Positions 1 to 64,000 of a stretch of 64,000 nt of DNA are shown here, piece after piece (the first letter of the stretch is position 1; every line of letters begins with the position of its first letter). The stretch lies in the NCBI RefSeq assembly GCF_021502575.1, contig NZ_JAKFGN010000002.1:1116001-1180000 (forward strand), written 5' to 3'. The notes beneath the pieces were generated by a model that was given only the letters and a program-made list of their open reading frames with translations, was not told the DNA's origin and ran no database searches. Both the position numbers and the translations under genes were made by a program. Origin of the DNA: Bradyrhizobium sp. G127. Its GTDB lineage: Bacteria > Pseudomonadota > Alphaproteobacteria > Rhizobiales > Xanthobacteraceae.

Positions 1-592
1 CAGCGCTGATCGCCCAGACGATCGATACCACGCGCTTGACCGGAATGCCCATGTAATAGGCTGCGAGCATGTTCTCGGAGCTTGCGCGCATTGCCGTGCC
101 GAGCGTGGTCTTGTTGAAAAACAGATACAGCACTCCACACAGAATGATCGTCGCCGCGATTACCGACAGCTTGTCGTAGGCCAGCACGAGGCTGCCGAGC
201 CGCAGCACGCCCTGACTGAACGGCGTCTCGATCTTGAGATCGTCGGTGCCCCATATCATGCCCGCCACGGAGCGCAGGAAGAAGCCGAGGCCGATGGTTG
301 CCATGATGATGGAAAATTGCGGATAGCCGAGGATCGGCCTTACCACGAGGCGTTCGGCCAGCATGCCGAACAGCGCCATTGCGCCAACGGCAGCGATGAA
401 ACCGAGCCAGTAGTTGAAACCAAGCAGGCTGATGAAGGTGAAGGCGAAAAACCCGCCCAGCATCATCAGATCGCCCTGCGCGAAATTAACGACCTCGGTG
501 GCCTTGTAGACAAGGACGAATCCAAGAGCGATCAGCCCATAGACACAGCCGAGCGCAATGCCGCTCACCAACTGCTGAACGAAGTCCAGCAT
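1..592 (-). CDS. livH: LivH-type branched-chain amino-acid ABC transporter permease, partial (3' end off the window)
   Basis: About 197 codons are visible from an ATG at 592 and the frame is open to the window edge. The translation begins MLDFVQQLVSGIALGCVYG and continues with LIALGFVLVYKATEVVNFAQ and the G-D-L-M-M-L-G-G segment, the hallmark N-terminal half of LivH inner-membrane permeases. A GGAGGG-like ribosome site lies about 10 nt before the ATG. LivH forms one half of the membrane channel of Liv/HAAT importers, so LivM, LivG and LivF should follow to the left. The substrate cannot be told from this fragment. This is the first of three LivH genes in the window, so the locus is rich in Liv systems. 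Confidence 0.9.
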   Translation of the reverse strand, partial: MLDFVQQLVSGIALGCVYGLIALGFVLVYKATEVVNFAQGDLMMLGGFFAFTFISLLGFNYWLGFIAAVGAMALFGMLAERLVVRPILGYPQFSIIMATIGLGFFLRSVAGMIWGTDDLKIETPFSQGVLRLGSLVLAYDKLSVIAATIILCGVLYLFFNKTTLGTAMRASSENMLAAYYMGIPVKRVVSIVWAISA

Positions 593-615
593 TCCGGGTA
601 TCCCTCCCCCAACGT

Positions 616-673
616 GCCGCGATTCTGTCGATCGCCTTAGGTCACGCCGCGATCCTATCGATCGCCCTGGTCA
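616..673. repeat. Two imperfect tandem copies of a ~29-bp unit upstream of livH
   Basis: Positions 616-644 and 646-673 read nearly the same: both start GCCGCGAT and end GGTCA, share the core TCGATCGCC, and differ at a few substitutions and one indel. They sit 24-80 bp upstream of the livH start at 592. They could be a duplicated regulator site or a simple local duplication. The rest of 593-863 shows no gene that I can support. Confidence 0.5.
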
Positions 674-863
674 GTTCTTGTGTCGAATAGCTATGCGTTT
701 TTGCGTTCTTGTTGGGCAATCAGACCTCAAACAATGACGGCGTGTCAACAACGCCGCGGATGGGTGCGCCGCAACGAGAACTGTTCAAGGGTTCATTTCA
801 GGATTATCGGCGCGCAGAACAGAAAGGTGCGGTGTCTTGCCGCGCTGTCGCGGCGATCACGCC

Positions 864-2408
864 TCAACCGCCATGCGTGACGATCCAGTCATCAAGTGCT
901 TTCACTTCACTGGGTGACAGACGCAGACCCAGCTTGGACCGCCGCCACACGATGTCCTCGGCGCTGCGCGCGAATTCATGGGCGATGAGATAGCGGACTT
1001 CGCGTTCGGTCAGCGTGTCACCGAACAACCGTCCGAGATCGGCGGCGGATGCCGCATTGTCGAGAACCTTGCGGGCGCGTGTGCCATAGGCGTGCGCGAG
1101 GCGAAGCGCGAGGGCCCGCGACAGGAACGAATGATCGCGGATCAGTTCGTCCGCCAGCGCCGGGGCCGCCGAGACGTCGAGATCGCCGCCGGGCAACGGC
1201 GTGGTTCCGGTCCAGCCCGCTGGCTTCGCCTTGCCCGGCAGATATTTCTCCAGCCGCTCCAGCGCTTCCTCGGATAGACGGCGATAGGTGGTGATCTTGC
1301 CGCCGAAGATCGATAGCAGCGGCAGCCCGCCCGGCGCATCGAACTCGAAAACATAATCGCGGGTTGCGGCCTTGGCTTCACTGGCGCCGTCATCATAGAG
1401 CGGACGCACACCGGCATAGGCCCATGCCACGTCCTCCGGCTTCACCGGCTTGGCGAGATAGTCGTTCACCGACTGGCAGAGATAGGCAATCTCCTCCGCC
1501 GAGGCTTTCACCTTGGAGGGATCGCCGTCGTAGTCGCGGTCGGTGGTGCCGATCAGAGTGAAATCGTTCTGGAACGGAATGACGAAGACGACACGGCCAT
1601 CGCCATTCTGGAACGTATATGCATGATCGTGCTCGTAGAGGCGCGGCACAACAATGTGCGAGCCCTGCACCAGTCGCACCTTGGCCTTGGCGTTGATTCC
1701 GGCGCGGCGGGTCAGCACATCCTCCACCCACGGCCCGCCGGCATTGACCAGCGCGCGCGCCTTGATGCTGTTCTGCGCACCGGTGCTCGTGTCTTCGAGG
1801 ATCACCTGCCAGCAATCGTCCAGCCGCCGCGCTTCGACGGCGCGGGTCCGCGTGCGGATCACTGCGCCGCGATCCGCCGCATCGCGCGCATTGAGAACCA
1901 CGAGCCGGGCGTCATCGACAAAGCAATCGGAATACTCAAAGCCCTTCGTGAAGCGGCCGGGCACCAGCGGTTTTCCGACCGGATCGCGGGCGAGATCGAC
2001 CGTTCGCGTGGCAGGCAGGAGGCGGCGGCCGCCGAGATAATCGTACATAAACAAGCCGAGCCGCAGCAGCCAAGCCGGGCGCAGTCCAGCGTGATGCGGC
2101 AGCACGAAGCGCAACGGCCGGATGATATGCGGCGCGATCTGCCATAGCACTTCGCGTTCCATGAGCGCCTCACGGACCAGCCGGAATTCATAATATTCCA
2201 GATAGCGCAGACCGCCGTGAATAAGCTTGCTCGACCACGACGACGTACCGCTGGCAAGATCATTCATTTCACAGAGAAAGACGGAATTTCCACGGCCAGC
2301 GGCATCGCGAGCGATACCGCAGCCGTTGATCCCACCACCAATGATTGCGAGGTCGAAGACCCGGCCCGGCCGATCGCCATGGGGCAGGTCATTGGAGAGG
2401 TCAGTCAT
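864..2408 (-). CDS. glpD: Aerobic glycerol-3-phosphate dehydrogenase
   Basis: 514 aa, the usual GlpD length. It oxidises sn-glycerol 3-phosphate to dihydroxyacetone phosphate with FAD and passes electrons to the quinone pool at the inner membrane. The N-terminus carries the FAD-binding dinucleotide motif GGGINGCG (residues 24-31), followed by SGTSSWSSKLIHGGLRYLE, which is characteristic of GlpD. The C-terminal ~120 residues form the GlpD C-terminal domain (NAASAADLGRLFGDTLTERE, then a basic WRRSKLGLRLS). It appears monocistronic, with no glpF, glpK or glpR beside it. The ATG at 2408 lacks a strong ribosome site. Confidence 0.95.
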   Translation of the reverse strand: MTDLSNDLPHGDRPGRVFDLAIIGGGINGCGIARDAAGRGNSVFLCEMNDLASGTSSWSSKLIHGGLRYLEYYEFRLVREALMEREVLWQIAPHIIRPLRFVLPHHAGLRPAWLLRLGLFMYDYLGGRRLLPATRTVDLARDPVGKPLVPGRFTKGFEYSDCFVDDARLVVLNARDAADRGAVIRTRTRAVEARRLDDCWQVILEDTSTGAQNSIKARALVNAGGPWVEDVLTRRAGINAKAKVRLVQGSHIVVPRLYEHDHAYTFQNGDGRVVFVIPFQNDFTLIGTTDRDYDGDPSKVKASAEEIAYLCQSVNDYLAKPVKPEDVAWAYAGVRPLYDDGASEAKAATRDYVFEFDAPGGLPLLSIFGGKITTYRRLSEEALERLEKYLPGKAKPAGWTGTTPLPGGDLDVSAAPALADELIRDHSFLSRALALRLAHAYGTRARKVLDNAASAADLGRLFGDTLTEREVRYLIAHEFARSAEDIVWRRSKLGLRLSPSEVKALDDWIVTHGG

Positions 2409-2505
2409 TCAGCACCAGAAATAAGCTATCGAATCCGATGGTGCTGGTGTTCGGGCGTGAGGTCAACTCAGCCGTTAAAAGCCACCGCTCGGCCACTATC
2501 TTTGG

Positions 2506-4911
2506 TCAAACCGCCGTCTTGCGGTGCCGGATCGGCGCACCGAATGTCAGGCTCGCTGCAGCATCGATAATGGTGTTGGTGTCGAGACCGTAGTGGGCAT
2601 AGAGATCACCCACGGTGCCGGTCTGCCCGAACTTCTCGACGCCGAGCGCTTCAACGCGGTGACCCTGTACGCTGCCGAGCCACGCCAGCGTCGCTGGATG
2701 GCCGTCGATCACGGTAATGAGTCCGCAATCGCGCGGCATCGGCGATAGAAGCCGTTCGATATGGCTCGATTCACGCGGACCACCGTTGCGCCGAAGTTTA
2801 CGCGACGCAGTCCAGCCGGCATGCAGCCGGTCTGCGGAAGTAATGGCAAGCAAGCCGATGTCGCGGCGCGACTCGCCGAGCAGTCCCGTCGCCTCGATCG
2901 CTTCCGGCGCAACCGCGCCGGTATAGGCGATCACCAGTTCCGCATTGGGCCCCGGCTTACGCAGCCAATACGCTCCCGCTGCAATGTCGCCCGCAAGCCC
3001 GGGCGTCATCACACGCTGCGGTTGGTCGAGCGTCCGCGTCGAGAGACGCAAATAAACCGAGCCGCCATCCTCGTCGCGCTGCATCTGCTCGAACCCCCAG
3101 CGCATGATGACCGCGAGTTCGTCGACAAAAGCCGGCTCAAACGACGACAGCCCATCTTGCGCCATACCGATCAGCGGCGTGGCGATCGATTGATGCGCGC
3201 CGCCCTCAGGCGCCAGCGTGATGCCCGACGGTGTCGCCGCGACCATGAAGCGCGCGTCCTGATAGCAGGCGTAGTTCAGCGCATCGAGGCCGCGCTCGAT
3301 GAAGGGATCATACAGCGTCCCCACCGGCAGCAGCCGTTCGCCGTTGATGGAATGCGACAGCCCCAGCGCGGAGAGCATGAGGAAGAGGTTCATCTCCGCG
3401 ATGCCCAGTTCCATATGCTGGCCCTTCGGCGAATAATCCCATGCAAAAGTCGATGGAATTTTCTCCTTGCGATACAGATCCGCGTTCTCGGCCAATGCGA
3501 ACAGGCCGCGCCGATTGACCCACGCACCCAGATTGGTCGAAACCGTCACATCCGGCGAGGTGGTGACAATGCGCTCGGCCAGTTTCGTATCACCGCGCGC
3601 AAGTTCATTCAGGATCAGGCCGAAGCCCTGCTGGGTCGCCATACGCGGCGTCAGCGTCACGCCAAGCTGCGCAGGCACCTCGACCTTCGGCGCGTCCAGC
3701 CGCCGCGCGCCGTCGCGCGCGAAAGCTACGTTCTTCAAAAACGCCTCGATCCGCGCATGGTCCAGCGGCAATCCCTCCAGCCGGTCCCATTCATGACCGG
3801 GACGGATGTCTTGCGCGGTGCGGAAGGTTTCCATCTGCGCCACGGTCATCAAGCCGGCGTGATTGTCCTTGTGGCCCTGGAACGGCAGACCGACGCCTTT
3901 GATCGTATAGGCGATGAAGCACACCGGACGGTCATGATCGATTGCCTCGAACACCTCCAGCATACTGGCCATATCGTGACCGCCGAGATTCGACATCAGC
4001 GCCAGCAGTTCATCGTCGCTGCGCTTTTCGATCAGCTTCGTCACCGCGCCCTGATCGCCGATGTCGTCGAGCAGATGCCTGCGGAACGCCGCACCGCCTT
4101 GGAAACACAGGGCGGCATACATCTGGTTCGGGCAGCTATCGATCCACTTGCGCAGCGCCTCGCCGCCGGGCTCCGCAAACGCCGCCTGCATCAGCTTGCC
4201 GTATTTCACAATCACCACATCCCAGCCGAAATTGCGGAACATGGTCTCGAGCTTTTCCCACAAGCCTTCGCGGATCACGGCGTCGAGGCTCTGGCGGTTG
4301 TAATCGATCACCCACCATGTGTTGCGCAGGCCCTGCTTCCAGCCTTCCAGCAACGCCTCGAAGATATTGCCTTCGTCGAGTTCGGCGTCACCCACCAGCG
4401 CGATCATACGGCCTTCCGGTCTGTCCTTCATCCAGCCGTGCGCCTTCACATAATCCTGAACCAGCGACGAAAACAGCGTCTGCGCCACTCCGAGACCCAC
4501 CGAGCCGGTGGAGAAATCCACGTCGTCGATGTCCTTTGTGCGCGAGGGATAGGACTGCGCACCCTTGAAACCGCGGAAGTGTTCCAGCTTATCGCGGTTC
4601 TGTTGCCCGAGCAGATACTGGATCGCATGGAACACCGGACTGGCATGGGGCTTCACCGCCACGCGATCCTCGGGCTTCAGCACGCCGAAATACAGCGCTG
4701 ACATGATCGTCGCCAGCGACGCGCTTGAAGCCTGATGTCCGCCGACCTTAAGGCCGTCGGAATCCGGCCGGATATGGTTGGCGTGATGGATGGTCCACGA
4801 GGACAGCCACAAGACCTTGCGGGCCAGCGCGTTCAGAACTTCGAGACGAGACGGTTCGATGGGCTTGTTGGCAGGCATGGGACTCACCGCGGAGGCTGAT
4901 GCAGTGCTCAT
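2506..4911 (-). CDS. Homodimeric 2-oxoacid dehydrogenase E1 / transketolase-like thiamine-diphosphate enzyme
   Basis: 801 aa. The N-terminal TPP domain has the metal/diphosphate site GDAELDEGNIFEALLEGW followed by NTWWVIDYNRQSLD, the layout of AceE-type single-chain pyruvate dehydrogenase E1. The middle pyrimidine-binding domain includes GIAEMNLFLMLSALG and the C-terminus is transketolase-like. It is shorter than AceE (about 890 aa). No E2 or E3 gene is adjacent, so it is either an orphan E1 that uses a housekeeping E2/E3 or a transketolase-like enzyme. The divergent Lrp/AsnC gene at 5015 recalls the MdeB-MdeR arrangement for 2-oxobutyrate oxidation in Pseudomonas putida. That substrate is an inference by analogy only. 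Confidence 0.8.
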   Translation of the reverse strand: MSTASASAVSPMPANKPIEPSRLEVLNALARKVLWLSSWTIHHANHIRPDSDGLKVGGHQASSASLATIMSALYFGVLKPEDRVAVKPHASPVFHAIQYLLGQQNRDKLEHFRGFKGAQSYPSRTKDIDDVDFSTGSVGLGVAQTLFSSLVQDYVKAHGWMKDRPEGRMIALVGDAELDEGNIFEALLEGWKQGLRNTWWVIDYNRQSLDAVIREGLWEKLETMFRNFGWDVVIVKYGKLMQAAFAEPGGEALRKWIDSCPNQMYAALCFQGGAAFRRHLLDDIGDQGAVTKLIEKRSDDELLALMSNLGGHDMASMLEVFEAIDHDRPVCFIAYTIKGVGLPFQGHKDNHAGLMTVAQMETFRTAQDIRPGHEWDRLEGLPLDHARIEAFLKNVAFARDGARRLDAPKVEVPAQLGVTLTPRMATQQGFGLILNELARGDTKLAERIVTTSPDVTVSTNLGAWVNRRGLFALAENADLYRKEKIPSTFAWDYSPKGQHMELGIAEMNLFLMLSALGLSHSINGERLLPVGTLYDPFIERGLDALNYACYQDARFMVAATPSGITLAPEGGAHQSIATPLIGMAQDGLSSFEPAFVDELAVIMRWGFEQMQRDEDGGSVYLRLSTRTLDQPQRVMTPGLAGDIAAGAYWLRKPGPNAELVIAYTGAVAPEAIEATGLLGESRRDIGLLAITSADRLHAGWTASRKLRRNGGPRESSHIERLLSPMPRDCGLITVIDGHPATLAWLGSVQGHRVEALGVEKFGQTGTVGDLYAHYGLDTNTIIDAAASLTFGAPIRHRKTAV

Positions 4912-4968
4912 GCTAATCCTGAGCTGCCTTTGAAAAATCTCAAATCATATCGACGCGACCCAAAATAA

Positions 4969-4983
4969 TGGGATATCATCCCA
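4969..4983. promoter_or_regulatory. 15-bp dyad in the E1/Lrp divergent promoter, candidate Lrp-type operator
   Basis: TGGGAT at 4969-4974 and ATCCCA at 4978-4983 form 6-bp arms around a 3-nt centre, embedded in an AT-rich stretch unlike the surrounding GC-rich DNA. The 15-bp dyad size matches Lrp-family sites. It lies 58 bp from the E1 start and 32 bp from the regulator start, so it could serve both promoters. Confidence 0.5.
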
Positions 4984-5014
4984 ATAAATAGCTAAATGGT
5001 GATAATTTATACCA

Positions 5015-5476
5015 ATGGAAACCTTGGACGCCATCGACCGCAAGATCCTCACCATCCTGCAAGCCGACAGCCGCGTGACCATGCAGGAACTGGCCGATCA
5101 GGTCGGTCTGTCGGTGTCGCCATGCCATCGCCGGGTGAAATTGCTGGAGGAGCGCGGCGTGATCACGCGCTACATCGCGATGGTCGATCAGAAATCGGTC
5201 GGGCTGCCAGTCAGTGTATTCATTTCGATCAAGTTGGAGCGGCAGAAGGAAGAAGATCTCGATCGATTCGCCAAGGCGATCTCGAAGTGGAAGGAGGTGC
5301 TGGAATGCTATCTCATGACCGGCAACCGGGATTACCTGCTGCGGGTCGTGACCGCCGACCTGCCGTCCTATGAGACCTTCATCAAGACCAAGCTGACGCG
5401 GCTCGAGGGCATCGCCTCCATCGAGTCGAGCTTCGCATTGAGCCAGGTGAAGTACAGCATCGCGCTGCCGGTGTAG
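5015..5476 (+). CDS. Lrp/AsnC-family transcriptional regulator
   Basis: 153 aa. The N-terminal helix-turn-helix is METLDAIDRKILTILQADSR followed by QELADQVGLSVSPCHRRVK (about residues 24-42). The C-terminal RAM/AsnC ligand-binding domain runs from about residue 65 to the end, with the conserved turn CYLMTGNRDYLLRVV. Such proteins form octamer-like assemblies that respond to an amino acid or 2-oxoacid. It is divergent from the E1 gene (start 4911), so it probably controls that gene and itself. The effector is not visible from sequence. Confidence 0.93.
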   Translation: METLDAIDRKILTILQADSRVTMQELADQVGLSVSPCHRRVKLLEERGVITRYIAMVDQKSVGLPVSVFISIKLERQKEEDLDRFAKAISKWKEVLECYLMTGNRDYLLRVVTADLPSYETFIKTKLTRLEGIASIESSFALSQVKYSIALPV

Positions 5477-5479
5477 GCG

Positions 5480-6421
5480 TTACTTCAACGCCCTCAGCCA
5501 GTCGCCAATCTCGCGCATCGCGGCGCCGGCTTTCGGCAGTAGCTTTCCCATTGTGATGAAGCCGTGAAACTGGCCGGGATAGGTCCGATGCGTCACCGGC
5601 ACGCCGGCTTCGCCGAGGCGCGCGGCATATTCGTCGCCTTCATCACGCAAAGGATCGGCACCTGCCGTCAGAACGAACGCCGGAGGCAGGCCCGATAGTT
5701 TCTCCGCGCGCGCAGGCGATGCCTTCCAGTGCTCGCCATCCGACGTGCCAAGATAATGATCGCGGAACCAGCGGATCACGGTGTGGGTCAGCAAGGCACT
5801 TGTTTCGGGTTCGCTGTGCGACGGATGTGTCATCGCAAAATCGGTGGCGGGATAAATCAGCACCTGCCCTGTGAGCTTCAGCCCAGCCTCCCGGGCGTGG
5901 ATCGCCACCACGGAAGCGAGATTTCCGCCGGCACTGTCGCCGCCCACGATCAGGCGTGATTCATCTATCCCCAACTGGCGGGCATTGCCTGAAATCCATT
6001 CCGTTGCAGCGATGGCATCGTCGACCGCCGCAGGGAATCTGTGCTCTGGCGCCAGACGATAATCGACCGAAATCACGATCAACTGACCTTCATCGGCCAG
6101 CGTGCGGCACACCACGTCATGCGAATCCAGATTGCCGATCACCCATCCGCCGCCATGAAAGAAGACGAGACACGGCGACAATCCATCCGCCTGCCTCAGT
6201 GTCAGCGGCTTGTAGACGCGCGCAGGTATGCCGTCGCCCGATCCGGGGATGGTCAGTGATTCCACCGAGGCGAGCTTCGGCGGCTCTGGCTGCGACACGG
6301 GACGGGCCGCGAGATACATCTCGCGTGCCTCCACCGGCGTAAGCGTTTCATACGGCGGACGCCCTGCCTCACGGAAGGCGTTCAGGACTGCAGCCGCATC
6401 GGGATCGAGCTTGACGGGCAT
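5480..6421 (-). CDS. Alpha/beta-hydrolase of the hormone-sensitive lipase (family IV) esterase group
   Basis: 313 aa from ATG 6421, which lies 10 nt after the stop of the upstream beta-keto acid cleavage gene. The frame is open further upstream, but that part lies inside the neighbour. The oxyanion-hole motif HGGGWVIGN and the nucleophile elbow GDSAGGN define the family. The distal Asp (TAGADPLRDEGDEYA) and His (YPGQFHGFITM) complete the triad. It hydrolyses short-chain carboxylic esters in the cytoplasm. It is the last gene of the liv/3-hydroxyacid operon, where it may release the imported ester or a thioester product. That role is inferred. Confidence 0.9.
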   Translation of the reverse strand: MPVKLDPDAAAVLNAFREAGRPPYETLTPVEAREMYLAARPVSQPEPPKLASVESLTIPGSGDGIPARVYKPLTLRQADGLSPCLVFFHGGGWVIGNLDSHDVVCRTLADEGQLIVISVDYRLAPEHRFPAAVDDAIAATEWISGNARQLGIDESRLIVGGDSAGGNLASVVAIHAREAGLKLTGQVLIYPATDFAMTHPSHSEPETSALLTHTVIRWFRDHYLGTSDGEHWKASPARAEKLSGLPPAFVLTAGADPLRDEGDEYAARLGEAGVPVTHRTYPGQFHGFITMGKLLPKAGAAMREIGDWLRALK

Positions 6422-6431
6422 TGTTTCGTTC

Positions 6432-7355
6432 TTAAACCTGCAATGTATCGCCGCCCTTGAGGTGGAGAATCTCGCGAGCGTCGTCGGGCGAAGCAACCTC
6501 AAGACCCAAACCTTCGATGATCTTACGCGCGAGACGGACCTGCTCGGCGTTGGACTCCGCCATGCGGCCCGGCGCGGCCCACAGCGAATCCTCCAGGCCA
6601 ACGCGGATGTTGCCGCCCATCGCCGTCGCCATCGCCGCGATCGGCAACTGGTTGCGCCCCGCGCCCAGCACCGACCAGACGTACTGGTCGCCAAACAGCC
6701 GGTCCGCCGTGCGCTTCATGTGCAGCACGTCTTCCGGATGCGCGCCGGTGCCACCCTGCAATCCGAACACCGTCTGCACGAACAACGGAGCCTTCACCAG
6801 CCCCTGATCGAGGAAGTATTTGAGATTATAGAGATGCGCGGTATCGTAACATTCAAACTCGAAGCGCGTGCCGCTACCCGACAGCGTGGTCAGGACATAT
6901 TCGATATCCGCAAAGGTGTTGCGGAATACGATGTCCTTGTTCTCGAGGTGCTTACGCTCCCACTCATGCTCGAAAGACTTGAAGCGGTTGAGCATGCCGA
7001 AGAACGCGAAGTTCATCGATCCCATGTTCAGCGACGCGACCTCCGGCTTGTAGACCGCCGCCGGGCGAACGCGCTCGTCCACCTTCATGGTCGGCGCGCC
7101 GCCAGTGGTGAGGTTCACAACGGCGTTGGAGCGCTGCTTGATGATCTTGAGAAATGGCTCGAACGCTTCCGGGCTCTGGTCGGGCTGACCGGTCTTCGGG
7201 TTGCGCGCGTGAAGATGGACAATGGCCGCGCCGGCTTCCGCCGCGCCAATCGCCGCATCGGCGATTTCCTGTGGTGTCACCGGCAAAGCCTTGGACATCG
7301 AAGGTGTATGGATCGCGCCGGTCACGGCGCAGGTGATGATGACTTTGCGGCTCAT
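6432..7355 (-). CDS. Beta-keto acid cleavage enzyme (BKACE, former DUF849)
   Basis: 307 aa, normal for the family. These Zn-dependent TIM-barrel enzymes convert a beta-keto acid plus acetyl-CoA into acetoacetate plus a new acyl-CoA. The metal ligands are visible as HLHARNP (H47, H49), with the distal Glu in NIRVGLEDSLW. TCAVTGAIHTPSMS at the N-terminus is also typical. The preceding gene is a 3-hydroxyacid dehydrogenase, which would supply the beta-keto acid, so the two likely form consecutive steps. The exact substrate (carnitine-like or another 3-hydroxy acid) cannot be fixed from sequence. Confidence 0.92.
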   Translation of the reverse strand: MSRKVIITCAVTGAIHTPSMSKALPVTPQEIADAAIGAAEAGAAIVHLHARNPKTGQPDQSPEAFEPFLKIIKQRSNAVVNLTTGGAPTMKVDERVRPAAVYKPEVASLNMGSMNFAFFGMLNRFKSFEHEWERKHLENKDIVFRNTFADIEYVLTTLSGSGTRFEFECYDTAHLYNLKYFLDQGLVKAPLFVQTVFGLQGGTGAHPEDVLHMKRTADRLFGDQYVWSVLGAGRNQLPIAAMATAMGGNIRVGLEDSLWAAPGRMAESNAEQVRLARKIIEGLGLEVASPDDAREILHLKGGDTLQV

Positions 7356-7385
7356 TTTTGTCTCTCTTCTTGCCAGTCGGTTGAA

Positions 7386-8330
7386 CTATGACCTGGTAGT
7401 CTGCTTGGCCTTGTGCGCGACCAGTGCCGCGAGGCGCTCGTTGCGGCGCGTCGTCAATGCCGCGATCCGCTCCGGGGTCGGCTGATGCGGCCATGCCGCA
7501 ATGACGCGATCGACATTCGGACTCTCATAGACTTCGGGACCGGCAGACGCTGCGGCAAGTTCTTTATAGAAGCCCGTGTAGCGCGCGCAATAATCCGGAA
7601 TACCGCCCGGCGCATTCAGTTCGATGGTTTCGAACGGCCCGAGGAATGACCATCGCAATCCGAGACCGTCCTTGACGGTGTGGTCCACATCCTCCGCCGA
7701 CATGTAGCCCTCGCCCACCAGCCGGAAGGCTTCCGCCAGCAACGCGCCCTGCAGCCGGTTGAGTACGAAGCCGTTGATCTCCTTGTTGACCGTTACCGGC
7801 ACCTGCCCGATGGCGCGATAGATCTCTCGAGCACGAGAAATCGCCTCGGGCAAAGTCCACGGCGCGCCGCAGAGCTCGACCAGCGGCACCAGATGCGGCG
7901 GATTGACCGGATGGCCGACCAGGCAGCGGGCCCGGCCTTTCAGGTTTTCCGTGAACCGCGAGGCGACGATGGCCGACGTCGACGACACCAGCAGCGTGTC
8001 CGGCGCCGCAAGGCGATCGAGTTCGGCGAACAGCGCGATCTTGTCTTCGACCTTTTCAGGGCCGTTTTCCTGAACGAATTCGACATCCTTCACGGCGTCG
8101 GCCAGGCTCGATGCCACCGAAATCCGCGCCACCGCGCCATCAGGATCGTCGGCGAGCCCATGACGGTTCAGCGCGAGCAACTCGTCGTGGATCAGGCTTT
8201 TGGCGGCGCTCAGCGTGGGGGCATGCGCGTCCGTCAGCCGAACACTCCAGCCGGCGCGTGCGAAGATCGCCGCCCAGGCCCGTCCGATCAAACCAACACC
8301 GACAATGGCGACATTTTTTTTGGGGGACAT
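7386..8330 (-). CDS. 3-hydroxyacid dehydrogenase of the lambda-crystallin / 3-hydroxyacyl-CoA dehydrogenase family
   Basis: 314 aa. The Rossmann motif VAIVGVGLIGRAW (GxGxxG at residues 11-16) binds NAD. The catalytic His is in CLVGHPVNPPHLVPLVE (H140), and the C-terminal helical domain has the NGFVLNRLQGALLAEAFRLV signature. GLGLRWSFLGPFETIELNAPG resembles lambda-crystallin (L-gulonate 3-dehydrogenase) more than the fatty-acid FadB type. It likely oxidises a free 3-hydroxy acid to the beta-keto acid used by the downstream BKACE. It is co-transcribed with the liv genes: the fusion gene stop at 8349 is 18 nt before this start. Confidence 0.9.
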   Translation of the reverse strand: MSPKKNVAIVGVGLIGRAWAAIFARAGWSVRLTDAHAPTLSAAKSLIHDELLALNRHGLADDPDGAVARISVASSLADAVKDVEFVQENGPEKVEDKIALFAELDRLAAPDTLLVSSTSAIVASRFTENLKGRARCLVGHPVNPPHLVPLVELCGAPWTLPEAISRAREIYRAIGQVPVTVNKEINGFVLNRLQGALLAEAFRLVGEGYMSAEDVDHTVKDGLGLRWSFLGPFETIELNAPGGIPDYCARYTGFYKELAAASAGPEVYESPNVDRVIAAWPHQPTPERIAALTTRRNERLAALVAHKAKQTTRS

Positions 8331-8348
8331 GTCTGTTGTCTTTCGCCC

Positions 8349-10883
8349 TTACAACCACAACACCTTGCGCCGCAGATCAAGATCGTCGCGCAGCGCCTTC
8401 GACGACCCTTCATGGATGATGCGCCCGCGCTCCAGCGCCACTGTCGTATCGGACAGCGCCAGCGCAAGATCAAGATGATGATCGACAATGATGATAGCGA
8501 CTTCGTTGCGCAGACGGTCGAATGTTTCGAACAGTTGCTCCACGACCGCCGGCGCGAGTCCCTCGAACGGCTCGTCGAGTAGAAGCACCCGCACGTCGCC
8601 GGACAGCGCCCGCGCCACCGCCACCATCTGCTGTTCGCCGCCGGAAAGGTAGTCCGCCGGGCTGTCGAGCCGCTCGCGAATGCGCGGGAAGTATTCGTAG
8701 ACGCGCTCGCGGGTCCAATGCACGCCGTTGCCGGTCTGCCGCTTCAGCCCGCCAAGTTCGAGATTATGCTCGACACTCATGCCCGCAAAGAGACCGCGTC
8801 CCTGCGGCACATAACCGATGCCGAGACGCGCGCATTCGGCGGACGCGCGTCCGACCAGTTCAGCGTCGGTAAGCTTGATCGAGCCGTTCGAGGCCGGCGC
8901 GATGCCGACCAGCGTTTTCAGCAGTGTCGATTTTCCCGCCCCGTTGCGGCCGAGCAGAGCAATGATTTCGTTGTTATGCAGCGTGAAATTGACGCCGTTG
9001 AGGATGTGGCTCTTGCCGTAGAACGTATCGACGCCATTCACCGTCAATAGAGCGCTGCTTTTCGCCGAAGTCTCCCGCGGCTTTGCTGCAACCGCGGCGG
9101 CCCCGGAGCCGATGTAGATTTCCTGCACCTTTTGGCTGCTGCGCGCGTCTTCCACCGTACCGTCGAGCAGCACGCGGCCTTCGTTCATCACCGTCACATG
9201 GTCGGCCAGTGCGAACACCCGGTCGATGTCGTGCTCCACCAGCAGCACCGGCAGGTCGGACGAAATGCGCTTGATGATCGCGCCGATGCGTTCGCGCTCG
9301 GCAGCCGCCAATCCGGCAAGCGGTTCATCGAGCAGCAGCACGCGCGGTGCGGTAGCCAACGCGACGCCCATGTCGAGCAGCCGCTGACCGCCATAGGACA
9401 GCGCTCCCGCCTGCGCGGTCTCGATCCCCGCAAGGCCGAGATAGCGGATGACGTCGCCGGTCTCGCGGTTGATCGCCTCGATCGACAGCGCATTGGTGAA
9501 AGGATCGAACCGCCGCGGATGACGCGCCTGCACAGCGAGACGGATGTTTTCACCGACGCTAAGTTCGGGAAACAGGTTGGTGATCTGGAACGAGCGGCCG
9601 ATGCCCGCCTCCGCGATCTGTTCCGGGGAGTGTCCCGCAATGGGTTTGCCCATCAGCGAGGCCTCGCCCTCGTCCGGCGGAAACATGCCGGAGAGAAGAT
9701 TGAACGCCGTGGTCTTGCCCGCGCCATTGGGGCCAATCAGCGCATGCAGAGTGCAATCAGCGATGGAGATGTTGATGCCCTGTACCGCCTTGATGCCGCC
9801 AAAGCTCTTGACCATGTCGCGCGCGGCGAGCACCGGCCCTTCGATCTTGGCTTTCGGCCGTAGGAATTCCGGCAGCGGCAGCGCCTCGATCTTGCGCGCC
9901 GACATCGCGGCATCTTCGGTCACCTTCTTGCGGAACGGCGCGAGAAGCCGCTCGCCAACGCCGATCAGGCCCGTAGGCGAGAACACGATGAAGCCGACGA
10001 ACACCAGGCCGAGCCAGAGAAGCCAGTTCTCCGTGTAGATGCCCAAAAATTCGCGAAACAGGATGAAGAACAGCGCGCCAAGCGCCGGACCGAGGAAACT
10101 GCGCATGCCGCCGATCACGACCATCGCGAGCAGTTCGCCGGAAAACGCCACCGAAATCGGATCGGCCGAGGTCATTCGATTTTTGTAAAGCAACAGGATG
10201 CCGGCGAGCCCAGTCAGCGCAGCGGACAACACGAAGGCCGCCAGCTTGTAACGATTGGTCGGATAGCCGAGAAATCGTGCGCGTTGTTCGTTCTCGCGGA
10301 TCGCCACCAGCACGGTGCCGACGGTGGAATTGTGGAATCGCCACAACAGAAGCAGAACGGCGAACGCTATGCTCGCGACGAACCAGTAATAGGTCGTCTG
10401 GGAGTCGAGATCGAAGCCGAAAATCGCCGGACGGACGATGCCACCGATGCCATTCTCGCCGCCGGTCACATCGGTCCACCGGAACGACACGGTGTAAAGC
10501 ATCGCCGCCAGTGCCAGCGTCAGCAGCGAGAAATACACCCCGCGCCGACGCAGGATGAGAAAACCGAACGGCACCGCGACCAGCATAATAATGAGGATTG
10601 CCCCGATCGCCGGACCGAAAAACGATCCCGGCATCAGGTTGCGCTGAAGCAATGCAGCGGCATAAGCCGCCAGCCCGAACCAGGCACCGTGACCGAACGA
10701 CACCAGCCCGGTGTGACCGACGAGAATATTCAGCGCCATGCAGGCGATGCCGAACACGACGACCTCGGTCGCCGATGTCACCGTCAGGCCGAGCGCGACC
10801 AGCACCGGCGGCAGGATGAGCAGGCCGATGGCGGCAATGGCCAGTTGAACGGGAATGCGCTTGAGCATGGCGGACGGCCTCAC
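8349..10883 (-). CDS. LivM-LivG-LivF fusion: ABC permease plus two ATPase domains in one chain
   Basis: 844 aa. Residues 1-~320 are a LivM-type multi-span permease (VGHTGLVSFGHGAWFGLAAY at 55-74). Residues ~350-595 are a LivG-type ATPase: Walker A GPNGAGKTT 384-392, signature LSYGGQ 495-500, Walker B VLLLDEP 515-521. Residues ~610-844 are a LivF-type ATPase: GRNGAGKST 645-653, LSGGEQ 746-751, VLLLDEP 766-772. The linkers are short and polar. These are usually three genes. All ATPase motifs are intact, so the fusion is probably functional and fixes the 1:1:1 stoichiometry. It pairs with the LivH at 10880, overlapping it by 4 bp. Confidence 0.95.
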   Translation of the reverse strand: MRPSAMLKRIPVQLAIAAIGLLILPPVLVALGLTVTSATEVVVFGIACMALNILVGHTGLVSFGHGAWFGLAAYAAALLQRNLMPGSFFGPAIGAILIIMLVAVPFGFLILRRRGVYFSLLTLALAAMLYTVSFRWTDVTGGENGIGGIVRPAIFGFDLDSQTTYYWFVASIAFAVLLLLWRFHNSTVGTVLVAIRENEQRARFLGYPTNRYKLAAFVLSAALTGLAGILLLYKNRMTSADPISVAFSGELLAMVVIGGMRSFLGPALGALFFILFREFLGIYTENWLLWLGLVFVGFIVFSPTGLIGVGERLLAPFRKKVTEDAAMSARKIEALPLPEFLRPKAKIEGPVLAARDMVKSFGGIKAVQGINISIADCTLHALIGPNGAGKTTAFNLLSGMFPPDEGEASLMGKPIAGHSPEQIAEAGIGRSFQITNLFPELSVGENIRLAVQARHPRRFDPFTNALSIEAINRETGDVIRYLGLAGIETAQAGALSYGGQRLLDMGVALATAPRVLLLDEPLAGLAAAERERIGAIIKRISSDLPVLLVEHDIDRVFALADHVTVMNEGRVLLDGTVEDARSSQKVQEIYIGSGAAAVAAKPRETSAKSSALLTVNGVDTFYGKSHILNGVNFTLHNNEIIALLGRNGAGKSTLLKTLVGIAPASNGSIKLTDAELVGRASAECARLGIGYVPQGRGLFAGMSVEHNLELGGLKRQTGNGVHWTRERVYEYFPRIRERLDSPADYLSGGEQQMVAVARALSGDVRVLLLDEPFEGLAPAVVEQLFETFDRLRNEVAIIIVDHHLDLALALSDTTVALERGRIIHEGSSKALRDDLDLRRKVLWL

Positions 10884-11758
10884 TCGAAGCGGGTGATGCG
10901 CTCGCCGAACAGGCCGCGCGGCCTGAACACAAGCACCAGAAGCATAAGGAAGTAGATCGCGGCGGTGGACGCTGCCGAATAGCCGATGCCGACCATAACC
11001 CCTTTCACAAGCCCGACCAGCAGCGCAGCAACCACCACGCCCCAGAACGAGCCAAGTCCGCCGATCACCACCACGACGAAGGCTGGCGTGATGATCTCGT
11101 TACCCATCGCCGGATGGATCGCATAGATCGGCGCGAGCAAAACTCCGGCCAGACCCGCAAGTCCGATACCGAGCGCCGCGACTGCAGACATATAAGGCTG
11201 GAGGGATATACCGAGCGCGCCGACCATGTCGGGATTTTGCACGCCCGCGCGCACCACCCGACCGAATGCGGTCATCCGCAGCAGGAACCAGAGTCCGGCG
11301 ACGCAGGCGATGGCGATGCCCAGCAGTACAACGCGATAGAACGAATAGATGAAGGAACCAATGGCCACCTGCCCGCGCAGGTCCTGCGGAATCGAATAGG
11401 ACAACGGCGGCGCTCCAAAAATCATGCGCAACGCCTGCTCTGCGACCATCGCCAGCCCGAAAGTCAGCAGCAGCGAGAGAATGGGATCAGCGCGGTAAAA
11501 GCGGGTGAACAACACGCGCTCAATGACGACACCGAGCAGCGCCACGACAACCGGCGACAGCACGAATGCGCCGCTGAAGCCAAGATAGGGCGAGATGACC
11601 AGCGTCAGATAGGCGCCAATCGCGAAGAACGCGCCATGTGCAAGATTGACGATGCCGCCGAGCGAGAAGATCAGCGAGAGACCAAGCGCAATCAACAGAT
11701 AGTAAACGCCGTCGAGCAGTCCGTTCAGAACCTGCTGCGCGAGCAATATGCCGGACAT
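10880..11758 (-). CDS. livH: LivH-type ABC transporter permease
   Basis: 292 aa, multi-span inner-membrane protein. It begins MSGILLAQQVLNGLLDGVYY, followed by the LivH-specific SLGGIVNLAHGAFFAIGAYL segment; the EAA-like loop is near the C-terminus (VVVVIGGLGSFWGVVVAALL). Its stop overlaps the start of the LivMGF fusion by 4 bp (ATGA), so the two are translationally coupled. With the binding protein at 13116 it forms a complete importer that feeds the 3-hydroxyacid dehydrogenase and BKACE enzymes downstream. Confidence 0.95.
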   Translation of the reverse strand: MSGILLAQQVLNGLLDGVYYLLIALGLSLIFSLGGIVNLAHGAFFAIGAYLTLVISPYLGFSGAFVLSPVVVALLGVVIERVLFTRFYRADPILSLLLTFGLAMVAEQALRMIFGAPPLSYSIPQDLRGQVAIGSFIYSFYRVVLLGIAIACVAGLWFLLRMTAFGRVVRAGVQNPDMVGALGISLQPYMSAVAALGIGLAGLAGVLLAPIYAIHPAMGNEIITPAFVVVVIGGLGSFWGVVVAALLVGLVKGVMVGIGYSAASTAAIYFLMLLVLVFRPRGLFGERITRFE

Positions 11759-11818
11759 CGTCGTCGCCCCGCGGTCAATGAGCCACGCGCCATATGCGCC
11801 AAAACCAGAAAGGAAGGG

Positions 11819-11848
11819 TGCGATCCTCCGAATGCCCGGAGGATCGCA
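11819..11848 (-). terminator. Intercistronic hairpin between livK and livH
   Basis: TGCGATCCTCCG (11819-11830) and CGGAGGATCGCA (11837-11848) form a perfect 12-bp stem with a 6-nt loop in the livK-livH gap. On the minus strand it is followed by only a pyrimidine-rich stretch, not a clean T-run. It probably stabilises or attenuates the transcript so that the binding protein is made in excess over the membrane parts. Confidence 0.65.
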
Positions 11849-11859
11849 TCAAGTCAGCG

Positions 11860-13116
11860 TTACGACGGGAACGTACAACTGTTCTCTTCTTTGGTAGCTG
11901 CGATGACTTCGAGGTCTTCGCTTGGACCGGGCACGGGAGCACTCGACGAAAAGATGTCCCACTGGTTCTTGATCTGCGCCGCAGGCAGCGCCTTCACGGC
12001 GTACATCTCGTGCATCAACTGATGATCAGAGGCGCGGAAATAGCCTGGCCGCGTCTTCAGAAGATCGAACTTCGCGCCCTTCTCGAAGTGCTCGATGATC
12101 TTCGGCGATTCCGCCGACTTCAGTTCGTTGATCGACTGCGCCACGATCTTGGTGGCGATATAGTCGCCCCACGCCTGGTTCTCCGGCGGCTTGTTGTATT
12201 TCTTGGTGAAGGCCGCGACGAAGGCCTTGGAGCCAGGTGTATCGAGCAGATGATGCCAGACCACCGGCCATGTACCGACGAAGTTACCCTTGCCTGCCGC
12301 CCAGGCCAGCGCCGTATCGAAGCCGAAGCCGCCGACCGGATAGGTCAGACCGAATTCGGCATACTGCTTGAGGAAATTAGTGATCTGGTTTCCGGCGAGG
12401 TTGATCACCACGAGATCGGGCTTGGAGTCCCGGATCTTGAGCAGATAGGCCGAGAAGTCCGTTGCGTCGGTTGGCACCAGATCGTCGCCGGCAAACTGCC
12501 CGCCGTTGCCTTCCATGAACCGCTTGGCGACGCGCAGCAGATCGTGACCGAACGCATAGTCCGCCGTCAGCGAGTACCACTTCTTGCCCTTGACCAAGCC
12601 TTCCTGAAGGAACGAGCGCCCGACGGTCTTCACATACATCGAGTTCTGCGATTCGACATGGAACATATAGCGCTGGCAATCCTTGCCACGCAGCGCGTCG
12701 GAGTTGCCGCCGGTATTGATGAACAGTGTCTTGTTGCGCGATGCGACCTGCGCGATGGTAAGGCACGATGCCGACGAGATTTCGCCGATGATGCACGCGA
12801 CCTTGTCGCGCTCGATCATGCGTTCCGCCTTGGTCGACGCGGTCTGCGGATTGACCGAGTCTTCCTTCAGCAGTTCCACCTTGCGGCCCATCACGCCGCC
12901 TGCGGCGTTGATTTCTTCCACCGCAAGATCCGCAGCCATCACGCCGTATTCGCCGAGTGGCCCGAGAAAGCCGGTACGCGGCGTGAGGTGACCGAAACGA
13001 ATGACGTCGGCCGACTGAGCGCGCAGGATCGACGGTGCGGATAGTCCCGACACCAGCGCGAGGCCGCCGGCGGTCTTCAGCAAACGACGTCGCGTGAGTT
13101 TATCCTTGATCGACAT
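11860..13116 (-). CDS. livK: Liv-type periplasmic substrate-binding protein with a Tat-like signal
   Basis: 418 aa from ATG 13116, chosen because AGGGAGGAT lies directly upstream; an open frame continues to 13218 but is not needed. The N-terminus has a twin-arginine signal, TRRRLLKTAGGLALVSGLSA, ending near LRAQS. The mature part is a Leu/Ile/Val-binding-type fold (IRFGHLTPRTGFLGPLGEYG, AAGGVMGRKVELLKEDS). It binds the transported solute and delivers it to LivH/LivMGF. A strong hairpin follows the gene. Tat export suggests folding before secretion. The ligand is not identifiable. Confidence 0.93.
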   Translation of the reverse strand: MSIKDKLTRRRLLKTAGGLALVSGLSAPSILRAQSADVIRFGHLTPRTGFLGPLGEYGVMAADLAVEEINAAGGVMGRKVELLKEDSVNPQTASTKAERMIERDKVACIIGEISSASCLTIAQVASRNKTLFINTGGNSDALRGKDCQRYMFHVESQNSMYVKTVGRSFLQEGLVKGKKWYSLTADYAFGHDLLRVAKRFMEGNGGQFAGDDLVPTDATDFSAYLLKIRDSKPDLVVINLAGNQITNFLKQYAEFGLTYPVGGFGFDTALAWAAGKGNFVGTWPVVWHHLLDTPGSKAFVAAFTKKYNKPPENQAWGDYIATKIVAQSINELKSAESPKIIEHFEKGAKFDLLKTRPGYFRASDHQLMHEMYAVKALPAAQIKNQWDIFSSSAPVPGPSEDLEVIAATKEENSCTFPS

Positions 13117-13209
13117 AAGCCATCCTCCCTGTGACGGCCGCGTTTTGCGGCGCTTATTTCCGGCCGGGCGCTGCGCGATTGTTGGGCGCTTATATCGCTT
13201 GCCGTGATC

Positions 13210-13219
13210 TGTGATCACA
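13210..13219. promoter_or_regulatory. Palindrome in the livK/GntR divergent promoter
   Basis: TGTGATCACA is a perfect 10-bp palindrome lying 94 bp from the livK start (13116) and 75 bp from the GntR start (13294). GntR proteins usually bind short palindromes like this, so it is a candidate operator for the divergent regulator. Only one copy is seen. Confidence 0.4.
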
Positions 13220-13293
13220 CTTAGACTGACAAACGAACATCGCCTTGTCGAGTCCCTTGTTGCGTTATTTGCACGCCCGCAGGATCAACGGTC

Positions 13294-13995
13294 ATGAACC
13301 GCCCCGCCGCCCTTGATCTGGTTGAGCCGCTCGACCGGCAGACATTGGGCGGTCGCGCCTATGCGCAACTCTCTGATCTCCTGATTTCCGGCCGGATGGC
13401 GCCGGGCGAGAAGATATCGCTGCGCCAGGCCGCAGAAGTGCTCGGTGTTTCGATCATGCCGGTGCGTGAAGCCGTCTCGCGACTCGTCGCCGATGGTGCG
13501 CTCGAGGTCACACCCAATCGGGCGGTGCGCGTGCGTTTGATGACCGCGGCGCAGTTTCGTGATCTGACGCAGGCACGCATCGTCATCGAAGGCCACGTCG
13601 CAGCCCTCGCAGCCAAGAATCGCAATGATGCCGATCTCAAATCGATCGCGCGGGCGGAAACCGCAATGCGCGCCGAAAGCCGCGCGGCCAAACCCAATCT
13701 GCCCCGCGCTGTCGAGCTCAACAAATCATTTCATTTCGCGGTCTATGAGGCGTCGCATTCGGCAACGCTGGGGGAAATCATCCGCGCGTTGTGGCTCAAG
13801 GCGGGCCCGGTCATCAATCTCGACCTGCGCGCCAACCCGGAGCGGCTGGCAAAGGGCGACGCCGTGCGTTTCCACGCCAACGTGCTGGCCGCCATTACGG
13901 CGGGTGACGAGGCGGGCGCGCGCGAGGGAATTGCAGCCGACATCAGCAGCGCGGCGGAGGTCATCCTGTCGCGCGGCGGTCTTGCCGAACAATAA
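13294..13995 (+). CDS. GntR-family (FCD-domain) transcriptional regulator
   Basis: 233 aa. The N-terminal winged helix (YAQLSDLLISGRMAPGEKIS, then LRQAAEVLGVSIMPVREAV, residues ~44-62) is GntR-type. The C-terminal all-helical FCD domain (~residues 85-225) contains ELNKSFHFAVYEASHS and RFHANVLAAITAGD, with metal-binding histidines typical of FadR/VanR-like effector domains. It is divergent from the liv/BKACE operon and 21 bp upstream of an SDR, so it likely controls both, responding to an organic-acid ligand. Confidence 0.92.
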   Translation: MNRPAALDLVEPLDRQTLGGRAYAQLSDLLISGRMAPGEKISLRQAAEVLGVSIMPVREAVSRLVADGALEVTPNRAVRVRLMTAAQFRDLTQARIVIEGHVAALAAKNRNDADLKSIARAETAMRAESRAAKPNLPRAVELNKSFHFAVYEASHSATLGEIIRALWLKAGPVINLDLRANPERLAKGDAVRFHANVLAAITAGDEAGAREGIAADISSAAEVILSRGGLAEQ

Positions 13996-14016
13996 CAATC
14001 ATCGTCAGGAGACGGC

Positions 14017-14793
14017 ATGAACCTCGATATCAAGGGACTGCGGGTGCTGGTGACGGCGGGCGCCAACGGAATTGGACTCGCCATCGCGCGAGCCTTTGCC
14101 GGCGAAGGCGCAAAAGTTCATGTTTGCGATGTGGATACGTCCGCGCTTGCAGCGCTGAAGACCAGCGATCCAATGCTGACGCAAACGGTCTGCGACGTCT
14201 CCGATCGCGCCGCAGTGAAAGCATTGTTTACGGAAGCGGCCACCGTGCTCAGCGGACTCGATGTGCTGATCAACAATGCCGGCATTGCCGGGCCGACGGC
14301 GAAGGTCGAGGAGATGAATCCCGAGGATTGGGATCGCTGCCTCGATATTTGCCTCACCGGACAATTCAACTGTACGCGGCTGGCAGTGCCCTTGCTGCGC
14401 GAAAGCAAGAACGCCTCGATCGTCAATATCTCGTCGGCGGCCGGACGTCTCGGTTTCGCGATGCGAACGCCTTACGCCGCCGCCAAATGGGGCGTGATCG
14501 GATTCACGAAATCTCTGGCCATCGAACTCGGACCGGACAATATCCGCGTCAACGCAATCCTGCCGGGCCTCGTCGCAGGCGACAGGCAGCGCCGCGTGCT
14601 GGAGGCCAAGGCCCAACAGCGCGGCATCTCGTTTGCCGAGATGGAGCGAACGGCATTTTCCTATACATCGATCAAGGACTATGTGACGCCGCAGCAGCTC
14701 GCGGACCAGATCGTCTTCATGTGCAGCCCGCGCGGCAAAACCATTTCCGGCCAAGCCATCTCGATCTGCGGCGACACGCAGATGCTGGGCTAA
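14017..14793 (+). CDS. Short-chain dehydrogenase/reductase
   Basis: 258 aa classical SDR. The cofactor motif is TAGANGIG (residues ~13-20), followed by NNAG. The catalytic Ser lies in IVNISSAAGR and the catalytic Tyr/Lys in PYAAAKWG (YxxxK intact). Oxidation or reduction of a secondary alcohol with NAD(P) is expected. It lies 21 bp after the GntR gene and is probably co-transcribed with it. It may carry out a further redox step on the substrate handled by the divergent liv/BKACE operon, but this is inferred. Confidence 0.9.
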   Translation: MNLDIKGLRVLVTAGANGIGLAIARAFAGEGAKVHVCDVDTSALAALKTSDPMLTQTVCDVSDRAAVKALFTEAATVLSGLDVLINNAGIAGPTAKVEEMNPEDWDRCLDICLTGQFNCTRLAVPLLRESKNASIVNISSAAGRLGFAMRTPYAAAKWGVIGFTKSLAIELGPDNIRVNAILPGLVAGDRQRRVLEAKAQQRGISFAEMERTAFSYTSIKDYVTPQQLADQIVFMCSPRGKTISGQAISICGDTQMLG

Positions 14794-14794
14794 C

Positions 14795-15025
14795 TCAGAA
14801 CGGCGCCGACCAATTCTTCGTCGCGGCGTCGTAGGTTTGCACTTTCAGCATCTGGAACTTTGCTTTCAGCTTCCGGGCCGCCTCTTCAGCAGCCTCGAGC
14901 GAGGCGAACCATGTCTTGAAGTGTCCATCGACGACAAGAATGAAACCCTCGGTCGGCGGAAGGTCCGCGCGCGACGGCTTGCTCGGTGGCGCTTCTTCGA
15001 CGGTCGTGAGTACGGGTTTTTTCAA
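14795..15025 (-). CDS. Small conserved-looking hypothetical protein
   Basis: 76 aa, no recognised domain. It starts MKKPVLTTVEEAPPSKPSR and has a compact core, EGFILVVDGHFKTWFASLEA, then a Lys/Ala-rich amphipathic helix and KVQTYDAATKNWSAPF. The Asp-Gly-His-x-Lys-x-Trp and Tyr-x(6)-Trp pattern and the regular strand/helix order support a real gene rather than a chance frame. It is convergent with the SDR, 1 bp between stops. Function unknown. Confidence 0.65.
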   Translation of the reverse strand: MKKPVLTTVEEAPPSKPSRADLPPTEGFILVVDGHFKTWFASLEAAEEAARKLKAKFQMLKVQTYDAATKNWSAPF

Positions 15026-15285
15026 GGAATGGCTCTTTCTGCCGGGGTGTTCGGGGTTGAATCCGCTATCTGTTGTTTAACATGGGCACGAATTGCTCAA
15101 ATACAACGCGGCTATCGCTTTTTCGGCCCTGCAGCGACATGCATGAATAAGCCGGTGGCTATTTCACCCGGAAGAGCGCATTGTTCGGCCAGTATCCTTA
15201 CAACAATGCATGGACGTCTGCGACTTCGAATTCAACGGCAATTCGAAAGATAATGTCCGCTTGTGGACGACCGGGAAAGACGGAA

Positions 15286-15558
15286 ATGACTATTTCGCAA
15301 GGCTCGTTCCGATCCTACGACTTCAACCGGATGGTTGTGCTCTTCTCAATGATGAATGAGCAGATGGAAGTGTCTTGTGCAATCAGCACGGCCGCTATGG
15401 ACCACATTGAAGGTACAAAATCGATCAAGCCTGAGCACCGGGAAGCGCAGTACTTCAGGCTACGCGCCAGGATCGATGCCCGCGCCGAGGCAAAACTTCT
15501 TGCCACCGAATTTGAAGGCAATCCCCCGGGAATCGTTCTGAGAAGCATTGATTTTTGA
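15286..15558 (+). CDS. DUF1488-like small protein
   Basis: 90 aa from ATG 15286; the frame is open from 15181, with another ATG at 15253, so the start is uncertain. The sequence SFRSYDFNRMVVLFSMMNEQ, MEVSCAISTAAMDH, then an Ala/Glu/Arg-rich helix, matches the layout of DUF1488 proteins common in rhizobia, whose function is unknown. It ends 6 bp before the convergent phnN stop. Confidence 0.65.
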   Translation: MTISQGSFRSYDFNRMVVLFSMMNEQMEVSCAISTAAMDHIEGTKSIKPEHREAQYFRLRARIDARAEAKLLATEFEGNPPGIVLRSIDF

Positions 15559-15564
15559 GATTGG

Positions 15565-16161
15565 TCAGGCGACGCCGCGCTCTCCAACGCACTGAACTGC
15601 TCTCAACAAGTCGGTGGCGTGATCTTCCGCAGGCCCGATATTATTGATGACGATATCAGGCGCAGCGGTCACGACCGCTCGGCGCAGCCTGTCATCAAGC
15701 CGGCCATCGCTCGGACGCGCCCGCGCAGCAAGTCTCTCCGCAAGGACCTCCTCCGGAGCTGTCACCAAAACCACCGTGACATTGACATATGACCGCCGGG
15801 CAGATTCGACGATCGTGCGCGACACGTTCACAACCACGACATGACCCGCGCGAATATCATCGGCGATGGAATTCAATAGACCGTAACGCAGACCATGCGC
15901 CTCCCACTGGAAGGCGAAATCACCGTGCGCCAACATCTGGCCGAACTGGATCTGGCTGACCGCATCATTGTTCTCGTGAGACGACGCTTCCCGCGTCACC
16001 ACGCGTTGCGGGAAGACAACATTGCTGTCGCCTTTGCAGGCCGCCTGCACCAGTCCGATCAGCGTGTCCTTTCCCGCGCCGCTAGGACCCACGATGAGAA
16101 TCAGCCGACCCGGCCCGATCAGGTCCGTGCGATGGGCCGACTGAGTTGCAATGTCGGTCAT
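15565..16161 (-). CDS. phnN: Ribose 1,5-bisphosphate phosphokinase PhnN
   Basis: 198 aa from ATG 16161, which overlaps the phnM stop by 4 bp (ATGA); an ATG at 16185 is possible but less likely. The guanylate-kinase-like P-loop LILIVGPSGAGKDTLI sits near the N-terminus, followed by RVVTREASSHENNDAVS. It phosphorylates ribose 1,5-bisphosphate with ATP to give PRPP, the final step of the C-P lyase pathway. It is the last gene of the phnGHIJKLMN operon. Confidence 0.95.
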   Translation of the reverse strand: MTDIATQSAHRTDLIGPGRLILIVGPSGAGKDTLIGLVQAACKGDSNVVFPQRVVTREASSHENNDAVSQIQFGQMLAHGDFAFQWEAHGLRYGLLNSIADDIRAGHVVVVNVSRTIVESARRSYVNVTVVLVTAPEEVLAERLAARARPSDGRLDDRLRRAVVTAAPDIVINNIGPAEDHATDLLRAVQCVGERGVA

Positions 16162-17330
16162 GCGACGCGGTGCCCTTCGCGCCACACGCTGCGCACGACA
16201 GGCAGATCCCGGGCGAGGTGTACGCGGATCAGATCGGCGCGCTTGCCGGCAGCAATCTCTCCTCTGTCCGACAAACCAACGGCTTCCGCCGCCGTCTTGG
16301 TCACGGTCCGCACCGCAGCTGCCAGATCAATCGCCGGCACATGCTTCGGCAATTGCAGCGCGGCCATCAGCAGGCTGGACGGAATGTAATCAGACGACAT
16401 GATGTCCAGCAGACCTTCGCGGGCCATATCCACCGCAGCGATGTTTCCGGAATGCGAGCCGCCGCGCACGACGTTCGGTGCGCCCATCAGCACGTGAATC
16501 CCTGCCTGATGCAATCCGCGCGCCGCCTCCATCGTGGTCGGAAATTCGGCCACCGATACGCGATCGCGGATCGCATCCGCCACATTCTCCTCGGTGGTGT
16601 CGTCATGACTGGCGAGCGGAATATCGTAGCTGTGAGCCAACGCGACGATCTCGCGCATGTTGGCTTCGCCATAGGTCTTTTGATAGAAAAAGCGCCGCTC
16701 GAACATGACATCAAGTTGCGCGTCGGTGAGACCGCCGCTCTTGCCGCGATAGTAATCGCGCAGCTTGCCCTCGTCGCGAAACTGGCGCTGGCCCGGCGTG
16801 TGATCCATCAGCGACATCAGGCGAATATCGGGCCGACCTACAAGCTCCTTGGCCTCCTCGACAACGCTGGGCATCGGAATTTCGCAGCGTAGATGCAGGA
16901 AATGCTCGGCGCGGAGCAGCCCGCCATCGCGTGCCGTGGAGATCGCCCCCGCAAGAATCCCGGCCTGTCCGTCGACATCGTCGGCACCTTCTTCGCGCCA
17001 GACGCGCAACGAATCCAGTACGGTGGTGATACCGCTGGTCGCAAGCTGTCCGTCATAGGACACCACCGCAGCCACCGGGTCCCAGAGCACTTTTGGCCGC
17101 GGCACATAATGGGCTTCGAGGTGATCGGTATGCAGTTCGATCAGTCCCGGCATCAGCAGGTCGCCGCGCAAATCCTCGCCGCGCTCCGGCGCATCCCCCT
17201 CACCCACATCCGCGATCCTGCCATCCACAACCGCGACCCAGCCGCGCTCGATCACGCGGTCCTTCAGCACCACCTGCGCATTGCTGAAAACAGCGTCGTT
17301 TCGTTCAGAAGTCATATCGTCCCTTTTCAC
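16158..17330 (-). CDS. phnM: Alpha-D-ribose 1-methylphosphonate 5-triphosphate diphosphatase PhnM
   Basis: 390 aa amidohydrolase. Metal-site motif GLIELHTDHLEAHYVPRP near the N-terminus, then LMDHTPGQRQF, LASHDDTTEENV and GAPNVVRGGSHSGN, all typical of PhnM. It removes pyrophosphate from the 5-triphosphate intermediate in phosphonate breakdown. The start at 17330 overlaps the phnL stop (ATGA). A second PhnM-like protein is encoded at 27235. Confidence 0.97.
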   Translation of the reverse strand: MKRDDMTSERNDAVFSNAQVVLKDRVIERGWVAVVDGRIADVGEGDAPERGEDLRGDLLMPGLIELHTDHLEAHYVPRPKVLWDPVAAVVSYDGQLATSGITTVLDSLRVWREEGADDVDGQAGILAGAISTARDGGLLRAEHFLHLRCEIPMPSVVEEAKELVGRPDIRLMSLMDHTPGQRQFRDEGKLRDYYRGKSGGLTDAQLDVMFERRFFYQKTYGEANMREIVALAHSYDIPLASHDDTTEENVADAIRDRVSVAEFPTTMEAARGLHQAGIHVLMGAPNVVRGGSHSGNIAAVDMAREGLLDIMSSDYIPSSLLMAALQLPKHVPAIDLAAAVRTVTKTAAEAVGLSDRGEIAAGKRADLIRVHLARDLPVVRSVWREGHRVA

Positions 17331-18025
17331 GCCGCGGCCGCGAACGAGGTCACATCAATTGTGCGATCGGCAATCAGTTGGCGCACGTCGTCATCATGAA
17401 CGATGGCAATCATCGCCACATGGCGCTGTTTCTTCTCGGCAATCAGATCAACCACGATTTTGCGGTTAATGCCATCGAGCGATGCGGTCGGTTCATCCAG
17501 CAGCAGGATCGGCTTATCCGAGATGAATCCGCGCGCGATGTTAACGCGCTGCTGCTCGCCGCCGGAAAACGTCGACGGCGGCAGGGTCCATAGCCGCTCC
17601 GCGATATTGAGACGGCGCAGCAGCGCCCGTGCGCGCTCGCGCGCCTCGTCCCGCGCAATGCCATTAGCGATTAGCGGTTCGGCAACGACGTCGATCGTCG
17701 CAACGCGCGGCACGGCGCGTAGAAACTGGCTCACATAACCAATGGTTTGGCGACGAACGCGGAGAATATCACGCGGCGCGGCGCTGGCGATGTCCATCAC
17801 TCCGCCATTGTGACGCACAGTGATGCGTCCGGCGTCACAGCGGTAGTTCCCGAAGAGCATTTTCAGAATCGATGATTTCCCCGCGCCGGACGGGCCGGAC
17901 AGCACAACGCACTCGCCTGCATTCACCTGCATGGTGACGCCGGACACGACCGGCAGCCGCACCCCGTTCTGCAAGTGCATGGTGAAGGTTTTTGCAGCAC
18001 TGGAAATGTCGATCATTGGAGACAT
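17327..18025 (-). CDS. phnL: C-P lyase subunit PhnL (ABC ATPase-like)
   Basis: 232 aa. Walker A GPSGAGKSS, Q-loop YVSQFLRAVPRV, signature FSGGEQQRVNIARG and Walker B PILLLDEPTASLDG are all present. PhnL is an ABC-type ATPase needed with PhnI, PhnG and PhnH for attaching the phosphonate to ribose triphosphate; it is not a transporter. Its start is 8 nt downstream of the phnK stop. Confidence 0.96.
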   Translation of the reverse strand: MSPMIDISSAAKTFTMHLQNGVRLPVVSGVTMQVNAGECVVLSGPSGAGKSSILKMLFGNYRCDAGRITVRHNGGVMDIASAAPRDILRVRRQTIGYVSQFLRAVPRVATIDVVAEPLIANGIARDEARERARALLRRLNIAERLWTLPPSTFSGGEQQRVNIARGFISDKPILLLDEPTASLDGINRKIVVDLIAEKKQRHVAMIAIVHDDDVRQLIADRTIDVTSFAAAA

Positions 18026-18032
18026 ACTGTCC

Positions 18033-18818
18033 TCACGCGGGCAAAATCGAGGAAACGAGGAGTTGAGTATAAGGCTGGTGCGGGTCGTCGAGCACCTGAT
18101 CGGTAAGCCCCGTTTCGATCACCTTGCCGCCCTTCATCACCATCACTCGATGCGACAGCAGCCGCGCCACCGCGAGATCGTGGGTGACGATGATGACCGC
18201 GAGTCCGAGTTCGTTGACCAGCCCGCGCACCAGATCGAGCAGCCGCGCCTGTACGGAAACATCAAGGCCGCCCGTCGGCTCATCCATGAAGACAAGGCGC
18301 GGCTCGGTGACCAGGTTGCGCGCGATCTGCAATCGCTGCCGCATGCCCCCGGAATAGATTTTCGGCGCGTCGTCGATCCGATCAGGTGAAATCTCGACGC
18401 GCTCCAGCCATGAGGATGAGGTTTCGCGAATCTTGCCGTAATGGTTCCAGCCCACTGCCATCAGCCGCTCGCCGACATTGGCCCCGGCGGACACAGCCAT
18501 CCGCAGCCCCATCGCCGGATCCTGATGCACATAGCCCCAGTCCGTGCGGAACAGAAAACGCCGCTCTGCTTCGCCGAGCGCAGCGAGATCGCGGGTGACG
18601 CCATCGCGCATCCGATACGAAACGCGCCCCCTGCTCGGCTGCAATTGCGTCGAAAGCATTTGCAACAGCGTCGACTTGCCCGAGCCGGATTCGCCGACGA
18701 TGGCAAGCACCTCGCCCGGATAGAGTTCGAACGACACCTTGTCGCAGGCGAGTTGCCGCCCATAGGACTTGCTCAGGCCTTCGCAGACAAGCAGTGGCTG
18801 ATCGTCGTCGCGCATCAT
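18033..18818 (-). CDS. phnK: C-P lyase subunit PhnK (ABC ATPase-like)
   Basis: 261 aa from ATG 18818, chosen because it overlaps the phnJ stop as ATGA; the frame upstream is inside phnJ. Walker A GESGSGKST, YVHQDPAMGLRM, signature YSGGMRQRLQIARN and Walker B LVFMDEPTGGLD are intact. PhnK docks on the PhnGHIJ core complex and couples ATP hydrolysis to C-P lyase turnover. Confidence 0.96.
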   Translation of the reverse strand: MMRDDDQPLLVCEGLSKSYGRQLACDKVSFELYPGEVLAIVGESGSGKSTLLQMLSTQLQPSRGRVSYRMRDGVTRDLAALGEAERRFLFRTDWGYVHQDPAMGLRMAVSAGANVGERLMAVGWNHYGKIRETSSSWLERVEISPDRIDDAPKIYSGGMRQRLQIARNLVTEPRLVFMDEPTGGLDVSVQARLLDLVRGLVNELGLAVIIVTHDLAVARLLSHRVMVMKGGKVIETGLTDQVLDDPHQPYTQLLVSSILPA

Positions 18819-19690
18819 GTCACCTGATGGTCGGCGCCGAAGCCGGCGCCCTGATGGCCGTCCGCACGGCGGGTCTCGCAGTAATCCGTGTCGGAACACA
18901 CGAACATTCGCCCGCCCTTGTCGTCGACCACGACCTCATCGAGATAGGACGTATCCGATCCGCACAATGCGCAAGGTGCATCGAAGCGATAGATCTCGAA
19001 CGGATGATCCTCGAAATCGAGCGACGTCACTTTTGTATAGGGCGGGATCGCATAGATGCGCTTCTCACGCCCCGCACCAAACAGCTGCAGCGCCGCGCAA
19101 TCGTCCATCTTCGGGTTGTCGAATTTTGGCGTCGGCGATGGGTCCATTACATAGCGCTCATTGACCTTCACCGGATAAGCATAGGTCGTCGCGATGTGCC
19201 CGTGGCGCGCAATGTCCTCGTACAGCTTGACATGCATTAGCCCGTATTCACCAAGCGCATGCATGCGCCGGGTCTCGGTCTCGCGCGGCTCGAGGAACCG
19301 CAGCGGTTCCGGAATCGGTACCTGATAGACCAGCACCTGATTGTCGTTCAGCGCAGTCTCTGGAATGCGATGCCGTGTTTGAATCACGGTGGCGTCGGAC
19401 GTCACCGTGGTGGTTTTCACGCCAGCGGTCTTCTCGAAGAACTTGCGGATCGAGATCGCGTTGGTGGTGTCGTCGGAACCCTGGTCGATCACCTTCAGCG
19501 TGTCGTCCTGACCGAGGATCGCCGCCGTCACCTGCACGCCCCCAGTACCCCAGCCATAAGGCATCGGCATCTCGCGGCTCGCAAACGGCACCTGATAGCC
19601 GGGAATAGCGATGGCCTTCAAGATGGCACGGCGGATCATCCGCTTGGTCTGCTCGTCGAGATAGGCGAAATTGTAAACCGGCGCGTTCAT
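18815..19690 (-). CDS. phnJ: C-P lyase PhnJ, radical SAM enzyme
   Basis: 291 aa. The Cys set typical of PhnJ is complete: C240, C243 and C265 (iron-sulfur ligands, in PCALCGSD and FVCSDTDYC) and C271 (catalytic thiol). These correspond one-off to E. coli C241/C244/C266/C272. It cleaves the carbon-phosphorus bond of ribose 1-phosphonate 5-phosphate, releasing the alkane and 5-phosphoribosyl 1,2-cyclic phosphate. The start overlaps the phnI stop by 4 bp. Confidence 0.98.
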   Translation of the reverse strand: MNAPVYNFAYLDEQTKRMIRRAILKAIAIPGYQVPFASREMPMPYGWGTGGVQVTAAILGQDDTLKVIDQGSDDTTNAISIRKFFEKTAGVKTTTVTSDATVIQTRHRIPETALNDNQVLVYQVPIPEPLRFLEPRETETRRMHALGEYGLMHVKLYEDIARHGHIATTYAYPVKVNERYVMDPSPTPKFDNPKMDDCAALQLFGAGREKRIYAIPPYTKVTSLDFEDHPFEIYRFDAPCALCGSDTSYLDEVVVDDKGGRMFVCSDTDYCETRRADGHQGAGFGADHQVT

Positions 19691-20793
19691 TCGGCGGCCT
19701 CCGCCAGCGTTGCGTCGCTGTCCTTCGCGGCCTCGAATTCCTTGCGCAGCTTCCGCAGTAGTCCGAGTTCGGACTGGAAGTCGACATAGTGCGGCAGCTT
19801 CAGGTGCTCGACGAAGCCCGTGGCCTGCACATTGTCGGAATGCGACATCACGAATTCCTCGTCCTGTGCCGGCGAACCCGCTTCCTCGCCGAGTTCGCGC
19901 GCGCGCAGCGAGCGATCCACCAGCGCCATCGACATAGTCTTACGCTCGCTCTGGCCGAACGCCAGGCCATAGCCGCGCGTAAAGCACGGCGCTTCGGTGG
20001 CCGAGCCCTTAAACTGATTGACCATCTGACATTCCGTCAGCGTGATCGAACCCAGCGGAACAGCAAACCCAGCGTCTTCCGCGAAGAACTCGACCTCCAC
20101 TTCGCCGAAACGGATTTCACCGGCGAATGGATGAGTCCGGCCGAAACCACGCTGGGTCGAGTAGCCCAGCGCCAACAGAAATCCCTCGTCACCGCGCGCA
20201 AGGCTTTGCAGCCGCAGGTCGCGATCCGCCGGAAAGCTCAGCGGCTCGCGAGTCAGGTCGCCAACCGGCTGATCCGGATTTGCCTCGGGCGACGGCTCGA
20301 TCAGACCGTCCGCGCCGAGAATATCGGTGACGCGCGGCATCGACGCATCCCCGGCGATACCTTGCGTCGGCGCAGGGATCGCTGCGTCTTCCGTCAGCGA
20401 TGGATCGAGCAGGCGGTGAGTGTAGTCGAATGTCGGTCCGAGGATCTGCCCGCCCGGCACGTCCTTGAAGGTGGACGAGATGCGGCGGCGGATCTGCATG
20501 CTGCCGGTGTCGAGCGGTTCGGTCGCACCAAATCTTGGCAATGTGGCGCGGAATGCGCGCAGCAGAAAGATCGCCTCGATCAGATCACCCCTTGCCTGCT
20601 TGATCGCCAGCGCGGCCAAGTCGCGGTCATAGAGCGAACCTTCGATCATGACGCGATCGACCGCCAGCGTAAGCTGTCCGGAGATTTGCTTGAGCGTAAG
20701 ATCGGGGATTGTCGGATCGCCACGGCGTTCATGCGCCAGAAGTTGATGAGCATTTTCGATGGCGCGTTCGCCGCCCTTGACCGCAACATACAT
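19687..20793 (-). CDS. phnI: C-P lyase core subunit PhnI
   Basis: 368 aa, normal PhnI length. Begins MYVAVKGGERAIENAHQLLA, a family hallmark, and includes RGYGLAFGQSERKTMSMALV and a C-terminal LKLPHYVDFQSELGLL. PhnI is the nucleosidase that, with PhnG, PhnH and PhnL, exchanges the adenine of ATP for a phosphonate. It sits in the phnGHIJ core order expected for the C-P lyase complex. Confidence 0.97.
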   Translation of the reverse strand: MYVAVKGGERAIENAHQLLAHERRGDPTIPDLTLKQISGQLTLAVDRVMIEGSLYDRDLAALAIKQARGDLIEAIFLLRAFRATLPRFGATEPLDTGSMQIRRRISSTFKDVPGGQILGPTFDYTHRLLDPSLTEDAAIPAPTQGIAGDASMPRVTDILGADGLIEPSPEANPDQPVGDLTREPLSFPADRDLRLQSLARGDEGFLLALGYSTQRGFGRTHPFAGEIRFGEVEVEFFAEDAGFAVPLGSITLTECQMVNQFKGSATEAPCFTRGYGLAFGQSERKTMSMALVDRSLRARELGEEAGSPAQDEEFVMSHSDNVQATGFVEHLKLPHYVDFQSELGLLRKLRKEFEAAKDSDATLAEAAE

Positions 20794-20796
20794 GGC

Positions 20797-21411
20797 TCAG
20801 ACCTTCCCTGCGGAAACCTGCGTGCTGCGCGGCAACGCCACGACGTCGTGGCCGCAGACCATCAACAAATCGACCCCGCGCGGAAACAGCGCGCGATTGG
20901 CCTTCATGCGTTCGACAAAATCGGACGGCAGCCCCCCCGCGTGCAACGACGATGTGCCGCGAATGCCCGGACCGCTGAGGATCAGTTCCGGCCCTTCGGA
21001 GAAGGTATCGACCTGGACCACCAGCGTCGCCGAGCGATCCGGATATTCCGGCGTTCCAAGCGCGAAGGATTCGAAGTCGGGCAACGCTGCACCATTGTGA
21101 ATTAAAGCAAAGGCAGCAATTGAGGCGTCATCTGTCAGCGGCGCACCAGTCTGGAAGCGCAGCCATGATGCGATGTCGGTTTCAGCTTCCAACCGCTGGC
21201 CGAGCCAGACTGGCGTATCGTGGTCGAACAGGGTCAGCGCGATAGCGGCCGTAGCAGGCACCAATAGCGGCGGCGCGTTCACACCATCGGTGATTGTCTG
21301 CACCGAACCGGGACGCGCCAGCGCATCCATCACGCAACGAAACACCGCTTGAGACGATGATACCGGCCTGGCGAATCCCGTTCCTGCGTCCAGCTTTGCA
21401 TGAAGCGCCAT
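20797..21411 (-). CDS. phnH: C-P lyase core subunit PhnH
   Basis: 204 aa. The N-terminal SQAVFRCVMDALARPGSVQT and the later LIHNGAALPDFESFALGTPE and LSGPGIRGTSSLHAGGLP are typical PhnH segments. PhnH forms a heteromeric core with PhnG, PhnI and PhnJ. It starts 2 nt after the phnG stop and ends 3 nt before phnI, so the genes are tightly coupled. Confidence 0.96.
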   Translation of the reverse strand: MALHAKLDAGTGFARPVSSSQAVFRCVMDALARPGSVQTITDGVNAPPLLVPATAAIALTLFDHDTPVWLGQRLEAETDIASWLRFQTGAPLTDDASIAAFALIHNGAALPDFESFALGTPEYPDRSATLVVQVDTFSEGPELILSGPGIRGTSSLHAGGLPSDFVERMKANRALFPRGVDLLMVCGHDVVALPRSTQVSAGKV

Positions 21412-21413
21412 GG

Positions 21414-21875
21414 TTAGTTCTCGCCTCTTACCAAGGTGTAGAAATCGACCCGTGTCGCGGCGGTTTCCGCTGCCTGTTCGGCGAGCGCCGCGTCTCGTTC
21501 CCTACGCAGTGGGGCAACAACAGCCTGTTCGATCTCGCTCTTGAAGCTCTCGCTCTGGATCAGCGCATCGCACAGTGCGATCAGCCTTGCCTTCTCGCCG
21601 TCGCGTCCCAGCACATAGCCGAAGCCGACCTCGCCTGAGACCAGCCGCACTGCCGCGCGCGAAACACTGGCTTCACCAAGATTGAACGGCGCGCCATCAC
21701 CGCCGATCCGGCCGCGCACCATAACGAGGCCCCTCTCCGGCTGGCGAACCACCTGATGTGCAGGAATCTCAAGTGCGTCGAGACAGGCCGCGATCCGTTC
21801 CGTCGGAGTGTGCGCAAGCACTGACATGGCGTCGCGGCGCAGACTCTGCTCGGGGCCTATCTGCGGTTGGATCAT
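21414..21875 (-). CDS. phnG: C-P lyase core subunit PhnG
   Basis: 153 aa from ATG 21875, preferred over the in-frame GTG at 21881 because AAGG lies 5 nt before the ATG. The motif ERGLVMVRGRIGGDGAPFNL followed by GEASVSRAAVRL and GFGYVLGRD is diagnostic of PhnG. First gene of the phnGHIJKLMN operon; a PhnF-type palindrome and a Pho-box-like element lie directly upstream. Confidence 0.95.
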   Translation of the reverse strand: MIQPQIGPEQSLRRDAMSVLAHTPTERIAACLDALEIPAHQVVRQPERGLVMVRGRIGGDGAPFNLGEASVSRAAVRLVSGEVGFGYVLGRDGEKARLIALCDALIQSESFKSEIEQAVVAPLRRERDAALAEQAAETAATRVDFYTLVRGEN

Positions 21876-21893
21876 CTGCACCTTGCCGAATCT

Positions 21894-21919
21894 AAGTTGT
21901 CTATGTTATTAGACAACTT
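21894..21919. promoter_or_regulatory. Palindromic operator in the phnG/phnF divergent promoter, candidate PhnF site
   Basis: AAGTTGTCTA (21894-21903) and TAGACAACTT (21910-21919) are perfect 10-bp arms separated by TGTTAT. GntR/HutC-type PhnF regulators bind palindromes with a TCTA/TAGA core. The site lies 19 bp before the phnG ATG and 87 bp before phnF, so binding would block phnG transcription and could autoregulate phnF. Confidence 0.75.
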
Positions 21920-21933
21920 CGTAAGGCATCGCC

Positions 21934-21951
21934 ATGACAATCTGGTGACAT
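21934..21951 (-). promoter_or_regulatory. Pho-box-like element upstream of phnG
   Basis: On the minus strand ATGTCAC and TTGTCAT form 7-bp direct repeats separated by CAGA (11-bp period), close to the PhoB consensus CTGTCAT-N4-CTGTCAT. It is 59 bp upstream of the phnG ATG and just outside the PhnF-type palindrome, so phosphate starvation and substrate sensing could both act here. Confidence 0.65.
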
Positions 21952-22005
21952 CGGGATGATTTTCATAGAACCGGGCATCGGGTGCCGCCGTGTGCGGGCG
22001 CGAGC

Positions 22006-22737
22006 ATGAGTCTGTCTGAAGACAGCGGCTCCGGCGTCGCCCTGTGGCGGCGCGTGGCGGATTCCATCGAGCAGTCCATTGCCAACGGAACCTATCCGCA
22101 CGACACGCGCCTTCCCGGCGAAATGGAGATCGCGGAGATTCACCGCGTCAACCGCCATACGGTGCGCCGCGCGCTGGCGGCGCTGGCCGAGCGCGGACTG
22201 GTACGCGCCGAACGCGGCAGCGGCACCTATGTGGAAGCGCCGCGAATCTCCTACCCCCTTCGCTCGCGCACGCGCTTTTCCGAAATCGTCGGCGCCGGCG
22301 GCCAGGAAGCAGACGGCAAGTTGCTGCATTCGTCGATCGAACCCGCGTCGCAGGATCTGGCGAAGCGGCTAGGTGTCAAGACCGGGGCATCGCTGCTGCG
22401 GATCGACGCACTGCGCATGGCGGACAGGATTCCGATTTGCGTTGGCACCACATGGATGGAAGCAGCCCGCTTCCCTGATGGTGGACACGTCTATGAAAGG
22501 AAGCGCTCGACAACCAAACTGCTGACGCACTTCGGTGTGCGCGACTACCGCCGAGAATGGACCAACGTTACCGCAGCCATCGTGGATGCCGCCGATGCAG
22601 CCCGGCTCGATCTCGCTCTCGGTCGTCCGGTGCTGGTGGTCGACAGCCTTGATACGGAGCCGGACGGCAAGCCGCTGCTCACCACCCGCGCACGCTTCGC
22701 TGCGGAACGGGTGCAGTTCGTAATCGAAAACCAATAG
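22006..22737 (+). CDS. phnF: PhnF, GntR/HutC-type regulator of phosphonate genes
   Basis: 243 aa from ATG 22006; an in-frame ATG at 21982 gives 8 extra residues. The N-terminal GntR winged helix is ALWRRVADSIEQSIANGTYP, then EMEIAEIHRVNRHTVRRAL and GSGTYVE. Residues ~90-240 form a UTRA effector domain (LRIDALRMADRIPICVGTTW). It is divergent from phnG and convergent with phnE. It likely represses the phn operon until phosphate or a phosphonate signal changes, through the palindrome at 21894. Confidence 0.93.
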   Translation: MSLSEDSGSGVALWRRVADSIEQSIANGTYPHDTRLPGEMEIAEIHRVNRHTVRRALAALAERGLVRAERGSGTYVEAPRISYPLRSRTRFSEIVGAGGQEADGKLLHSSIEPASQDLAKRLGVKTGASLLRIDALRMADRIPICVGTTWMEAARFPDGGHVYERKRSTTKLLTHFGVRDYRREWTNVTAAIVDAADAARLDLALGRPVLVVDSLDTEPDGKPLLTTRARFAAERVQFVIENQ

Positions 22738-22743
22738 CTGAAA

Positions 22744-23595
22744 TCAGTGCCGCGCTTCGCCGGCGCGACCGATGATGGCAAAACGCAGCCGGCTCGAAAT
22801 GAAATCAATGACCGCGACCGCGATCAGGATCATCAGTACCAACGTTGAGACCTTCTGCCATTCCAGTACACGGATCTGCTCGGCCAGTTGCAGGCCGATG
22901 CCACCGGCCCCGACGATGCCGATGATGGTGGCCGAACGGGTATTGGATTCGATGTAGTATAGTATCTGTCCCGCCAGCACCGGCAGCACCTGCGGCATCA
23001 GGCCGAAGCGGATCTCGTGCAGCTTGCTGCCGCCCGCCGCACGGATGCCCTCAACCTGCTTGTGGTCGCCGCCCTCGATCGCTTCCGAAAACAACTTGCC
23101 GAATGCACCGAAATCCGATGTGGCGATGGCCAGCACACCCGCGAAGGGTCCGAGGCCCACCACATTGATCCAGACCAGCGCCCAGATCAGCGTATCGATC
23201 CCGCGGATCGAATCGAGGAACCGCCGCACCGGAAAGCGCAGGAAGATCGAGGGAATGATGTTTTTCGCCGCCAGCAGACTGAACGGCAGCGCCAGCAACG
23301 CGCCGAGCAACGTGCCGAGAAACGCGATCGAGAGCGTCTCCCCCATGGCGTGAAGATATGTCGGCAGTGACGAGCCTGGGTCCGGCGGGATCATTAGCAG
23401 AATGAACCAGCCGAGTTGCCGTGTGCCGACGATCAGGCGCTCGAGCGAGAAGTCCAGATACCAGCAACCGAACACGAACAGCGCAAGCGCTACAGAGGCG
23501 GCTGCGAAAGCCTTTCGTCGCGCCGAGCGCGAGCCGTGAAAAAGCTCCGGATACTTCGCAACAATGACTGAGGCATTCTGAACCGCCGGGGTCAC
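22744..23595 (-). CDS. phnE: Phosphonate ABC transporter permease PhnE (second copy)
   Basis: 283 aa inner-membrane permease. It starts at a GTG (23595) that overlaps the preceding permease stop. Membrane segments are evident (ALALFVFGCWYLDFSLERLI), and the EAA-type loop is EAIEGGDHKQVEGIRAAGGS. The C-terminal IESNTRSATIIGIVGAGGIG is the PhnE signature. Two consecutive PhnE-type permeases probably form a heterodimer for phosphonate import. Confidence 0.94.
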   Translation of the reverse strand: MTPAVQNASVIVAKYPELFHGSRSARRKAFAAASVALALFVFGCWYLDFSLERLIVGTRQLGWFILLMIPPDPGSSLPTYLHAMGETLSIAFLGTLLGALLALPFSLLAAKNIIPSIFLRFPVRRFLDSIRGIDTLIWALVWINVVGLGPFAGVLAIATSDFGAFGKLFSEAIEGGDHKQVEGIRAAGGSKLHEIRFGLMPQVLPVLAGQILYYIESNTRSATIIGIVGAGGIGLQLAEQIRVLEWQKVSTLVLMILIAVAVIDFISSRLRFAIIGRAGEARH

Positions 23596-24476
23596 GAGCG
23601 CCTCCCTGGTCCGAACAGCCGCCCGCGCAGCCAGCCGGTGCAGACGTCAATGAGGAAGATCGTTATGATGATCATCAGCAGGATGGCGCTAACGTCGGAA
23701 TAAAAGAACTTGCGCACCGCGACCACGAGTTCTTGCCCGATACCGCCAGCGCCGACGAAGCCCATCACCGAAGCCTCGCGCACATTGATCTCGAACCGCA
23801 GCAGCGAATAACTCGCGAATCCCGGCATCACCTGCGGAAGTACCGCGAAGCGCATGCTCGACATCCAGCTTGCACCGGTGGAGCGGACGCCTTCCAGCGG
23901 CTTCATATCGATGTTCTCGACTTGCTCCGAATAGAGCTTTCCGAGCGCGCCGACCGAATGGATCGCGATGGCAAGAACGCCCGCCATCGGTCCCAGCCCG
24001 AAGGCGATCACAAAGATCAAGGCAAACACGATACCGGGAACGGTGCGGCAGAATTCCAGAAACCGGCGCACGACAAACCGCGCCACCGGATGCGGCGACA
24101 CATTGGCGGCGGCGAAGAAATTCAGGCAGAACGCGCCAACCGCGCCGATGCCGGTACCCACGTAGCTGAGCAGCAGCGTTTCCGCCAGCAGCTTCAGCCA
24201 TTTCTGCCAGCCCCAGAACCATTCGGCGGGATCGGTCCAAACCCGCTTGCCGGTATCGAGATTGAGAATGCGGTCGAAATAGCCGACAAAGTTGCCGATC
24301 TTCTCGACGAAGGTTTTCGGCGCTACCTCCGCACCGAGTCCCGCGACGATCAGCAGCCCCACAAAGACGATGAGCCCCGCGATGAACCGCAACCGCTTGC
24401 GGGCGACGGTTGCATCATACGCAGCTTCGAGTGCTGCGATCTGCTGGGGCGGGTAGCTGGAAAGGCTGATCGTCAA
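23592..24476 (-). CDS. phnE: Phosphonate ABC transporter permease PhnE (first copy)
   Basis: 294 aa permease; the start appears to be a TTG at 24476 without a clear ribosome site, since an in-frame stop lies just upstream. EQVENIDMKPLEGVRSTGAS is the coupling loop and FEINVREASVMGFVGAGGIG the conserved C-terminal PhnE motif. The weak start and the upstream hairpin at 24507-24532 fit lower expression than phnD. Confidence 0.93.
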   Translation of the reverse strand: MTISLSSYPPQQIAALEAAYDATVARKRLRFIAGLIVFVGLLIVAGLGAEVAPKTFVEKIGNFVGYFDRILNLDTGKRVWTDPAEWFWGWQKWLKLLAETLLLSYVGTGIGAVGAFCLNFFAAANVSPHPVARFVVRRFLEFCRTVPGIVFALIFVIAFGLGPMAGVLAIAIHSVGALGKLYSEQVENIDMKPLEGVRSTGASWMSSMRFAVLPQVMPGFASYSLLRFEINVREASVMGFVGAGGIGQELVVAVRKFFYSDVSAILLMIIITIFLIDVCTGWLRGRLFGPGRRS

Positions 24477-24506
24477 GGAAAGGATGCTCTATGAGCCGAA
24501 AGAGAA

Positions 24507-24532
24507 AGGGCTGGACGGAAATCGTCCAGCCC
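24507..24532 (-). terminator. Intercistronic hairpin between phnD and phnE
   Basis: GGGCTGGACG (24508-24517) pairs perfectly with CGTCCAGCCC (24523-24532), with a 5-nt loop. On the minus strand it is followed by TTTCTCTTTC. It sits 9 nt after the phnD stop and is likely an attenuator or mRNA stabiliser that keeps binding-protein levels above permease levels. Confidence 0.7.
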
Positions 24533-24541
24533 GTGCTGCAA

Positions 24542-25480
24542 TCAGGAGGCCTTCTTCTTGCGAAGATGATCGACGAACTTGATCAGATCGATCATGCCGT
24601 CCCAGTCCTTGGTGGTCGCCGGATTGAAGTCCTTCTTCTGTCCGTCCGACAGTTTGTCGAAGGCGGCCTTCTCCTTGGTGGGGGTCTCAAAGAATGCCTT
24701 TTCAATCGCCGTCTTAAGATCGGCCGGCATGTCCCCAAGAACGGCATAGGGTCCGTTCAGGATCGGTGCAGACTTGTGAACGATACGGAAGTCTTCCTTT
24801 TTCATCGGCGAGCCATCGGCGTTCTTCAGCATGCCCTTGGTCAGCATCTGTGCCAGCGTCGAGTCATTCTCGGCGGTCCACTGATTGGCCGCGACATCGA
24901 CGGTGCCCTGGGAGAGCGCCAGCATCGCGTTCTCGTGGCTGCCAGTAAACACCACCTTGCGGAAATAGGATTCGGCGTCCGAAATCTGCATTTTGTTCAG
25001 CTCGAAGCGCGGCACGTTGTTGCCGGAGGTCGAGTTCGGATCAACGAGGCCGAGGTTTTTGCTCTTCAGATCATCGATCGTCTTGTAGGGGCTTTTCGCC
25101 AGCACGAAGAACATCGAATAATAGCCGGTGCTGCCGTCGATATTGCGATCGTTGGCGAACGCCTCAGTGTTAACGCCGGTCATACGGGCGCGGGCAAACG
25201 ATGCCGAGCCGTAGCTTGCAATATGAATTGTACCGGAGCGTTGGCCTTCGATCACAGCGGCGTAGTCGTTGGCGATGCGCAGGTTAACCTTCACGCCGAG
25301 TTCCTTGCTCAGATAGGCGATGAACGGCGCCCAACGCTCGGTCACGCCCGAGGCGTTCTCGGCAGGAACCACCGCGAAGGTGAGCTCTGGATATTTTGCT
25401 ATCCAGTCCTGAGCCGAGGCGGCGGTGGCGCTGAAGGCAAGTGCGGCGACGCCGGCAATGACGGTGCGACGATTGATCAT
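24542..25480 (-). CDS. phnD: Phosphonate ABC transporter periplasmic binding protein PhnD
   Basis: 312 aa from ATG 25480, supported by GAGG upstream; the frame is open 20 codons further. A Sec signal is visible (MINRRTVIAGVAALAFSATA, cleavage near ASAQD). The mature part has FAVVPAENASGVTERWAPFI, GLVDPNSTSGNNVPRFELNK and NQWTAENDSTLAQM, typical of PhnD. It captures phosphonates in the periplasm. Confidence 0.96.
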   Translation of the reverse strand: MINRRTVIAGVAALAFSATAASAQDWIAKYPELTFAVVPAENASGVTERWAPFIAYLSKELGVKVNLRIANDYAAVIEGQRSGTIHIASYGSASFARARMTGVNTEAFANDRNIDGSTGYYSMFFVLAKSPYKTIDDLKSKNLGLVDPNSTSGNNVPRFELNKMQISDAESYFRKVVFTGSHENAMLALSQGTVDVAANQWTAENDSTLAQMLTKGMLKNADGSPMKKEDFRIVHKSAPILNGPYAVLGDMPADLKTAIEKAFFETPTKEKAAFDKLSDGQKKDFNPATTKDWDGMIDLIKFVDHLRKKKAS

Positions 25481-25523
25481 GATGTCCTCTCGGGTGAGTG
25501 GTCGTGTCTTTATGGAAACAGAA

Positions 25524-26336
25524 CTATGCGACGGCAGCATTTCCGAGCACGGGTGCCAGTTCGCCAGGTACGAAGTCCGGTGTCTCGTCCATCACCTCGC
25601 CGGCTTCGAGATCGTAAAGCTCACGCGCGATGCTGTCGGTCAGCGAGGCCGGCGCGCCGTCGAACACGATGCGGCCCGCCGACATGCCGATCAGGCGATC
25701 GCAATAGGTCCGCGCCAGATCGAGCGAATGCAGATTGCAGATCACGGTGATGCCGAAATGCTTGTTGATACGCAGCAGCGCATCCATCACGATCCGGGTG
25801 TTGCGAGGGTCGAGCGACGCGATCGGCTCGTCGGCCAATATGATGTCGGGCTGCTGGACCAGCGCGCGGGCGATCGCCACGCGCTGCTGCTGTCCGCCCG
25901 AGAGCTGATCCGCGCGCTGCGCCGCCATGGGCATCATGTCGAACTGTTCCAACGCGGAGATAGCGATGGCCTTGTCGTCATGCGGCCAGAGTTGCAGCAG
26001 CGAGCGCCACAGCGGCACGCCGGCCAGACGCCCCATCAGGACGTTGGTCAGCACATCGAGGCGCCCGACCAGATTGAACTGCTGGAAGATCATCGCCGAC
26101 CGGGCACGCCATCGGCGCAAATCGTGGCCTTGCAGCGCAGTGACGTCGACGCCCTCGAACAGGACGCGCCCGCCGGTCGGGCTTTCCAGCCGGTTGATCA
26201 TGCGTAGCAGTGTGGATTTTCCGGCGCCCGAGCGGCCGATCACGCCGACGAAACGTCCGGGCTCAACCGAGAAGGACGCATTGTCGACAGCCGTCTTCGC
26301 CCCGAACCGGCACGTCAGTCCGTCCACCACAAGCAT
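25524..26336 (-). CDS. phnC: Phosphonate ABC transporter ATPase PhnC
   Basis: 270 aa. Walker [11 protein letters not shown]-loop [20 protein letters not shown], signature [19 protein letters not shown] and Walker [13 protein letters not shown] are present. It energises phosphonate import by PhnD/PhnE1E2. It is the first gene of phnCDE1E2, and a Pho-box-like element lies 47 bp upstream. Confidence 0.96.
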
Positions 26337-26382
26337 GCGCCGACTCCGTCAGAATATCTGCAGCCACCGCTAACGCCGGTTT

Positions 26383-26400
26383 CCTACAGTTGTGTGACAG
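26383..26400 (-). promoter_or_regulatory. Pho-box-like element upstream of phnC
   Basis: On the minus strand CTGTCAC-ACAA-CTGTAGG matches the PhoB half-site pattern (7-bp repeats, 4-bp spacer). It is 47 bp before the phnC ATG, in the divergent promoter region of 231 bp, and points toward phnC. PhoB would activate the transporter operon during phosphate limitation. Confidence 0.65.
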
Positions 26401-26457
26401 CGTCAGTTGCAGCGGTACATCTCCCCTCAATTCGCAAGTGCTGTGGCAAAACGCTCA

Positions 26458-26486
26458 TTGTCATCCAGTCTTCATGATGCCGTCAT
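26458..26486 (+). promoter_or_regulatory. Pho-box-like triple repeat upstream of the hexapeptide transferase operon
   Basis: TTGTCAT (26458), TCTTCAT (26469) and CCGTCAT (26480) recur at exact 11-bp spacing on the plus strand, the geometry of multi-unit Pho boxes. It lies 82 bp upstream of the start at 26568. Together with the minus-strand element at 26383 it lets one intergenic region serve both phosphonate operons. Confidence 0.65.
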
Positions 26487-26567
26487 GCAATGTCCTGAAG
26501 AGACTGTTCGCCGTCTCATCGACCCCCGCCTTGGACAAGCCAATCCGTTTGCGAGATTCCCCTACTC

Positions 26568-27200
26568 ATGGCCGGTAAAGCCCTATCCATTCAACCACTC
26601 ATCGATCCAACCGCAAGGCTGCATGACAGCCACGCGGGAGCCTATTGCGAGATTGGCGCGCGAACCGTTCTGCACGAAGTCACGATGGGGGATTACTCTT
26701 ACGTTGTGAACGACAGCCAGATTGCCTACGCCACCATCGGAAAATTTTGCTCCATTGCGGCAATGACCCGGATCAATCCCGGCAATCACCCGATGCATCG
26801 CGCCGCGCAGGCGCATTTTTCCTATCGCACCAGCGCCTATTTTCCAGGTGAAGCCGACGATACGGACTTCTTCGCCTGGCGACGCAGTCATCATGTGACG
26901 TTCGGCCATGACGTCTGGATCGGTCACGGCGCTATCGTGCTGTCCGGCCGGAATATCGGCACCGGTGCCGTGGTCGCGGCCGGTGCGGTCGTCACCAAGG
27001 ACGTGCCGGACTACACCGTTGTTGGCGGAAACCCGGCGCGGCCGATCCGGCGGCGGTTTCCGGAACATGTCTCCGAGCAGTTGATCGCGCTGGCGTGGTG
27101 GGACTGGAGCCATGACCGGCTCCGCACCGCGCTGGCGGATTTCCGGAATCTGCCGGTCGAAGCCTTTGTCGAGAAATATAACAGCACCCTGGCCAGCTAA
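26568..27200 (+). CDS. Phosphonate-locus hexapeptide-repeat transferase
   Basis: 210 aa left-handed beta-helix protein: hexapeptide-like repeats in [20 protein letters not shown] and in [20 protein letters not shown], then [20 protein letters not shown]. The catalytic-type His/Asn region ([20 protein letters not shown]) resembles phn-linked acetyltransferases. It probably acylates a phosphonate or aminoalkylphosphonate before C-P lyase action; the substrate is not visible. First gene of the plus-strand phn unit under the Pho-box-like repeats. Confidence 0.88.
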
Positions 27201-27234
27201 CCTGCGTTCCAGCGAAGGACATCGAAGCAAAGAC

Positions 27235-28434
27235 ATGAGACTCATGCCAGACATTTTGATCGAAGGCGGCCGGACATTGATTGGAGACGCACTTGAGGAT
27301 GCGTCCATTCACATCGCGCATGGGACAATTACCGAAGTGTCTTCGCGAGGCAGCGCGGCCTCATTGCGCCTCGACAGCCATGGCCTGATCGCCCTGCCCG
27401 GCATCGTCGACATGCACGGCGATGCCTTCGAGCGCCAGATGATGCCGCGCCCCGGCGTCGACTTCCCGGTCGATGTCGCTCTTGTCGACAGCGATCGCCA
27501 GGCCATCGCCAACGGCATCACGACGGTCTTTCACGCCACAACATGGTCATGGGAGCCCGGCCTGCGCGGTACCGAGAATGCGCATCGCCTGCTCGATGCC
27601 ATCGAAGGTATGCGGCCCCAACTGGCCGCCGACACGCGCTTTCATCTCCGGCAGGAGACTTTCAACCTCGACGCCGAGCCGACCATCGCCGAGTGGCTGA
27701 CCGCGGGCCGCGTCGATTTGCTCGCCTTCAACGATCACATGCATATGACGGCCGCGTCGATGAATAATCCCAAGAAGCGCGCCCGCATGGTGGAGCGCTC
27801 CGGTCTTGGCGAAACTGAGTTCGATCTGCTGGTCGAACGGGTGATGACCGGTGCGGACAAGGTTCCTGCATCCATCGCGCGGCTTGCCTCCATCGGCCGC
27901 GACAACGGCGTGCCGCTGCTGTCCCACGACGATGAATCGCCGGATCAGCGCACCCACTTCCGGTCGCTCGGTATCGCCGTCGCGGAATTTCCGATCAATG
28001 AGGCGACTGCACGCGCGGCGGTCGAAGGCGGCGACTTCACGGTGTTCGGCGCGCCAAACGTCGTGCGCGGCGGCAGCCACACCGGATGGATCAGCGCCGC
28101 GGAGATGGTGAGCAAGGGCCTGTGCTCGATTTTGGCCTCGGACTACTACTATCCAGCGCCTCTGCTCGCAGCGTTTAGGCTTGCTGCCGACGATATCCTG
28201 CCGCTGCCGCAGGCTTGGGCTCTGGTATCGCGCGCACCAGCTGCGGCGACCGAACTGCACGATCGCGGCCAGATTGCAGCCGGAAAACGCGCGGACATTT
28301 TATTGGTCGACGCAGGCGAACCACTGAGACCCCGTGTCGTCGCCGTGATCGCCGGCGGACGCATGGTCCATCTCACGGAGCCGCAGCGCATTTTATCGAC
28401 CTCTGCCGCCGAACGCAGGGTTGAACCCGCCTGA
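27235..28434 (+). CDS. phnM: Second PhnM-type amidohydrolase
   Basis: 399 aa from ATG 27235 (MRLMPDILIEGG); 27244 is an alternative. The family motifs PGIVDMHGDAFERQMMPRPG, LLSHDDESPD and FGAPNVVRGGSHTGWISAAE are intact, including the metal-binding His and Asp of HGD, but the first motif differs from HTDH of the other PhnM (16158). It may act on a different ribosyl-phosphonate intermediate or back up the first copy. It lies 34 bp after the hexapeptide transferase and 23 bp before the 2H-type gene. Confidence 0.93.
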   Translation: MRLMPDILIEGGRTLIGDALEDASIHIAHGTITEVSSRGSAASLRLDSHGLIALPGIVDMHGDAFERQMMPRPGVDFPVDVALVDSDRQAIANGITTVFHATTWSWEPGLRGTENAHRLLDAIEGMRPQLAADTRFHLRQETFNLDAEPTIAEWLTAGRVDLLAFNDHMHMTAASMNNPKKRARMVERSGLGETEFDLLVERVMTGADKVPASIARLASIGRDNGVPLLSHDDESPDQRTHFRSLGIAVAEFPINEATARAAVEGGDFTVFGAPNVVRGGSHTGWISAAEMVSKGLCSILASDYYYPAPLLAAFRLAADDILPLPQAWALVSRAPAAATELHDRGQIAAGKRADILLVDAGEPLRPRVVAVIAGGRMVHLTEPQRILSTSAAERRVEPA

Positions 28435-28457
28435 GCGGACAGCTACTCAGGGTTCGC

Positions 28458-29162
28458 ATGTCGCAATACCCCCGCTACGCCGTCTATTTCGTCCCGTCAG
28501 CCGATAGCACTCTCTATCGGTTCGGCGCGGGTCTGATCGGGTACGATGCCTATTCGGGGCAACCCCTTCCTTTCTCCGAAGGCATTGAAAGCGAGATTGA
28601 CGGCTGGAAACAGTTCACCGCCGATCCGCGAAAATATGGTTTTCATGCCACGTTGAAAGCCCCCATCTCTCTCGCCCCCGGCAAGACCGAAGACGAACTC
28701 GTGGCAGCGATGAGCGATTTCGCGCAGACGCCGCGAGCTATCCCGGTAATTGCGCCAACCGTTCGCGGCATTAGCAGCTTCGTCGCTATTACGCCGAATG
28801 ATTTCTGCGCCGAGTTGCAGAAGCTGGCCGACGATTGCGTCATTGCCTTCGACCAGTTCCGTGCGCCGCTGACAACAGCGGATCGCGAGCGCCGCAACGT
28901 GTCGGCGCTCAACAAACGGCAGGTCGCCTATCTGGATCGCTGGGGCTATCCTTACGTGCTAGAGGAATTCCGCTTTCACATGACGCTGGCCGGATCTCTT
29001 CCCGCGGAACGGCGAGCGCCGGTGCTGGATCTTCTTCAGCAGCGCTTTGGCGCGCTCGAACTAAAATCGATATCGATCGACCGGCTGGCATTGCTGCGCC
29101 AGAACGACGCAAGTTCCGGCTTCACCCTCATTTCGCTTTGGCCGTTGCGCGCAACCGTCTAA
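28458..29162 (+). CDS. DUF1045 phosphonate-locus protein, 2H-phosphoesterase-like
   Basis: 234 aa. Two H-x-T-L motifs are visible: KYGFHATLKAP (H63) and FRFHMTLAGS (H174), the paired catalytic signature of the 2H phosphoesterase superfamily, whose members often open 1,2- or 2,3-cyclic phosphates. DUF1045 proteins are usually found in phn loci. No phnP is present in this window, so it may open 5-phosphoribosyl 1,2-cyclic phosphate in its place. The fold is evident; the substrate is inferred. Confidence 0.85.
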   Translation: MSQYPRYAVYFVPSADSTLYRFGAGLIGYDAYSGQPLPFSEGIESEIDGWKQFTADPRKYGFHATLKAPISLAPGKTEDELVAAMSDFAQTPRAIPVIAPTVRGISSFVAITPNDFCAELQKLADDCVIAFDQFRAPLTTADRERRNVSALNKRQVAYLDRWGYPYVLEEFRFHMTLAGSLPAERRAPVLDLLQQRFGALELKSISIDRLALLRQNDASSGFTLISLWPLRATV

Positions 29163-29328
29163 AGCTCACTGCTTTTTACCGTTGTAATATCGTTATGACG
29201 CACCGCACGGTTGCCGGGTGACAGTCGCCTTGGGCACAAGCCCCACTCCGACTTATTCAATGACCTGAATACCGTTGTTCCGACGGTTAGCGCCCATGAC
29301 GCCCCGCTCGCAATGCAATAAAATTCGT

Positions 29329-29357
29329 AATCATCCGATGTTTAACATCGGATGATT
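29329..29357. promoter_or_regulatory. Perfect 29-bp palindrome, candidate autoregulatory operator
   Basis: Arms AATCATCCGATGTT (29329-29342) and AACATCGGATGATT (29344-29357) are exact complements around one T. FadR-type GntR proteins bind such AT-ATC-GAT palindromes. It covers a possible ATG at 29352, which argues that translation of the regulator starts further downstream. Confidence 0.75.
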
Positions 29358-29426
29358 GCAAGGCCTGATTACCCCGTGCTAGCGTTTTGCACGCCGCTCG
29401 AAGACGGCGACCGGGAGACTGAAACG

Positions 29427-30221
29427 TTGGCCAAGGCCGCTGCCAAGTTCATCGTCAAACGCGCAAAGCCCGGCCGCATTCATGCGGTGCTGTCCACGCT
29501 GGGCAGCGAGATCGCACGCGATCTGATTCCCACCGGAGCCGCGCTGCCGCCGGAACCCGAACTCGAAGCACGTTTCGGCGTAGGTCGCGGTGTTGTTCGC
29601 GAGGCGATCAAGACATTGGCCGCCAAGGGTCTCGTGAGCGTCGGTCCTCGCCATGGCACGCGCGTGTTGCCGCGCCACGACTGGAGCCTGCTGGATCGCG
29701 ACGTCCTGAACTGGCTGGTTGGGAAAGGCGCTCCGGATCGCGAACTGCTGCTGGAAATCCAGGAAGTGCGTTCGATCATCGAGCCGGCAGCAGCGGCTCT
29801 CGCGGCCGATCGGGCCACGAAATCAGACCGCGAGCGCATCAATGCCGCACTGACTGCGATGGAAACCTCCCACGACCAGATCAGCGCGATCGCCGCGGAC
29901 AAGGCCTTCCATCTCGCGATCCTCGACGCCACCCACAACCGGGTATTTCAAGGCTTCAGAGGCGCAATCGATACGATCCTGAGCACGGTATTTCTGGTTG
30001 CTGTCGGCAGTTCGGGCTGGTTCGATGACAATCTGCCTAATCACGCTGCCGTGGCGCGCGCCATCGATGAAGGCAGTTCCCGCAAGGCGCGGATCGCGAT
30101 GGATCAGGTGCTTGGCTTCACCCGATCCAAGCTGTCGAAGAAAAAGCCGGCCAGTAGCCGAGTCTCATCAGGCCCGCGCGCGGCCAAGCCGAAAATCAAG
30201 AGGAAACAAGATGTATCGTGA
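29427..30221 (+). CDS. FadR-type GntR (FCD) transcriptional regulator
   Basis: 264 aa from a TTG at 29427, chosen because GGGAG lies 9 nt upstream and because the in-frame ATG at 29352 falls inside the operator palindrome; the longer form would be 289 aa. Winged helix: LPPEPELEARFGVGRGVVRE then AIKTLAAKGLVSVGPRHGTR. The FCD domain carries EVRSIIEPAAAALAADRATK, DKAFHLAILDATHN and NHAAVARAID. The tail is Lys/Ser-rich. It ends 11 bp inside the cupin gene start and likely controls the whole cupin-SDR-ABC operon. Confidence 0.88.
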   Translation: MAKAAAKFIVKRAKPGRIHAVLSTLGSEIARDLIPTGAALPPEPELEARFGVGRGVVREAIKTLAAKGLVSVGPRHGTRVLPRHDWSLLDRDVLNWLVGKGAPDRELLLEIQEVRSIIEPAAAALAADRATKSDRERINAALTAMETSHDQISAIAADKAFHLAILDATHNRVFQGFRGAIDTILSTVFLVAVGSSGWFDDNLPNHAAVARAIDEGSSRKARIAMDQVLGFTRSKLSKKKPASSRVSSGPRAAKPKIKRKQDVS

Positions 30222-30708
30222 CATGAAGGGCTCGACCCATGTGCTCGCATCGCCGGAGATCGCGGTAGTGGCGATCCCGCAGGACGAGCGCGTCTGGGTC
30301 CCGCAGGCGCCCGACGTCTGGTTCAGGCCGCTGATGCTCAACACACGGCAGGGCCAGTGGTGCAACCTACTGCGCGTCCGCCGCTCCGGTGTACTGTCGC
30401 GGCATCTGCATCCGAACCCCGTTCATGGCTTCGTCCTTAAGGGAAAATGGTTCTATCGCGAGCACGAGTGGATCGCCACCGAAGGCTCCTATGTGTTTGA
30501 GCCGCCGGGCGAAATACATACGCTGGTAGTGCCGGAAGACACGCCTGAAATGATTACCTTCTTCAACATTCAGGGATCGATGGTCTATCTCGACGAGCAG
30601 AACAAGAACGTCGGCTATGAGGACGTGTTCACCAAGATCGATATGTGCCGCGCTCACTACGAAGCGAGCGGTCTCGGCCGCAACTACGTCGACCAGTTCG
30701 TGCGCTGA
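30211..30708 (+). CDS. Cupin protein of the 2,4'-dihydroxyacetophenone dioxygenase-like family
   Basis: 165 aa from ATG 30211, preceded by GAGG and overlapping the regulator end by 11 bp. Single cupin domain; metal-binding set in LSRHLHPNPVHGFVLKGKWF (HxH), Glu in EHEWIATEGSYVFEPPGE and a distal His in EIHTLVVPE. Proteins of this type include an Fe enzyme that cleaves the C-C bond of 2,4'-dihydroxyacetophenone, but many members have unknown substrates. Here it probably opens or cleaves the compound imported by the downstream ABC system. Confidence 0.8.
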   Translation: MYRDMKGSTHVLASPEIAVVAIPQDERVWVPQAPDVWFRPLMLNTRQGQWCNLLRVRRSGVLSRHLHPNPVHGFVLKGKWFYREHEWIATEGSYVFEPPGEIHTLVVPEDTPEMITFFNIQGSMVYLDEQNKNVGYEDVFTKIDMCRAHYEASGLGRNYVDQFVR

Positions 30709-31484
30709 TGATGGACGCCGCGACCATATCTCCCGAGATCACGTCCGCAGCCTGGGCGTCGATCTGGTATGCCGGCAAGCGCGTACTCGTGACCGGCGGC
30801 ACGTCGGGCATCGGCGCCGGGATCGCGCGCGGTTTCATCGAGGCCGGCGCAGACGTCACCGTCGCAGGTGTCGGTGACGCCGAGATTGCGGCGGCGGCTT
30901 CCGATCCAGTGTTGAGTAAAGCACGCGCGCATCGTCTCGACGTGCGCGACGGCGAGGCGGTCAAAGCCCTGATCGGCTCGCTCGACGACCTCGATGTGGT
31001 CGTCAATTGCGCCGGTATCATCCGCCGCGGCGAGGAACTCGATCCAGAGGTTTTTCAATCGGTGGTCGACATCAATCTCAATGGCACCATGCGCGTATGT
31101 GCGGCTGCGCGCCCGCTGCTGGCACGCTCCAACGGCGCGATTGTCAATCTCGCCTCCATGCTGTCGTTCTTTGGCGGCGGCTTTGTTCCCGGATATGCCG
31201 CGAGCAAGGGCGGCATCGCGCAACTGACCAAATCGCTCGCCATCGCCTATGCCGTGGATGGCATCCGCGTCAACGCGATTGCTCCGGGCTGGATCGCCAC
31301 GCCTCTCACCACGGCGCTGCAAGCTGACCCGGTACGGAGCCAGGTCATTCTTGACCGCACTCCACTGGGCCGCTGGGGCAAGCCCGCCGATCTGCTGGGC
31401 GGAGTCCTTTATTTGTGTTCGCCCACGGCTTCTTTCGTCACCGGGACCGTGCTCGTTATCGATGGAGGATATGCCATCGCGTGA
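30708..31484 (+). CDS. Short-chain dehydrogenase/reductase
   Basis: 258 aa from ATG 30708, overlapping the cupin stop by one base. Cofactor motif TGGTSGIGAGIARG, NCAG, catalytic Ser in VNLASMLSFFGG and intact YAASKGG (YxxxK). The C-terminal TGTVLVIDGGYAIA is standard. NAD(P)-linked oxidation or reduction of a hydroxyl or keto group on the cupin substrate or product is expected from the operon context. Confidence 0.9.
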   Translation: MMDAATISPEITSAAWASIWYAGKRVLVTGGTSGIGAGIARGFIEAGADVTVAGVGDAEIAAAASDPVLSKARAHRLDVRDGEAVKALIGSLDDLDVVVNCAGIIRRGEELDPEVFQSVVDINLNGTMRVCAAARPLLARSNGAIVNLASMLSFFGGGFVPGYAASKGGIAQLTKSLAIAYAVDGIRVNAIAPGWIATPLTTALQADPVRSQVILDRTPLGRWGKPADLLGGVLYLCSPTASFVTGTVLVIDGGYAIA

Positions 31485-31607
31485 CGATATGTGGCGACGT
31501 GACGCGCGGCAGCACGTTTGTTGGTAGCTAATCTCAAGGTGCTGGAAAACAAAGCGCCTGCAAGAAAGAACAAGAGTGATCGGAAACACCGGTCGCAGGG
31601 AGGTCAT

Positions 31608-32429
31608 GTGCTGGTCAGGCCCAGTCAGAAAGTTCAACCGAGATGGCTGACGCGAGGGATTAACTCCATCGCGGGCGCAGCAATGTTCGTCACGCCCCTG
31701 CTCGTTCTCGTGCTCGTCTGGGCCATCGTTGTTCCGCTGTTCCAGATCAACCCGCGGGTCTTTCCATCTGTGGGCGCAGTCGGTGCGGCCGCAATGGAGT
31801 CGATCCGCGACGGCACGCTGATCAACCACGTCGGCGCAAGTCTGTTACGGGTAGGCCTTGGGACGCTGATCGGTATCATCACCGCCGTGCCGCTCGGCAT
31901 CGCCATGGGCGTCAGCCCGGCCGTCTCTACCTTCCTGACGCCGTTGTTCCGCTTCTTCTCGGTACTGGCCGGTATCGCATGGATTCCCATTGCGACGCTG
32001 TGGTTCGGCTACGGCTTCGGCGCTATCATCTTCGTGATCTTCAATGCCGTATTCTTCGTAGTCGCCTACAACACGCTGCTCGGCGTCTCGACTATCCCGT
32101 ATGCACTGCGCAACGCGGCCGCCTCCCTGGGCGCAGGCCGCTGGGCGCTGCTGACACAGGTGCTGTTACCTGGCGCGTTGCCGAACATCGTTACCGGTAT
32201 CCGCACCGGACTCGGATTCGCATGGCGCGGGTTGATCGCCGCGGAGATGATCGCGACCAATGTCGGCCTCGGCTACATGCTGTTCGTCGCCCGCGATTTC
32301 TACCGCACCGAGGTGATCGTGCTTGGCATGATCGTTATCGGCGTACTCTGGCTGCTGATTGACCGCCTGCTGCTGGTTCCGCTTGAACGCTCGACCATCG
32401 AACGTTGGGGCATGGTGAGGCGCGCATGA
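31608..32429 (+). CDS. ABC transporter permease, nitrate/sulfonate/taurine type
   Basis: 273 aa from GTG 31608, supported by AGGGAGG four nt upstream; an earlier frame start at 31518 lacks this. Six-span permease with the coupling loop AAASLGAGRWALLTQVLLPG and ALPNIVTGIRTGLGFAWRGL, the SsuC/TauC pattern. It ends in an ATGA overlap with a second, similar permease, so the channel is probably a heterodimer. Confidence 0.9.
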   Translation: MLVRPSQKVQPRWLTRGINSIAGAAMFVTPLLVLVLVWAIVVPLFQINPRVFPSVGAVGAAAMESIRDGTLINHVGASLLRVGLGTLIGIITAVPLGIAMGVSPAVSTFLTPLFRFFSVLAGIAWIPIATLWFGYGFGAIIFVIFNAVFFVVAYNTLLGVSTIPYALRNAAASLGAGRWALLTQVLLPGALPNIVTGIRTGLGFAWRGLIAAEMIATNVGLGYMLFVARDFYRTEVIVLGMIVIGVLWLLIDRLLLVPLERSTIERWGMVRRA

Positions 32430-33232
32430 ACCTGATCCTGAAAGGCTGGAGCGCTTACACGCGGATGACCGTTCGCTGGCCGGGGGTCGCCGCCATCATT
32501 CCGTTCATTCCGGTGGTGCTGCTGTGGACCATAGTCTCGGAAGCCAGCGTATTTCCCCGCGCTTTCTTTCCCGGCCCTGGCGACGTCGTGCGCTCGTTTC
32601 TTTCGCTCACATATAAAGGCATCCTGCCAGACTATCTTCAGGACAGCCTGATCCGTCTGATCACCGGCGCTTCTGTCGGTATGGCACTCGGCATCCCACT
32701 GGGCATCCTGATCGGCACCAGCCGCTGGGCTCATCGCATCTGCTGGCCGGTGCTGCTGTTCTTTCAAGCTATCGGCGACATTGCGTGGCTACCGATCCTG
32801 CTGATCTGGTTCGGCTTCGGCCTCACTACCATGACCTTCGTCATCGTCTACACCGTGCTGTTTCCAGTGGTGCTTAACACCGTGCTCGGCGTTGAGTCCG
32901 TTCCGCGCGATCTCGGGCGCGCCGCACGCAGCCTCGGAGCATCCCCTGCGCGCGTTCTCTGGGAAGTGACATTGCCGGGAGCCCTGCCCAACATTATCAC
33001 GGGCCTACGCAATGGTCTGGGCTACGGCTGGCGCGCCCTGATCGCCGTGGAAATCATCGTCGGCACCAGCGGCATCGGCTTCATGATGTTCGATGCGCGC
33101 CGCGCCGGCTCCACCGTAGAGATCATTCTCGGCATGATCATTCTCGGACTGCTTTGGTACATCGTGGATGCCTGGATTCTCGCACCGATCGAGCGCGCGA
33201 CCGGCAAACGCTGGGGACTGGTAACATCATGA
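32426..33232 (+). CDS. ABC transporter permease, nitrate/sulfonate/taurine type (second)
   Basis: 268 aa from ATG 32426, overlapping the upstream stop (ATGA). Contains AARSLGASPARVLWEVTLPG and ALPNIITGLRNGLGYGWRAL, almost the same coupling loop as its partner. Membrane spans include ILLIWFGFGLTTMTFVIVYT. It overlaps the ATPase gene by 4 bp. The importer most likely carries a small organic anion for the cupin/SDR enzymes. Confidence 0.92.
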   Translation: MNLILKGWSAYTRMTVRWPGVAAIIPFIPVVLLWTIVSEASVFPRAFFPGPGDVVRSFLSLTYKGILPDYLQDSLIRLITGASVGMALGIPLGILIGTSRWAHRICWPVLLFFQAIGDIAWLPILLIWFGFGLTTMTFVIVYTVLFPVVLNTVLGVESVPRDLGRAARSLGASPARVLWEVTLPGALPNIITGLRNGLGYGWRALIAVEIIVGTSGIGFMMFDARRAGSTVEIILGMIILGLLWYIVDAWILAPIERATGKRWGLVTS

Positions 33233-33987
33233 ACACGCTGTCGATCCGCAATCTCGCAAAGACCTACTTCGACCCTTACGCCGGCGCGCATGTTAACGCC
33301 GTCCACGATGTCTCGCTCGACGTCGAACGGGGTGAATTCGTCTCCGTTGTCGGCCCATCCGGCTGCGGAAAAACCACGATCCTCAACATGATCGCTGGCT
33401 TCATTCCTCATTCCGGCGGAGAAATTCTCCTGAACGGCAAAGCGATCGACGGACCCGGCCCGGATCGTGGCGTCGTGTTCCAATCCTTCGCGCTATTTCC
33501 GTGGAAGACCGTACTCGACAATGTCGGCTTCGGTCCAAAGATGCGCGGAATTCCGAAAGCCGAGCGCGACAAGATCGCACATGAATACTTGGCGCTCGCG
33601 GGCTTGACCCATGCTGCCAATCGTTATCCCAACGAATTGTCCGGCGGCATGCAGCAGCGCGTCGGTGTCGTGCGCGCACTTGCCAACAATCCTGCCGTTC
33701 TCTTGATGGACGAGCCTTTCGCCGCGGTCGACGCACAGACTCGCATGACATTGCAGGAAGAACTCACGCGCATCTGGCAGGAGCGCCGTCCGACGGTAAT
33801 CTTCATCACCCATGACGTTGCCGAAGCGGTATTTCTGGCGAATCGCGTCGTCGTACTCTCGAAGGGGCGTGTGCTCGACCAAGTCAAGATCGACCTGCCG
33901 CGCCCACGCGTTTGGGATGACCTGATCGAAAACGATACCTTCAAGAAGCTATCCGCGCAGGTTCTGCATATGGTGCGCTCCGCATGA
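33229..33987 (+). CDS. ABC transporter ATPase, SsuB/TauB type
   Basis: 252 aa from ATG 33229. Walker A GPSGCGKTT, GVVFQSFALFPWKTVLDNV (Q-loop), signature LSGGMQQRVGVVRALANNP and Walker B AVLLMDEPFAAVDAQTR. This sequence style is typical of nitrate/sulfonate/taurine importers. Coupled by 4-bp overlaps to the permease before and the small membrane protein after. Confidence 0.95.
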   Translation: MNTLSIRNLAKTYFDPYAGAHVNAVHDVSLDVERGEFVSVVGPSGCGKTTILNMIAGFIPHSGGEILLNGKAIDGPGPDRGVVFQSFALFPWKTVLDNVGFGPKMRGIPKAERDKIAHEYLALAGLTHAANRYPNELSGGMQQRVGVVRALANNPAVLLMDEPFAAVDAQTRMTLQEELTRIWQERRPTVIFITHDVAEAVFLANRVVVLSKGRVLDQVKIDLPRPRVWDDLIENDTFKKLSAQVLHMVRSA

Positions 33988-34316
33988 GCCTCGCATCCGA
34001 AGCCCTGCGTTCGACCAAAGGCCGGGTTGTTCTCGGCGTGGTGGCCGCGTGGCTTGGATTTCAGCTGTGGCTGACGCTGGCTGCACCGGCGAAGATTTCG
34101 CCCCAACTCGCGGGCACCTCCGAGAAGGTCAACATCCAGATCGAACTGCCTTTCACGCCTGAGCGCTTTCACGTTCAGTCATTCCAGCAATATGGAAGGG
34201 TCGCCGGTGCAGACGACCATTCGATAGCACTCCGTGGCGTCAAACGAACGGATCTCAACGCGGTTGCCCGGCCTTACTGGGTGACGAGCGTGGGGCCGAT
34301 AAAAGAGGGAGGATAA
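33984..34316 (+). CDS. Small single-span membrane protein in the ABC operon, unknown function
   Basis: 110 aa. One hydrophobic segment at about residues 13-33 (GRVVLGVVAAWLGFQLWLTL), then a polar domain with NIQIELPFTPERFHVQSFQQ. The ATGA overlap with the ATPase and the 2-nt gap to the binding protein show that it is a genuine operon member. I recognise no family. It would place about 75 residues outside the membrane and could be an accessory subunit or membrane anchor for the importer. Confidence 0.75.
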   Translation: MSLASEALRSTKGRVVLGVVAAWLGFQLWLTLAAPAKISPQLAGTSEKVNIQIELPFTPERFHVQSFQQYGRVAGADDHSIALRGVKRTDLNAVARPYWVTSVGPIKEGG

Positions 34317-34318
34317 TA

Positions 34319-35374
34319 ATGAAACGACTATTGATGATAGGAGCTACGCTGATGCTGGCATGTATGCCGGCGCAAGCGCAGACGATGGTAAAAGTGAAGG
34401 CCGGCATGGTCACCGGCATCGACCAGATCGGATTGCCGATCGCGCTGGAACGAGGTTTCTTCGAAAAGAACGGACTCGACGTCACCATTGCCCGGCCCTA
34501 CGCCACCGGCGTCGATGCGCTGAATGCGCTTCAGGCCGGGGAAAGCGAAATCGTTCAGGTCGGCGTGCCGATGATCGGCGCCGTCCTGCGCGGCATGGAC
34601 CTGGTTGCACTCGGCAACTACAGCGGCAACGCGACCAAGGCCGGTTCCGATGCCACCATGGCCGTCATCGCCCGCGAGGGAGCCGGCATCGTCAAGGGCG
34701 ACCTCGCCAGCCTGAAGGGCAAAAAGATCGCGGCCTCGTTTGGCACTATCAATCATCTCTATATTCTGGCGATCCTCGAGAAGGCCGGCCTGAAGCCTGA
34801 CGACGTGACGCTGGTAAACACGCCGCCACCGGATATGACGGTCGCGCTGCTCGCCAAGGGCATCGACGCATTCTCGGCGTGGGATCCATGGCCGATCGTC
34901 GCCGGCAAGGATATTCCGGGCTCGATCGAGGTCATCCGCGGTGGCGACGTGATTTCCTATCTCGGCTTCAATGTCGCCCTGCGTCCGTGGGTCGAGAAGA
35001 ACGGCGAGACCATCGAGAAATTCCTCGCCGCAGTATCCGAAGCGGATCAGTGGATGCGCAAGAATCCGAAGTTGGCTGCCGGCATCGCAACCCGCTGGAT
35101 TCCCGGCCTCAAGCCGGAAGTCGCCGAAGCCGCGATGCAGTTCAATATCCAGCAGGCGGACCGTCGCCTGTCGGCGAATAACTACCGCGCGCTCTGGAGT
35201 GCGGAGGATCGTCTGGCACGGCTGGGCATCCTTAAGTCGACGTTCGACGTCAACAAGCACATCGAGCCGAAGCACATCCTGAAGGTGATGAAAGACAAGC
35301 CGGAATTGTTCGTCGATCTACCGCCGATTCCGGCGAATGTCGCGATCGGGCCGGACTACACGTTCAAGCCTTGA
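34319..35374 (+). CDS. NMT1/SsuA-like periplasmic binding protein
   Basis: 351 aa with a Sec signal (MKRLLMIGATLMLACMPAQA, cleavage near AQAQT). The mature part begins VKVKAGMVTGIDQIGLPIAL, with ERGFFEKNGLDVTIARPY and AFSAWDPWP, as in nitrate/sulfonate/taurine/pyrimidine-precursor binding proteins. It supplies ligand to the two permeases and ATPase just upstream. The ligand is unknown; the cupin/SDR context suggests an aromatic or keto acid rather than a sulfonate. Confidence 0.93.
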   Translation: MKRLLMIGATLMLACMPAQAQTMVKVKAGMVTGIDQIGLPIALERGFFEKNGLDVTIARPYATGVDALNALQAGESEIVQVGVPMIGAVLRGMDLVALGNYSGNATKAGSDATMAVIAREGAGIVKGDLASLKGKKIAASFGTINHLYILAILEKAGLKPDDVTLVNTPPPDMTVALLAKGIDAFSAWDPWPIVAGKDIPGSIEVIRGGDVISYLGFNVALRPWVEKNGETIEKFLAAVSEADQWMRKNPKLAAGIATRWIPGLKPEVAEAAMQFNIQQADRRLSANNYRALWSAEDRLARLGILKSTFDVNKHIEPKHILKVMKDKPELFVDLPPIPANVAIGPDYTFKP

Positions 35375-35393
35375 GATTTAGGAACTTAAAAAG

Positions 35394-35420
35394 CGGCGGG
35401 CGACCTGGGTTCGCCCGCCG
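35394..35420. terminator. Bidirectional intrinsic terminator between convergent operons
   Basis: CGGCGGGCGA (35394-35403) pairs with TCGCCCGCCG (35411-35420) around a 7-nt loop. The minus-strand transcript continues into CTTTTTAAG, the plus-strand one into a T-rich stretch. It lies between the binding-protein stop (35374) and the aldehyde dehydrogenase stop (35436), so it can end both units. Confidence 0.8.
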
Positions 35421-35435
35421 GTTCTATTTGTTTGA

Positions 35436-36908
35436 TCAGATCCCGCCCATGCAGAGATACTTGATCTCGAGGTAATCCTCGATGCCGTACTTAGAGCCTT
35501 CGCGGCCGTTGCCGCTTTCCTTCACACCGCCGAACGGCGCAATCTCTGTTGAGATGATGCCTTCGTTGATGCCGACCATCCCGTATTCCAGCGCCTCGGC
35601 AACGCGCCAGACCCGTCCAATGTCGCGTCCGTAGAAATACGCCGCAAGACCGAACTCGGTATCATTGGCCAGCTGGATAGCTTCTTCTTCGGTCTTGAAG
35701 CGGAACACCGGCGCGACGGGGCCGAAGGTTTCCTCGCGGAAGATCAGCATGTCCGGTGTGGTGCCGGTCAGCACCGTCGGCTCATAGAAGGTGCGACCCA
35801 GCGCATGGCGATGGCCGCCCACCGCCAACTTCGCGCCCTTTGAGGTTGCGTCGTTGATATGCTCCTCGACCTTCTCGACCGCAGCCATGTTGATCAACGG
35901 CCCGATGGTGACGCCCTCGCCGAAGCCATCGCCGACTTTCAGATCGCGCACTGCCTTCGAAAGTGCCTCGACAAATTTGTCGTAGATCTTGTCCTGCGCG
36001 AAGATGCGGTTGACGCAGACGCAGGTCTGGCCGGCATTGCGGTACTTCGAGGCCATGGCACCCTTAACAGCCGCATCGATGTCTGCGTCATCGAACACGA
36101 TGAACGGTGCGTTGCCGCCCAGCTCCATCGAGGTGCGCTTCACTGTAGAGGCACTCTGCTCCATCAATTTCTTGCCGATTTCGGTGGAGCCGGTGAACGT
36201 CACTTTGCGGATAATGGGATTCGAGGTCATTTCGCCGCCGATGGCTGCCGCCGATCCGGTGATCACGGAGAAAACACCTTTCGGCACACCGGCCCGCTCG
36301 GCCAGCACCGCCAGCGCCAGCGCCGACAGCGGCGTCTGGCTCGCAGGCTTCACTACCATGGTGCAGCCGGCGGCCAGCGCCGGACCCGCTTTGCGCGTGA
36401 TCATCGCCGCCGGAAAATTCCACGGCGTGATCGCCGCGCAGACACCGATCGGCTGCTTCAGCACCACGATGCGTCGATCCGCGCTAAACGGCGGAATGGT
36501 GTCGCCATAGATGCGCTTGCCTTCCTCGGCGAACCACTCGATAAAGCTCGCGGCATAAGCGATCTCGCCGCGGCTCTCCGCCATCGGCTTGCCCTGCTCC
36601 GCCGTCATGATCATGGCAAGGTCTTCCTGATTGACCATCATCAGGTCGAACCACTTGCGCAGGATCGTCGCACGCTCCTTTGCGGTCTTCGCGCGCCAGG
36701 CCGGCAGCGCCGCGTTGGCCTGCTCGATGGCGCGCTTCGTCTCGGCCACGCCCATGTTCGGCACGCTGCCGACGATTGCGCCATTCGCCGGATTATCGAC
36801 CTTGATCATGCCGCCGCCGTCAGCGGCAACCCATTCGCCGTTGACATAACAGGCGTCGCGGAGCAGCGACGGGTCTTTCAGGGTAAGCTTAGCGACCTTG
36901 TCCAGCAT
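35436..36908 (-). CDS. gabD: Succinate-semialdehyde dehydrogenase-like NAD(P) aldehyde dehydrogenase
   Basis: 490 aa. The active-site Cys is C296 in NAGQTCVCVN and the general base Glu is E262 in MELGGNAPF; ITPWNFP and FTGSTEIGKK mark the cofactor site. The paired GQTCVC cysteines are typical of GabD-type enzymes. It would oxidise succinate semialdehyde or a similar aldehyde to the acid. Last gene of the seven-gene catabolic operon, 1 nt after the ligase stop. The exact aldehyde in this pathway is not proven. Confidence 0.88.
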   Translation of the reverse strand: MLDKVAKLTLKDPSLLRDACYVNGEWVAADGGGMIKVDNPANGAIVGSVPNMGVAETKRAIEQANAALPAWRAKTAKERATILRKWFDLMMVNQEDLAMIMTAEQGKPMAESRGEIAYAASFIEWFAEEGKRIYGDTIPPFSADRRIVVLKQPIGVCAAITPWNFPAAMITRKAGPALAAGCTMVVKPASQTPLSALALAVLAERAGVPKGVFSVITGSAAAIGGEMTSNPIIRKVTFTGSTEIGKKLMEQSASTVKRTSMELGGNAPFIVFDDADIDAAVKGAMASKYRNAGQTCVCVNRIFAQDKIYDKFVEALSKAVRDLKVGDGFGEGVTIGPLINMAAVEKVEEHINDATSKGAKLAVGGHRHALGRTFYEPTVLTGTTPDMLIFREETFGPVAPVFRFKTEEEAIQLANDTEFGLAAYFYGRDIGRVWRVAEALEYGMVGINEGIISTEIAPFGGVKESGNGREGSKYGIEDYLEIKYLCMGGI

Positions 36909-36909
36909 G

Positions 36910-38475
36910 TTAAGAAGCCTTGTTGATTGGCGCGACCAGGGTTTCGCGCAGTTTGAAGCGAATGATCTTTCCCGACCCGGTGCGCGGAATTTCGGTCACG
37001 AAGTGCACCGAGAACGGCACCTTATAGGAAGACAGATGCCCCCGGCAGTGTTCCAGAATGTCTTTTGTTTCGATTCCGGTTCCCTCGCGGGCGACAACGA
37101 ACAAAGCCGGAACTTCGCCCAGGTGCTCATGGGGGATGCCCACCACCGCGCTATCGATAATGTCTTCAATGACGTTCACGACTTCCTCGATCTCGGCCGG
37201 AGCAATGTTCTGGCCGCCGCGAATAATGAGTTCCTTCAGCCGGCCCGTGATGGTCAGAAAACCGTTGGCGTCGCTCCGGGCCAGATCGCCAGTGTGGTAC
37301 CAGCCCTTGCGCAGCGCTGACGCGGTTTCCTCGGGCTTGTTGTGATACCCGCTCATGAGGTTGGGCCCGCGGACAATCAACTCGCCTTCCTCGCCGATGG
37401 CAGCATCCTCACCGTTCGCCGGCGATACGATACGGACGGCAAGTCCAGGCAGCGGCAATCCGCAGGATCCCATCACACGCTCTCCGACCGGCCAGTTCAT
37501 CGTGACCATGGTCGATGTCTCGGTAATTCCGTAACCGTCGAGCAGCTTGATGCCGAAACGGGATTCGAATTCGCGGTTCAGCGTCGCGGGCATGATCGCG
37601 CCGGCCGACATGCTCAGCCGCAGGTTCGGCAGTTTCAAGCCGGGCTCGGCCTTTGTTGCCTCAAGGAAGTAGTGGAACATGGTCGGCACGCCTGGAAACA
37701 CCGTAAACTCGCCGCTACTCAGCAGGCGCACGGCATCGGTCGTGGAGTATTTCTCCATGATATATTCGGTTGCGCCGACCGCCAGAATGCTCAGCACCGA
37801 GAGATTGAGCGCATACGAATGAAACAGCGGCAGCGGCGAGAGAACAACGTCGCTCTCGGACAATCCGGCAATCGGCGCCCAGCACGCGGCCGTAACCCAC
37901 AACATGCTGTGAACCGAGAGCAGCACGCCCTTGGCGCGGCCGGTGGTGCCTGACGTGTAGATGATAAAGGCTGGCTTGAAAATATCCGATGGATCGCGCG
38001 GTGAGGACTTCGGCGCGGTTGTCGCGAGTTGTTCATACCGCAGCGTACCGGCAGACGTTGGCCCTTGCCCGGTCAGGATCGTCAGCTTGAGGTCCGGCGC
38101 GTCCTGCTTCAACTTCGTGATCAACGATGCGCGTTCGTCGGTCGCGATGATCGCCGTGCAGCCCGCATCCTGAAGCCGATATAGTACCTCGGATTCGGTA
38201 GCCTCATAACTGATGGGCACACCGATGGCACCGGCACGGTTGATTGCGAAACAGCTTTCGATCCAGGCCACCGAGTTTGGAAGGAAGATGGCAATCTTGT
38301 CGCCCGGCTGAACGCCGTTGTCAGCCAGATGTCCCGCGACATTGGCCGTACGTGCAGCAAGCTCGCCGTACGTCACCGTGGTCGATGCGTCGCGATAGGC
38401 CGGTTTCGATCCGCGCGCATCCGCGTGGCGGCGGAGCAACGCCGGGATCGAAGCGATCAGGTTTGTCTGGAGCAT
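36910..38475 (-). CDS. AMP-forming acyl-CoA synthetase/ligase
   Basis: 521 aa from ATG 38475, with GGGAGGAG directly upstream. ANL-family motifs: AFIIYTSGTTGRAKGV (P-loop), DGYGITETS (motif 2), YHTGDLARSDANGFLTITGR, and RTGSGKIIRF with the catalytic Lys. It activates a carboxylic acid to its CoA thioester with ATP. Neighbouring crotonase, thioesterase and SDR genes make an acid entering a CoA-linked degradation route likely. The acid cannot be named. Confidence 0.92.
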   Translation of the reverse strand: MLQTNLIASIPALLRRHADARGSKPAYRDASTTVTYGELAARTANVAGHLADNGVQPGDKIAIFLPNSVAWIESCFAINRAGAIGVPISYEATESEVLYRLQDAGCTAIIATDERASLITKLKQDAPDLKLTILTGQGPTSAGTLRYEQLATTAPKSSPRDPSDIFKPAFIIYTSGTTGRAKGVLLSVHSMLWVTAACWAPIAGLSESDVVLSPLPLFHSYALNLSVLSILAVGATEYIMEKYSTTDAVRLLSSGEFTVFPGVPTMFHYFLEATKAEPGLKLPNLRLSMSAGAIMPATLNREFESRFGIKLLDGYGITETSTMVTMNWPVGERVMGSCGLPLPGLAVRIVSPANGEDAAIGEEGELIVRGPNLMSGYHNKPEETASALRKGWYHTGDLARSDANGFLTITGRLKELIIRGGQNIAPAEIEEVVNVIEDIIDSAVVGIPHEHLGEVPALFVVAREGTGIETKDILEHCRGHLSSYKVPFSVHFVTEIPRTGSGKIIRFKLRETLVAPINKAS

Positions 38476-38500
38476 AGTCTCCTCCCTTCCTTGCTTTCCA

Positions 38501-39253
38501 TCAGACCATGCTGAACCCGCCGCTGATGCTGATGGTCTGCCCCGTGATCCATCCGCCATGTTTGGAGGACAGCAGGGTCACCATCGGCGCGATGTCGGAC
38601 GGAAATCCGAGGCGGCGCAGCGGGTAGAGTTTTGTCAGCTTGTCGCGGTTGGCGTTGACCCAGTCGAGATCATGCGGCGTCTCCACCAGACCCAGCGAGA
38701 TCGTGTTCGCGGTGACCCCGAAGCGGCCCATCTCGCGCGCCAGCGATTTCATCAGCGCGATGACGCCGCCGCGTGCCGCCGCCACGATCGCCAGACCCGA
38801 TTCCCCGACGCGCGAGGAATCGCCCACCAGTGCGATGATCCGGCCGTCCCCCGCCTTCTCAAGATGCGGCGCCGCCGCCTTGGAAATATGAATCGCGCCA
38901 TAGAGGCAGATATCGATCTGCTTCTTCCACTCGTCCGGCGTAGTCTCCACAAACCGGTTGCGCAGCGCGACGCCGGCGTTGTTCACGACAATATTCAGTC
39001 CGCCGAGGTCGGATACGACTTTGGCGACCATCGCTTGTACTTCTTCAAAGTTGGCGACGTCGGCCTTGTAAGCGATAGCCTTGCCGCCGGCCTTCTCGAT
39101 CTCGGCCACCACGGCTGCGGCGCGTTCGCGCGAGCCATTATAATTGACGGCAACGGCTGCGCCCTCCGCCGCAAGGCTGAGTGCAATTTCACGGCCGACA
39201 TCGCGGCCGGCGCCAGTGACGAGAGCAACCTTGCCCTTCAGATGCATATCCAT
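38501..39253 (-). CDS. SDR-family protein with a degenerate catalytic motif
   Basis: 250 aa from ATG 39253, with GAGGAC 9 nt upstream. The fold is clearly SDR: VALVTGAGRDVG (residues 9-20), NNAGV and the C-terminal ITGQTISISGG. The YxxxK catalytic pair is missing: the aligned stretch LAIVAAARGGVIAL has Val157 and Arg161 in place of Tyr and Lys. It is therefore either a non-classical enzyme or a binding/accessory protein. It lies between the ligase and the metallo-beta-lactamase gene in one operon. Confidence 0.85.
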   Translation of the reverse strand: MDMHLKGKVALVTGAGRDVGREIALSLAAEGAAVAVNYNGSRERAAAVVAEIEKAGGKAIAYKADVANFEEVQAMVAKVVSDLGGLNIVVNNAGVALRNRFVETTPDEWKKQIDICLYGAIHISKAAAPHLEKAGDGRIIALVGDSSRVGESGLAIVAAARGGVIALMKSLAREMGRFGVTANTISLGLVETPHDLDWVNANRDKLTKLYPLRRLGFPSDIAPMVTLLSSKHGGWITGQTISISGGFSMV

Positions 39254-39308
39254 TTTTATTGTCCTCAACGGTTGTTTTTGTGTGCGATTTCAGTCCGAGC
39301 TACGGCCG

Positions 39309-40070
39309 TTAGTCGTAGGCCTCCATGCCCTTGCGCAGGGAATCCCACTGCGCGCTGTCGTGGCTGCAAATAATCGTCCCGCCTGCCTTTTCGATACGCC
39401 GGATTTCAGCAAACGATTGCAGGAATTGGTCGATGTTCTTGGTATTCTTCGGTACGATCTCCTGATCGAGATTGGCGCGAACGCTGAGAGCGTCGGACGC
39501 CAGCAAGAACTCGCCGCTGCGATCGAGCTTCACCAGCGCACCGAGGGTGCCGGGCGTATGGCCGGGCAGCGGAATGAGCGTGATCTTGCCGTCACCGAAC
39601 AGATCAGTCTGCTGCTCGATCACCTTCATCGGGATCGGATGATCCCAGTCGGCGGAGAAATAGCCGCTATTCAAGGCATCCGGCGCTTTCGCCGCTTCCA
39701 GCTCGCGCGCGTGCACAACGATGGTCGATTTCCTGAAGAACTCGTTACAGCCGCAATGATCAGTGTGAAGATGCGAGCAGACAACAACGTCAATGTCGTC
39801 CGGCCCGAGACCAACCGCCTTGAGCCCGGTCAGGACGTTTTCGCCCGGCGGCATGATCGGCGCCATGTATTTCGCAAGACCGCCCCACCGGCCTTCGGGA
39901 TTCTCCGCAATCGTAGGATGACAGCCGGTGTCGAACAGCACATTGCCCTGGGCATGCCGCATCAGCATGCACGACACCGGGAGCTCAATCATCTCGCGGC
40001 GATCGGCATCCGGAAAATAGATGCTCTTCTTCATGCGAAGCCGACCACCCGACAGAACATGCATTTTCAT
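39309..40070 (-). CDS. Metallo-beta-lactamase-fold hydrolase, N-acyl homoserine lactonase-like
   Basis: 253 aa. Dinuclear zinc motif HLHTDHCG (residues 100-107), plus later metal-site segments PGHTPGTLG and LLASDALS. The layout matches the AHL-lactonase (AiiA-like) subgroup. In this operon it more likely opens a lactone intermediate of the degraded compound than a quorum signal. Ten nt separate it from the crotonase gene. Confidence 0.87.
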   Translation of the reverse strand: MKMHVLSGGRLRMKKSIYFPDADRREMIELPVSCMLMRHAQGNVLFDTGCHPTIAENPEGRWGGLAKYMAPIMPPGENVLTGLKAVGLGPDDIDVVVCSHLHTDHCGCNEFFRKSTIVVHARELEAAKAPDALNSGYFSADWDHPIPMKVIEQQTDLFGDGKITLIPLPGHTPGTLGALVKLDRSGEFLLASDALSVRANLDQEIVPKNTKNIDQFLQSFAEIRRIEKAGGTIICSHDSAQWDSLRKGMEAYD

Positions 40071-40079
40071 GACGCTGAC

Positions 40080-40853
40080 TTACCTCCCGCGAAACATTGG
40101 CGGCCGCTTCTCGGCAAATGCCCGGCGGCCTTCTTCGTAATCCTCGCTGGCCGATACGCGATCGATGAAAGCATCAGCGGCCTCCACATCCAGCGCTCCC
40201 GGCCCCATCGACAAGCCAGTTAGAATGCGTTTGGCACCCTCAACCGACAGCGGCGCAAGTTTGGCGATGTCGGTGGCGAAAGCCTTCGCGTCAGCCATAG
40301 GATCGTTCGACACCCGATCGACAAGTCCCATATTCTTGGCATCCACTGCGCTGAAACGATCCGCCGAATAGAGAATGCGCTTGGCATTAGTCAAGCCGAC
40401 CAGCCCCAGCAGGCGTTGCGTGCTGCGGACGCCGTATACGATCGACAACTTCGCGGCGGGAATACCGATCGCCGTGTCGGTGTGCGCATAACGAAAGTCG
40501 CAAGCCATCGACAGATGGCAACCACCGCCCAGGCAGTATCCTTCCAGAACTGCGATAACCGGCTTCGGCGCATTCGCGATGGCATCTGATGATGCATCTA
40601 CGGCCACCTCGTAAGCTTTGCTCTCTGGGACATTGGAGCGAACTTTTGCAAACTCCGAGACATCGGCACCGACGCTGAAATTTCCGCCGGCTCCGGTCAG
40701 GATGATCGCACGCACGTCGGTATCGTGACCCAGTCGCGTGAAAATCTCGGCGATACCTTGCCACATGGCAAGCGTCATGGCATTGCGCAACACTGGCCGG
40801 TTGAGCGTCACCACTGCGACCTTGTCCTGAATGGCAACATCAATATCGGCCAA
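40080..40853 (-). CDS. Crotonase-fold (enoyl-CoA hydratase/isomerase family) protein with altered active site
   Basis: 257 aa. The oxyanion-hole motifs are present: GAGGNFSVGADVSEF and LEGYCLGGGCHLSMACDF. Aligned with mitochondrial enoyl-CoA hydratase, the two catalytic glutamates are His113 (GGGCH) and Ala133 (IPAAKLS), so simple hydration by the usual mechanism is unlikely. Other crotonases use different residues for hydrolysis, dehalogenation or C-C cleavage. It likely acts on the CoA ester made by the operon ligase. Confidence 0.88.
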   Translation of the reverse strand: MADIDVAIQDKVAVVTLNRPVLRNAMTLAMWQGIAEIFTRLGHDTDVRAIILTGAGGNFSVGADVSEFAKVRSNVPESKAYEVAVDASSDAIANAPKPVIAVLEGYCLGGGCHLSMACDFRYAHTDTAIGIPAAKLSIVYGVRSTQRLLGLVGLTNAKRILYSADRFSAVDAKNMGLVDRVSNDPMADAKAFATDIAKLAPLSVEGAKRILTGLSMGPGALDVEAADAFIDRVSASEDYEEGRRAFAEKRPPMFRGR

Positions 40854-40900
40854 ATTCTCTACTCCTGCGAGAGCGCCTGAACGGCGCCCCTCCGAGATTG

Positions 40901-41347
40901 TCAGGTCGCGGCGCGCTGAAGTGGCGCAATTACCGATTTCAGCTTTTCCGGGAGCGGCGTCGGCCGCCCGCTCTCGCGGTCGACATAAACGTGAATGAAA
41001 TGCCCCTGTGCGGACGCGACGTCGTCATCGTCCTTGAACAGGGCGATCTCGTAGCGGATGCTGCTGTTGCCGAGATGACCGACCCGGAGCGCGACATTGA
41101 TCTTCGATGGAAAGCCGATCGAGCTGAAGTAGCGGCAAGTGGTTTCCGCTACCAGGCCTATCACCGGGCTTTTCTCGATGTCGAGGGCACCATTTTCGAT
41201 CAGATACTGGTTCACGATCGTATCGAAGAACGAATAATACATCGTGTTATTCATATGCCGATAGGAATCGTTGTCCATCCAGCGCGTCGTCATGGTCTGG
41301 AAGTACACATAGGCACTTCGATGATCCGGCTTCGGCCGCCCTGTCAT
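40901..41347 (-). CDS. Hot-dog fold acyl-CoA thioesterase (4-hydroxybenzoyl-CoA thioesterase type)
   Basis: 148 aa. The active-site region RWMDNDSYRHMNNTMYYSFF has the conserved Asp and the hot-dog helix of the 4HBT/YbgC group. It hydrolyses an acyl- or aroyl-CoA to the free acid. The start overlaps the Fe-alcohol dehydrogenase stop by 4 bp, so it belongs to the same operon. Confidence 0.9.
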   Translation of the reverse strand: MTGRPKPDHRSAYVYFQTMTTRWMDNDSYRHMNNTMYYSFFDTIVNQYLIENGALDIEKSPVIGLVAETTCRYFSSIGFPSKINVALRVGHLGNSSIRYEIALFKDDDDVASAQGHFIHVYVDRESGRPTPLPEKLKSVIAPLQRAAT

Positions 41348-42495
41348 AGCGACGCCTCGTAGATCGCCAGCGCATCGGCGTGCACGACCTCGCGCGGGTT
41401 ATTGATGAGAAGCCGCGTCTGCTTCATCGCATCATCGGCCAGCATGCCGAGATCATTGTGCCCGATGCCGACGTCACGCAGCCGCGTGGGCAACCCGAGA
41501 TCGACGGGGAGCGCGGAGAGCATTTCGACCAAGGCCTTGGTGCGATCGGCCGAATTTCCCTTGGCGTTCGGCGTCAGGATCGTGGCGAGCTCACCGTAAT
41601 GCTGTTCGGCGGAACTTGCGTTGAAGCGGATGACCTGCGGCAACACCAGCGAGTTGGACAATCCGTGCGGAACATGAAAACGCGCGCCGACCGGATAAGC
41701 CAGCGCATGCACGGCCGCGACCGGCGCATTCGCAAATGCCATGCCGGCGAGCATGGAGCCCAGCAGCATGTTGTGGCGAGCTTCGCGGTTGGTGCCGTTG
41801 CGGCAGGCTTCATGGATGTTGCCGCCGAGCAGCCGCAACGCGTCGCGCGCGAGCGTGTCTGACAGCGGATTCTTCAGGCGCTTGCTGGTATAGGCCTCGA
41901 TGGCATGAACCATCGCGTCGATGCCGGTAGCCGCAGTCACCGCGGGCGGCAATCCAAGCGTCAACTCCGCGTCCAGCACAGCCCAGTCCGGCAGCAGCAC
42001 GGGCGAAACCACGCCCTTCTTCTCGCCCTCGCCGGTCGTGACGATTGAAATCGGCGTGACCTCCGAGCCGGTCCCTGCCGTGGTCGGCGTCAGCACGAGC
42101 GGCAGCCGGCGTCCCTTGACCATGCCGACACCGTAGATGTCGTCGAGCTTTTCCTGTCCCACCGCGAGCAGCGCCACGAGTTTGGCCACATCCATCGAAC
42201 TGCCACCGCCGATCGAGACGACGCCATCGACCTTTGCATCGACGGCCAGCTTGACCGCTGCCTCAATGACATGAACCGGCGGATCGGCCTGAACATCGGT
42301 GAATAACGTAACTCCGACGCCTTGCTGCTCCAGTCCCTGCAACCCGGCCTGCAACAGCCCCGCGCTCTTCACGCCGGGATCGCTGACCAACAGAACCGAG
42401 GTGCAGCCGAGCGACTTCACCAATTCGCCGATGCGTGACGAACTGCCGGGCTCAACCAATATGGATTTGGTGGATTGAAAGACGAAACCCTGCAC
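41344..42495 (-). CDS. Iron-containing alcohol dehydrogenase
   Basis: 383 aa group III (Fe) alcohol dehydrogenase. NAD-binding GGGSSMDVAK, PTTAGTGSEVTPISIV, metal ligands in TGIDAMVHAIEAY and YPVGARFHVPHGLSNS. It interconverts an alcohol and an aldehyde or ketone. With the semialdehyde dehydrogenase at the other end of the operon, a 4-hydroxybutyrate-like to semialdehyde step is possible but not shown. First gene of the operon, with a shared regulatory motif 78 bp upstream. Confidence 0.92.
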   Translation of the reverse strand: MQGFVFQSTKSILVEPGSSSRIGELVKSLGCTSVLLVSDPGVKSAGLLQAGLQGLEQQGVGVTLFTDVQADPPVHVIEAAVKLAVDAKVDGVVSIGGGSSMDVAKLVALLAVGQEKLDDIYGVGMVKGRRLPLVLTPTTAGTGSEVTPISIVTTGEGEKKGVVSPVLLPDWAVLDAELTLGLPPAVTAATGIDAMVHAIEAYTSKRLKNPLSDTLARDALRLLGGNIHEACRNGTNREARHNMLLGSMLAGMAFANAPVAAVHALAYPVGARFHVPHGLSNSLVLPQVIRFNASSAEQHYGELATILTPNAKGNSADRTKALVEMLSALPVDLGLPTRLRDVGIGHNDLGMLADDAMKQTRLLINNPREVVHADALAIYEASL

Positions 42496-42572
42496 TCTGA
42501 ACTCCGTTCAATCTTTAGATCAGCTGGCCTGGAAAGACGCGCGGCAGCGTGCCGCTTCGCCGATCCAGTCAC

Positions 42573-42592
42573 TTGCATAAGTAGACTTATTT
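42573..42592 (+). promoter_or_regulatory. Shared operator-like motif, copy 1 (before the catabolic operon)
   Basis: TTGCATAAGTAGACTTATTT. TTGCAT and TAGACT are invariant in three copies (also 46098-46117 and 52423-52442); copies 1 and 2 agree at 18 of 20 positions. This copy also contains a small palindrome, ATAAGT-AG-ACTTAT (42577-42590). It lies 78 bp upstream of the Fe-alcohol dehydrogenase start and after the livM stop. Confidence 0.75.
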
Positions 42593-42604
42593 AGGCAAAC
42601 GATG

Positions 42605-43621
42605 TCAACTTGCCATGGATTTCTTTTCGGCGTCCGCAGCCGGCGACTGGCGCGCTTTCGCTGATGCAAAGGCTGCGCTGATCTCGCCGACGATGCCGCG
42701 GCGGAACAGCAGCACACAGACCATGAAGATGAAGCCGATGATGATCGGCACCTTGCTCGACAAATCCAGTGCAAATGGCCCGATCTGAACCACGCCAAGG
42801 CCGGACAGCCGACTCTCAAGAGCCACCACCAGAATGGCGCCGATTACCGGACCGAGCGGTGTACCCAGACCGCCGAGCAGACACATCAAAATAACATTGC
42901 CGGATTGCGTCCAGTGCGCATCAGGCAAACCGGCGAAACCGAGGGTCAGCGCCTTCACCCCCCCTGCCAGACCGGCAATCGCCGCCGACATCGTAAACGC
43001 AGACAGCTTGTATTTCTGGACATCGTATCCCAGCGAAATCGCGCGCGGCTCGTTGTCACGAATGGCGAGCAGCACCTGGCCGAACGGGGATTCCATGATC
43101 CGCTGGAAGCCCCAGACCGCCGCGATCAGAAGGACGAGAACAAAGGTATACATCACAAGATCATTGGACAGATCGATCAATCCAAACAGCGAGCGCCGCG
43201 GGATGCGCTGCAAGCCGTCCTCCGCGCCGGTAAACGGCGCCTGCACGCAGACAAAATAAACCATCTGCGCCAGCGCCAGCGTAATCATCGCAAAATAGAT
43301 TCCCTGACGGCGAATCGCCATGCCGCCCATGACGATGCCCAGCGCAACGCCGACCAGCAGACTGAGGACGAGGGCAAGCTCCGGCGTGAAGCTCCACGCT
43401 TTCGTGGCGAAGCCGGCCGCATAGGCCCCCATGCCGAAGAATGCGGCGTGACCGATGGAAAGCAGTCCGATATTGCCGGTGAAGAAATTAAAGGCCACCG
43501 CAAACAGCGCCAGCGCTACACATTTCATCAGGAACTGCGGATAAAGTCCCGTCAGTGGCGCAATAACGCCGATGACGGCAAGCGTAATCAGCAGGACCGT
43601 GGATGTTTTCATGGTACTCAT
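42605..43621 (-). CDS. livM: LivM-type ABC transporter permease
   Basis: 338 aa multi-span permease. LLSIGHAAFFGMGAYAAGFA and LAIRDNEPRAISLGYDVQKY, then VILMCLLGGLGTPLGPVIGA, follow the LivM pattern. Charged C-terminal tail. The start overlaps the livH stop by 4 bp. Last gene of the livGFHM operon whose binding protein lies divergently at 46173. Confidence 0.94.
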   Translation of the reverse strand: MSTMKTSTVLLITLAVIGVIAPLTGLYPQFLMKCVALALFAVAFNFFTGNIGLLSIGHAAFFGMGAYAAGFATKAWSFTPELALVLSLLVGVALGIVMGGMAIRRQGIYFAMITLALAQMVYFVCVQAPFTGAEDGLQRIPRRSLFGLIDLSNDLVMYTFVLVLLIAAVWGFQRIMESPFGQVLLAIRDNEPRAISLGYDVQKYKLSAFTMSAAIAGLAGGVKALTLGFAGLPDAHWTQSGNVILMCLLGGLGTPLGPVIGAILVVALESRLSGLGVVQIGPFALDLSSKVPIIIGFIFMVCVLLFRRGIVGEISAAFASAKARQSPAADAEKKSMAS

Positions 43622-44508
43622 GCCTCACGTCCAAACAAACCGGCGGGACGCACCAGAAGAACGATCGCCATGACAATGAAAACGATGGTGGAGGACACCT
43701 CGGGATAGAACACCTTGGAAAGCCCTTCGATGACACCCAGGGCCAATCCGGTGGCGATCGCGCCTGCGGTGGAGCCGAGGCCGCCAATCACGACCACGGC
43801 GAATGTTATAATCAGAATATTTGAGCCCATCAGCGGCTGGACCTGATAGATCGGCGCAGCGAGCACGCCAGCAAATGCGGCAAGCGCCGCACCGAGCGCG
43901 TAGACGAATGTCACCATCAGCGGAACGTTGATGCCGAGCGCCTGCACCATCTTCGCATTCTCCGTGCCCGCGCGCAGATAGGATCCCAGTCGCGTCCGCT
44001 CGATCAGGAACCACGTCGCAAAACACACGAGCAGCGATGCCACGACAATCCACACCCGGTAGATCGGCAGCCTCATAAATCCGAGATCGATCAAGCCGCG
44101 TAGTGCCGGCGGCGGCGGATACGGCAAACCCGCCGAGCCATAAATGTCACGGAAGATTCCCTCGAGAACCAACGCAAGACCGAACGTGAACAGCAAGCCA
44201 TAAAGGTGATCGAGACCGACAAGACGGCGCAACAGCAGTCGTTCGATCATTGCTCCGAAGGCCCCGACGACAATCGGGACCAGCAGCAGCGACCACCAGT
44301 AGTTCACGCCGAGCTTCTGCATGGCGAGATAGACGCCGAACGCACCGAGCATATACAGCGCGCCGTGGGCGAAATTAATGACGTTGAGAAGGCCAAAGAT
44401 GAGCGCAAGGCCAAGACTCAGGATCGCATAGAAGCACCCGTTCACCAGACCGATGGTGATTTGCCCGAGCAGAACCTGTAACGGAATATCGAACATCTCA
44501 GTCCTCAA
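43618..44508 (-). CDS. livH: LivH-type ABC transporter permease
   Basis: 296 aa. LLNVINFAHGALYMLGAFGV and RTRLGSYLRAGTENAKMVQA mark LivH, and ITFAVVVIGGLGSTAGAIAT is the coupling loop. It overlaps both neighbours by 4 bp. Forms the membrane channel with LivM of this importer. Confidence 0.95.
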   Translation of the reverse strand: MRTEMFDIPLQVLLGQITIGLVNGCFYAILSLGLALIFGLLNVINFAHGALYMLGAFGVYLAMQKLGVNYWWSLLLVPIVVGAFGAMIERLLLRRLVGLDHLYGLLFTFGLALVLEGIFRDIYGSAGLPYPPPPALRGLIDLGFMRLPIYRVWIVVASLLVCFATWFLIERTRLGSYLRAGTENAKMVQALGINVPLMVTFVYALGAALAAFAGVLAAPIYQVQPLMGSNILIITFAVVVIGGLGSTAGAIATGLALGVIEGLSKVFYPEVSSTIVFIVMAIVLLVRPAGLFGREA

Positions 44509-45227
44509 ACGCCCAGCGTACGGTCAACGAGTTCAGCCTGCGCCGCGAGCTCGGATGCCGATAACTGCATCGTAACATCGCCGTGCTCGACCACGAGAAA
44601 CCTGTCCGCGAGCGGCTCGGCGAAATACTTGTTTTGCTCGACCAGCAGAATGGTGTAGCCGCGTGACTTAAGTTCGATGATGAGATCGAACAAACGGTCA
44701 ACAATGACGGGCGCAAGCCCCTCGGAAATTTCATCCAGCAGCAGCAGCCGCGCGCCGGTGCGCAGAATGCGCGCGATCGCCAGCATCTGCTGTTCGCCGC
44801 CCGAGAGCCGCGTCCCCGGCGTATGACGCCTCTCCGCCAGATTGGGCAACTGGGTATAAATCTCGTCGAGCGCCATACCACCACCCGATTGCTGCGGGGG
44901 CAGCAGTAGGTTCTCCTCGCAGGACAACGATGCGAAAATACCCCGCTCCTCGGGGCAATATCCGACACCGAGGCGCGCAACCAAATGCGGCGCCAGGTCG
45001 AGAACATCCTTGCCGCCGATGCGGATAATTCCCTCACGCCGATCGATCAGCCCCATGATGGCGCGCAGGGTTGTCGTTCGGCCGCTGCCGTTGCGGCCGA
45101 GCAGAGCAACCACTTCTCCTCGCTGCAGTGCGAACGACATGCCATGCAAGATATGGGATTCCCCGTACCAGGCATGAAGATCCTGCACCAGGAGCGCATC
45201 TGCCCCGTCACTTGCTGCTGTCGTCAT
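44505..45227 (-). CDS. livF: LivF-type ABC transporter ATPase
   Basis: 240 aa. Walker A GRNGSGRTT (the usual Lys of GKT/S is Arg here), YCPEERGIFASLS, signature LSGGEQQMLAIARIL, Walker B LLLLDEISEGLAP. The K-to-R change in the P-loop is unusual and could weaken this ATP site; the partner LivG has a standard site. Overlaps livG and livH by 4 bp. Confidence 0.93.
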   Translation of the reverse strand: MTTAASDGADALLVQDLHAWYGESHILHGMSFALQRGEVVALLGRNGSGRTTTLRAIMGLIDRREGIIRIGGKDVLDLAPHLVARLGVGYCPEERGIFASLSCEENLLLPPQQSGGGMALDEIYTQLPNLAERRHTPGTRLSGGEQQMLAIARILRTGARLLLLDEISEGLAPVIVDRLFDLIIELKSRGYTILLVEQNKYFAEPLADRFLVVEHGDVTMQLSASELAAQAELVDRTLGV

Positions 45228-46024
45228 TGCTTGCGCTCCGCTGCGCGCGACCGGGAGCCAAGATAGGACTCAATGACTTGCGGATCGCGTGACACCTCGT
45301 CATATGCGCCCTCGGCGATAATTTGGCCACGACGCAGCACACTGATCCGGTCCGCGATGCGCGCCACCATTTTCATGTTGTGCTCCACCATCACGACGGT
45401 GCGGCCAATTGCCACCTGCTTGATCAGTGCCGTTACGCGGTCGACGTCCTCGTGGCCAAGGCCCTGGGTCGGCTCGTCAAGCAACATGACTTTTGGATTG
45501 GCCGCGAGTGTCGTCGCGAGTTCAAGCGCGCGCTTGCGACCGTAGGCAAGATCGCCGGCGCGCTGATGCGCAAAGGCGCCAAGATCGACCTGATCCAGCA
45601 GCGCCTCGATGCGCGCCGGCATATCACCGAACCGCGAGCGGCCCTGCCAGAACTTGACCGGAGATACCGAGCTGCGCTGAAGCGCGACGGCGACGTTCTC
45701 GTTCACCGTAAGGTGCGGAAACACCGCCGAAATCTGAAACGATCGCACCAGTCCAAGCCGCCCAAGCGCCGCGGGGCGCTCCGTCGTAACGTCTGTCCCC
45801 TCAAGCAAAATACGGCCCGATGTCGGGCTCAGGAATTTCGTCAGAAGGTTAAAGACCGTCGTCTTGCCCGCGCCATTCGGCCCGATCAGCGCGTGAATAG
45901 CGCCGCGACGGATGTCGAGGTCCACACCGCTCACAGCGACGAAGCCGCGGAATTCCTTCCGCAAGCCTCGCGCCTGCAACACGACGTCGGCGTCCGGCAC
46001 GGCATGACCATGCGTCGCATCCAT
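45224..46024 (-). CDS. livG: LivG-type ABC transporter ATPase
   Basis: 266 aa, ATG 46024 with GGAGGAG upstream. Walker A GPNGAGKTT, SFQISAVFPHLTVNENVAVA, Walker B VMLLDEPTQGLGHEDVDR. The signature appears as LAYGRKRALELA, the variant usual in LivG. First gene of livGFHM, 71 bp from the shared motif at 46098. Confidence 0.95.
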   Translation of the reverse strand: MDATHGHAVPDADVVLQARGLRKEFRGFVAVSGVDLDIRRGAIHALIGPNGAGKTTVFNLLTKFLSPTSGRILLEGTDVTTERPAALGRLGLVRSFQISAVFPHLTVNENVAVALQRSSVSPVKFWQGRSRFGDMPARIEALLDQVDLGAFAHQRAGDLAYGRKRALELATTLAANPKVMLLDEPTQGLGHEDVDRVTALIKQVAIGRTVVMVEHNMKMVARIADRISVLRRGQIIAEGAYDEVSRDPQVIESYLGSRSRAAERKQ

Positions 46025-46097
46025 CCGGCTGTCTCCTCCAGATCGGTTGTGCGGCGCAACGCAAGCAGTTCATCGCGCCTGTTGACAGCGTCATACC

Positions 46098-46117
46098 AAA
46101 TTAGTCTAGTTATGCAA
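46098..46117 (-). promoter_or_regulatory. Shared operator-like motif, copy 2 (livG/livK divergent promoter)
   Basis: Read on the minus strand: TTGCATAACTAGACTAATTT, 18 of 20 identical to copy 1. It is 73 bp from the livG start and 55 bp from the livK start, so one bound regulator could control importer and binding protein together. Confidence 0.75.
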
Positions 46118-46172
46118 GCCTATCTGTTGGGCCGCGGTATCGGACCACTTTAATCAAGAGGAGAGGAAGCGA

Positions 46173-47384
46173 ATGAAGAAGATGACATTGGCGCTTGCCG
46201 CAGGGCTCGCTATGGCGAGTCCTGCTTACGCCCAGACAAAAATCTCGGACGATGTGGTGAAGATCGGTGTCTTGACCGACATGTCCGGACAATTCTCCCA
46301 CGAGGCGGGGGACGGTTCAGTGACCGCGGTCAAAATGGCCATCGAGGATTTCGGCGGCACAGTGCTCGGCAAGCCAATCGAAGTGATCGTCGCCGATCAC
46401 CAGAACCGCAACGAAGTAGCAATCGCCAAGGCGCGCGAGTGGTACGACGTCGGCAAGGTCGACATGATCGCGAACCTGATCAACTCATCGATCGCGCTGG
46501 CTGTCACCAATGTCGCGCAGGAGAAGAACCGGATCGCGATTGTCAATGGATCAGGATCTTCGCGCCTGACGGGCGATTCGTGCACGCCGAACAGCATCCA
46601 CTACGCTTATGACACTTACGCTCTCGGACAGGGCACCGGTAAAGCGCTGATCAAGGAAGGCCTGAATTCCTGGTACTTCCTTACAGCCGACTACGCGTTC
46701 GGCCACGCTCTCGAAGCCGATACCGCCGGCGTGGTAAAGGCAAACGGAGGCTCCGTTGTTGGGGCGATCCGCTATCCTATCGATACTGCCGATCATTCTT
46801 CCTTCCTATTGCAGGCCCAGGCCTCGAAAGCAAAGGTCGTCGCCATTGCAGGCTCCGGCACGACCTTTATCAATGCCGTCAAGTCCGCGAAGGACTTCGG
46901 CCTGACTGACGGCGGCAAGCAGACCATCGCTGGCCTGCTGGTCTGGATCACAGATATCGACTCGATGGGTTTGACCGCAGCTCAAGGACTCGTTCTGACC
47001 AACGGTTTCTACTGGGATCGTGACGAGGAAACGCGGGCCTTTTCGAAGAAGTTTTTCGCGAAGATGAAGCGCATGCCGCACATGGGCGATGCCGGCGACT
47101 ATTCCTCGACGATTCACTATCTCAATGCGATCAAGGCTGCGGGCACTGACGACGCCAAGACCGTGATGGCAAAGATGCGCGAAATGCCGGTAAACGATTT
47201 CTTCGCCAAGAATGGCCGCGTCCGCGAGGATGGCCGCTTCATTCACGACATGTATGTGTATGAGGTGAAGAAGCCTTCGGAATCCAAGTACGCTTGGGAC
47301 TATTACAAGCTCCGTGCCGTCATTCCCGGCGACGAGGCCTTCCGGCCGCTGTCGGAAAGCAAGTGTCCGCTCGTCAAGAAATAG
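46173..47384 (+). CDS. livK: Liv-type periplasmic substrate-binding protein
   Basis: 403 aa with a Sec signal (MKKMTLALAAGLAMASPAYA, cleavage near AYAQT). VVKIGVLTDMSGQFSHEAGD and VIVADHQNRNEVAIAKAREW match the amino-acid/aromatic-acid binding family of HAAT importers. ATG 46173 is preceded by GAGGAG. It hands substrate to the divergent livGFHM products. Regulon context suggests an aromatic or alicyclic acid rather than an amino acid. Confidence 0.93.
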   Translation: MKKMTLALAAGLAMASPAYAQTKISDDVVKIGVLTDMSGQFSHEAGDGSVTAVKMAIEDFGGTVLGKPIEVIVADHQNRNEVAIAKAREWYDVGKVDMIANLINSSIALAVTNVAQEKNRIAIVNGSGSSRLTGDSCTPNSIHYAYDTYALGQGTGKALIKEGLNSWYFLTADYAFGHALEADTAGVVKANGGSVVGAIRYPIDTADHSSFLLQAQASKAKVVAIAGSGTTFINAVKSAKDFGLTDGGKQTIAGLLVWITDIDSMGLTAAQGLVLTNGFYWDRDEETRAFSKKFFAKMKRMPHMGDAGDYSSTIHYLNAIKAAGTDDAKTVMAKMREMPVNDFFAKNGRVREDGRFIHDMYVYEVKKPSESKYAWDYYKLRAVIPGDEAFRPLSESKCPLVKK

Positions 47385-47403
47385 CGCGACGAAACGTCGA
47401 GCA

Positions 47404-48462
47404 TCAAACGCGGCCGGGCACTGCCCGGCCGCTCTTCGGCCCGCCAAACTTGGCTGGGTTGTACCGCATCCGGTACTTCATCGTGTAGGCATGGATCGGT
47501 TCGCCGCACTTGTTGCAGACCACGGTCGGCGTGAAAAATTGACCGCAGGTCTCATGCCTGAGAAGCATTGGCGGCGAACCGTCTGCACGCCAGCGATCGC
47601 CCCAGGCCATCATCATGATCAGCGGGCCGTGCAGATCGGCCCCCATCGGCGTCAGCAGATATTCGAAACGTTCGGGCGAGGATTGATACTTTCGCTTTCT
47701 GAAAACCCCGCGCTCGACGAGACGTGCAAGGCGATCGGTCAAAATATTCGACGCGATGCTCAGTTCAGCCTGCAACTGATCGAACCTCTTGGCGCCATAG
47801 AATGCTTCGCGAATGACCAGAAAACTCCAGCGATCGCCGATCACTTCAAGGGCGCGCGACACCGAACTAGGGCGGCCGCGCATGAAATCATCTGCAGTGC
47901 GACGGCTGCGTTTGGAACTCTCGATGCGAATCCTGCCCGCGCCAGGTCCGTCGTGATAGCTGACGTCCCGGGCTACGATGCGCCGCTCGCAACAGGAGCA
48001 AGCGACAATCGGCTTGCTGACGCAGTTGCAGCCTTCGTGGATCAATTGGAGTGGCACATCGCTCGCGCTGGTCAGCCAGCGGTCGCCGAACTGCATCAGC
48101 GACATAAATGCCGGATAGAGGTCAATGCCGGCTTTGGTCAGCTTGTATTCGACCCGGCTCGATGTATCGGAATAGCTCACCTCGCGCAGGATGCCTTCGC
48201 GCGTCAGGCGCCGCAGCCGGTCGGTCAGCGTCGCTCGCGAGACCTCAAGACCTGAGCGAAACTCCTCAAACCGTTTTGCGCCAAAGAATGCTTCCCGGAT
48301 GACCAGAAAGGCCCAGGCATCGGAGAGAATGCCGACCGTGCTCGCAATAGAGCAGCGACGTTCGGTCAATCGGGACGGCTTCTTGCCTGCCTGGACTGGA
48401 GAAACTGCATACAGGGGCTTGGCCGGTCGTCTTTCTTTTGTTGCAAGTCCCAGCCGTGCCAT
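47404..48462 (-). CDS. Tandem HxlR-type regulator with Cys clusters (first copy)
   Basis: 352 aa, twice the usual HxlR length. Two winged-helix domains are visible: residues ~35-130 (ILSDAWAFLVIREAFFGAKR) and ~200-295 (VIGDRWSFLVIREAFYGAKR). Each is followed by a Cys cluster: CNCVSKPIVACSCCERR and CGQFFTPTVVCNKCGE. The domains are joined by a YHDGPGAG linker. HxlR proteins usually act as dimers; here one chain may be a pseudo-dimer. The Cys sets could hold metal or sense redox. Likely controls the regulon of the shared motif. Confidence 0.88.
   Translation of the reverse strand: MARLGLATKERRPAKPLYAVSPVQAGKKPSRLTERRCSIASTVGILSDAWAFLVIREAFFGAKRFEEFRSGLEVSRATLTDRLRRLTREGILREVSYSDTSSRVEYKLTKAGIDLYPAFMSLMQFGDRWLTSASDVPLQLIHEGCNCVSKPIVACSCCERRIVARDVSYHDGPGAGRIRIESSKRSRRTADDFMRGRPSSVSRALEVIGDRWSFLVIREAFYGAKRFDQLQAELSIASNILTDRLARLVERGVFRKRKYQSSPERFEYLLTPMGADLHGPLIMMMAWGDRWRADGSPPMLLRHETCGQFFTPTVVCNKCGEPIHAYTMKYRMRYNPAKFGGPKSGRAVPGRV
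47410..47432. terminator. GC-rich hairpin at the livK/HxlR convergence
   Basis: GCGGCCGGGC (47410-47419) pairs perfectly with GCCCGGCCGC (47423-47432), loop ACT. It overlaps the last codons of the HxlR gene and lies 26 bp past the livK stop. There is no clear T-run, so termination of livK here would be partly factor-dependent. Confidence 0.5.
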
Positions 48463-48577
48463 TTCGCCCAGACCGATCGCTTTTTAGCGCATGATTATGA
48501 CGCGGATTTCCAGTTGAATCCTTACTATGAATCTTGAATGGATATGCCAGTCGCGTCAAGACCACATGCCAGATGCG

Positions 48578-50968
48578 TTATACAGCCTTGTTTCTGGCGC
48601 GCGCCGCCTCGACCATGCGGAAGATACGGTCGGGCGTTGCTGGAAGCGTATCAATCTCGATGCCAAGCGGAGACAGCGCGTCGGATATGGCGTTGGCGAT
48701 GGCGGCTGGCGCGCCGATGGTGCCGCCCTCGCCCATGCCGCGGAATCCGCCGATATTGTTCGGCAAATCCGCCTCAATATGCACGATGCCGATCGGACAA
48801 GCGTTGGTGGCGACGGGGACAAGATAGTCCGCGAGGCTGGCCGTGACGAACTGGCCCTGATCGTCATAGACAATCTCCTCCAGAAGTGCGGCTCCAATGC
48901 CCTGCACGACCGCGCCCTGCACCTGGCCATCGACAATCATCGGATTGATGATCCGCCCACAATCCTCCGCCACCACATAGCGCTTGATGGTGACGCCGTA
49001 GGTTTCCGGATCGATCTCCACCATCGCCAGATGCGTGGAGGAGCAGGCCGTGCCGAGATAAGGGTCATAGGTCTCCGACACCGCCAGATCCTCGCGCTGT
49101 TCGCGCGGAATGCTGCCCATTTGCGAATAGACCGCGTTGGCGACGTCCTTGAACGTCATCGAAATGTTGGATGCACGCGAACGGATGATTCCACCGGATG
49201 CGTCCAGGTCCTCCACCGGCTGATTCATCAGATGCGCCGCCGCCCTCAGCACCTTCACCTTTAGCGTGCGTGACGCCACGATCGCAGCGCCGCCGCCAAT
49301 CACGGCCGAGCGGCTGGCAAAGGTTCCGGTACTCATCGGCACCAGCGCGCTGTCGCCGTGCTGAACCTCAACATCCTCCATCTTGCAGCCGAGTTCGTCG
49401 GCGATAATCTGTGCCAATGTCGTTTCCAGGCCCTGCCCATGCGACGAGATACCGAACGCAGCCGTAATCGCGCCGGTGGCGTCGATACGGATAGCCGAGG
49501 TCTCGGTGCCCGTATTGATCGGCATGCCCGGTGCAGCAGAAATGCGGGAGCCGATGCCGGTCAGTTCGGCGTAGCTTGCCAAACCGATACCGACCCAGCG
49601 TCCCTCAGCGCGCGCCTTGTCACGCTCACGCACGAGCGAGGGATAATCCAGATAATCGCAGGCCGCCTGCAGGCACTCCTGAAACGCCGATTTGTCCCAG
49701 ATGATGCCGGAGCCGGTCCGATAAGGAAACTCCTCGGCCGTTACCAGATTGCGACGTCGCATCTCGACCGGGTCCAAGCCGATCTTGCGCGCGGCCATAT
49801 CGATGAGCCGCTCCATTGCGAAGGTCGAAGATGGACGGCCGACGCCGCGATAAGGGCCCGTCGGCGGCTTCGGCGTAAGCACACCCCGGATACGACCGCG
49901 ATAATGCTCGAGACGATACGGGCCCGGCAGAAAGCTCACCACCTGCACAGGTTCCAGCGCACCGGTCCACGGATAAATCGAATAGGCTCCGATGTCGCCG
50001 ATCACGTCTGCGCGCAGGCCAAGCAACTTGCCATCGCGATCGACCGCGAGCTCGACATCCATCAATTCGTCGAAAGCCTGACTGGTGGAGGACAGATCCT
50101 CGAGCCGGTCGCTTGTATACTTGATGGGCCGGCCAAGTTTGCGCGCGAGGGCGCAGACCAGTATTTCTTCGTGATACAGGGACCCCTTGCCGCCGAAACT
50201 GCCGCCGACATCGGGCGCAACCACGCGCATACGGTTGCCAGGAAGATCGAAGCAACCGGAAAGAACGTCGCGGATCACGCCCGGAATATTTGTCGATGAA
50301 TGCAGCGTCAGGGCAAGGCGGCGTTTATCCCATTCGGCCAGATAGGAGCGGTTTTCCATGGCGACCGCCGTTTTCCGCGTCATGCGAAAAACGCCTTTCA
50401 CCGTCACCGGCGCATCCTGAATGGCCTTGTCGACATCGCCGCGTGCAAATTCGCGCGAGATGATGACGTTGGTTCCGGCTTCCTCATGAAGCAGCGGCGC
50501 ATCGTCGGCCACCGCATCGGTCTGGCGGATCGCGAATGGCAACGGCTCATAGTCGATCGAGATGTGCTCCAGCGCGTCCTCGGCCGCATAGCGGCTCTCG
50601 GCCACGACAGCGACGACGGGCTCACCGACGTAACGCACCTTGCCGCGCGCCAACGGCCAAATCGGCGTCGCGTAGTAGTTCTTCATTTTTGAGGTTGGAA
50701 TGGCAGGCTTGAGATCACCCTCGAGATCGATTGCATCGAAAATCGCCACCACGCCCGGCACGGAGAAGGCTTCACCGATGTCGATGCCGCGAATGCGTGC
50801 ATGGGGCTGGTCGCTGCGCCTGATTGCGACATGAAGCGCCCCCTGCGGTGTGATGTCATCGACATAGCGCCCGACACCCGCGAGCAAACGCGGATCCTCT
50901 GTGCGCTTGATGCGCTGGCCCACCATCTTGGGCCGCATCTCGACCGATGAAGAGTCGAATGCGCTCAT
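48578..50968 (-). CDS. Molybdenum hydroxylase large subunit (xanthine dehydrogenase/CoxL family, not a form I CO dehydrogenase)
   Basis: 796 aa from ATG 50968; the frame is open to 51043 but overlaps the small-subunit gene. Mo-cofactor regions GGSFGGKG (255-262) and TGPYRGVGRPSS (370-381), with the catalytic Glu E747 in GMGEGGTIGAP. The form I CO-dehydrogenase active-site loop AYRCSFR is replaced by PYRGVGR, the version found in aldehyde/aromatic hydroxylases. It would hydroxylate a ring or aldehyde carbon with water. Third gene of the M-S-L operon. Confidence 0.92.
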   Translation of the reverse strand: MSAFDSSSVEMRPKMVGQRIKRTEDPRLLAGVGRYVDDITPQGALHVAIRRSDQPHARIRGIDIGEAFSVPGVVAIFDAIDLEGDLKPAIPTSKMKNYYATPIWPLARGKVRYVGEPVVAVVAESRYAAEDALEHISIDYEPLPFAIRQTDAVADDAPLLHEEAGTNVIISREFARGDVDKAIQDAPVTVKGVFRMTRKTAVAMENRSYLAEWDKRRLALTLHSSTNIPGVIRDVLSGCFDLPGNRMRVVAPDVGGSFGGKGSLYHEEILVCALARKLGRPIKYTSDRLEDLSSTSQAFDELMDVELAVDRDGKLLGLRADVIGDIGAYSIYPWTGALEPVQVVSFLPGPYRLEHYRGRIRGVLTPKPPTGPYRGVGRPSSTFAMERLIDMAARKIGLDPVEMRRRNLVTAEEFPYRTGSGIIWDKSAFQECLQAACDYLDYPSLVRERDKARAEGRWVGIGLASYAELTGIGSRISAAPGMPINTGTETSAIRIDATGAITAAFGISSHGQGLETTLAQIIADELGCKMEDVEVQHGDSALVPMSTGTFASRSAVIGGGAAIVASRTLKVKVLRAAAHLMNQPVEDLDASGGIIRSRASNISMTFKDVANAVYSQMGSIPREQREDLAVSETYDPYLGTACSSTHLAMVEIDPETYGVTIKRYVVAEDCGRIINPMIVDGQVQGAVVQGIGAALLEEIVYDDQGQFVTASLADYLVPVATNACPIGIVHIEADLPNNIGGFRGMGEGGTIGAPAAIANAISDALSPLGIEIDTLPATPDRIFRMVEAARARNKAV

Positions 50969-50999
50969 GTCGAACCCGCGATAAGAAGGAAAATGGTTC

Positions 51000-51482
51000 T
51001 CATCTGAGTGCCGTTCTTTCCTTAGCCAGTTCGCGCACTGCATTCACGATGTTCTCATAGCCAGTACAGCGGCAGATATTGCCCGAGAGTGCTTCGCGAA
51101 TTTCCTCGTCATTATCGAGGCTATGATGCCGCAGCATGTCGGCGATGGTCATAATAAAGCCCGGCGTACAGAAACCGCACTGAAGTCCGTGATGATCACG
51201 GAACGCCTGCTGAATTCTTCCGAGACACTCGACCGTCCCCTGTCCTTCGACCGTCTCGATATCGGCGCCGTTCGCCTGGACCGCCAAAGTCAAGCAGGAG
51301 CGTGCGCTGCGCCCATCGAGCAGAATGGTACAAGCGCCGCAGACACCATGTTCGCAGCCAACATGGGTGCCGGTCAATCCAAGCTCATGGCGCAGAAAAT
51401 CCGCGAGCAGCATGCGAGGCTCGACGCTTCGCGTATAGGACAAGCCGTTGACGGAAACAGTGATCTCGGTGCGCTCGCTCAT
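51000..51482 (-). CDS. Molybdenum hydroxylase [2Fe-2S] small subunit
   Basis: 160 aa. First cluster ligands C43, C48, C51, C63 (CEHGVCGAC, plant-ferredoxin type) and second cluster C102, C105, C137, C139 (QCGFCTPG, ICRCTGY). It passes electrons between the Mo and FAD subunits. Its start overlaps the FAD-subunit stop by 4 bp. Confidence 0.96.
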   Translation of the reverse strand: MSERTEITVSVNGLSYTRSVEPRMLLADFLRHELGLTGTHVGCEHGVCGACTILLDGRSARSCLTLAVQANGADIETVEGQGTVECLGRIQQAFRDHHGLQCGFCTPGFIMTIADMLRHHSLDNDEEIREALSGNICRCTGYENIVNAVRELAKERTALR

Positions 51483-52357
51483 GCCACCGCGCCTTTGTCT
51501 GCCCGTGCCCAGGCATCCGTCATGGCGCGCCGTGCGAGAACACCCGCCAGATGACGGCGATAGTCCGCCGACGCATTCAGATCCGAATTCGGTTCGAGGC
51601 CGGCCCGGAGCACCTCGATCGCTTCGCCGATCAGCGCGGCGCTGATCTCGCGACCTTCCAGCATCGTCTCAACTTGCGGTGCGCGCATCGGCATTTCGCC
51701 GACGCCCATGAGCCCGATACGGACGTCTGACGCCACACCGTCCCGGCAATGCATCGTGACAGCAACCGCAGCCAGCGCATAATCTCCGTGACGCCGGGCA
51801 AACTCCTCGAATCCCCAACCGGTGCCGGCAGGCAACGTATCGATCTCGATCTCGGTCACGAGTTCGTCGGGCTCCAGCGCTGTGACCAGCGAACCGACAA
51901 AGAAATCCTGAGCGGCGAGCGTGCGTTGGCCCCGTGGAGACGCGATGTGAACGACACCGTTGAGCAGCAGTGACATCATCGGCATCTCTGCTGCGGGATC
52001 GGCATGGCAGACGCTGCCACAGAACGTACCACGGTTGCGCACCGTCAAATGGGCGACATGCTTCATCGCCTGATGCAGCACGGGAATGTGCTTTGCGACC
52101 AGGGCATCCATCGCCGTCATGCGATGACGAACGAGCGCACCGAGTACGATCCTGTCGCTGCGCATCTGCACAGCATCGAGACCGTGAATGCCATTGATGT
52201 CCACCAACACCGACGGCTTCACCAGACGGAAGTTCATCATCGGCATCAGACTTTGACCGCCGGCAATCACCTTGCCGTCGCCGCCCGCAGCGGCGAGGAC
52301 CTGCACCGCGTGCTCTGTGCTTTCCGCACGGACATAATCGAACGGAGCAGGCTTCAT
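51479..52357 (-). CDS. Molybdenum hydroxylase FAD subunit
   Basis: 292 aa. FAD-binding motifs VIAGGQSLMPMMNFRL and VRNRGTFCGSVCHADPAAEM are both intact, as in CoxM/XdhB-type proteins. It receives electrons from the iron-sulfur subunit. First gene of the M-S-L operon, 66 bp from the shared motif at 52423. Confidence 0.95.
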   Translation of the reverse strand: MKPAPFDYVRAESTEHAVQVLAAAGGDGKVIAGGQSLMPMMNFRLVKPSVLVDINGIHGLDAVQMRSDRIVLGALVRHRMTAMDALVAKHIPVLHQAMKHVAHLTVRNRGTFCGSVCHADPAAEMPMMSLLLNGVVHIASPRGQRTLAAQDFFVGSLVTALEPDELVTEIEIDTLPAGTGWGFEEFARRHGDYALAAVAVTMHCRDGVASDVRIGLMGVGEMPMRAPQVETMLEGREISAALIGEAIEVLRAGLEPNSDLNASADYRRHLAGVLARRAMTDAWARADKGAVA

Positions 52358-52422
52358 AAGAAGGCTCCCGATCGATCTAATTTACGCCACGATGCGAAGA
52401 TTATTTCGGCTTCCATAGTGAC

Positions 52423-52442
52423 TTGCATTATTAGACTATGTT
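52423..52442 (+). promoter_or_regulatory. Shared operator-like motif, copy 3 (hydroxylase/CoxG divergent promoter)
   Basis: TTGCATTATTAGACTATGTT, 15-16 of 20 identical to the other copies, with TTGCAT and TAGACT invariant. It lies 66 bp from the FAD-subunit start and 80 bp from the CoxG-like start. A further palindrome GACATGTC follows at 52445. Confidence 0.7.
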
Positions 52443-52521
52443 ATGACATGTCAAGCTAAAGCGAAACTAAGGGTATGGAATCGCGCGACTGACAACTCGT
52501 GGCGGTTTTGGGAGACACACC

Positions 52522-53364
52522 ATGGACATGACAGGCCAACAGCGCATTCCCGCAAGCCGCGAAATCGTTTGGAAAGCTCTTAACGATCCGGCGGTTCTGC
52601 AAACATGCATTCCCGGCTGCCAGGAACTGCTTAAGACTTCCGACACGCAAATGACCGCGACGGCGCTGATCAAGGTCGGCCCCGTGACCGCCAAATTCCA
52701 GGGTGCCGTGACATTGTCAGACCTCGATCCGCCGAATGGCTATCGCATCACAGGCGAAGGTCAGGGCGGCGTAGCGGGCTTCGCGAAGGGGAGCGCCGTT
52801 GTGCGGCTGGAACAGGACGGCGACGACACTATCCTGCACTACACCGTGAACGCCGACGTGGGCGGCAAGCTGGCGCAACTCGGCGGCAGATTGATCGACG
52901 CCACCGCCAAACAAATGTCCGGTCTTTTCTTCAAGCGCTTCGCCGAGGAAATCGAGGCGCAGTTCAACAAAAGCGCGCAGACTCGTCCGGGCGTCCACTC
53001 CGCTAGCGCAACGGCAGCAGGTGCGGCACCGCAAACCGTTTCGCGGCAGGAATCAACTCACCGCTTCCGTCCTGCTTCGGCGCCAATGGACGTCACACCG
53101 GGATTTTTCAAACATATAAAATCCGCCGGCCTTGTGCTGTTGCTCGCAGCGATTGGTGCATGCTGGTATTTGCTCGATGGCTCGCTACCAACTCTGATAC
53201 CAAATGGAAGTGCGCATGTGTCGCCGGACTTCATGAGCGGTGTCCTGCTCGTCATTGTCGCGGCCCTCGGCTACCTGTTTGGCCGTCAGCAGACTGGAAC
53301 CGTTCATGTCGATCGCGAGGTAATTGATCAGTTTGCGCGCGTATGGACTGAACGCCGCGACTAA
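52522..53364 (+). CDS. CoxG-like SRPBCC protein with C-terminal membrane anchor
   Basis: 280 aa, ATG 52522 with GGGAG upstream. Residues 1-~150 form a CoxG/SRPBCC domain: MTGQQRIPASREIVWKALND and TCIPGCQELLKTSD at the start. After a proline/serine linker come two hydrophobic segments (AGLVLLLAAIGACWYLL near 195; SGVLLVIVAALGYLFGR near 240). CoxG proteins help recruit or mature molybdenum hydroxylases at the membrane. Divergent from the hydroxylase genes, sharing the motif at 52423. Confidence 0.9.
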   Translation: MDMTGQQRIPASREIVWKALNDPAVLQTCIPGCQELLKTSDTQMTATALIKVGPVTAKFQGAVTLSDLDPPNGYRITGEGQGGVAGFAKGSAVVRLEQDGDDTILHYTVNADVGGKLAQLGGRLIDATAKQMSGLFFKRFAEEIEAQFNKSAQTRPGVHSASATAAGAAPQTVSRQESTHRFRPASAPMDVTPGFFKHIKSAGLVLLLAAIGACWYLLDGSLPTLIPNGSAHVSPDFMSGVLLVIVAALGYLFGRQQTGTVHVDREVIDQFARVWTERRD

Positions 53365-53393
53365 CGCCGGCAATCGCTGACCGAGAATAATGT

Positions 53394-54422
53394 ATGGCGC
53401 GCACCCTTTCAAAAGCCCCCCTCTCCCCGACGCTCCGACAGCCCAAGACTTCGGGACGCCCGCTGGTGCGCAACTGCTCCGTTGACCGCACACTGACGAT
53501 CCTGTCGGATGCTTGGTCCTTTCTCGTCCTGAGAGAGGTCTACCTTGGCGCACGCCGTTTCGATCAGGTGCAATCCGTCTTGCACATGCCGCGCAGCACG
53601 CTCAGCGCCCGGCTGGCACAGCTTGTCCAAGCCAAGGTTCTTTCCCGCGTACCGCTGGCCGACAGCGCACGCTTCGAATATCGTCTGACCGAACGAGGCT
53701 TCGACCTCTATCTGGTTATGCTTGCGATGTTGCGTTTCGGTGACGATTGGCTGGCGGACGGCAAACCGCCTCCGCTTCGACTCGTGCATGCAACTTGTGG
53801 ACACGAATGCCATCCCGAAACGATCTGCTCGGCCTGCCGCGAGCCGGTCAACGCACATCGGGTCGTCTATCGCGATGGCCCGGGCGCAGGCACCTCCCAC
53901 GCAACCGCCATGCCTCAACGCCGACGCAGCGGCGGCGTCGAAACCTTCGAACGCGGCCGCCCGTCATCGGTTTCGCGTACGCTGGGAATCCTCGCGGACC
54001 GCTGGACCTTTCTGGTGGTGCGCGAGATGTTTTTCGGCGTACGGCGTTTCGATGTCATGCAGGAGCGGCTTGGCATCGCCACCAATATTCTAACCGACCG
54101 GCTCAACCGCCTTGTCAGCCAGAACATTCTGAAACGGGTTAAATATCAGGACGTACCGGAACGCTATGAATACAAGCTAACCGCAGCGGGACAGGACTTA
54201 TACCTGCCGCTGATCCAGATGTTGCGCTGGGGGGATAAATGGCTCGACCACAAAAAGCCGCTCATCCTTAAACACCTCGACTGCGGCAAGGACTTCGAGC
54301 CGATTATCGCCTGCGACCACTGCCGCCAGGCTTTAGATCCGCACCATATGCGCTATCACCTCACCTACGGGAAGCTGCGGAAAGATCATCCGCCGGCGCT
54401 CCTTGCCGCCGATGATGAGTAA
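53394..54422 (+). CDS. Tandem HxlR-type regulator with Cys clusters (second copy)
   Basis: 342 aa, 29 bp after the CoxG-like gene. Two winged-helix domains (ILSDAWSFLVLREVYLGARR and ILADRWTFLVVREMFFGVRR) joined by YRDGPGAG, each with a Cys set (CGHECHPETICSACRE; CGKDFEPIIACDHCRQ). Clearly a paralogue of the protein at 47404. As part of the CoxG unit it would lie under the shared motif and might be autoregulated. Confidence 0.88.
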   Translation: MARTLSKAPLSPTLRQPKTSGRPLVRNCSVDRTLTILSDAWSFLVLREVYLGARRFDQVQSVLHMPRSTLSARLAQLVQAKVLSRVPLADSARFEYRLTERGFDLYLVMLAMLRFGDDWLADGKPPPLRLVHATCGHECHPETICSACREPVNAHRVVYRDGPGAGTSHATAMPQRRRSGGVETFERGRPSSVSRTLGILADRWTFLVVREMFFGVRRFDVMQERLGIATNILTDRLNRLVSQNILKRVKYQDVPERYEYKLTAAGQDLYLPLIQMLRWGDKWLDHKKPLILKHLDCGKDFEPIIACDHCRQALDPHHMRYHLTYGKLRKDHPPALLAADDE

Positions 54423-54462
54423 ACCGGCTCCGTGTGAGGCTTCGAGACTTCCACGTTGAACC

Positions 54463-54476
54463 ATCAATGCATTGAT
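54463..54476. promoter_or_regulatory. 14-bp palindrome upstream of the MarR gene
   Basis: ATCAATGCATTGAT is a perfect palindrome 50 bp before the MarR start, the size and form of MarR operators. It differs from the shared TTGCAT/TAGACT motif, which suggests MarR is not the regulator of that motif. Confidence 0.5.
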
Positions 54477-54526
54477 ATTATGTAGCAAGGGCAAGCAACA
54501 ACATCGTAGCAATACGGCGACAAGAC

Positions 54527-55003
54527 ATGGCATTGGCTGAAAAACAAGCAAAGTCGGACATCGAGTTCGACGTCGCGAACAGGGTGTTCTTTCGCCTCTA
54601 CCAGGCGTCGAACCTGATGCATAAACAAGGTGCGCGCTATGTCGAAGGGTTCGGAGCCACGACACAGCAATGGGCCGTTCTCGGCGCACTCGCGCGGCCA
54701 CTGGTGCGCGAGAAAGGAATGACCGTCAAGGACCTGATTGAATTTCTCGACGTCAGCCGGCAAAATCTCACAGCCGTTCTCGACAGGCTTGAAGCACGCG
54801 ATTGGATTGCTCGCGACAAGGACAAGGACGACGGCCGCAGCCGTCGCATTCGCTTGACCCGCAAGGGCACAACGGCGTGGACGGGAATGCTGGAGCCGAT
54901 CGAGGCTTTTTATAATGCGTCGCTGGCCCGATTCAGCCATGATGAGCAGATTACGCTCTATCGGCTGCTCGATCGCCTCAAGACGTCGCTGGCTAACATT
55001 TAG
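54527..55003 (+). CDS. MarR-family transcriptional regulator
   Basis: 158 aa. Winged helix with recognition region TVKDLIEFLDVSRQNLTAVL, then the wing DKDDGRSRRIRLTRKG, typical of MarR. The dimerisation helices at both ends are present. It likely represses its own gene through the palindrome at 54463 and may control a neighbouring aromatic-acid or efflux unit. The ligand is unknown. Confidence 0.93.
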   Translation: MALAEKQAKSDIEFDVANRVFFRLYQASNLMHKQGARYVEGFGATTQQWAVLGALARPLVREKGMTVKDLIEFLDVSRQNLTAVLDRLEARDWIARDKDKDDGRSRRIRLTRKGTTAWTGMLEPIEAFYNASLARFSHDEQITLYRLLDRLKTSLANI

Positions 55004-55091
55004 CGACGCCGACGGAAGGCTCAGAACAGCCTAACGCCAAAATCAGATCATTCGGGCATAACGGAAAGACCCTTCGCGCGGGACGCGACAG

Positions 55092-55129
55092 ACAAAAAAA
55101 ATCGGGTGCGCAATACCATGCGCACCCGA
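55092..55129 (-). terminator. Intrinsic terminator of the first oligopeptide-binding protein gene
   Basis: TCGGGTGCGCA (55102-55112) pairs perfectly with TGCGCACCCGA (55119-55129), 6-nt loop, followed on the minus strand by an eight-T run at 55094-55101. It lies 26 bp after the stop at 55155, a textbook rho-independent terminator. Confidence 0.9.
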
Positions 55130-55154
55130 ATCATCAGTAAGAGATCGCTTCCGA

Positions 55155-56753
55155 TCAGTCCACACCGATCGTGGTTAGATCCTGAAACCAGTGCTGCGCC
55201 TGCACGAATTTCTTGACCTTCGGCGACAGCGCATGGGGATTGGTGTCATGCACAACCCAGACCAGCACGGCATCATCCACGATCGTTGCATGCGCCTGCG
55301 CCAGAAGCTCGTCCTGCTTGGCGGTGTCAAAGCTCTGCTTGGCCTCATCGATCAGCGCATCAACCTTCGGATTCTTGTAGCCGCCCCAGTTCACGCCGAC
55401 CGGCGCGATCTGTCCGGAATGGAAGAAGCGGACGATCGCGTAGAGCGGGTCCGAGGTGACATAGGCAATATTGTTGGCAGTAATGCCGGCCATGCTTTCA
55501 TCGGCCGCGCCTTTTCGCCACGCGGTATATAGGACTTCGAGTTCAACGACCTTAAACTCGACGTCGACGCCGATCTCCTTGAAGCTCTGCTGCAGGAATT
55601 CGTTCATCGGCAGCGAGAGCATCTGGCCGGTTCCGCCGTTGGCGATGATGAACTTTGCTTTCAAGGGTTTCTCGGGCGAATAGCCGGCTTCCTTCACCAG
55701 TCTCTTGGCTTCGGCGAGATCGTACTTGAGCTCGAACGTCGGCTTGCCGAACCACGGGCTCGACGGATCGACCTGCCCCTTGGCCGGCTTGGCGAGACCA
55801 TTCATCAGGCCAACCACACCATCGCGGTCGATGGCGAGATTCAGCGCCTTGCGCAGGCGAACGTCGGTCCAGGGCGAACCCGGCAGCACACTGAGATGAT
55901 AGTTCCAGACATGCGGCGTGACGTTGTCGACGATCTTCATGCCGGCTGATTTAAGCTGCGGCACGGCATCCGGTGCCGGCGTCTCGATCAGATCGACCTG
56001 TCCGGCCAGCAATGCATTGGTGCGCGTCAGGGCCTCGGGCATCGGCACGAGAACGAGCTTGTCGACTTTTGGAATCCGCTTCTTGTCCCAGTAGTCGGCA
56101 TTCTTCGACAGTTCAGCCAGTTCGCGCGGGACCAGCTTGGTCAACTTGAATGGGCCGGTGCCTGATGGTGCGCTTGCAAACTTGTCCCAGTCCTTCCCGA
56201 GCTTTTCATATTGCGCGGGACTGGAGACGAGAAACCACAGCATCTGATACGGGAAGAACGAGTCGACAGCCTTCGTCGTGATCTCAATGGTGGAGTCATC
56301 GATTTTGGCATAACTCGCCACCGATGGAAGGCGGGTCTTTACCTGCGCGCTCTGCCGCTTGTCGAACTGCGGCGCCTTGTCGTTCAGGACCTTGTCGAGA
56401 TTCCAGATCACCGCGTCGGCATTGAAATCGCTTCCGTCATGAAACTTGACGCCCGGACGCAATGCAAAGCGCCATTTCGTCTTGTCTGCAGGATCGACTT
56501 TCCATTCGGTTGCAAGTCCCGGCACCAGCTTACCCGGCCGATCGGCGACATCCATCTCCCATGCGACGAGCGGATCGTAGATCGTATAGCCGGTGAACTG
56601 ATAAGCGCCGGCGCCACGATCCGGCTGCCCCGTCGTTAGTGGAATGTCCGCCATCGAGATGCCATATCGCACTACCGTTTCCGCTTTCGCGGGTACGGCG
56701 ATGCCGATGGCCATGGCGAGCGCCGCAAGGACGATCGATTTCGGAAACCGCAT
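55155..56753 (-). CDS. Dipeptide/oligopeptide-type ABC binding protein (first)
   Basis: 532 aa from ATG 56753; a Sec signal is visible (MRFPKSIVLAALAMAIGIAV, cleavage near AKAET). SBP family 5 features: WRFALRPGVKFHDGSDFNAD and GTGPFKLTKLVPRELAELSK. It is a single-gene unit with its own terminator, divergent from a second, clearly related binding protein at 57263. It may present a different ligand to the same transporter. Confidence 0.92.
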   Translation of the reverse strand: MRFPKSIVLAALAMAIGIAVPAKAETVVRYGISMADIPLTTGQPDRGAGAYQFTGYTIYDPLVAWEMDVADRPGKLVPGLATEWKVDPADKTKWRFALRPGVKFHDGSDFNADAVIWNLDKVLNDKAPQFDKRQSAQVKTRLPSVASYAKIDDSTIEITTKAVDSFFPYQMLWFLVSSPAQYEKLGKDWDKFASAPSGTGPFKLTKLVPRELAELSKNADYWDKKRIPKVDKLVLVPMPEALTRTNALLAGQVDLIETPAPDAVPQLKSAGMKIVDNVTPHVWNYHLSVLPGSPWTDVRLRKALNLAIDRDGVVGLMNGLAKPAKGQVDPSSPWFGKPTFELKYDLAEAKRLVKEAGYSPEKPLKAKFIIANGGTGQMLSLPMNEFLQQSFKEIGVDVEFKVVELEVLYTAWRKGAADESMAGITANNIAYVTSDPLYAIVRFFHSGQIAPVGVNWGGYKNPKVDALIDEAKQSFDTAKQDELLAQAHATIVDDAVLVWVVHDTNPHALSPKVKKFVQAQHWFQDLTTIGVD

Positions 56754-56892
56754 GAACGCAACTCCATAAGAGGGCAAAGAATTGGAGTTGAGCTTGCAAG
56801 GCTGATGCCAGACGTCCTGAGAAGGCAGGACTTAGCTCTGCGTAGCGACGAGACTCCCACGATCGGCCGTGGCTTTGCATTCACGGCAATCG

Positions 56893-56904
56893 TTTGTGTA
56901 CAAA
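56893..56904. promoter_or_regulatory. GntR-type operator candidate, promoter of the first binding protein
   Basis: TTTGT-GT-ACAAA is an inverted repeat with 5-bp arms, 140 bp upstream of the minus-strand start at 56753. Its TTGT/ACAA pattern matches the sister site at 57032. Confidence 0.5.
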
Positions 56905-57030
56905 GTAATGCATGCAACGGCGTGTAAGACACCCGGTCGCGCATATCCTCCCCATCACAGCATGACGCCGACAGAGTACGATTGCCTTAAAAGAGTGCAA
57001 TGACTGAACAACGGACTCGAAATTTGCCTC

Positions 57031-57044
57031 TCTTGTATACAAGA
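57031..57044. promoter_or_regulatory. GntR-type operator candidate, promoter of the second binding protein
   Basis: TCTTGTATACAAGA is a perfect 14-bp palindrome with the TTGTATACAA core bound by many FCD-type GntR proteins. It lies 219 bp upstream of the start at 57263. No GntR gene is adjacent, so the regulator is encoded elsewhere. Confidence 0.6.
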
Positions 57045-57262
57045 TACTAGCGACGGTTCCGCCGCACGTTGCGTGAATGCGGGGCGGATTATCGCGGATG
57101 GTCAGTTCTGTCAGCGTTTTTCAGCCCAACCTTGATAGCCAAGCACCTGAAGTCAACCTTTCCGCATCCGTCTATCCGGCTGAGGCATACATGGGACTGA
57201 AGTCCCCTTGGCATAGGCGTTGCATAAGATTTAGCCATCGCCGACCAAAGGGATTCATCATT

Positions 57263-58927
57263 ATGCGTACCAACATCCATCCAAAAAGCCGCGCGGCCGC
57301 GGCGATATTGCTGCTCTCTATGGCGTCGGTAGCCGCGCTGCCGCTTTCTGCGAGCGCCGAAACAGTTTTGCGCATCGGCATGACTGCCGCCGATATTCCC
57401 CGAACGCTCGGACAACCCGATCAGGGATTTGAAGGCAACCGTTTCACGGGCCTTACGATGTACGATGCGCTGACGATGTGGGATCTTTCATCGGCGACCA
57501 AGGCCAGTGTCGTCATCCCGGGCCTCGCGACTGAATGGGCGGTGGATGCGAACGACAAGACAAAGTGGACATTCAAGCTGCGTCCGGGCGTGACATTTCA
57601 TGACGGCTCGCCATTCAACGCCGATGCCGTTGTCTGGAATGTCGAGAAGGTTCTGAAAACCGATGCATCGCAGTATGACGCTAGTCAGGTCGGCGTCACC
57701 GCGTCGCGCATGCCGACACTGGCTTCAGCGCGCAAGATCGACGACATGACCGTGGAACTGACCACGAAGGAGCCGGACAGCTTCCTGCCGATTAATCTCA
57801 CCAACCTGTTCATGGCCAGCCCCATGAAATGGCAGAAATTCTACGATGCCGCCGACGGGGCCGATGCAAAGGCGAAGTCTCAGGCTGCATGGGCAGCGTT
57901 TGCGCGTGATGCATCGGGCACCGGTCCTTGGAAGATGACCAAGTTCACGCCGCGCGAACGGCTTGAACTGACGAAGAACGACAACTATTGGGACAAGGCA
58001 CGCGTTCCCAAGACGGACAAGATGGTGCTGCTGCCGATGCCAGAGGCGAATGCGCGCACCGCAGCACTGTTGTCGGGACAGGTGGACTGGATCGAGGCCC
58101 CGGCACCGGACGCCGTCAAGGAACTCACGCAGCGCGGCTTCACCATCAGCAAGAACGAGCAGCCCCACGTCTGGCCGTGGCAGTTCTCGCGCGTGGAAGG
58201 TTCACCTTGGAATGATATTCGCGTGCGCAAGGCCGCCAATCTGTGCGTCGATCGCGAAGGACTGAAAGACGGCCTGCTCGCCGGCCTGATGGTCCCCGCG
58301 AGCGGCACGTTCGAGCCCGGTCATCCGTGGCGCGGCAAGCCGACATTCGAGATCAAGTATGACAAGGCTGCAGCTCAGAAGCTGATGCAGGAAGCCGGCT
58401 ATGGACCGAACAAAAAGCTGACGGTGAAGACGCAGACCTCCGCTTCCGGTTCCGGCCAGATGCTGCCGTTGCCAATGAACGAGTATCTGCAGCAGGCGCT
58501 GGCGGAATGCTACTTCGATGTTCAGCTCGATGTCATCGAATGGAATACGCTGTTCACCAACTGGCGGCGCGGAGCCAAGGATCCCAGCGCCAACGGCGCC
58601 AACGCAACCAACGTCACCTATGCCGCGATGGACCCTTTCTTCGCGATGGTGCGTTTCCTGCAATCTTCAATGGCTCCCCCGGTATCGAACAACTGGGGCT
58701 TCATCAACAATCCGAAATTCGACGAACTGGTGAAGAAGGCGCGCCAGACCTTCGATCCCGCGGAACGGGACACTGCGCTCGCGGAACTGCATGCGGCATC
58801 GGTCGATGACGCGGCATTTCTTTACGTCGCGCACGACGTCGGTCCTCGCGCCCTGAGTCCTAAGGTGAAGGGTCTCGTACAACCTAAAAGCTGGTTCGTG
58901 GATTTCTCTCCGGTGTCGATGCAGTAA
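57263..58927 (+). CDS. Dipeptide/oligopeptide-type ABC binding protein (second)
   Basis: 554 aa from ATG 57263 with a Sec signal (AAAILLLSMASVAALPLSAS, cleavage near ASAET). WTFKLRPGVTFHDGSPFNAD and GTGPWKMTKFTPRERLELTK mark SBP family 5. It is a paralogue of the protein at 55155: both begin the mature part with TVxRxGM and share LGQPD/TGQPD. First gene of a complete dpp-like operon. Confidence 0.93.
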   Translation: MRTNIHPKSRAAAAILLLSMASVAALPLSASAETVLRIGMTAADIPRTLGQPDQGFEGNRFTGLTMYDALTMWDLSSATKASVVIPGLATEWAVDANDKTKWTFKLRPGVTFHDGSPFNADAVVWNVEKVLKTDASQYDASQVGVTASRMPTLASARKIDDMTVELTTKEPDSFLPINLTNLFMASPMKWQKFYDAADGADAKAKSQAAWAAFARDASGTGPWKMTKFTPRERLELTKNDNYWDKARVPKTDKMVLLPMPEANARTAALLSGQVDWIEAPAPDAVKELTQRGFTISKNEQPHVWPWQFSRVEGSPWNDIRVRKAANLCVDREGLKDGLLAGLMVPASGTFEPGHPWRGKPTFEIKYDKAAAQKLMQEAGYGPNKKLTVKTQTSASGSGQMLPLPMNEYLQQALAECYFDVQLDVIEWNTLFTNWRRGAKDPSANGANATNVTYAAMDPFFAMVRFLQSSMAPPVSNNWGFINNPKFDELVKKARQTFDPAERDTALAELHAASVDDAAFLYVAHDVGPRALSPKVKGLVQPKSWFVDFSPVSMQ

Positions 58928-59043
58928 CCGCAGCGGCGCGATCGCGTTCTTCGCGTCGTACCAGACCCATCCACAACGACGGTATCGCCGCTCTGCTCGT
59001 TCAGGGGGCGATGCCGGAACTTTCCGACGATTGAAGGTGAATT

Positions 59044-59997
59044 GTGTTTGCTTACGTGGCCCGACGTATCGTCTATGTGATTCCCGTCGTGATTAGCGTC
59101 GCGCTGGTTTGCTTCTTGCTGGTTCACATCACTCCGGGCGATCCGCTGGTCGCGATCCTCCCTGCCGACGCATCGCAAGAACTCGCGAACCAGTTACGCG
59201 TCGCCTACGGTTTCGATCGTCCCCTGCCCGTCCAGTTCGGACTCTGGCTGTGGAAGGCTGTCAATGGCGACCTCGGCACATCGATCGCAACGGGACGGCC
59301 CGTCCTCGCTGAAGTGCTGCGCGCCGTCGGTAACACCGTGACCCTTGCCATTGCCGCCGCGGCGATCGGATTCACCCTCGGATTGTTTTTCGGTCTGATC
59401 GCCGGTTACTTCCGCAATACCTGGATCGACAAGGTGGCGACGTCAATCGCCATCGCGGGCGTCTCCGTCCCGCATTACTGGCTCGGTATGGTGCTGGTCA
59501 TCATCTTCTCAGTTCAACTCAATTGGTTGCCCGCCGTCGGCGCCGGACCAGGCGGCTCGGGTGCCTGGAGCTGGGATTGGGAGCATGTCCGCTATCTTAT
59601 TCTGCCGGCGATCACGACGTCCGTGATTCCGATGGGCATCGTCACGCGCACCGTGCGAGCCCTGACCGGCGACATTCTGTCTCAGGATTTTGTCGAAGCG
59701 CTACGGGCCAAAGGCCTGCGCGAAACGCGCGTCTTCCGGCACGTCATCAAAAACGCCGCTCCGACCGCCCTGGCGGTCATGGGCCTTCAATTGGGTTACA
59801 TGCTCGGCGGATCGATCCTAATCGAAACGGTGTTCTCGTGGCCCGGCTCCGGCCTGCTGCTCAATTCCGCGATCTTCCAGCGCGACCTGCCGCTGCTGCA
59901 AGGCACGATCCTCGTGCTCGCGCTGTTCTTCGTGTTCCTCAACCTCATGGTCGACGTCGCACAGGCGTCCATCGATCCGCGTATCAAGCGGAGCTGA
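59044..59997 (+). CDS. DppB-type ABC transporter permease
   Basis: 317 aa from GTG 59044. N-terminal FAYVARRIVYVIPVVISVAL and LLVHITPGDPLVAILPADAS are the DppB hallmark. The coupling loop is FVEALRAKGLRETRVFRHVI. Forms the channel with the DppC-type protein that starts 3 nt after its stop. Confidence 0.95.
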   Translation: MFAYVARRIVYVIPVVISVALVCFLLVHITPGDPLVAILPADASQELANQLRVAYGFDRPLPVQFGLWLWKAVNGDLGTSIATGRPVLAEVLRAVGNTVTLAIAAAAIGFTLGLFFGLIAGYFRNTWIDKVATSIAIAGVSVPHYWLGMVLVIIFSVQLNWLPAVGAGPGGSGAWSWDWEHVRYLILPAITTSVIPMGIVTRTVRALTGDILSQDFVEALRAKGLRETRVFRHVIKNAAPTALAVMGLQLGYMLGGSILIETVFSWPGSGLLLNSAIFQRDLPLLQGTILVLALFFVFLNLMVDVAQASIDPRIKRS

Positions 59998-60000
59998 TTG

Positions 60001-60888
60001 ATGAGCACGCTCACAGACACAGCCCTTCAGGCCGCGCCGGCTACAAAAGCGCGCGGCTACTGGGCCACGGTCGGCCGGCGAATCGTGCGCGACAGGGTCA
60101 GCATGGTATGCGCCTTCATTCTCATCGCGATATTCCTGTCGGCCATCGCCGCGCCGTGGCTCGGTCTCGCCGATCCTTATCAGGGATCCATGATACGCCG
60201 CCTCCGCGTGATCGGAACAGCGGGCTATCCCCTCGGCACCGATGAACTTGGCCGTGATATGCTGTCTCGCCTGATCTACGGTGGACGACTGTCGCTGCTG
60301 ATAGGCATCGTGCCGGTCGTCTTTGCCTTCATCATCGGGACATCGCTCGGCCTCGTGGCCGGGTATGTCGGCGGCAAGATCAACACCGCGATCATGCGCA
60401 CGGTCGACGTGTTTTACGCGTTTCCTTCAGTGCTACTGGCCATTGCGATCTCCGGAGCGCTGGGAGCAGGCATCGTCAACTCCATCGTCTCGCTGACCAT
60501 CGTCTTCGTTCCCCAAATCACCCGAGTCGCCGAGAGCGTGACCACCGGCGTGCGCAACATGGATTTCGTGGAAGCGGCTCGCGCATCCGGCGCCGACGCA
60601 TTCACAATCATGCGGGTTCACATGCTCGGCAATGTGCTGGGATCTATCTTCGTCTATGCCACCGGTCTCATCTCGGTCTCGATGATCCTCGCCGCCGGCC
60701 TGTCGTTCCTCGGCCTCGGAACCAAGCCGCCCGAGCCGGAATGGGGGCTGATGCTCAACACGTTGCGCACTGCGATCTATGTCAACCCGTGGGTGGCGGC
60801 CCTTCCTGGCGTCATGATCTTCGCCGTCTCGATCTGCTTCAACCTGCTGAGCGACGGGATGCGCAGCGCGATGGACATCCGGAATTGA
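60001..60888 (+). CDS. DppC-type ABC transporter permease
   Basis: 295 aa from ATG 60001, 3 nt after the dppB-like stop (an in-frame TTG at 59998 is less likely). GYPLGTDELGRDMLSRLIYG is the DppC signature and FVEAARASGADAFTIMRVHM the coupling loop, with LSFLGLGTKPPEPEWGLML near the end. Confidence 0.95.
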   Translation: MSTLTDTALQAAPATKARGYWATVGRRIVRDRVSMVCAFILIAIFLSAIAAPWLGLADPYQGSMIRRLRVIGTAGYPLGTDELGRDMLSRLIYGGRLSLLIGIVPVVFAFIIGTSLGLVAGYVGGKINTAIMRTVDVFYAFPSVLLAIAISGALGAGIVNSIVSLTIVFVPQITRVAESVTTGVRNMDFVEAARASGADAFTIMRVHMLGNVLGSIFVYATGLISVSMILAAGLSFLGLGTKPPEPEWGLMLNTLRTAIYVNPWVAALPGVMIFAVSICFNLLSDGMRSAMDIRN

Positions 60889-60892
60889 TACC

Positions 60893-61972
60893 ATGACAGA
60901 CACATCTCAATCCATCGATATGCTGGATCCGATCGAAGATCGCGGCGGCAAAGCGCAGCCGTTGCTGCAGGTCACGGGACTGACCAAACATTTCCCGGTT
61001 CGCGGCGGCCTTTTCAGCAAGGGCAAGACAGTCCGTGCCGTCGACAACGTGACGTTCTCGATCGCCAAGGGCGAGACGGTGGGAATCGTCGGCGAATCCG
61101 GCTGCGGCAAATCCACCACGGCACGGCTTCTGATGCACTTGATGCCACGCGATGCGGGCGAGTTTATCTATGATGGCATGTTGGTGGGGCGCGCCCTGTC
61201 GCTACGCGAATTGCGCCGCGCCATGCAGATGGTGTTCCAGGACAGCTACGCCTCGCTCAATCCACGTCTGACCATCGAGGAATCGATTGCCTTCGGCCCC
61301 AAAGTCCACGGGATGGACGATGGCGCCGCACGCGCACTCGCGCAGGAATTGCTGGGAAAAGTCGGATTACGCCCCGAGATCTTCGCCAATCGCTACCCCC
61401 ATGAAATATCCGGCGGCCAGCGCCAGCGGGTCAATATCGCGCGCGCGCTCGCGCTCTCACCGCGCCTTGTGATCCTCGACGAGGCGGTGTCCGCGCTCGA
61501 CAAATCCGTCGAGGCGCAGGTGCTCAACCTCCTCGTCGATCTTAAACGTGAATTTGGACTAACTTATCTTTTCATCAGCCACGACCTGAATGTGGTGCGA
61601 TATATTTCCGATCGCGTGCTGGTGATGTATCTCGGAGAAGTGGTCGAACTCGGTCCGGTTGATGAGGTGTGGGATGCGCCAGCACATCCCTATACCCGCG
61701 CATTGCTGGCAGCGATGCCTTCTTCCGATCCCGACAGGCGCACCGAAACGCCACCTATTACAGGCGATCCGCCTAATCCCATCGATCCTCCGGCCGGCTG
61801 CCGGTTTCACACCCGTTGCCCGTTTGCGGAGCCGCTCTGCTCGGAGGCCGGGCCGAAATTGACGGACATCGACGAGATGGGACATCAGGTGGCCTGCTAC
61901 ATGTCCATTCCAGGTTCGGGCCATAGCCGCGCTCCGGCCGCGCAATCTGTGAGGAGCGCCGAATTGACATGA
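60893..61972 (+). CDS. Dipeptide/oligopeptide ABC transporter ATPase (DppF/OppF type)
   Basis: 359 aa. Walker A GESGCGKST, MVFQDSYASLNPRLTIEESI (Q-loop), signature ISGGQRQRVNIARALA, Walker B LVILDEAVSALDKSV (DEA rather than DEP). The C-terminal oligopeptide domain has GCRFHTRCPFAEPLC. Overlaps the next ATPase by 4 bp. Confidence 0.95.
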   Translation: MTDTSQSIDMLDPIEDRGGKAQPLLQVTGLTKHFPVRGGLFSKGKTVRAVDNVTFSIAKGETVGIVGESGCGKSTTARLLMHLMPRDAGEFIYDGMLVGRALSLRELRRAMQMVFQDSYASLNPRLTIEESIAFGPKVHGMDDGAARALAQELLGKVGLRPEIFANRYPHEISGGQRQRVNIARALALSPRLVILDEAVSALDKSVEAQVLNLLVDLKREFGLTYLFISHDLNVVRYISDRVLVMYLGEVVELGPVDEVWDAPAHPYTRALLAAMPSSDPDRRTETPPITGDPPNPIDPPAGCRFHTRCPFAEPLCSEAGPKLTDIDEMGHQVACYMSIPGSGHSRAPAAQSVRSAELT

Positions 61973-62949
61973 CAAATCTCATCGACATCCGCGATCTCAG
62001 TGTCCGCTTCACCGGCGAGCGCACAGTCTATGCAGTGAACGGCATCAACCTGTCACTCGGCGAAGGTGAAGTTGTCGGCCTTCTCGGTGAATCCGGCTCC
62101 GGCAAGAGCGTCACGCTGCGCGCCCTGATGCGCTTGCTGCCAAAGAAGCGCACGACCATAACCGGCAGCGTTCAGGTCGCAGGACGCGACGTCCTGGCGC
62201 TGAACGACGATGAACTTTTGGCCTTCCGCGGTCGGACGGTCTCGATGATCTTCCAGGAGCCCGCGCTGGCCCTCGATCCTGTCTACACCATCGGCCATCA
62301 GATCGCGGAAAGTGTGATGCGCCACGAGGGCAAGAGCCATACCGACGCAATGGCGCGTGCGCTGGAAATGCTCGAGGTTGTGCGCATTCCTTCCGCCAAG
62401 CGCAGACTGGATGCCTATCCGCACGAGATGTCCGGCGGCATGCGTCAGCGGGCCATGATCGCACTCGCGCTCGCCTGCAAGCCTAAAATCCTGCTGGCGG
62501 ACGAGCCAACCACCGCGCTCGACGCCACGGTACAGATCCAGATCCTGCTGTTACTGCGCGAGTTACAACGCGAATTCGGCATGTCGGTGATCTTCGTCAC
62601 CCACGACATTGGCGTCGCCATCGAGATCTGCGATCGCGTGGCAGTGATGTATGCGGGACAAATCGTCGAAACCGGAACGACCAGCCAGATTGTAAAGGCG
62701 CCAATTCATCCTTACCCACGCGGACTTCTTGCATCCACCGTTCATGGCGCCAAACGCGGCGCGCGGCTGGAGACCATCCCCGGCACACCGCCCTCGCTCG
62801 ACAAAGCGCCGGTCAACTGTTCGTTCGCGCCTCGTTGTGACTTCGCGCAAGCCCGCTGTCTCGAAGCGATGCCACCCAACATAGAGATCGGAGCGGGCCG
62901 CATCGCACGATGTGTTCTGGCGGAACAGATGGTGCAACCGGCCCAGTAG
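61969..62949 (+). CDS. Dipeptide/oligopeptide ABC transporter ATPase (DppD/OppD type)
   Basis: 326 aa. Walker A GESGSGKSV, SMIFQEPALALDPVYTIGHQ, signature MSGGMRQRAMIALALA, Walker B ILLADEPTTALDATVQ. The Cys motif NCSFAPRCDFAQARC marks the oligopeptide C-terminal domain. It completes a B-C-F-D operon. It ends 12 nt before the convergent RND gene stop. Confidence 0.95.
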   Translation: MTNLIDIRDLSVRFTGERTVYAVNGINLSLGEGEVVGLLGESGSGKSVTLRALMRLLPKKRTTITGSVQVAGRDVLALNDDELLAFRGRTVSMIFQEPALALDPVYTIGHQIAESVMRHEGKSHTDAMARALEMLEVVRIPSAKRRLDAYPHEMSGGMRQRAMIALALACKPKILLADEPTTALDATVQIQILLLLRELQREFGMSVIFVTHDIGVAIEICDRVAVMYAGQIVETGTTSQIVKAPIHPYPRGLLASTVHGAKRGARLETIPGTPPSLDKAPVNCSFAPRCDFAQARCLEAMPPNIEIGAGRIARCVLAEQMVQPAQ

Positions 62950-62961
62950 CGACCTTGCCAC

Positions 62962-64000
62962 TCAGCTTCCGACGGGATCAGGCAATTCGGCCTTCTTGGA
63001 TGGAATTTCGACGCTGCCCGGGAAAAGCCTTCGCACCAGCATGTAGAAGATGGGTGTAAAGACCAGCCCGAACAGCGTAACCCCGAGCATCCCGAAGAAG
63101 ACTGCCACTCCCACCGCCTGCCTCATCTCCGACCCCGAGCCGGATGAAATCACCAGCGGCAGAACGCCAAGAATGAACGCGAAGGACGTCATCAGGATCG
63201 GCCGGATACGCAGCCGGCAGGCCTCGATCACCGCGTCAAGCTGGTTATGACCTTCGCGCTCGATATCGCGGGCAAATTCGACGATCAGGATAGCGTTCTT
63301 CGCGGCGAGCCCGACCAGCACCACGAAGCCGATTTGGGTGAGGATATTGACATCCTGCCCCATGATACGCACGCCGATGGTCGCCGCCAGCAGACACATC
63401 GGCACGATCAGGATCACTGCGAACGGCAGCGTCCAGCTGCCATACTGCGCGGCCAGCACCAGATAGACGAACAGCACGCAGATCGGAAATACGTACAGGC
63501 CGGCATTGGCCCCGGTCGCCTGCTGGTAGGAAAGGTCGGTCCATTCGAACGCGAAACCGCTCGGCAACGTTTCGTCGGCAATCTTCTGCATGATGTTGAG
63601 GGCAGTCGCGGAACTAGTGCCCGGCAACGTATCGCCCTGCACCTCCGACGCCGGATACAGGTTGTAACGCGCTACACGGTCCGGCCCGGAGGTGTCGCTG
63701 AAATTCACGACACTGCCCAGGAGCACCATGTCGCCAGCCTTGTTGCGGGTGCGCAACCGCGCCAGATCGGACGTCTCCTTGCGGAATGGCAGATCGGCCT
63801 GGGCGGTGACGTGATAGGTGCGGCCGAGGATGTTGAAGTCGTTGACGTAGGCTGAGCCAAAGTAGGTCTCGATCGCCTCGGTGACGTTCTGGATCGGTAC
63901 GCCAAGCATCTGCGCCTTGAGCCGATCGATCTCGACAAACACCTGCGGCGTGTTGGCTGTAAATGGCGAAAACACCGCCGTGAGGCCCGGCGCCTTGCGC
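62962..64000 (-). CDS. RND-family efflux pump inner-membrane subunit, C-terminal part (5' end off the window)
   Basis: About 346 codons; the frame continues past the right edge, and KAPGLTAVFSPFTANTPQVF precedes IDRLKAQMLGV, as in AcrB/MexB-type pumps. Later, FVVLVGLAAKNAILIVEFAR and AVIEACRLRIRPILMTSFAF are the conserved C-terminal transmembrane signatures. HAE1 drug-efflux subfamily is likely. The membrane-fusion and outer-membrane partners would lie to the right. It ends ...ELPDPVGS. Confidence 0.93.
   Translation of the reverse strand, partial: RKAPGLTAVFSPFTANTPQVFVEIDRLKAQMLGVPIQNVTEAIETYFGSAYVNDFNILGRTYHVTAQADLPFRKETSDLARLRTRNKAGDMVLLGSVVNFSDTSGPDRVARYNLYPASEVQGDTLPGTSSATALNIMQKIADETLPSGFAFEWTDLSYQQATGANAGLYVFPICVLFVYLVLAAQYGSWTLPFAVILIVPMCLLAATIGVRIMGQDVNILTQIGFVVLVGLAAKNAILIVEFARDIEREGHNQLDAVIEACRLRIRPILMTSFAFILGVLPLVISSGSGSEMRQAVGVAVFFGMLGVTLFGLVFTPIFYMLVRRLFPGSVEIPSKKAELPDPVGS

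Follow-up and report, generated by a model that had tools for sequence, protein, structure and literature searches.

We conclude that the DUF1045 protein encoded in the window, the 64,000-nucleotide stretch of Bradyrhizobium sp. G127 DNA analysed here, is most probably (we would put it at about 86%) the phosphoribosyl 1,2-cyclic phosphate phosphodiesterase of the C-P lyase pathway, a replacement for PhnP that is not homologous to it. The observations behind this reading are the sequence motifs of the protein, its fold, its gene context, the absence of PhnP, the mutual exclusion of the two proteins across genomes and a conserved repeat upstream of the gene. The hypothesis itself had already appeared in print between 2009 and 2014, with the gene called rcsF or DUF1045, and the window gene is one more member of this family (DUF1045 or TIGR03223, the 'rcsF' of phn clusters), with an identical proposed role (PMC3840354, PMC8235418, PMC10574752). 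Our contribution is a larger co-occurrence count, the finding that this genome hides no phnP, a fold predicted with confidence and a Pho-box-like signal that is conserved among relatives.

According to a review, Podzelinska (2009) described a 2H gene, rcsF, in 16 phn operons without phnP (PMC10574752). Martinez (2013) considered rcsF 'probably analogous to phnP' (PMC3840354), and a paper on Aminobacter credits Hove-Jensen (2014) with the suggestion that DUF1045 may be a phosphoribosyl cyclic phosphodiesterase (PMC8235418). A fosmid cluster that lacks phnP but carries 'rcsF' allows an E. coli delta-phnHIJKLMNOP strain to grow on methylphosphonate (Martinez 2013, PMC3840354). This result bears on DUF1045 because E. 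coli phnP mutants build up ribosyl 1,2-cyclic phosphate and are unable to draw usable phosphorus from phosphonate (PMC3463581). From the matching phnM-DUF1045-phnN-phnL gene order in the genomes of the same class that we surveyed, we infer that the fosmid 'rcsF' would be a DUF1045 gene. No assay of a DUF1045 protein was found in the open-access full-text literature searched.

The open reading frame starts with ATG and encodes 234 amino acids. Its product matches the DUF1045 profile (PF06299) with 182.5-183.5 bits against a cut-off of 24.3, and with 257.4 bits it passes the curated cut-off of 248.95 for TIGR03223 ('putative phosphonate metabolism protein'), which makes it a member of that family. 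The paired HxTL motifs that a preliminary description of this DNA had placed at H63 and H174 are real: the protein carries H63-A-T65-L and H174-M-T176-L, one in each half, and thus has the two HxT/S motifs of the 2H phosphoesterase superfamily. Across an alignment of 70 diverse homologues neither histidine varies (70/70); the position of T65 holds Thr in 69 sequences, and that of T176 holds Thr in 65 and Ser in another 4. The other invariant residues are R6, G28, P69, G163 and L177, while K67, R135 and R146 are near-invariant.

The same description held that the locus has the full set of C-P lyase genes and phnN but lacks phnP. The presence of these genes is borne out by profile matches (Table 1), and no phnP lies in the window. 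The genes phnGHIJKLM and phnN occupy the minus strand between 21881 and 15565. In a separate plus-strand unit, DUF1045 comes third, behind the acyltransferase gene and a second phnM-like gene, and 23 bp separate the end of the latter from the DUF1045 start. The model match of this second phnM-like gene starts at about 27244, within a frame that opens at 27112, and a GntR/FCD regulator gene starts at 29352, after DUF1045. A matching arrangement of the locus is found in Afipia, Bradyrhizobium and relatives, with the acyltransferase gene undetected in some of them. Compared with other DUF1045/TIGR03223 proteins nothing essential differs, but the gene here forms a unit with the acyltransferase gene and phnM2 that diverges from the transporter genes, whereas in most other lineages DUF1045 is adjacent to canonical phnM and/or phnN.

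Table 1. Genes and signals of the phn locus, with positions counted from the first nucleotide of the window.
Feature	Position	Strand	Basis or remark
phnN, ribose 1,5-bisphosphokinase	15565..16185	-	
phnM, canonical copy	16158..17330	-	
phnL	17327..18025	-	
phnK	18033..18899	-	
phnJ, C-P lyase	18815..19690	-	
phnI	19687..20793	-	
phnH	20797..21411	-	
phnG	21414..21881	-	
phnF regulator	21982..22737	+	
phnE permease, second copy	22744..23595	-	
phnE permease	23592..24476	-	
phnD, phosphonate-binding protein	24542..25540	-	
phnC-position ABC ATPase	25524..26336	-	Pfam ABC_tran; position and similarity to phnC of relatives
Triple Pho-box-like direct repeat	26458..26486	+	upstream of the acyltransferase-phnM2-DUF1045 unit
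phn-associated hexapeptide-repeat acyltransferase (TIGR03308)	26568..27200	+	profile match; first gene of the plus-strand unit
Second phnM-like gene (NF011985, alpha-D-ribose 1-methylphosphonate 5-triphosphate diphosphatase family)	27244..28434	+	profile match
DUF1045/TIGR03223 2H phosphoesterase-like protein, candidate phosphoribosyl 1,2-cyclic phosphate phosphodiesterase	28458..29162	+	ORF, profile matches, motifs, fold

The region between the phnC-position gene and the acyltransferase gene holds a Pho-box-like repeat, TTGTCAT-ccag-TCTTCAT-gatg-CCGTCAT, which would place the DUF1045 unit in the Pho regulon. Its three units follow each other with an 11-bp step and are in register on the plus strand in the Afipia and Bradyrhizobium relatives. 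In a shuffle control the repeat score was reached in 0 of 200 cases, both for the window and for most relatives. The repeat could serve the divergent transporter genes too. A scan of the whole window with the two-unit Pho-box consensus gave 6 matches compared with 3.8 expected, which is not above chance. Phosphorus stress in a marine roseobacter is accompanied by a rise of a 'putative C-P lyase DUF1045' protein along with PhnI, PhnJ, PhnL and PhnM (PMC10132767).

We can also compare the distribution of DUF1045 with that of PhnP. Our first sample comprised 398 Pseudomonadota genomes, 83 with PhnJ and 315 without. DUF1045 is present in 71 of the 398, namely in 62 of the PhnJ-positive and 9 of the PhnJ-negative genomes, and it is found in every one of the 58 PhnJ-positive Alphaproteobacteria. 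PhnP was searched for in 79 of the 83 PhnJ-positive genomes (four Alphaproteobacteria were left out): 58 have DUF1045 only, 19 have PhnP only, none has both and 2 have neither. For 13 further genomes, added from the order of G246 and G328, the corresponding numbers are 10, 2, 0 and 1, the last with a truncated contig. The total for 92 PhnJ-positive Pseudomonadota is then 68 with DUF1045 only, 21 with PhnP only and 3 with neither. The preliminary description had suggested a survey of whether DUF1045 and phnP exclude each other, and 0 of the 92 genomes carry both, with DUF1045 occurring in C-P lyase genomes that lack PhnP.

One order holds both solutions, with DUF1045 in G246, G249, G255, G328 and ten more genomes, and PhnP in G366, G456 and G525. 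On the PhnJ tree, the labels DUF1045 and PhnP switch just twice, and an independent-pair sign test on this tree had too few pairs to reach significance. Because the exclusivity is phylogenetically clumped, with only these two switches, we regard it, complete as it is, as strong circumstantial evidence and make no claim of significance. In the mapped PhnP clusters, phnP comes last in phnM-phnN-phnP, and in the mapped DUF1045 clusters the gene usually adjoins phnM and/or phnN; some Rhizobiaceae have a separate DUF1045-phnM-phnN operon, apart from phnGHIJKL. In the sampled PhnJ-positive Alphaproteobacteria and in most PhnJ-positive members of one further order, DUF1045 is present and PhnP occurs in none of those tested, so that the ring-opening step in these groups rests on DUF1045 as the candidate enzyme.

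The family is phosphonate-linked mostly, but not strictly: among 159 distinct DUF1045 proteins, 121 have phnJ in the surrounding stretch examined and 22 have other phn genes, which leaves 16 with none that was scored. One of these 16 (L215) nevertheless adjoins phnCDEE, and several are in PhnJ-positive genomes. We considered whether such orphans form a separate clade, which would weaken the phosphonate link, and rejected this, since in a tree of 83 DUF1045 representatives the phn-less proteins are nested at several points among the rest. Seven strong DUF1045 matches are in genomes without PhnJ.

Individual copies show some further variation. In seven stretches from genomes without PhnJ (L120-L126), DUF1045 still lies beside phnM or phnN in two (L120 and L126). 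Second copies distant from phn genes are seen in L131 and L132. Three phn-unlinked second copies from one genus (L131:7818-8483, the L206:6990 region and the L207:6825 region) have kept both histidines but lost both motif threonines (HGV and HMP for HxT), as if catalytically changed. A Rhizobiaceae-like genome (L139) has two DUF1045 copies, at 4300-5000 and 17400-18100, each split over two frames and probably broken; an intact copy is present in L144. In records of S. meliloti pSymB, DUF1045 matches two places.

The surroundings of the gene also bear on what it might do other than replace PhnP. One alternative, which we find unlikely, is that DUF1045 is not a simple PhnP substitute. In this reading DUF1045, the acyltransferase and the second PhnM-like protein would jointly process a separate ribosyl intermediate that is acylated or dephosphorylated, and members in genomes without PhnJ would act on some other ribose 1,2-cyclic phosphate that arises outside phosphonate metabolism. 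A related alternative is that the three proteins form a side branch, which would clear ribosyl phosphonates or a cyclic phosphate (dephosphorylated ribosyl 1,2-cyclic phosphate or some other) and not the main-line intermediate. The shared unit of the window, and the existence of DUF1045 genes outside phn loci or in PhnJ-less genomes, speak for such a branch. However, DUF1045 adjoins canonical phnM and/or phnN in most other lineages, the orphan copies nest among the phn-linked ones, and the main-line step would be left without an enzyme, which makes this explanation very unlikely.

The host genome measures 4.76 Mb and is 99.99% complete. The preliminary description had named a phnP elsewhere in the genome, needed for growth on methylphosphonate, as one finding that would speak against its proposal. 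On the first half of this condition, a profile search of the whole genome found none above the TIGR03307 cut-off of 272 bits. The best match, at 42-44 bits, is a 265-aa MBL protein at C2:143938-144711, encoded behind metG and tatD in a housekeeping operon, and the second best is PqqB; a hidden phnP was rejected on these grounds. The DUF1045 locus is not among the PhnP-model matches of the genome, and the fold of its product matches 2H enzymes. It is conceivable that the MBL protein is a distant PhnP homologue that performs the PRcP step, with DUF1045 having some other function: it belongs to the same fold class as PhnP, its weak alignment to the PhnP model is full-length, and it could act in principle. 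Against this stand not only its score and its housekeeping operon, but also comparable sub-cut-off matches in 17 of 20 PhnJ-negative Alphaproteobacteria, which means that such matches do not track phosphonate use. Conversely, many PhnJ-positive Rhizobiaceae-like genomes have no match to the PhnP model at E 1e-6, and the phnP-less fosmid cluster is functional in E. coli without phnP. We therefore regard the MBL protein as a highly improbable candidate for this step.

A further enzyme that could be sought is PhnPP, the PHP-family cyclic phosphodiesterase of Eggerthella. Like DUF1045, it is not homologous to PhnP; it acts on the cyclic phosphate that PhnP opens, but its fold is PHP where that of DUF1045 is 2H. 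The genome has two PHP-family matches, each a single match, inside frames of 1185 and 1132 aa, both of a size typical of DNA polymerase III alpha subunits. Since PHP matches occur only in frames of more than 1100 aa, a small PhnPP-like protein was rejected as absent.

The predicted structure agrees with the motifs. An AlphaFold2 model of the DUF1045 protein, built from the 70-sequence alignment, has a mean pLDDT of 97.3 and a pTM of 0.92, and shows the 2H fold. The best Foldseek match in the PDB is B. subtilis YjcG (2d4g, E 1.6e-7), followed by the Arabidopsis ADP-ribose 1'',2''-cyclic phosphate phosphodiesterase (CPDase; 1jh6, E 2.8e-6), which is the nearest structural match with a known substrate. 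The top matches are mostly 2H proteins, with drCPDase, Usb1 and LigT among the lower ones. The earlier suggestion, drawn from the letters of the sequence, that the protein resembles enzymes opening cyclic phosphates, including that of ADP-ribose, is borne out by motifs and fold. A profile search of PDB sequences with DUF1045 gave no significant match, though in the non-significant alignment to YjcG both HxT motifs are in register. YjcG, a 2H protein and putative 2'-5' RNA ligase, has the closest fold at 14% identity, and we know of no link between it and phosphonate genes. The Arabidopsis CPDase (PDB 1fsi, 1jh6, 1jh7) shares with DUF1045 the 2H fold and the paired HxT/S motifs, but the two have only about 14-15% identity and the CPDase substrate has ADP at O5, not phosphate. 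That substrate carries the identical ribose 1,2-cyclic phosphate ring, and the enzyme opens it to the 1-phosphate, the direction needed to feed PhnN.

That DUF1045 is instead an RNA 2'-5' ligase or LigT-like RNA end-processing enzyme, located in the phn locus by chance, is hardly credible: it shares the superfamily and has Pfam matches, but these lie below the cut-offs for membership in the LigT/ThpR group (26.0 against 27 for 2_5_RNA_ligase2, PF13563, and 19.8 against 23.3 for LigT_PEase, PF02834), the one other 2H-type protein found in the genome (C1:46060-46446) is a better match to the 2'-5' RNA ligase family, LigT structures come after both YjcG and the Arabidopsis CPDase in the structure search, and DUF1045 presence follows phnJ.

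For DUF1045 as the PhnP replacement, we infer the reaction, its direction of opening, its independence of metal and the role of the basic residues as follows. H63 and H174 of the 2H fold would serve as general base and general acid, while the two HxT threonines, T65 and T176, would hold the phosphate. Water would then break the O2-P bond of the ring with no metal involved, and PhnN would turn the resulting ribose 1,5-bisphosphate into PRPP. Among the conserved residues, the basic R6, K67, R135 and R146 are candidates to hold the 5-phosphate. PhnP (TIGR03307, E. coli), by comparison, is a metal enzyme of metallo-beta-lactamase fold, unrelated to the two-histidine DUF1045, and the two have in common the proposed reaction and the position in the pathway.

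The C-P lyase frees methane from methylphosphonate and gives bacteria of soil and sea access to phosphonates, glyphosate among them. If the role of DUF1045 is proven, the pathway will be complete and the annotation can be corrected; as it stands, profile-based pipelines may mistake unrelated MBL proteins for 'phnP' or overlook the ring-opening step.

Some clusters have neither gene: two of family f49, to which several PhnP genomes belong, and one that is truncated. A third solution, or a loss, must therefore exist. L135 and L136 each hold a C-P lyase cluster with phnN in a genome that has neither phnP nor DUF1045, and nothing convincing as a substitute enzyme was seen among the open frames near these clusters. 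Two plasmid clusters consist of phnGHIJKL without phnM, phnN, phnP or DUF1045, with PhnK and PhnL assigned by position: one is on a conjugative plasmid of Rhizobium sp. ZX09, beside iron ABC transporter genes (L262), the other on a mobilizable plasmid of Proteus mirabilis (L264). On an Arthrobacter plasmid (L263), a gene of the inositol monophosphatase family follows phnM where PhnN and PhnP would be expected, and is a candidate replacement. In Halorientalis (L261), the genes after phnM encode a sugar phosphate isomerase/epimerase and a HAD hydrolase, which are candidate replacements for PhnN and PhnP.
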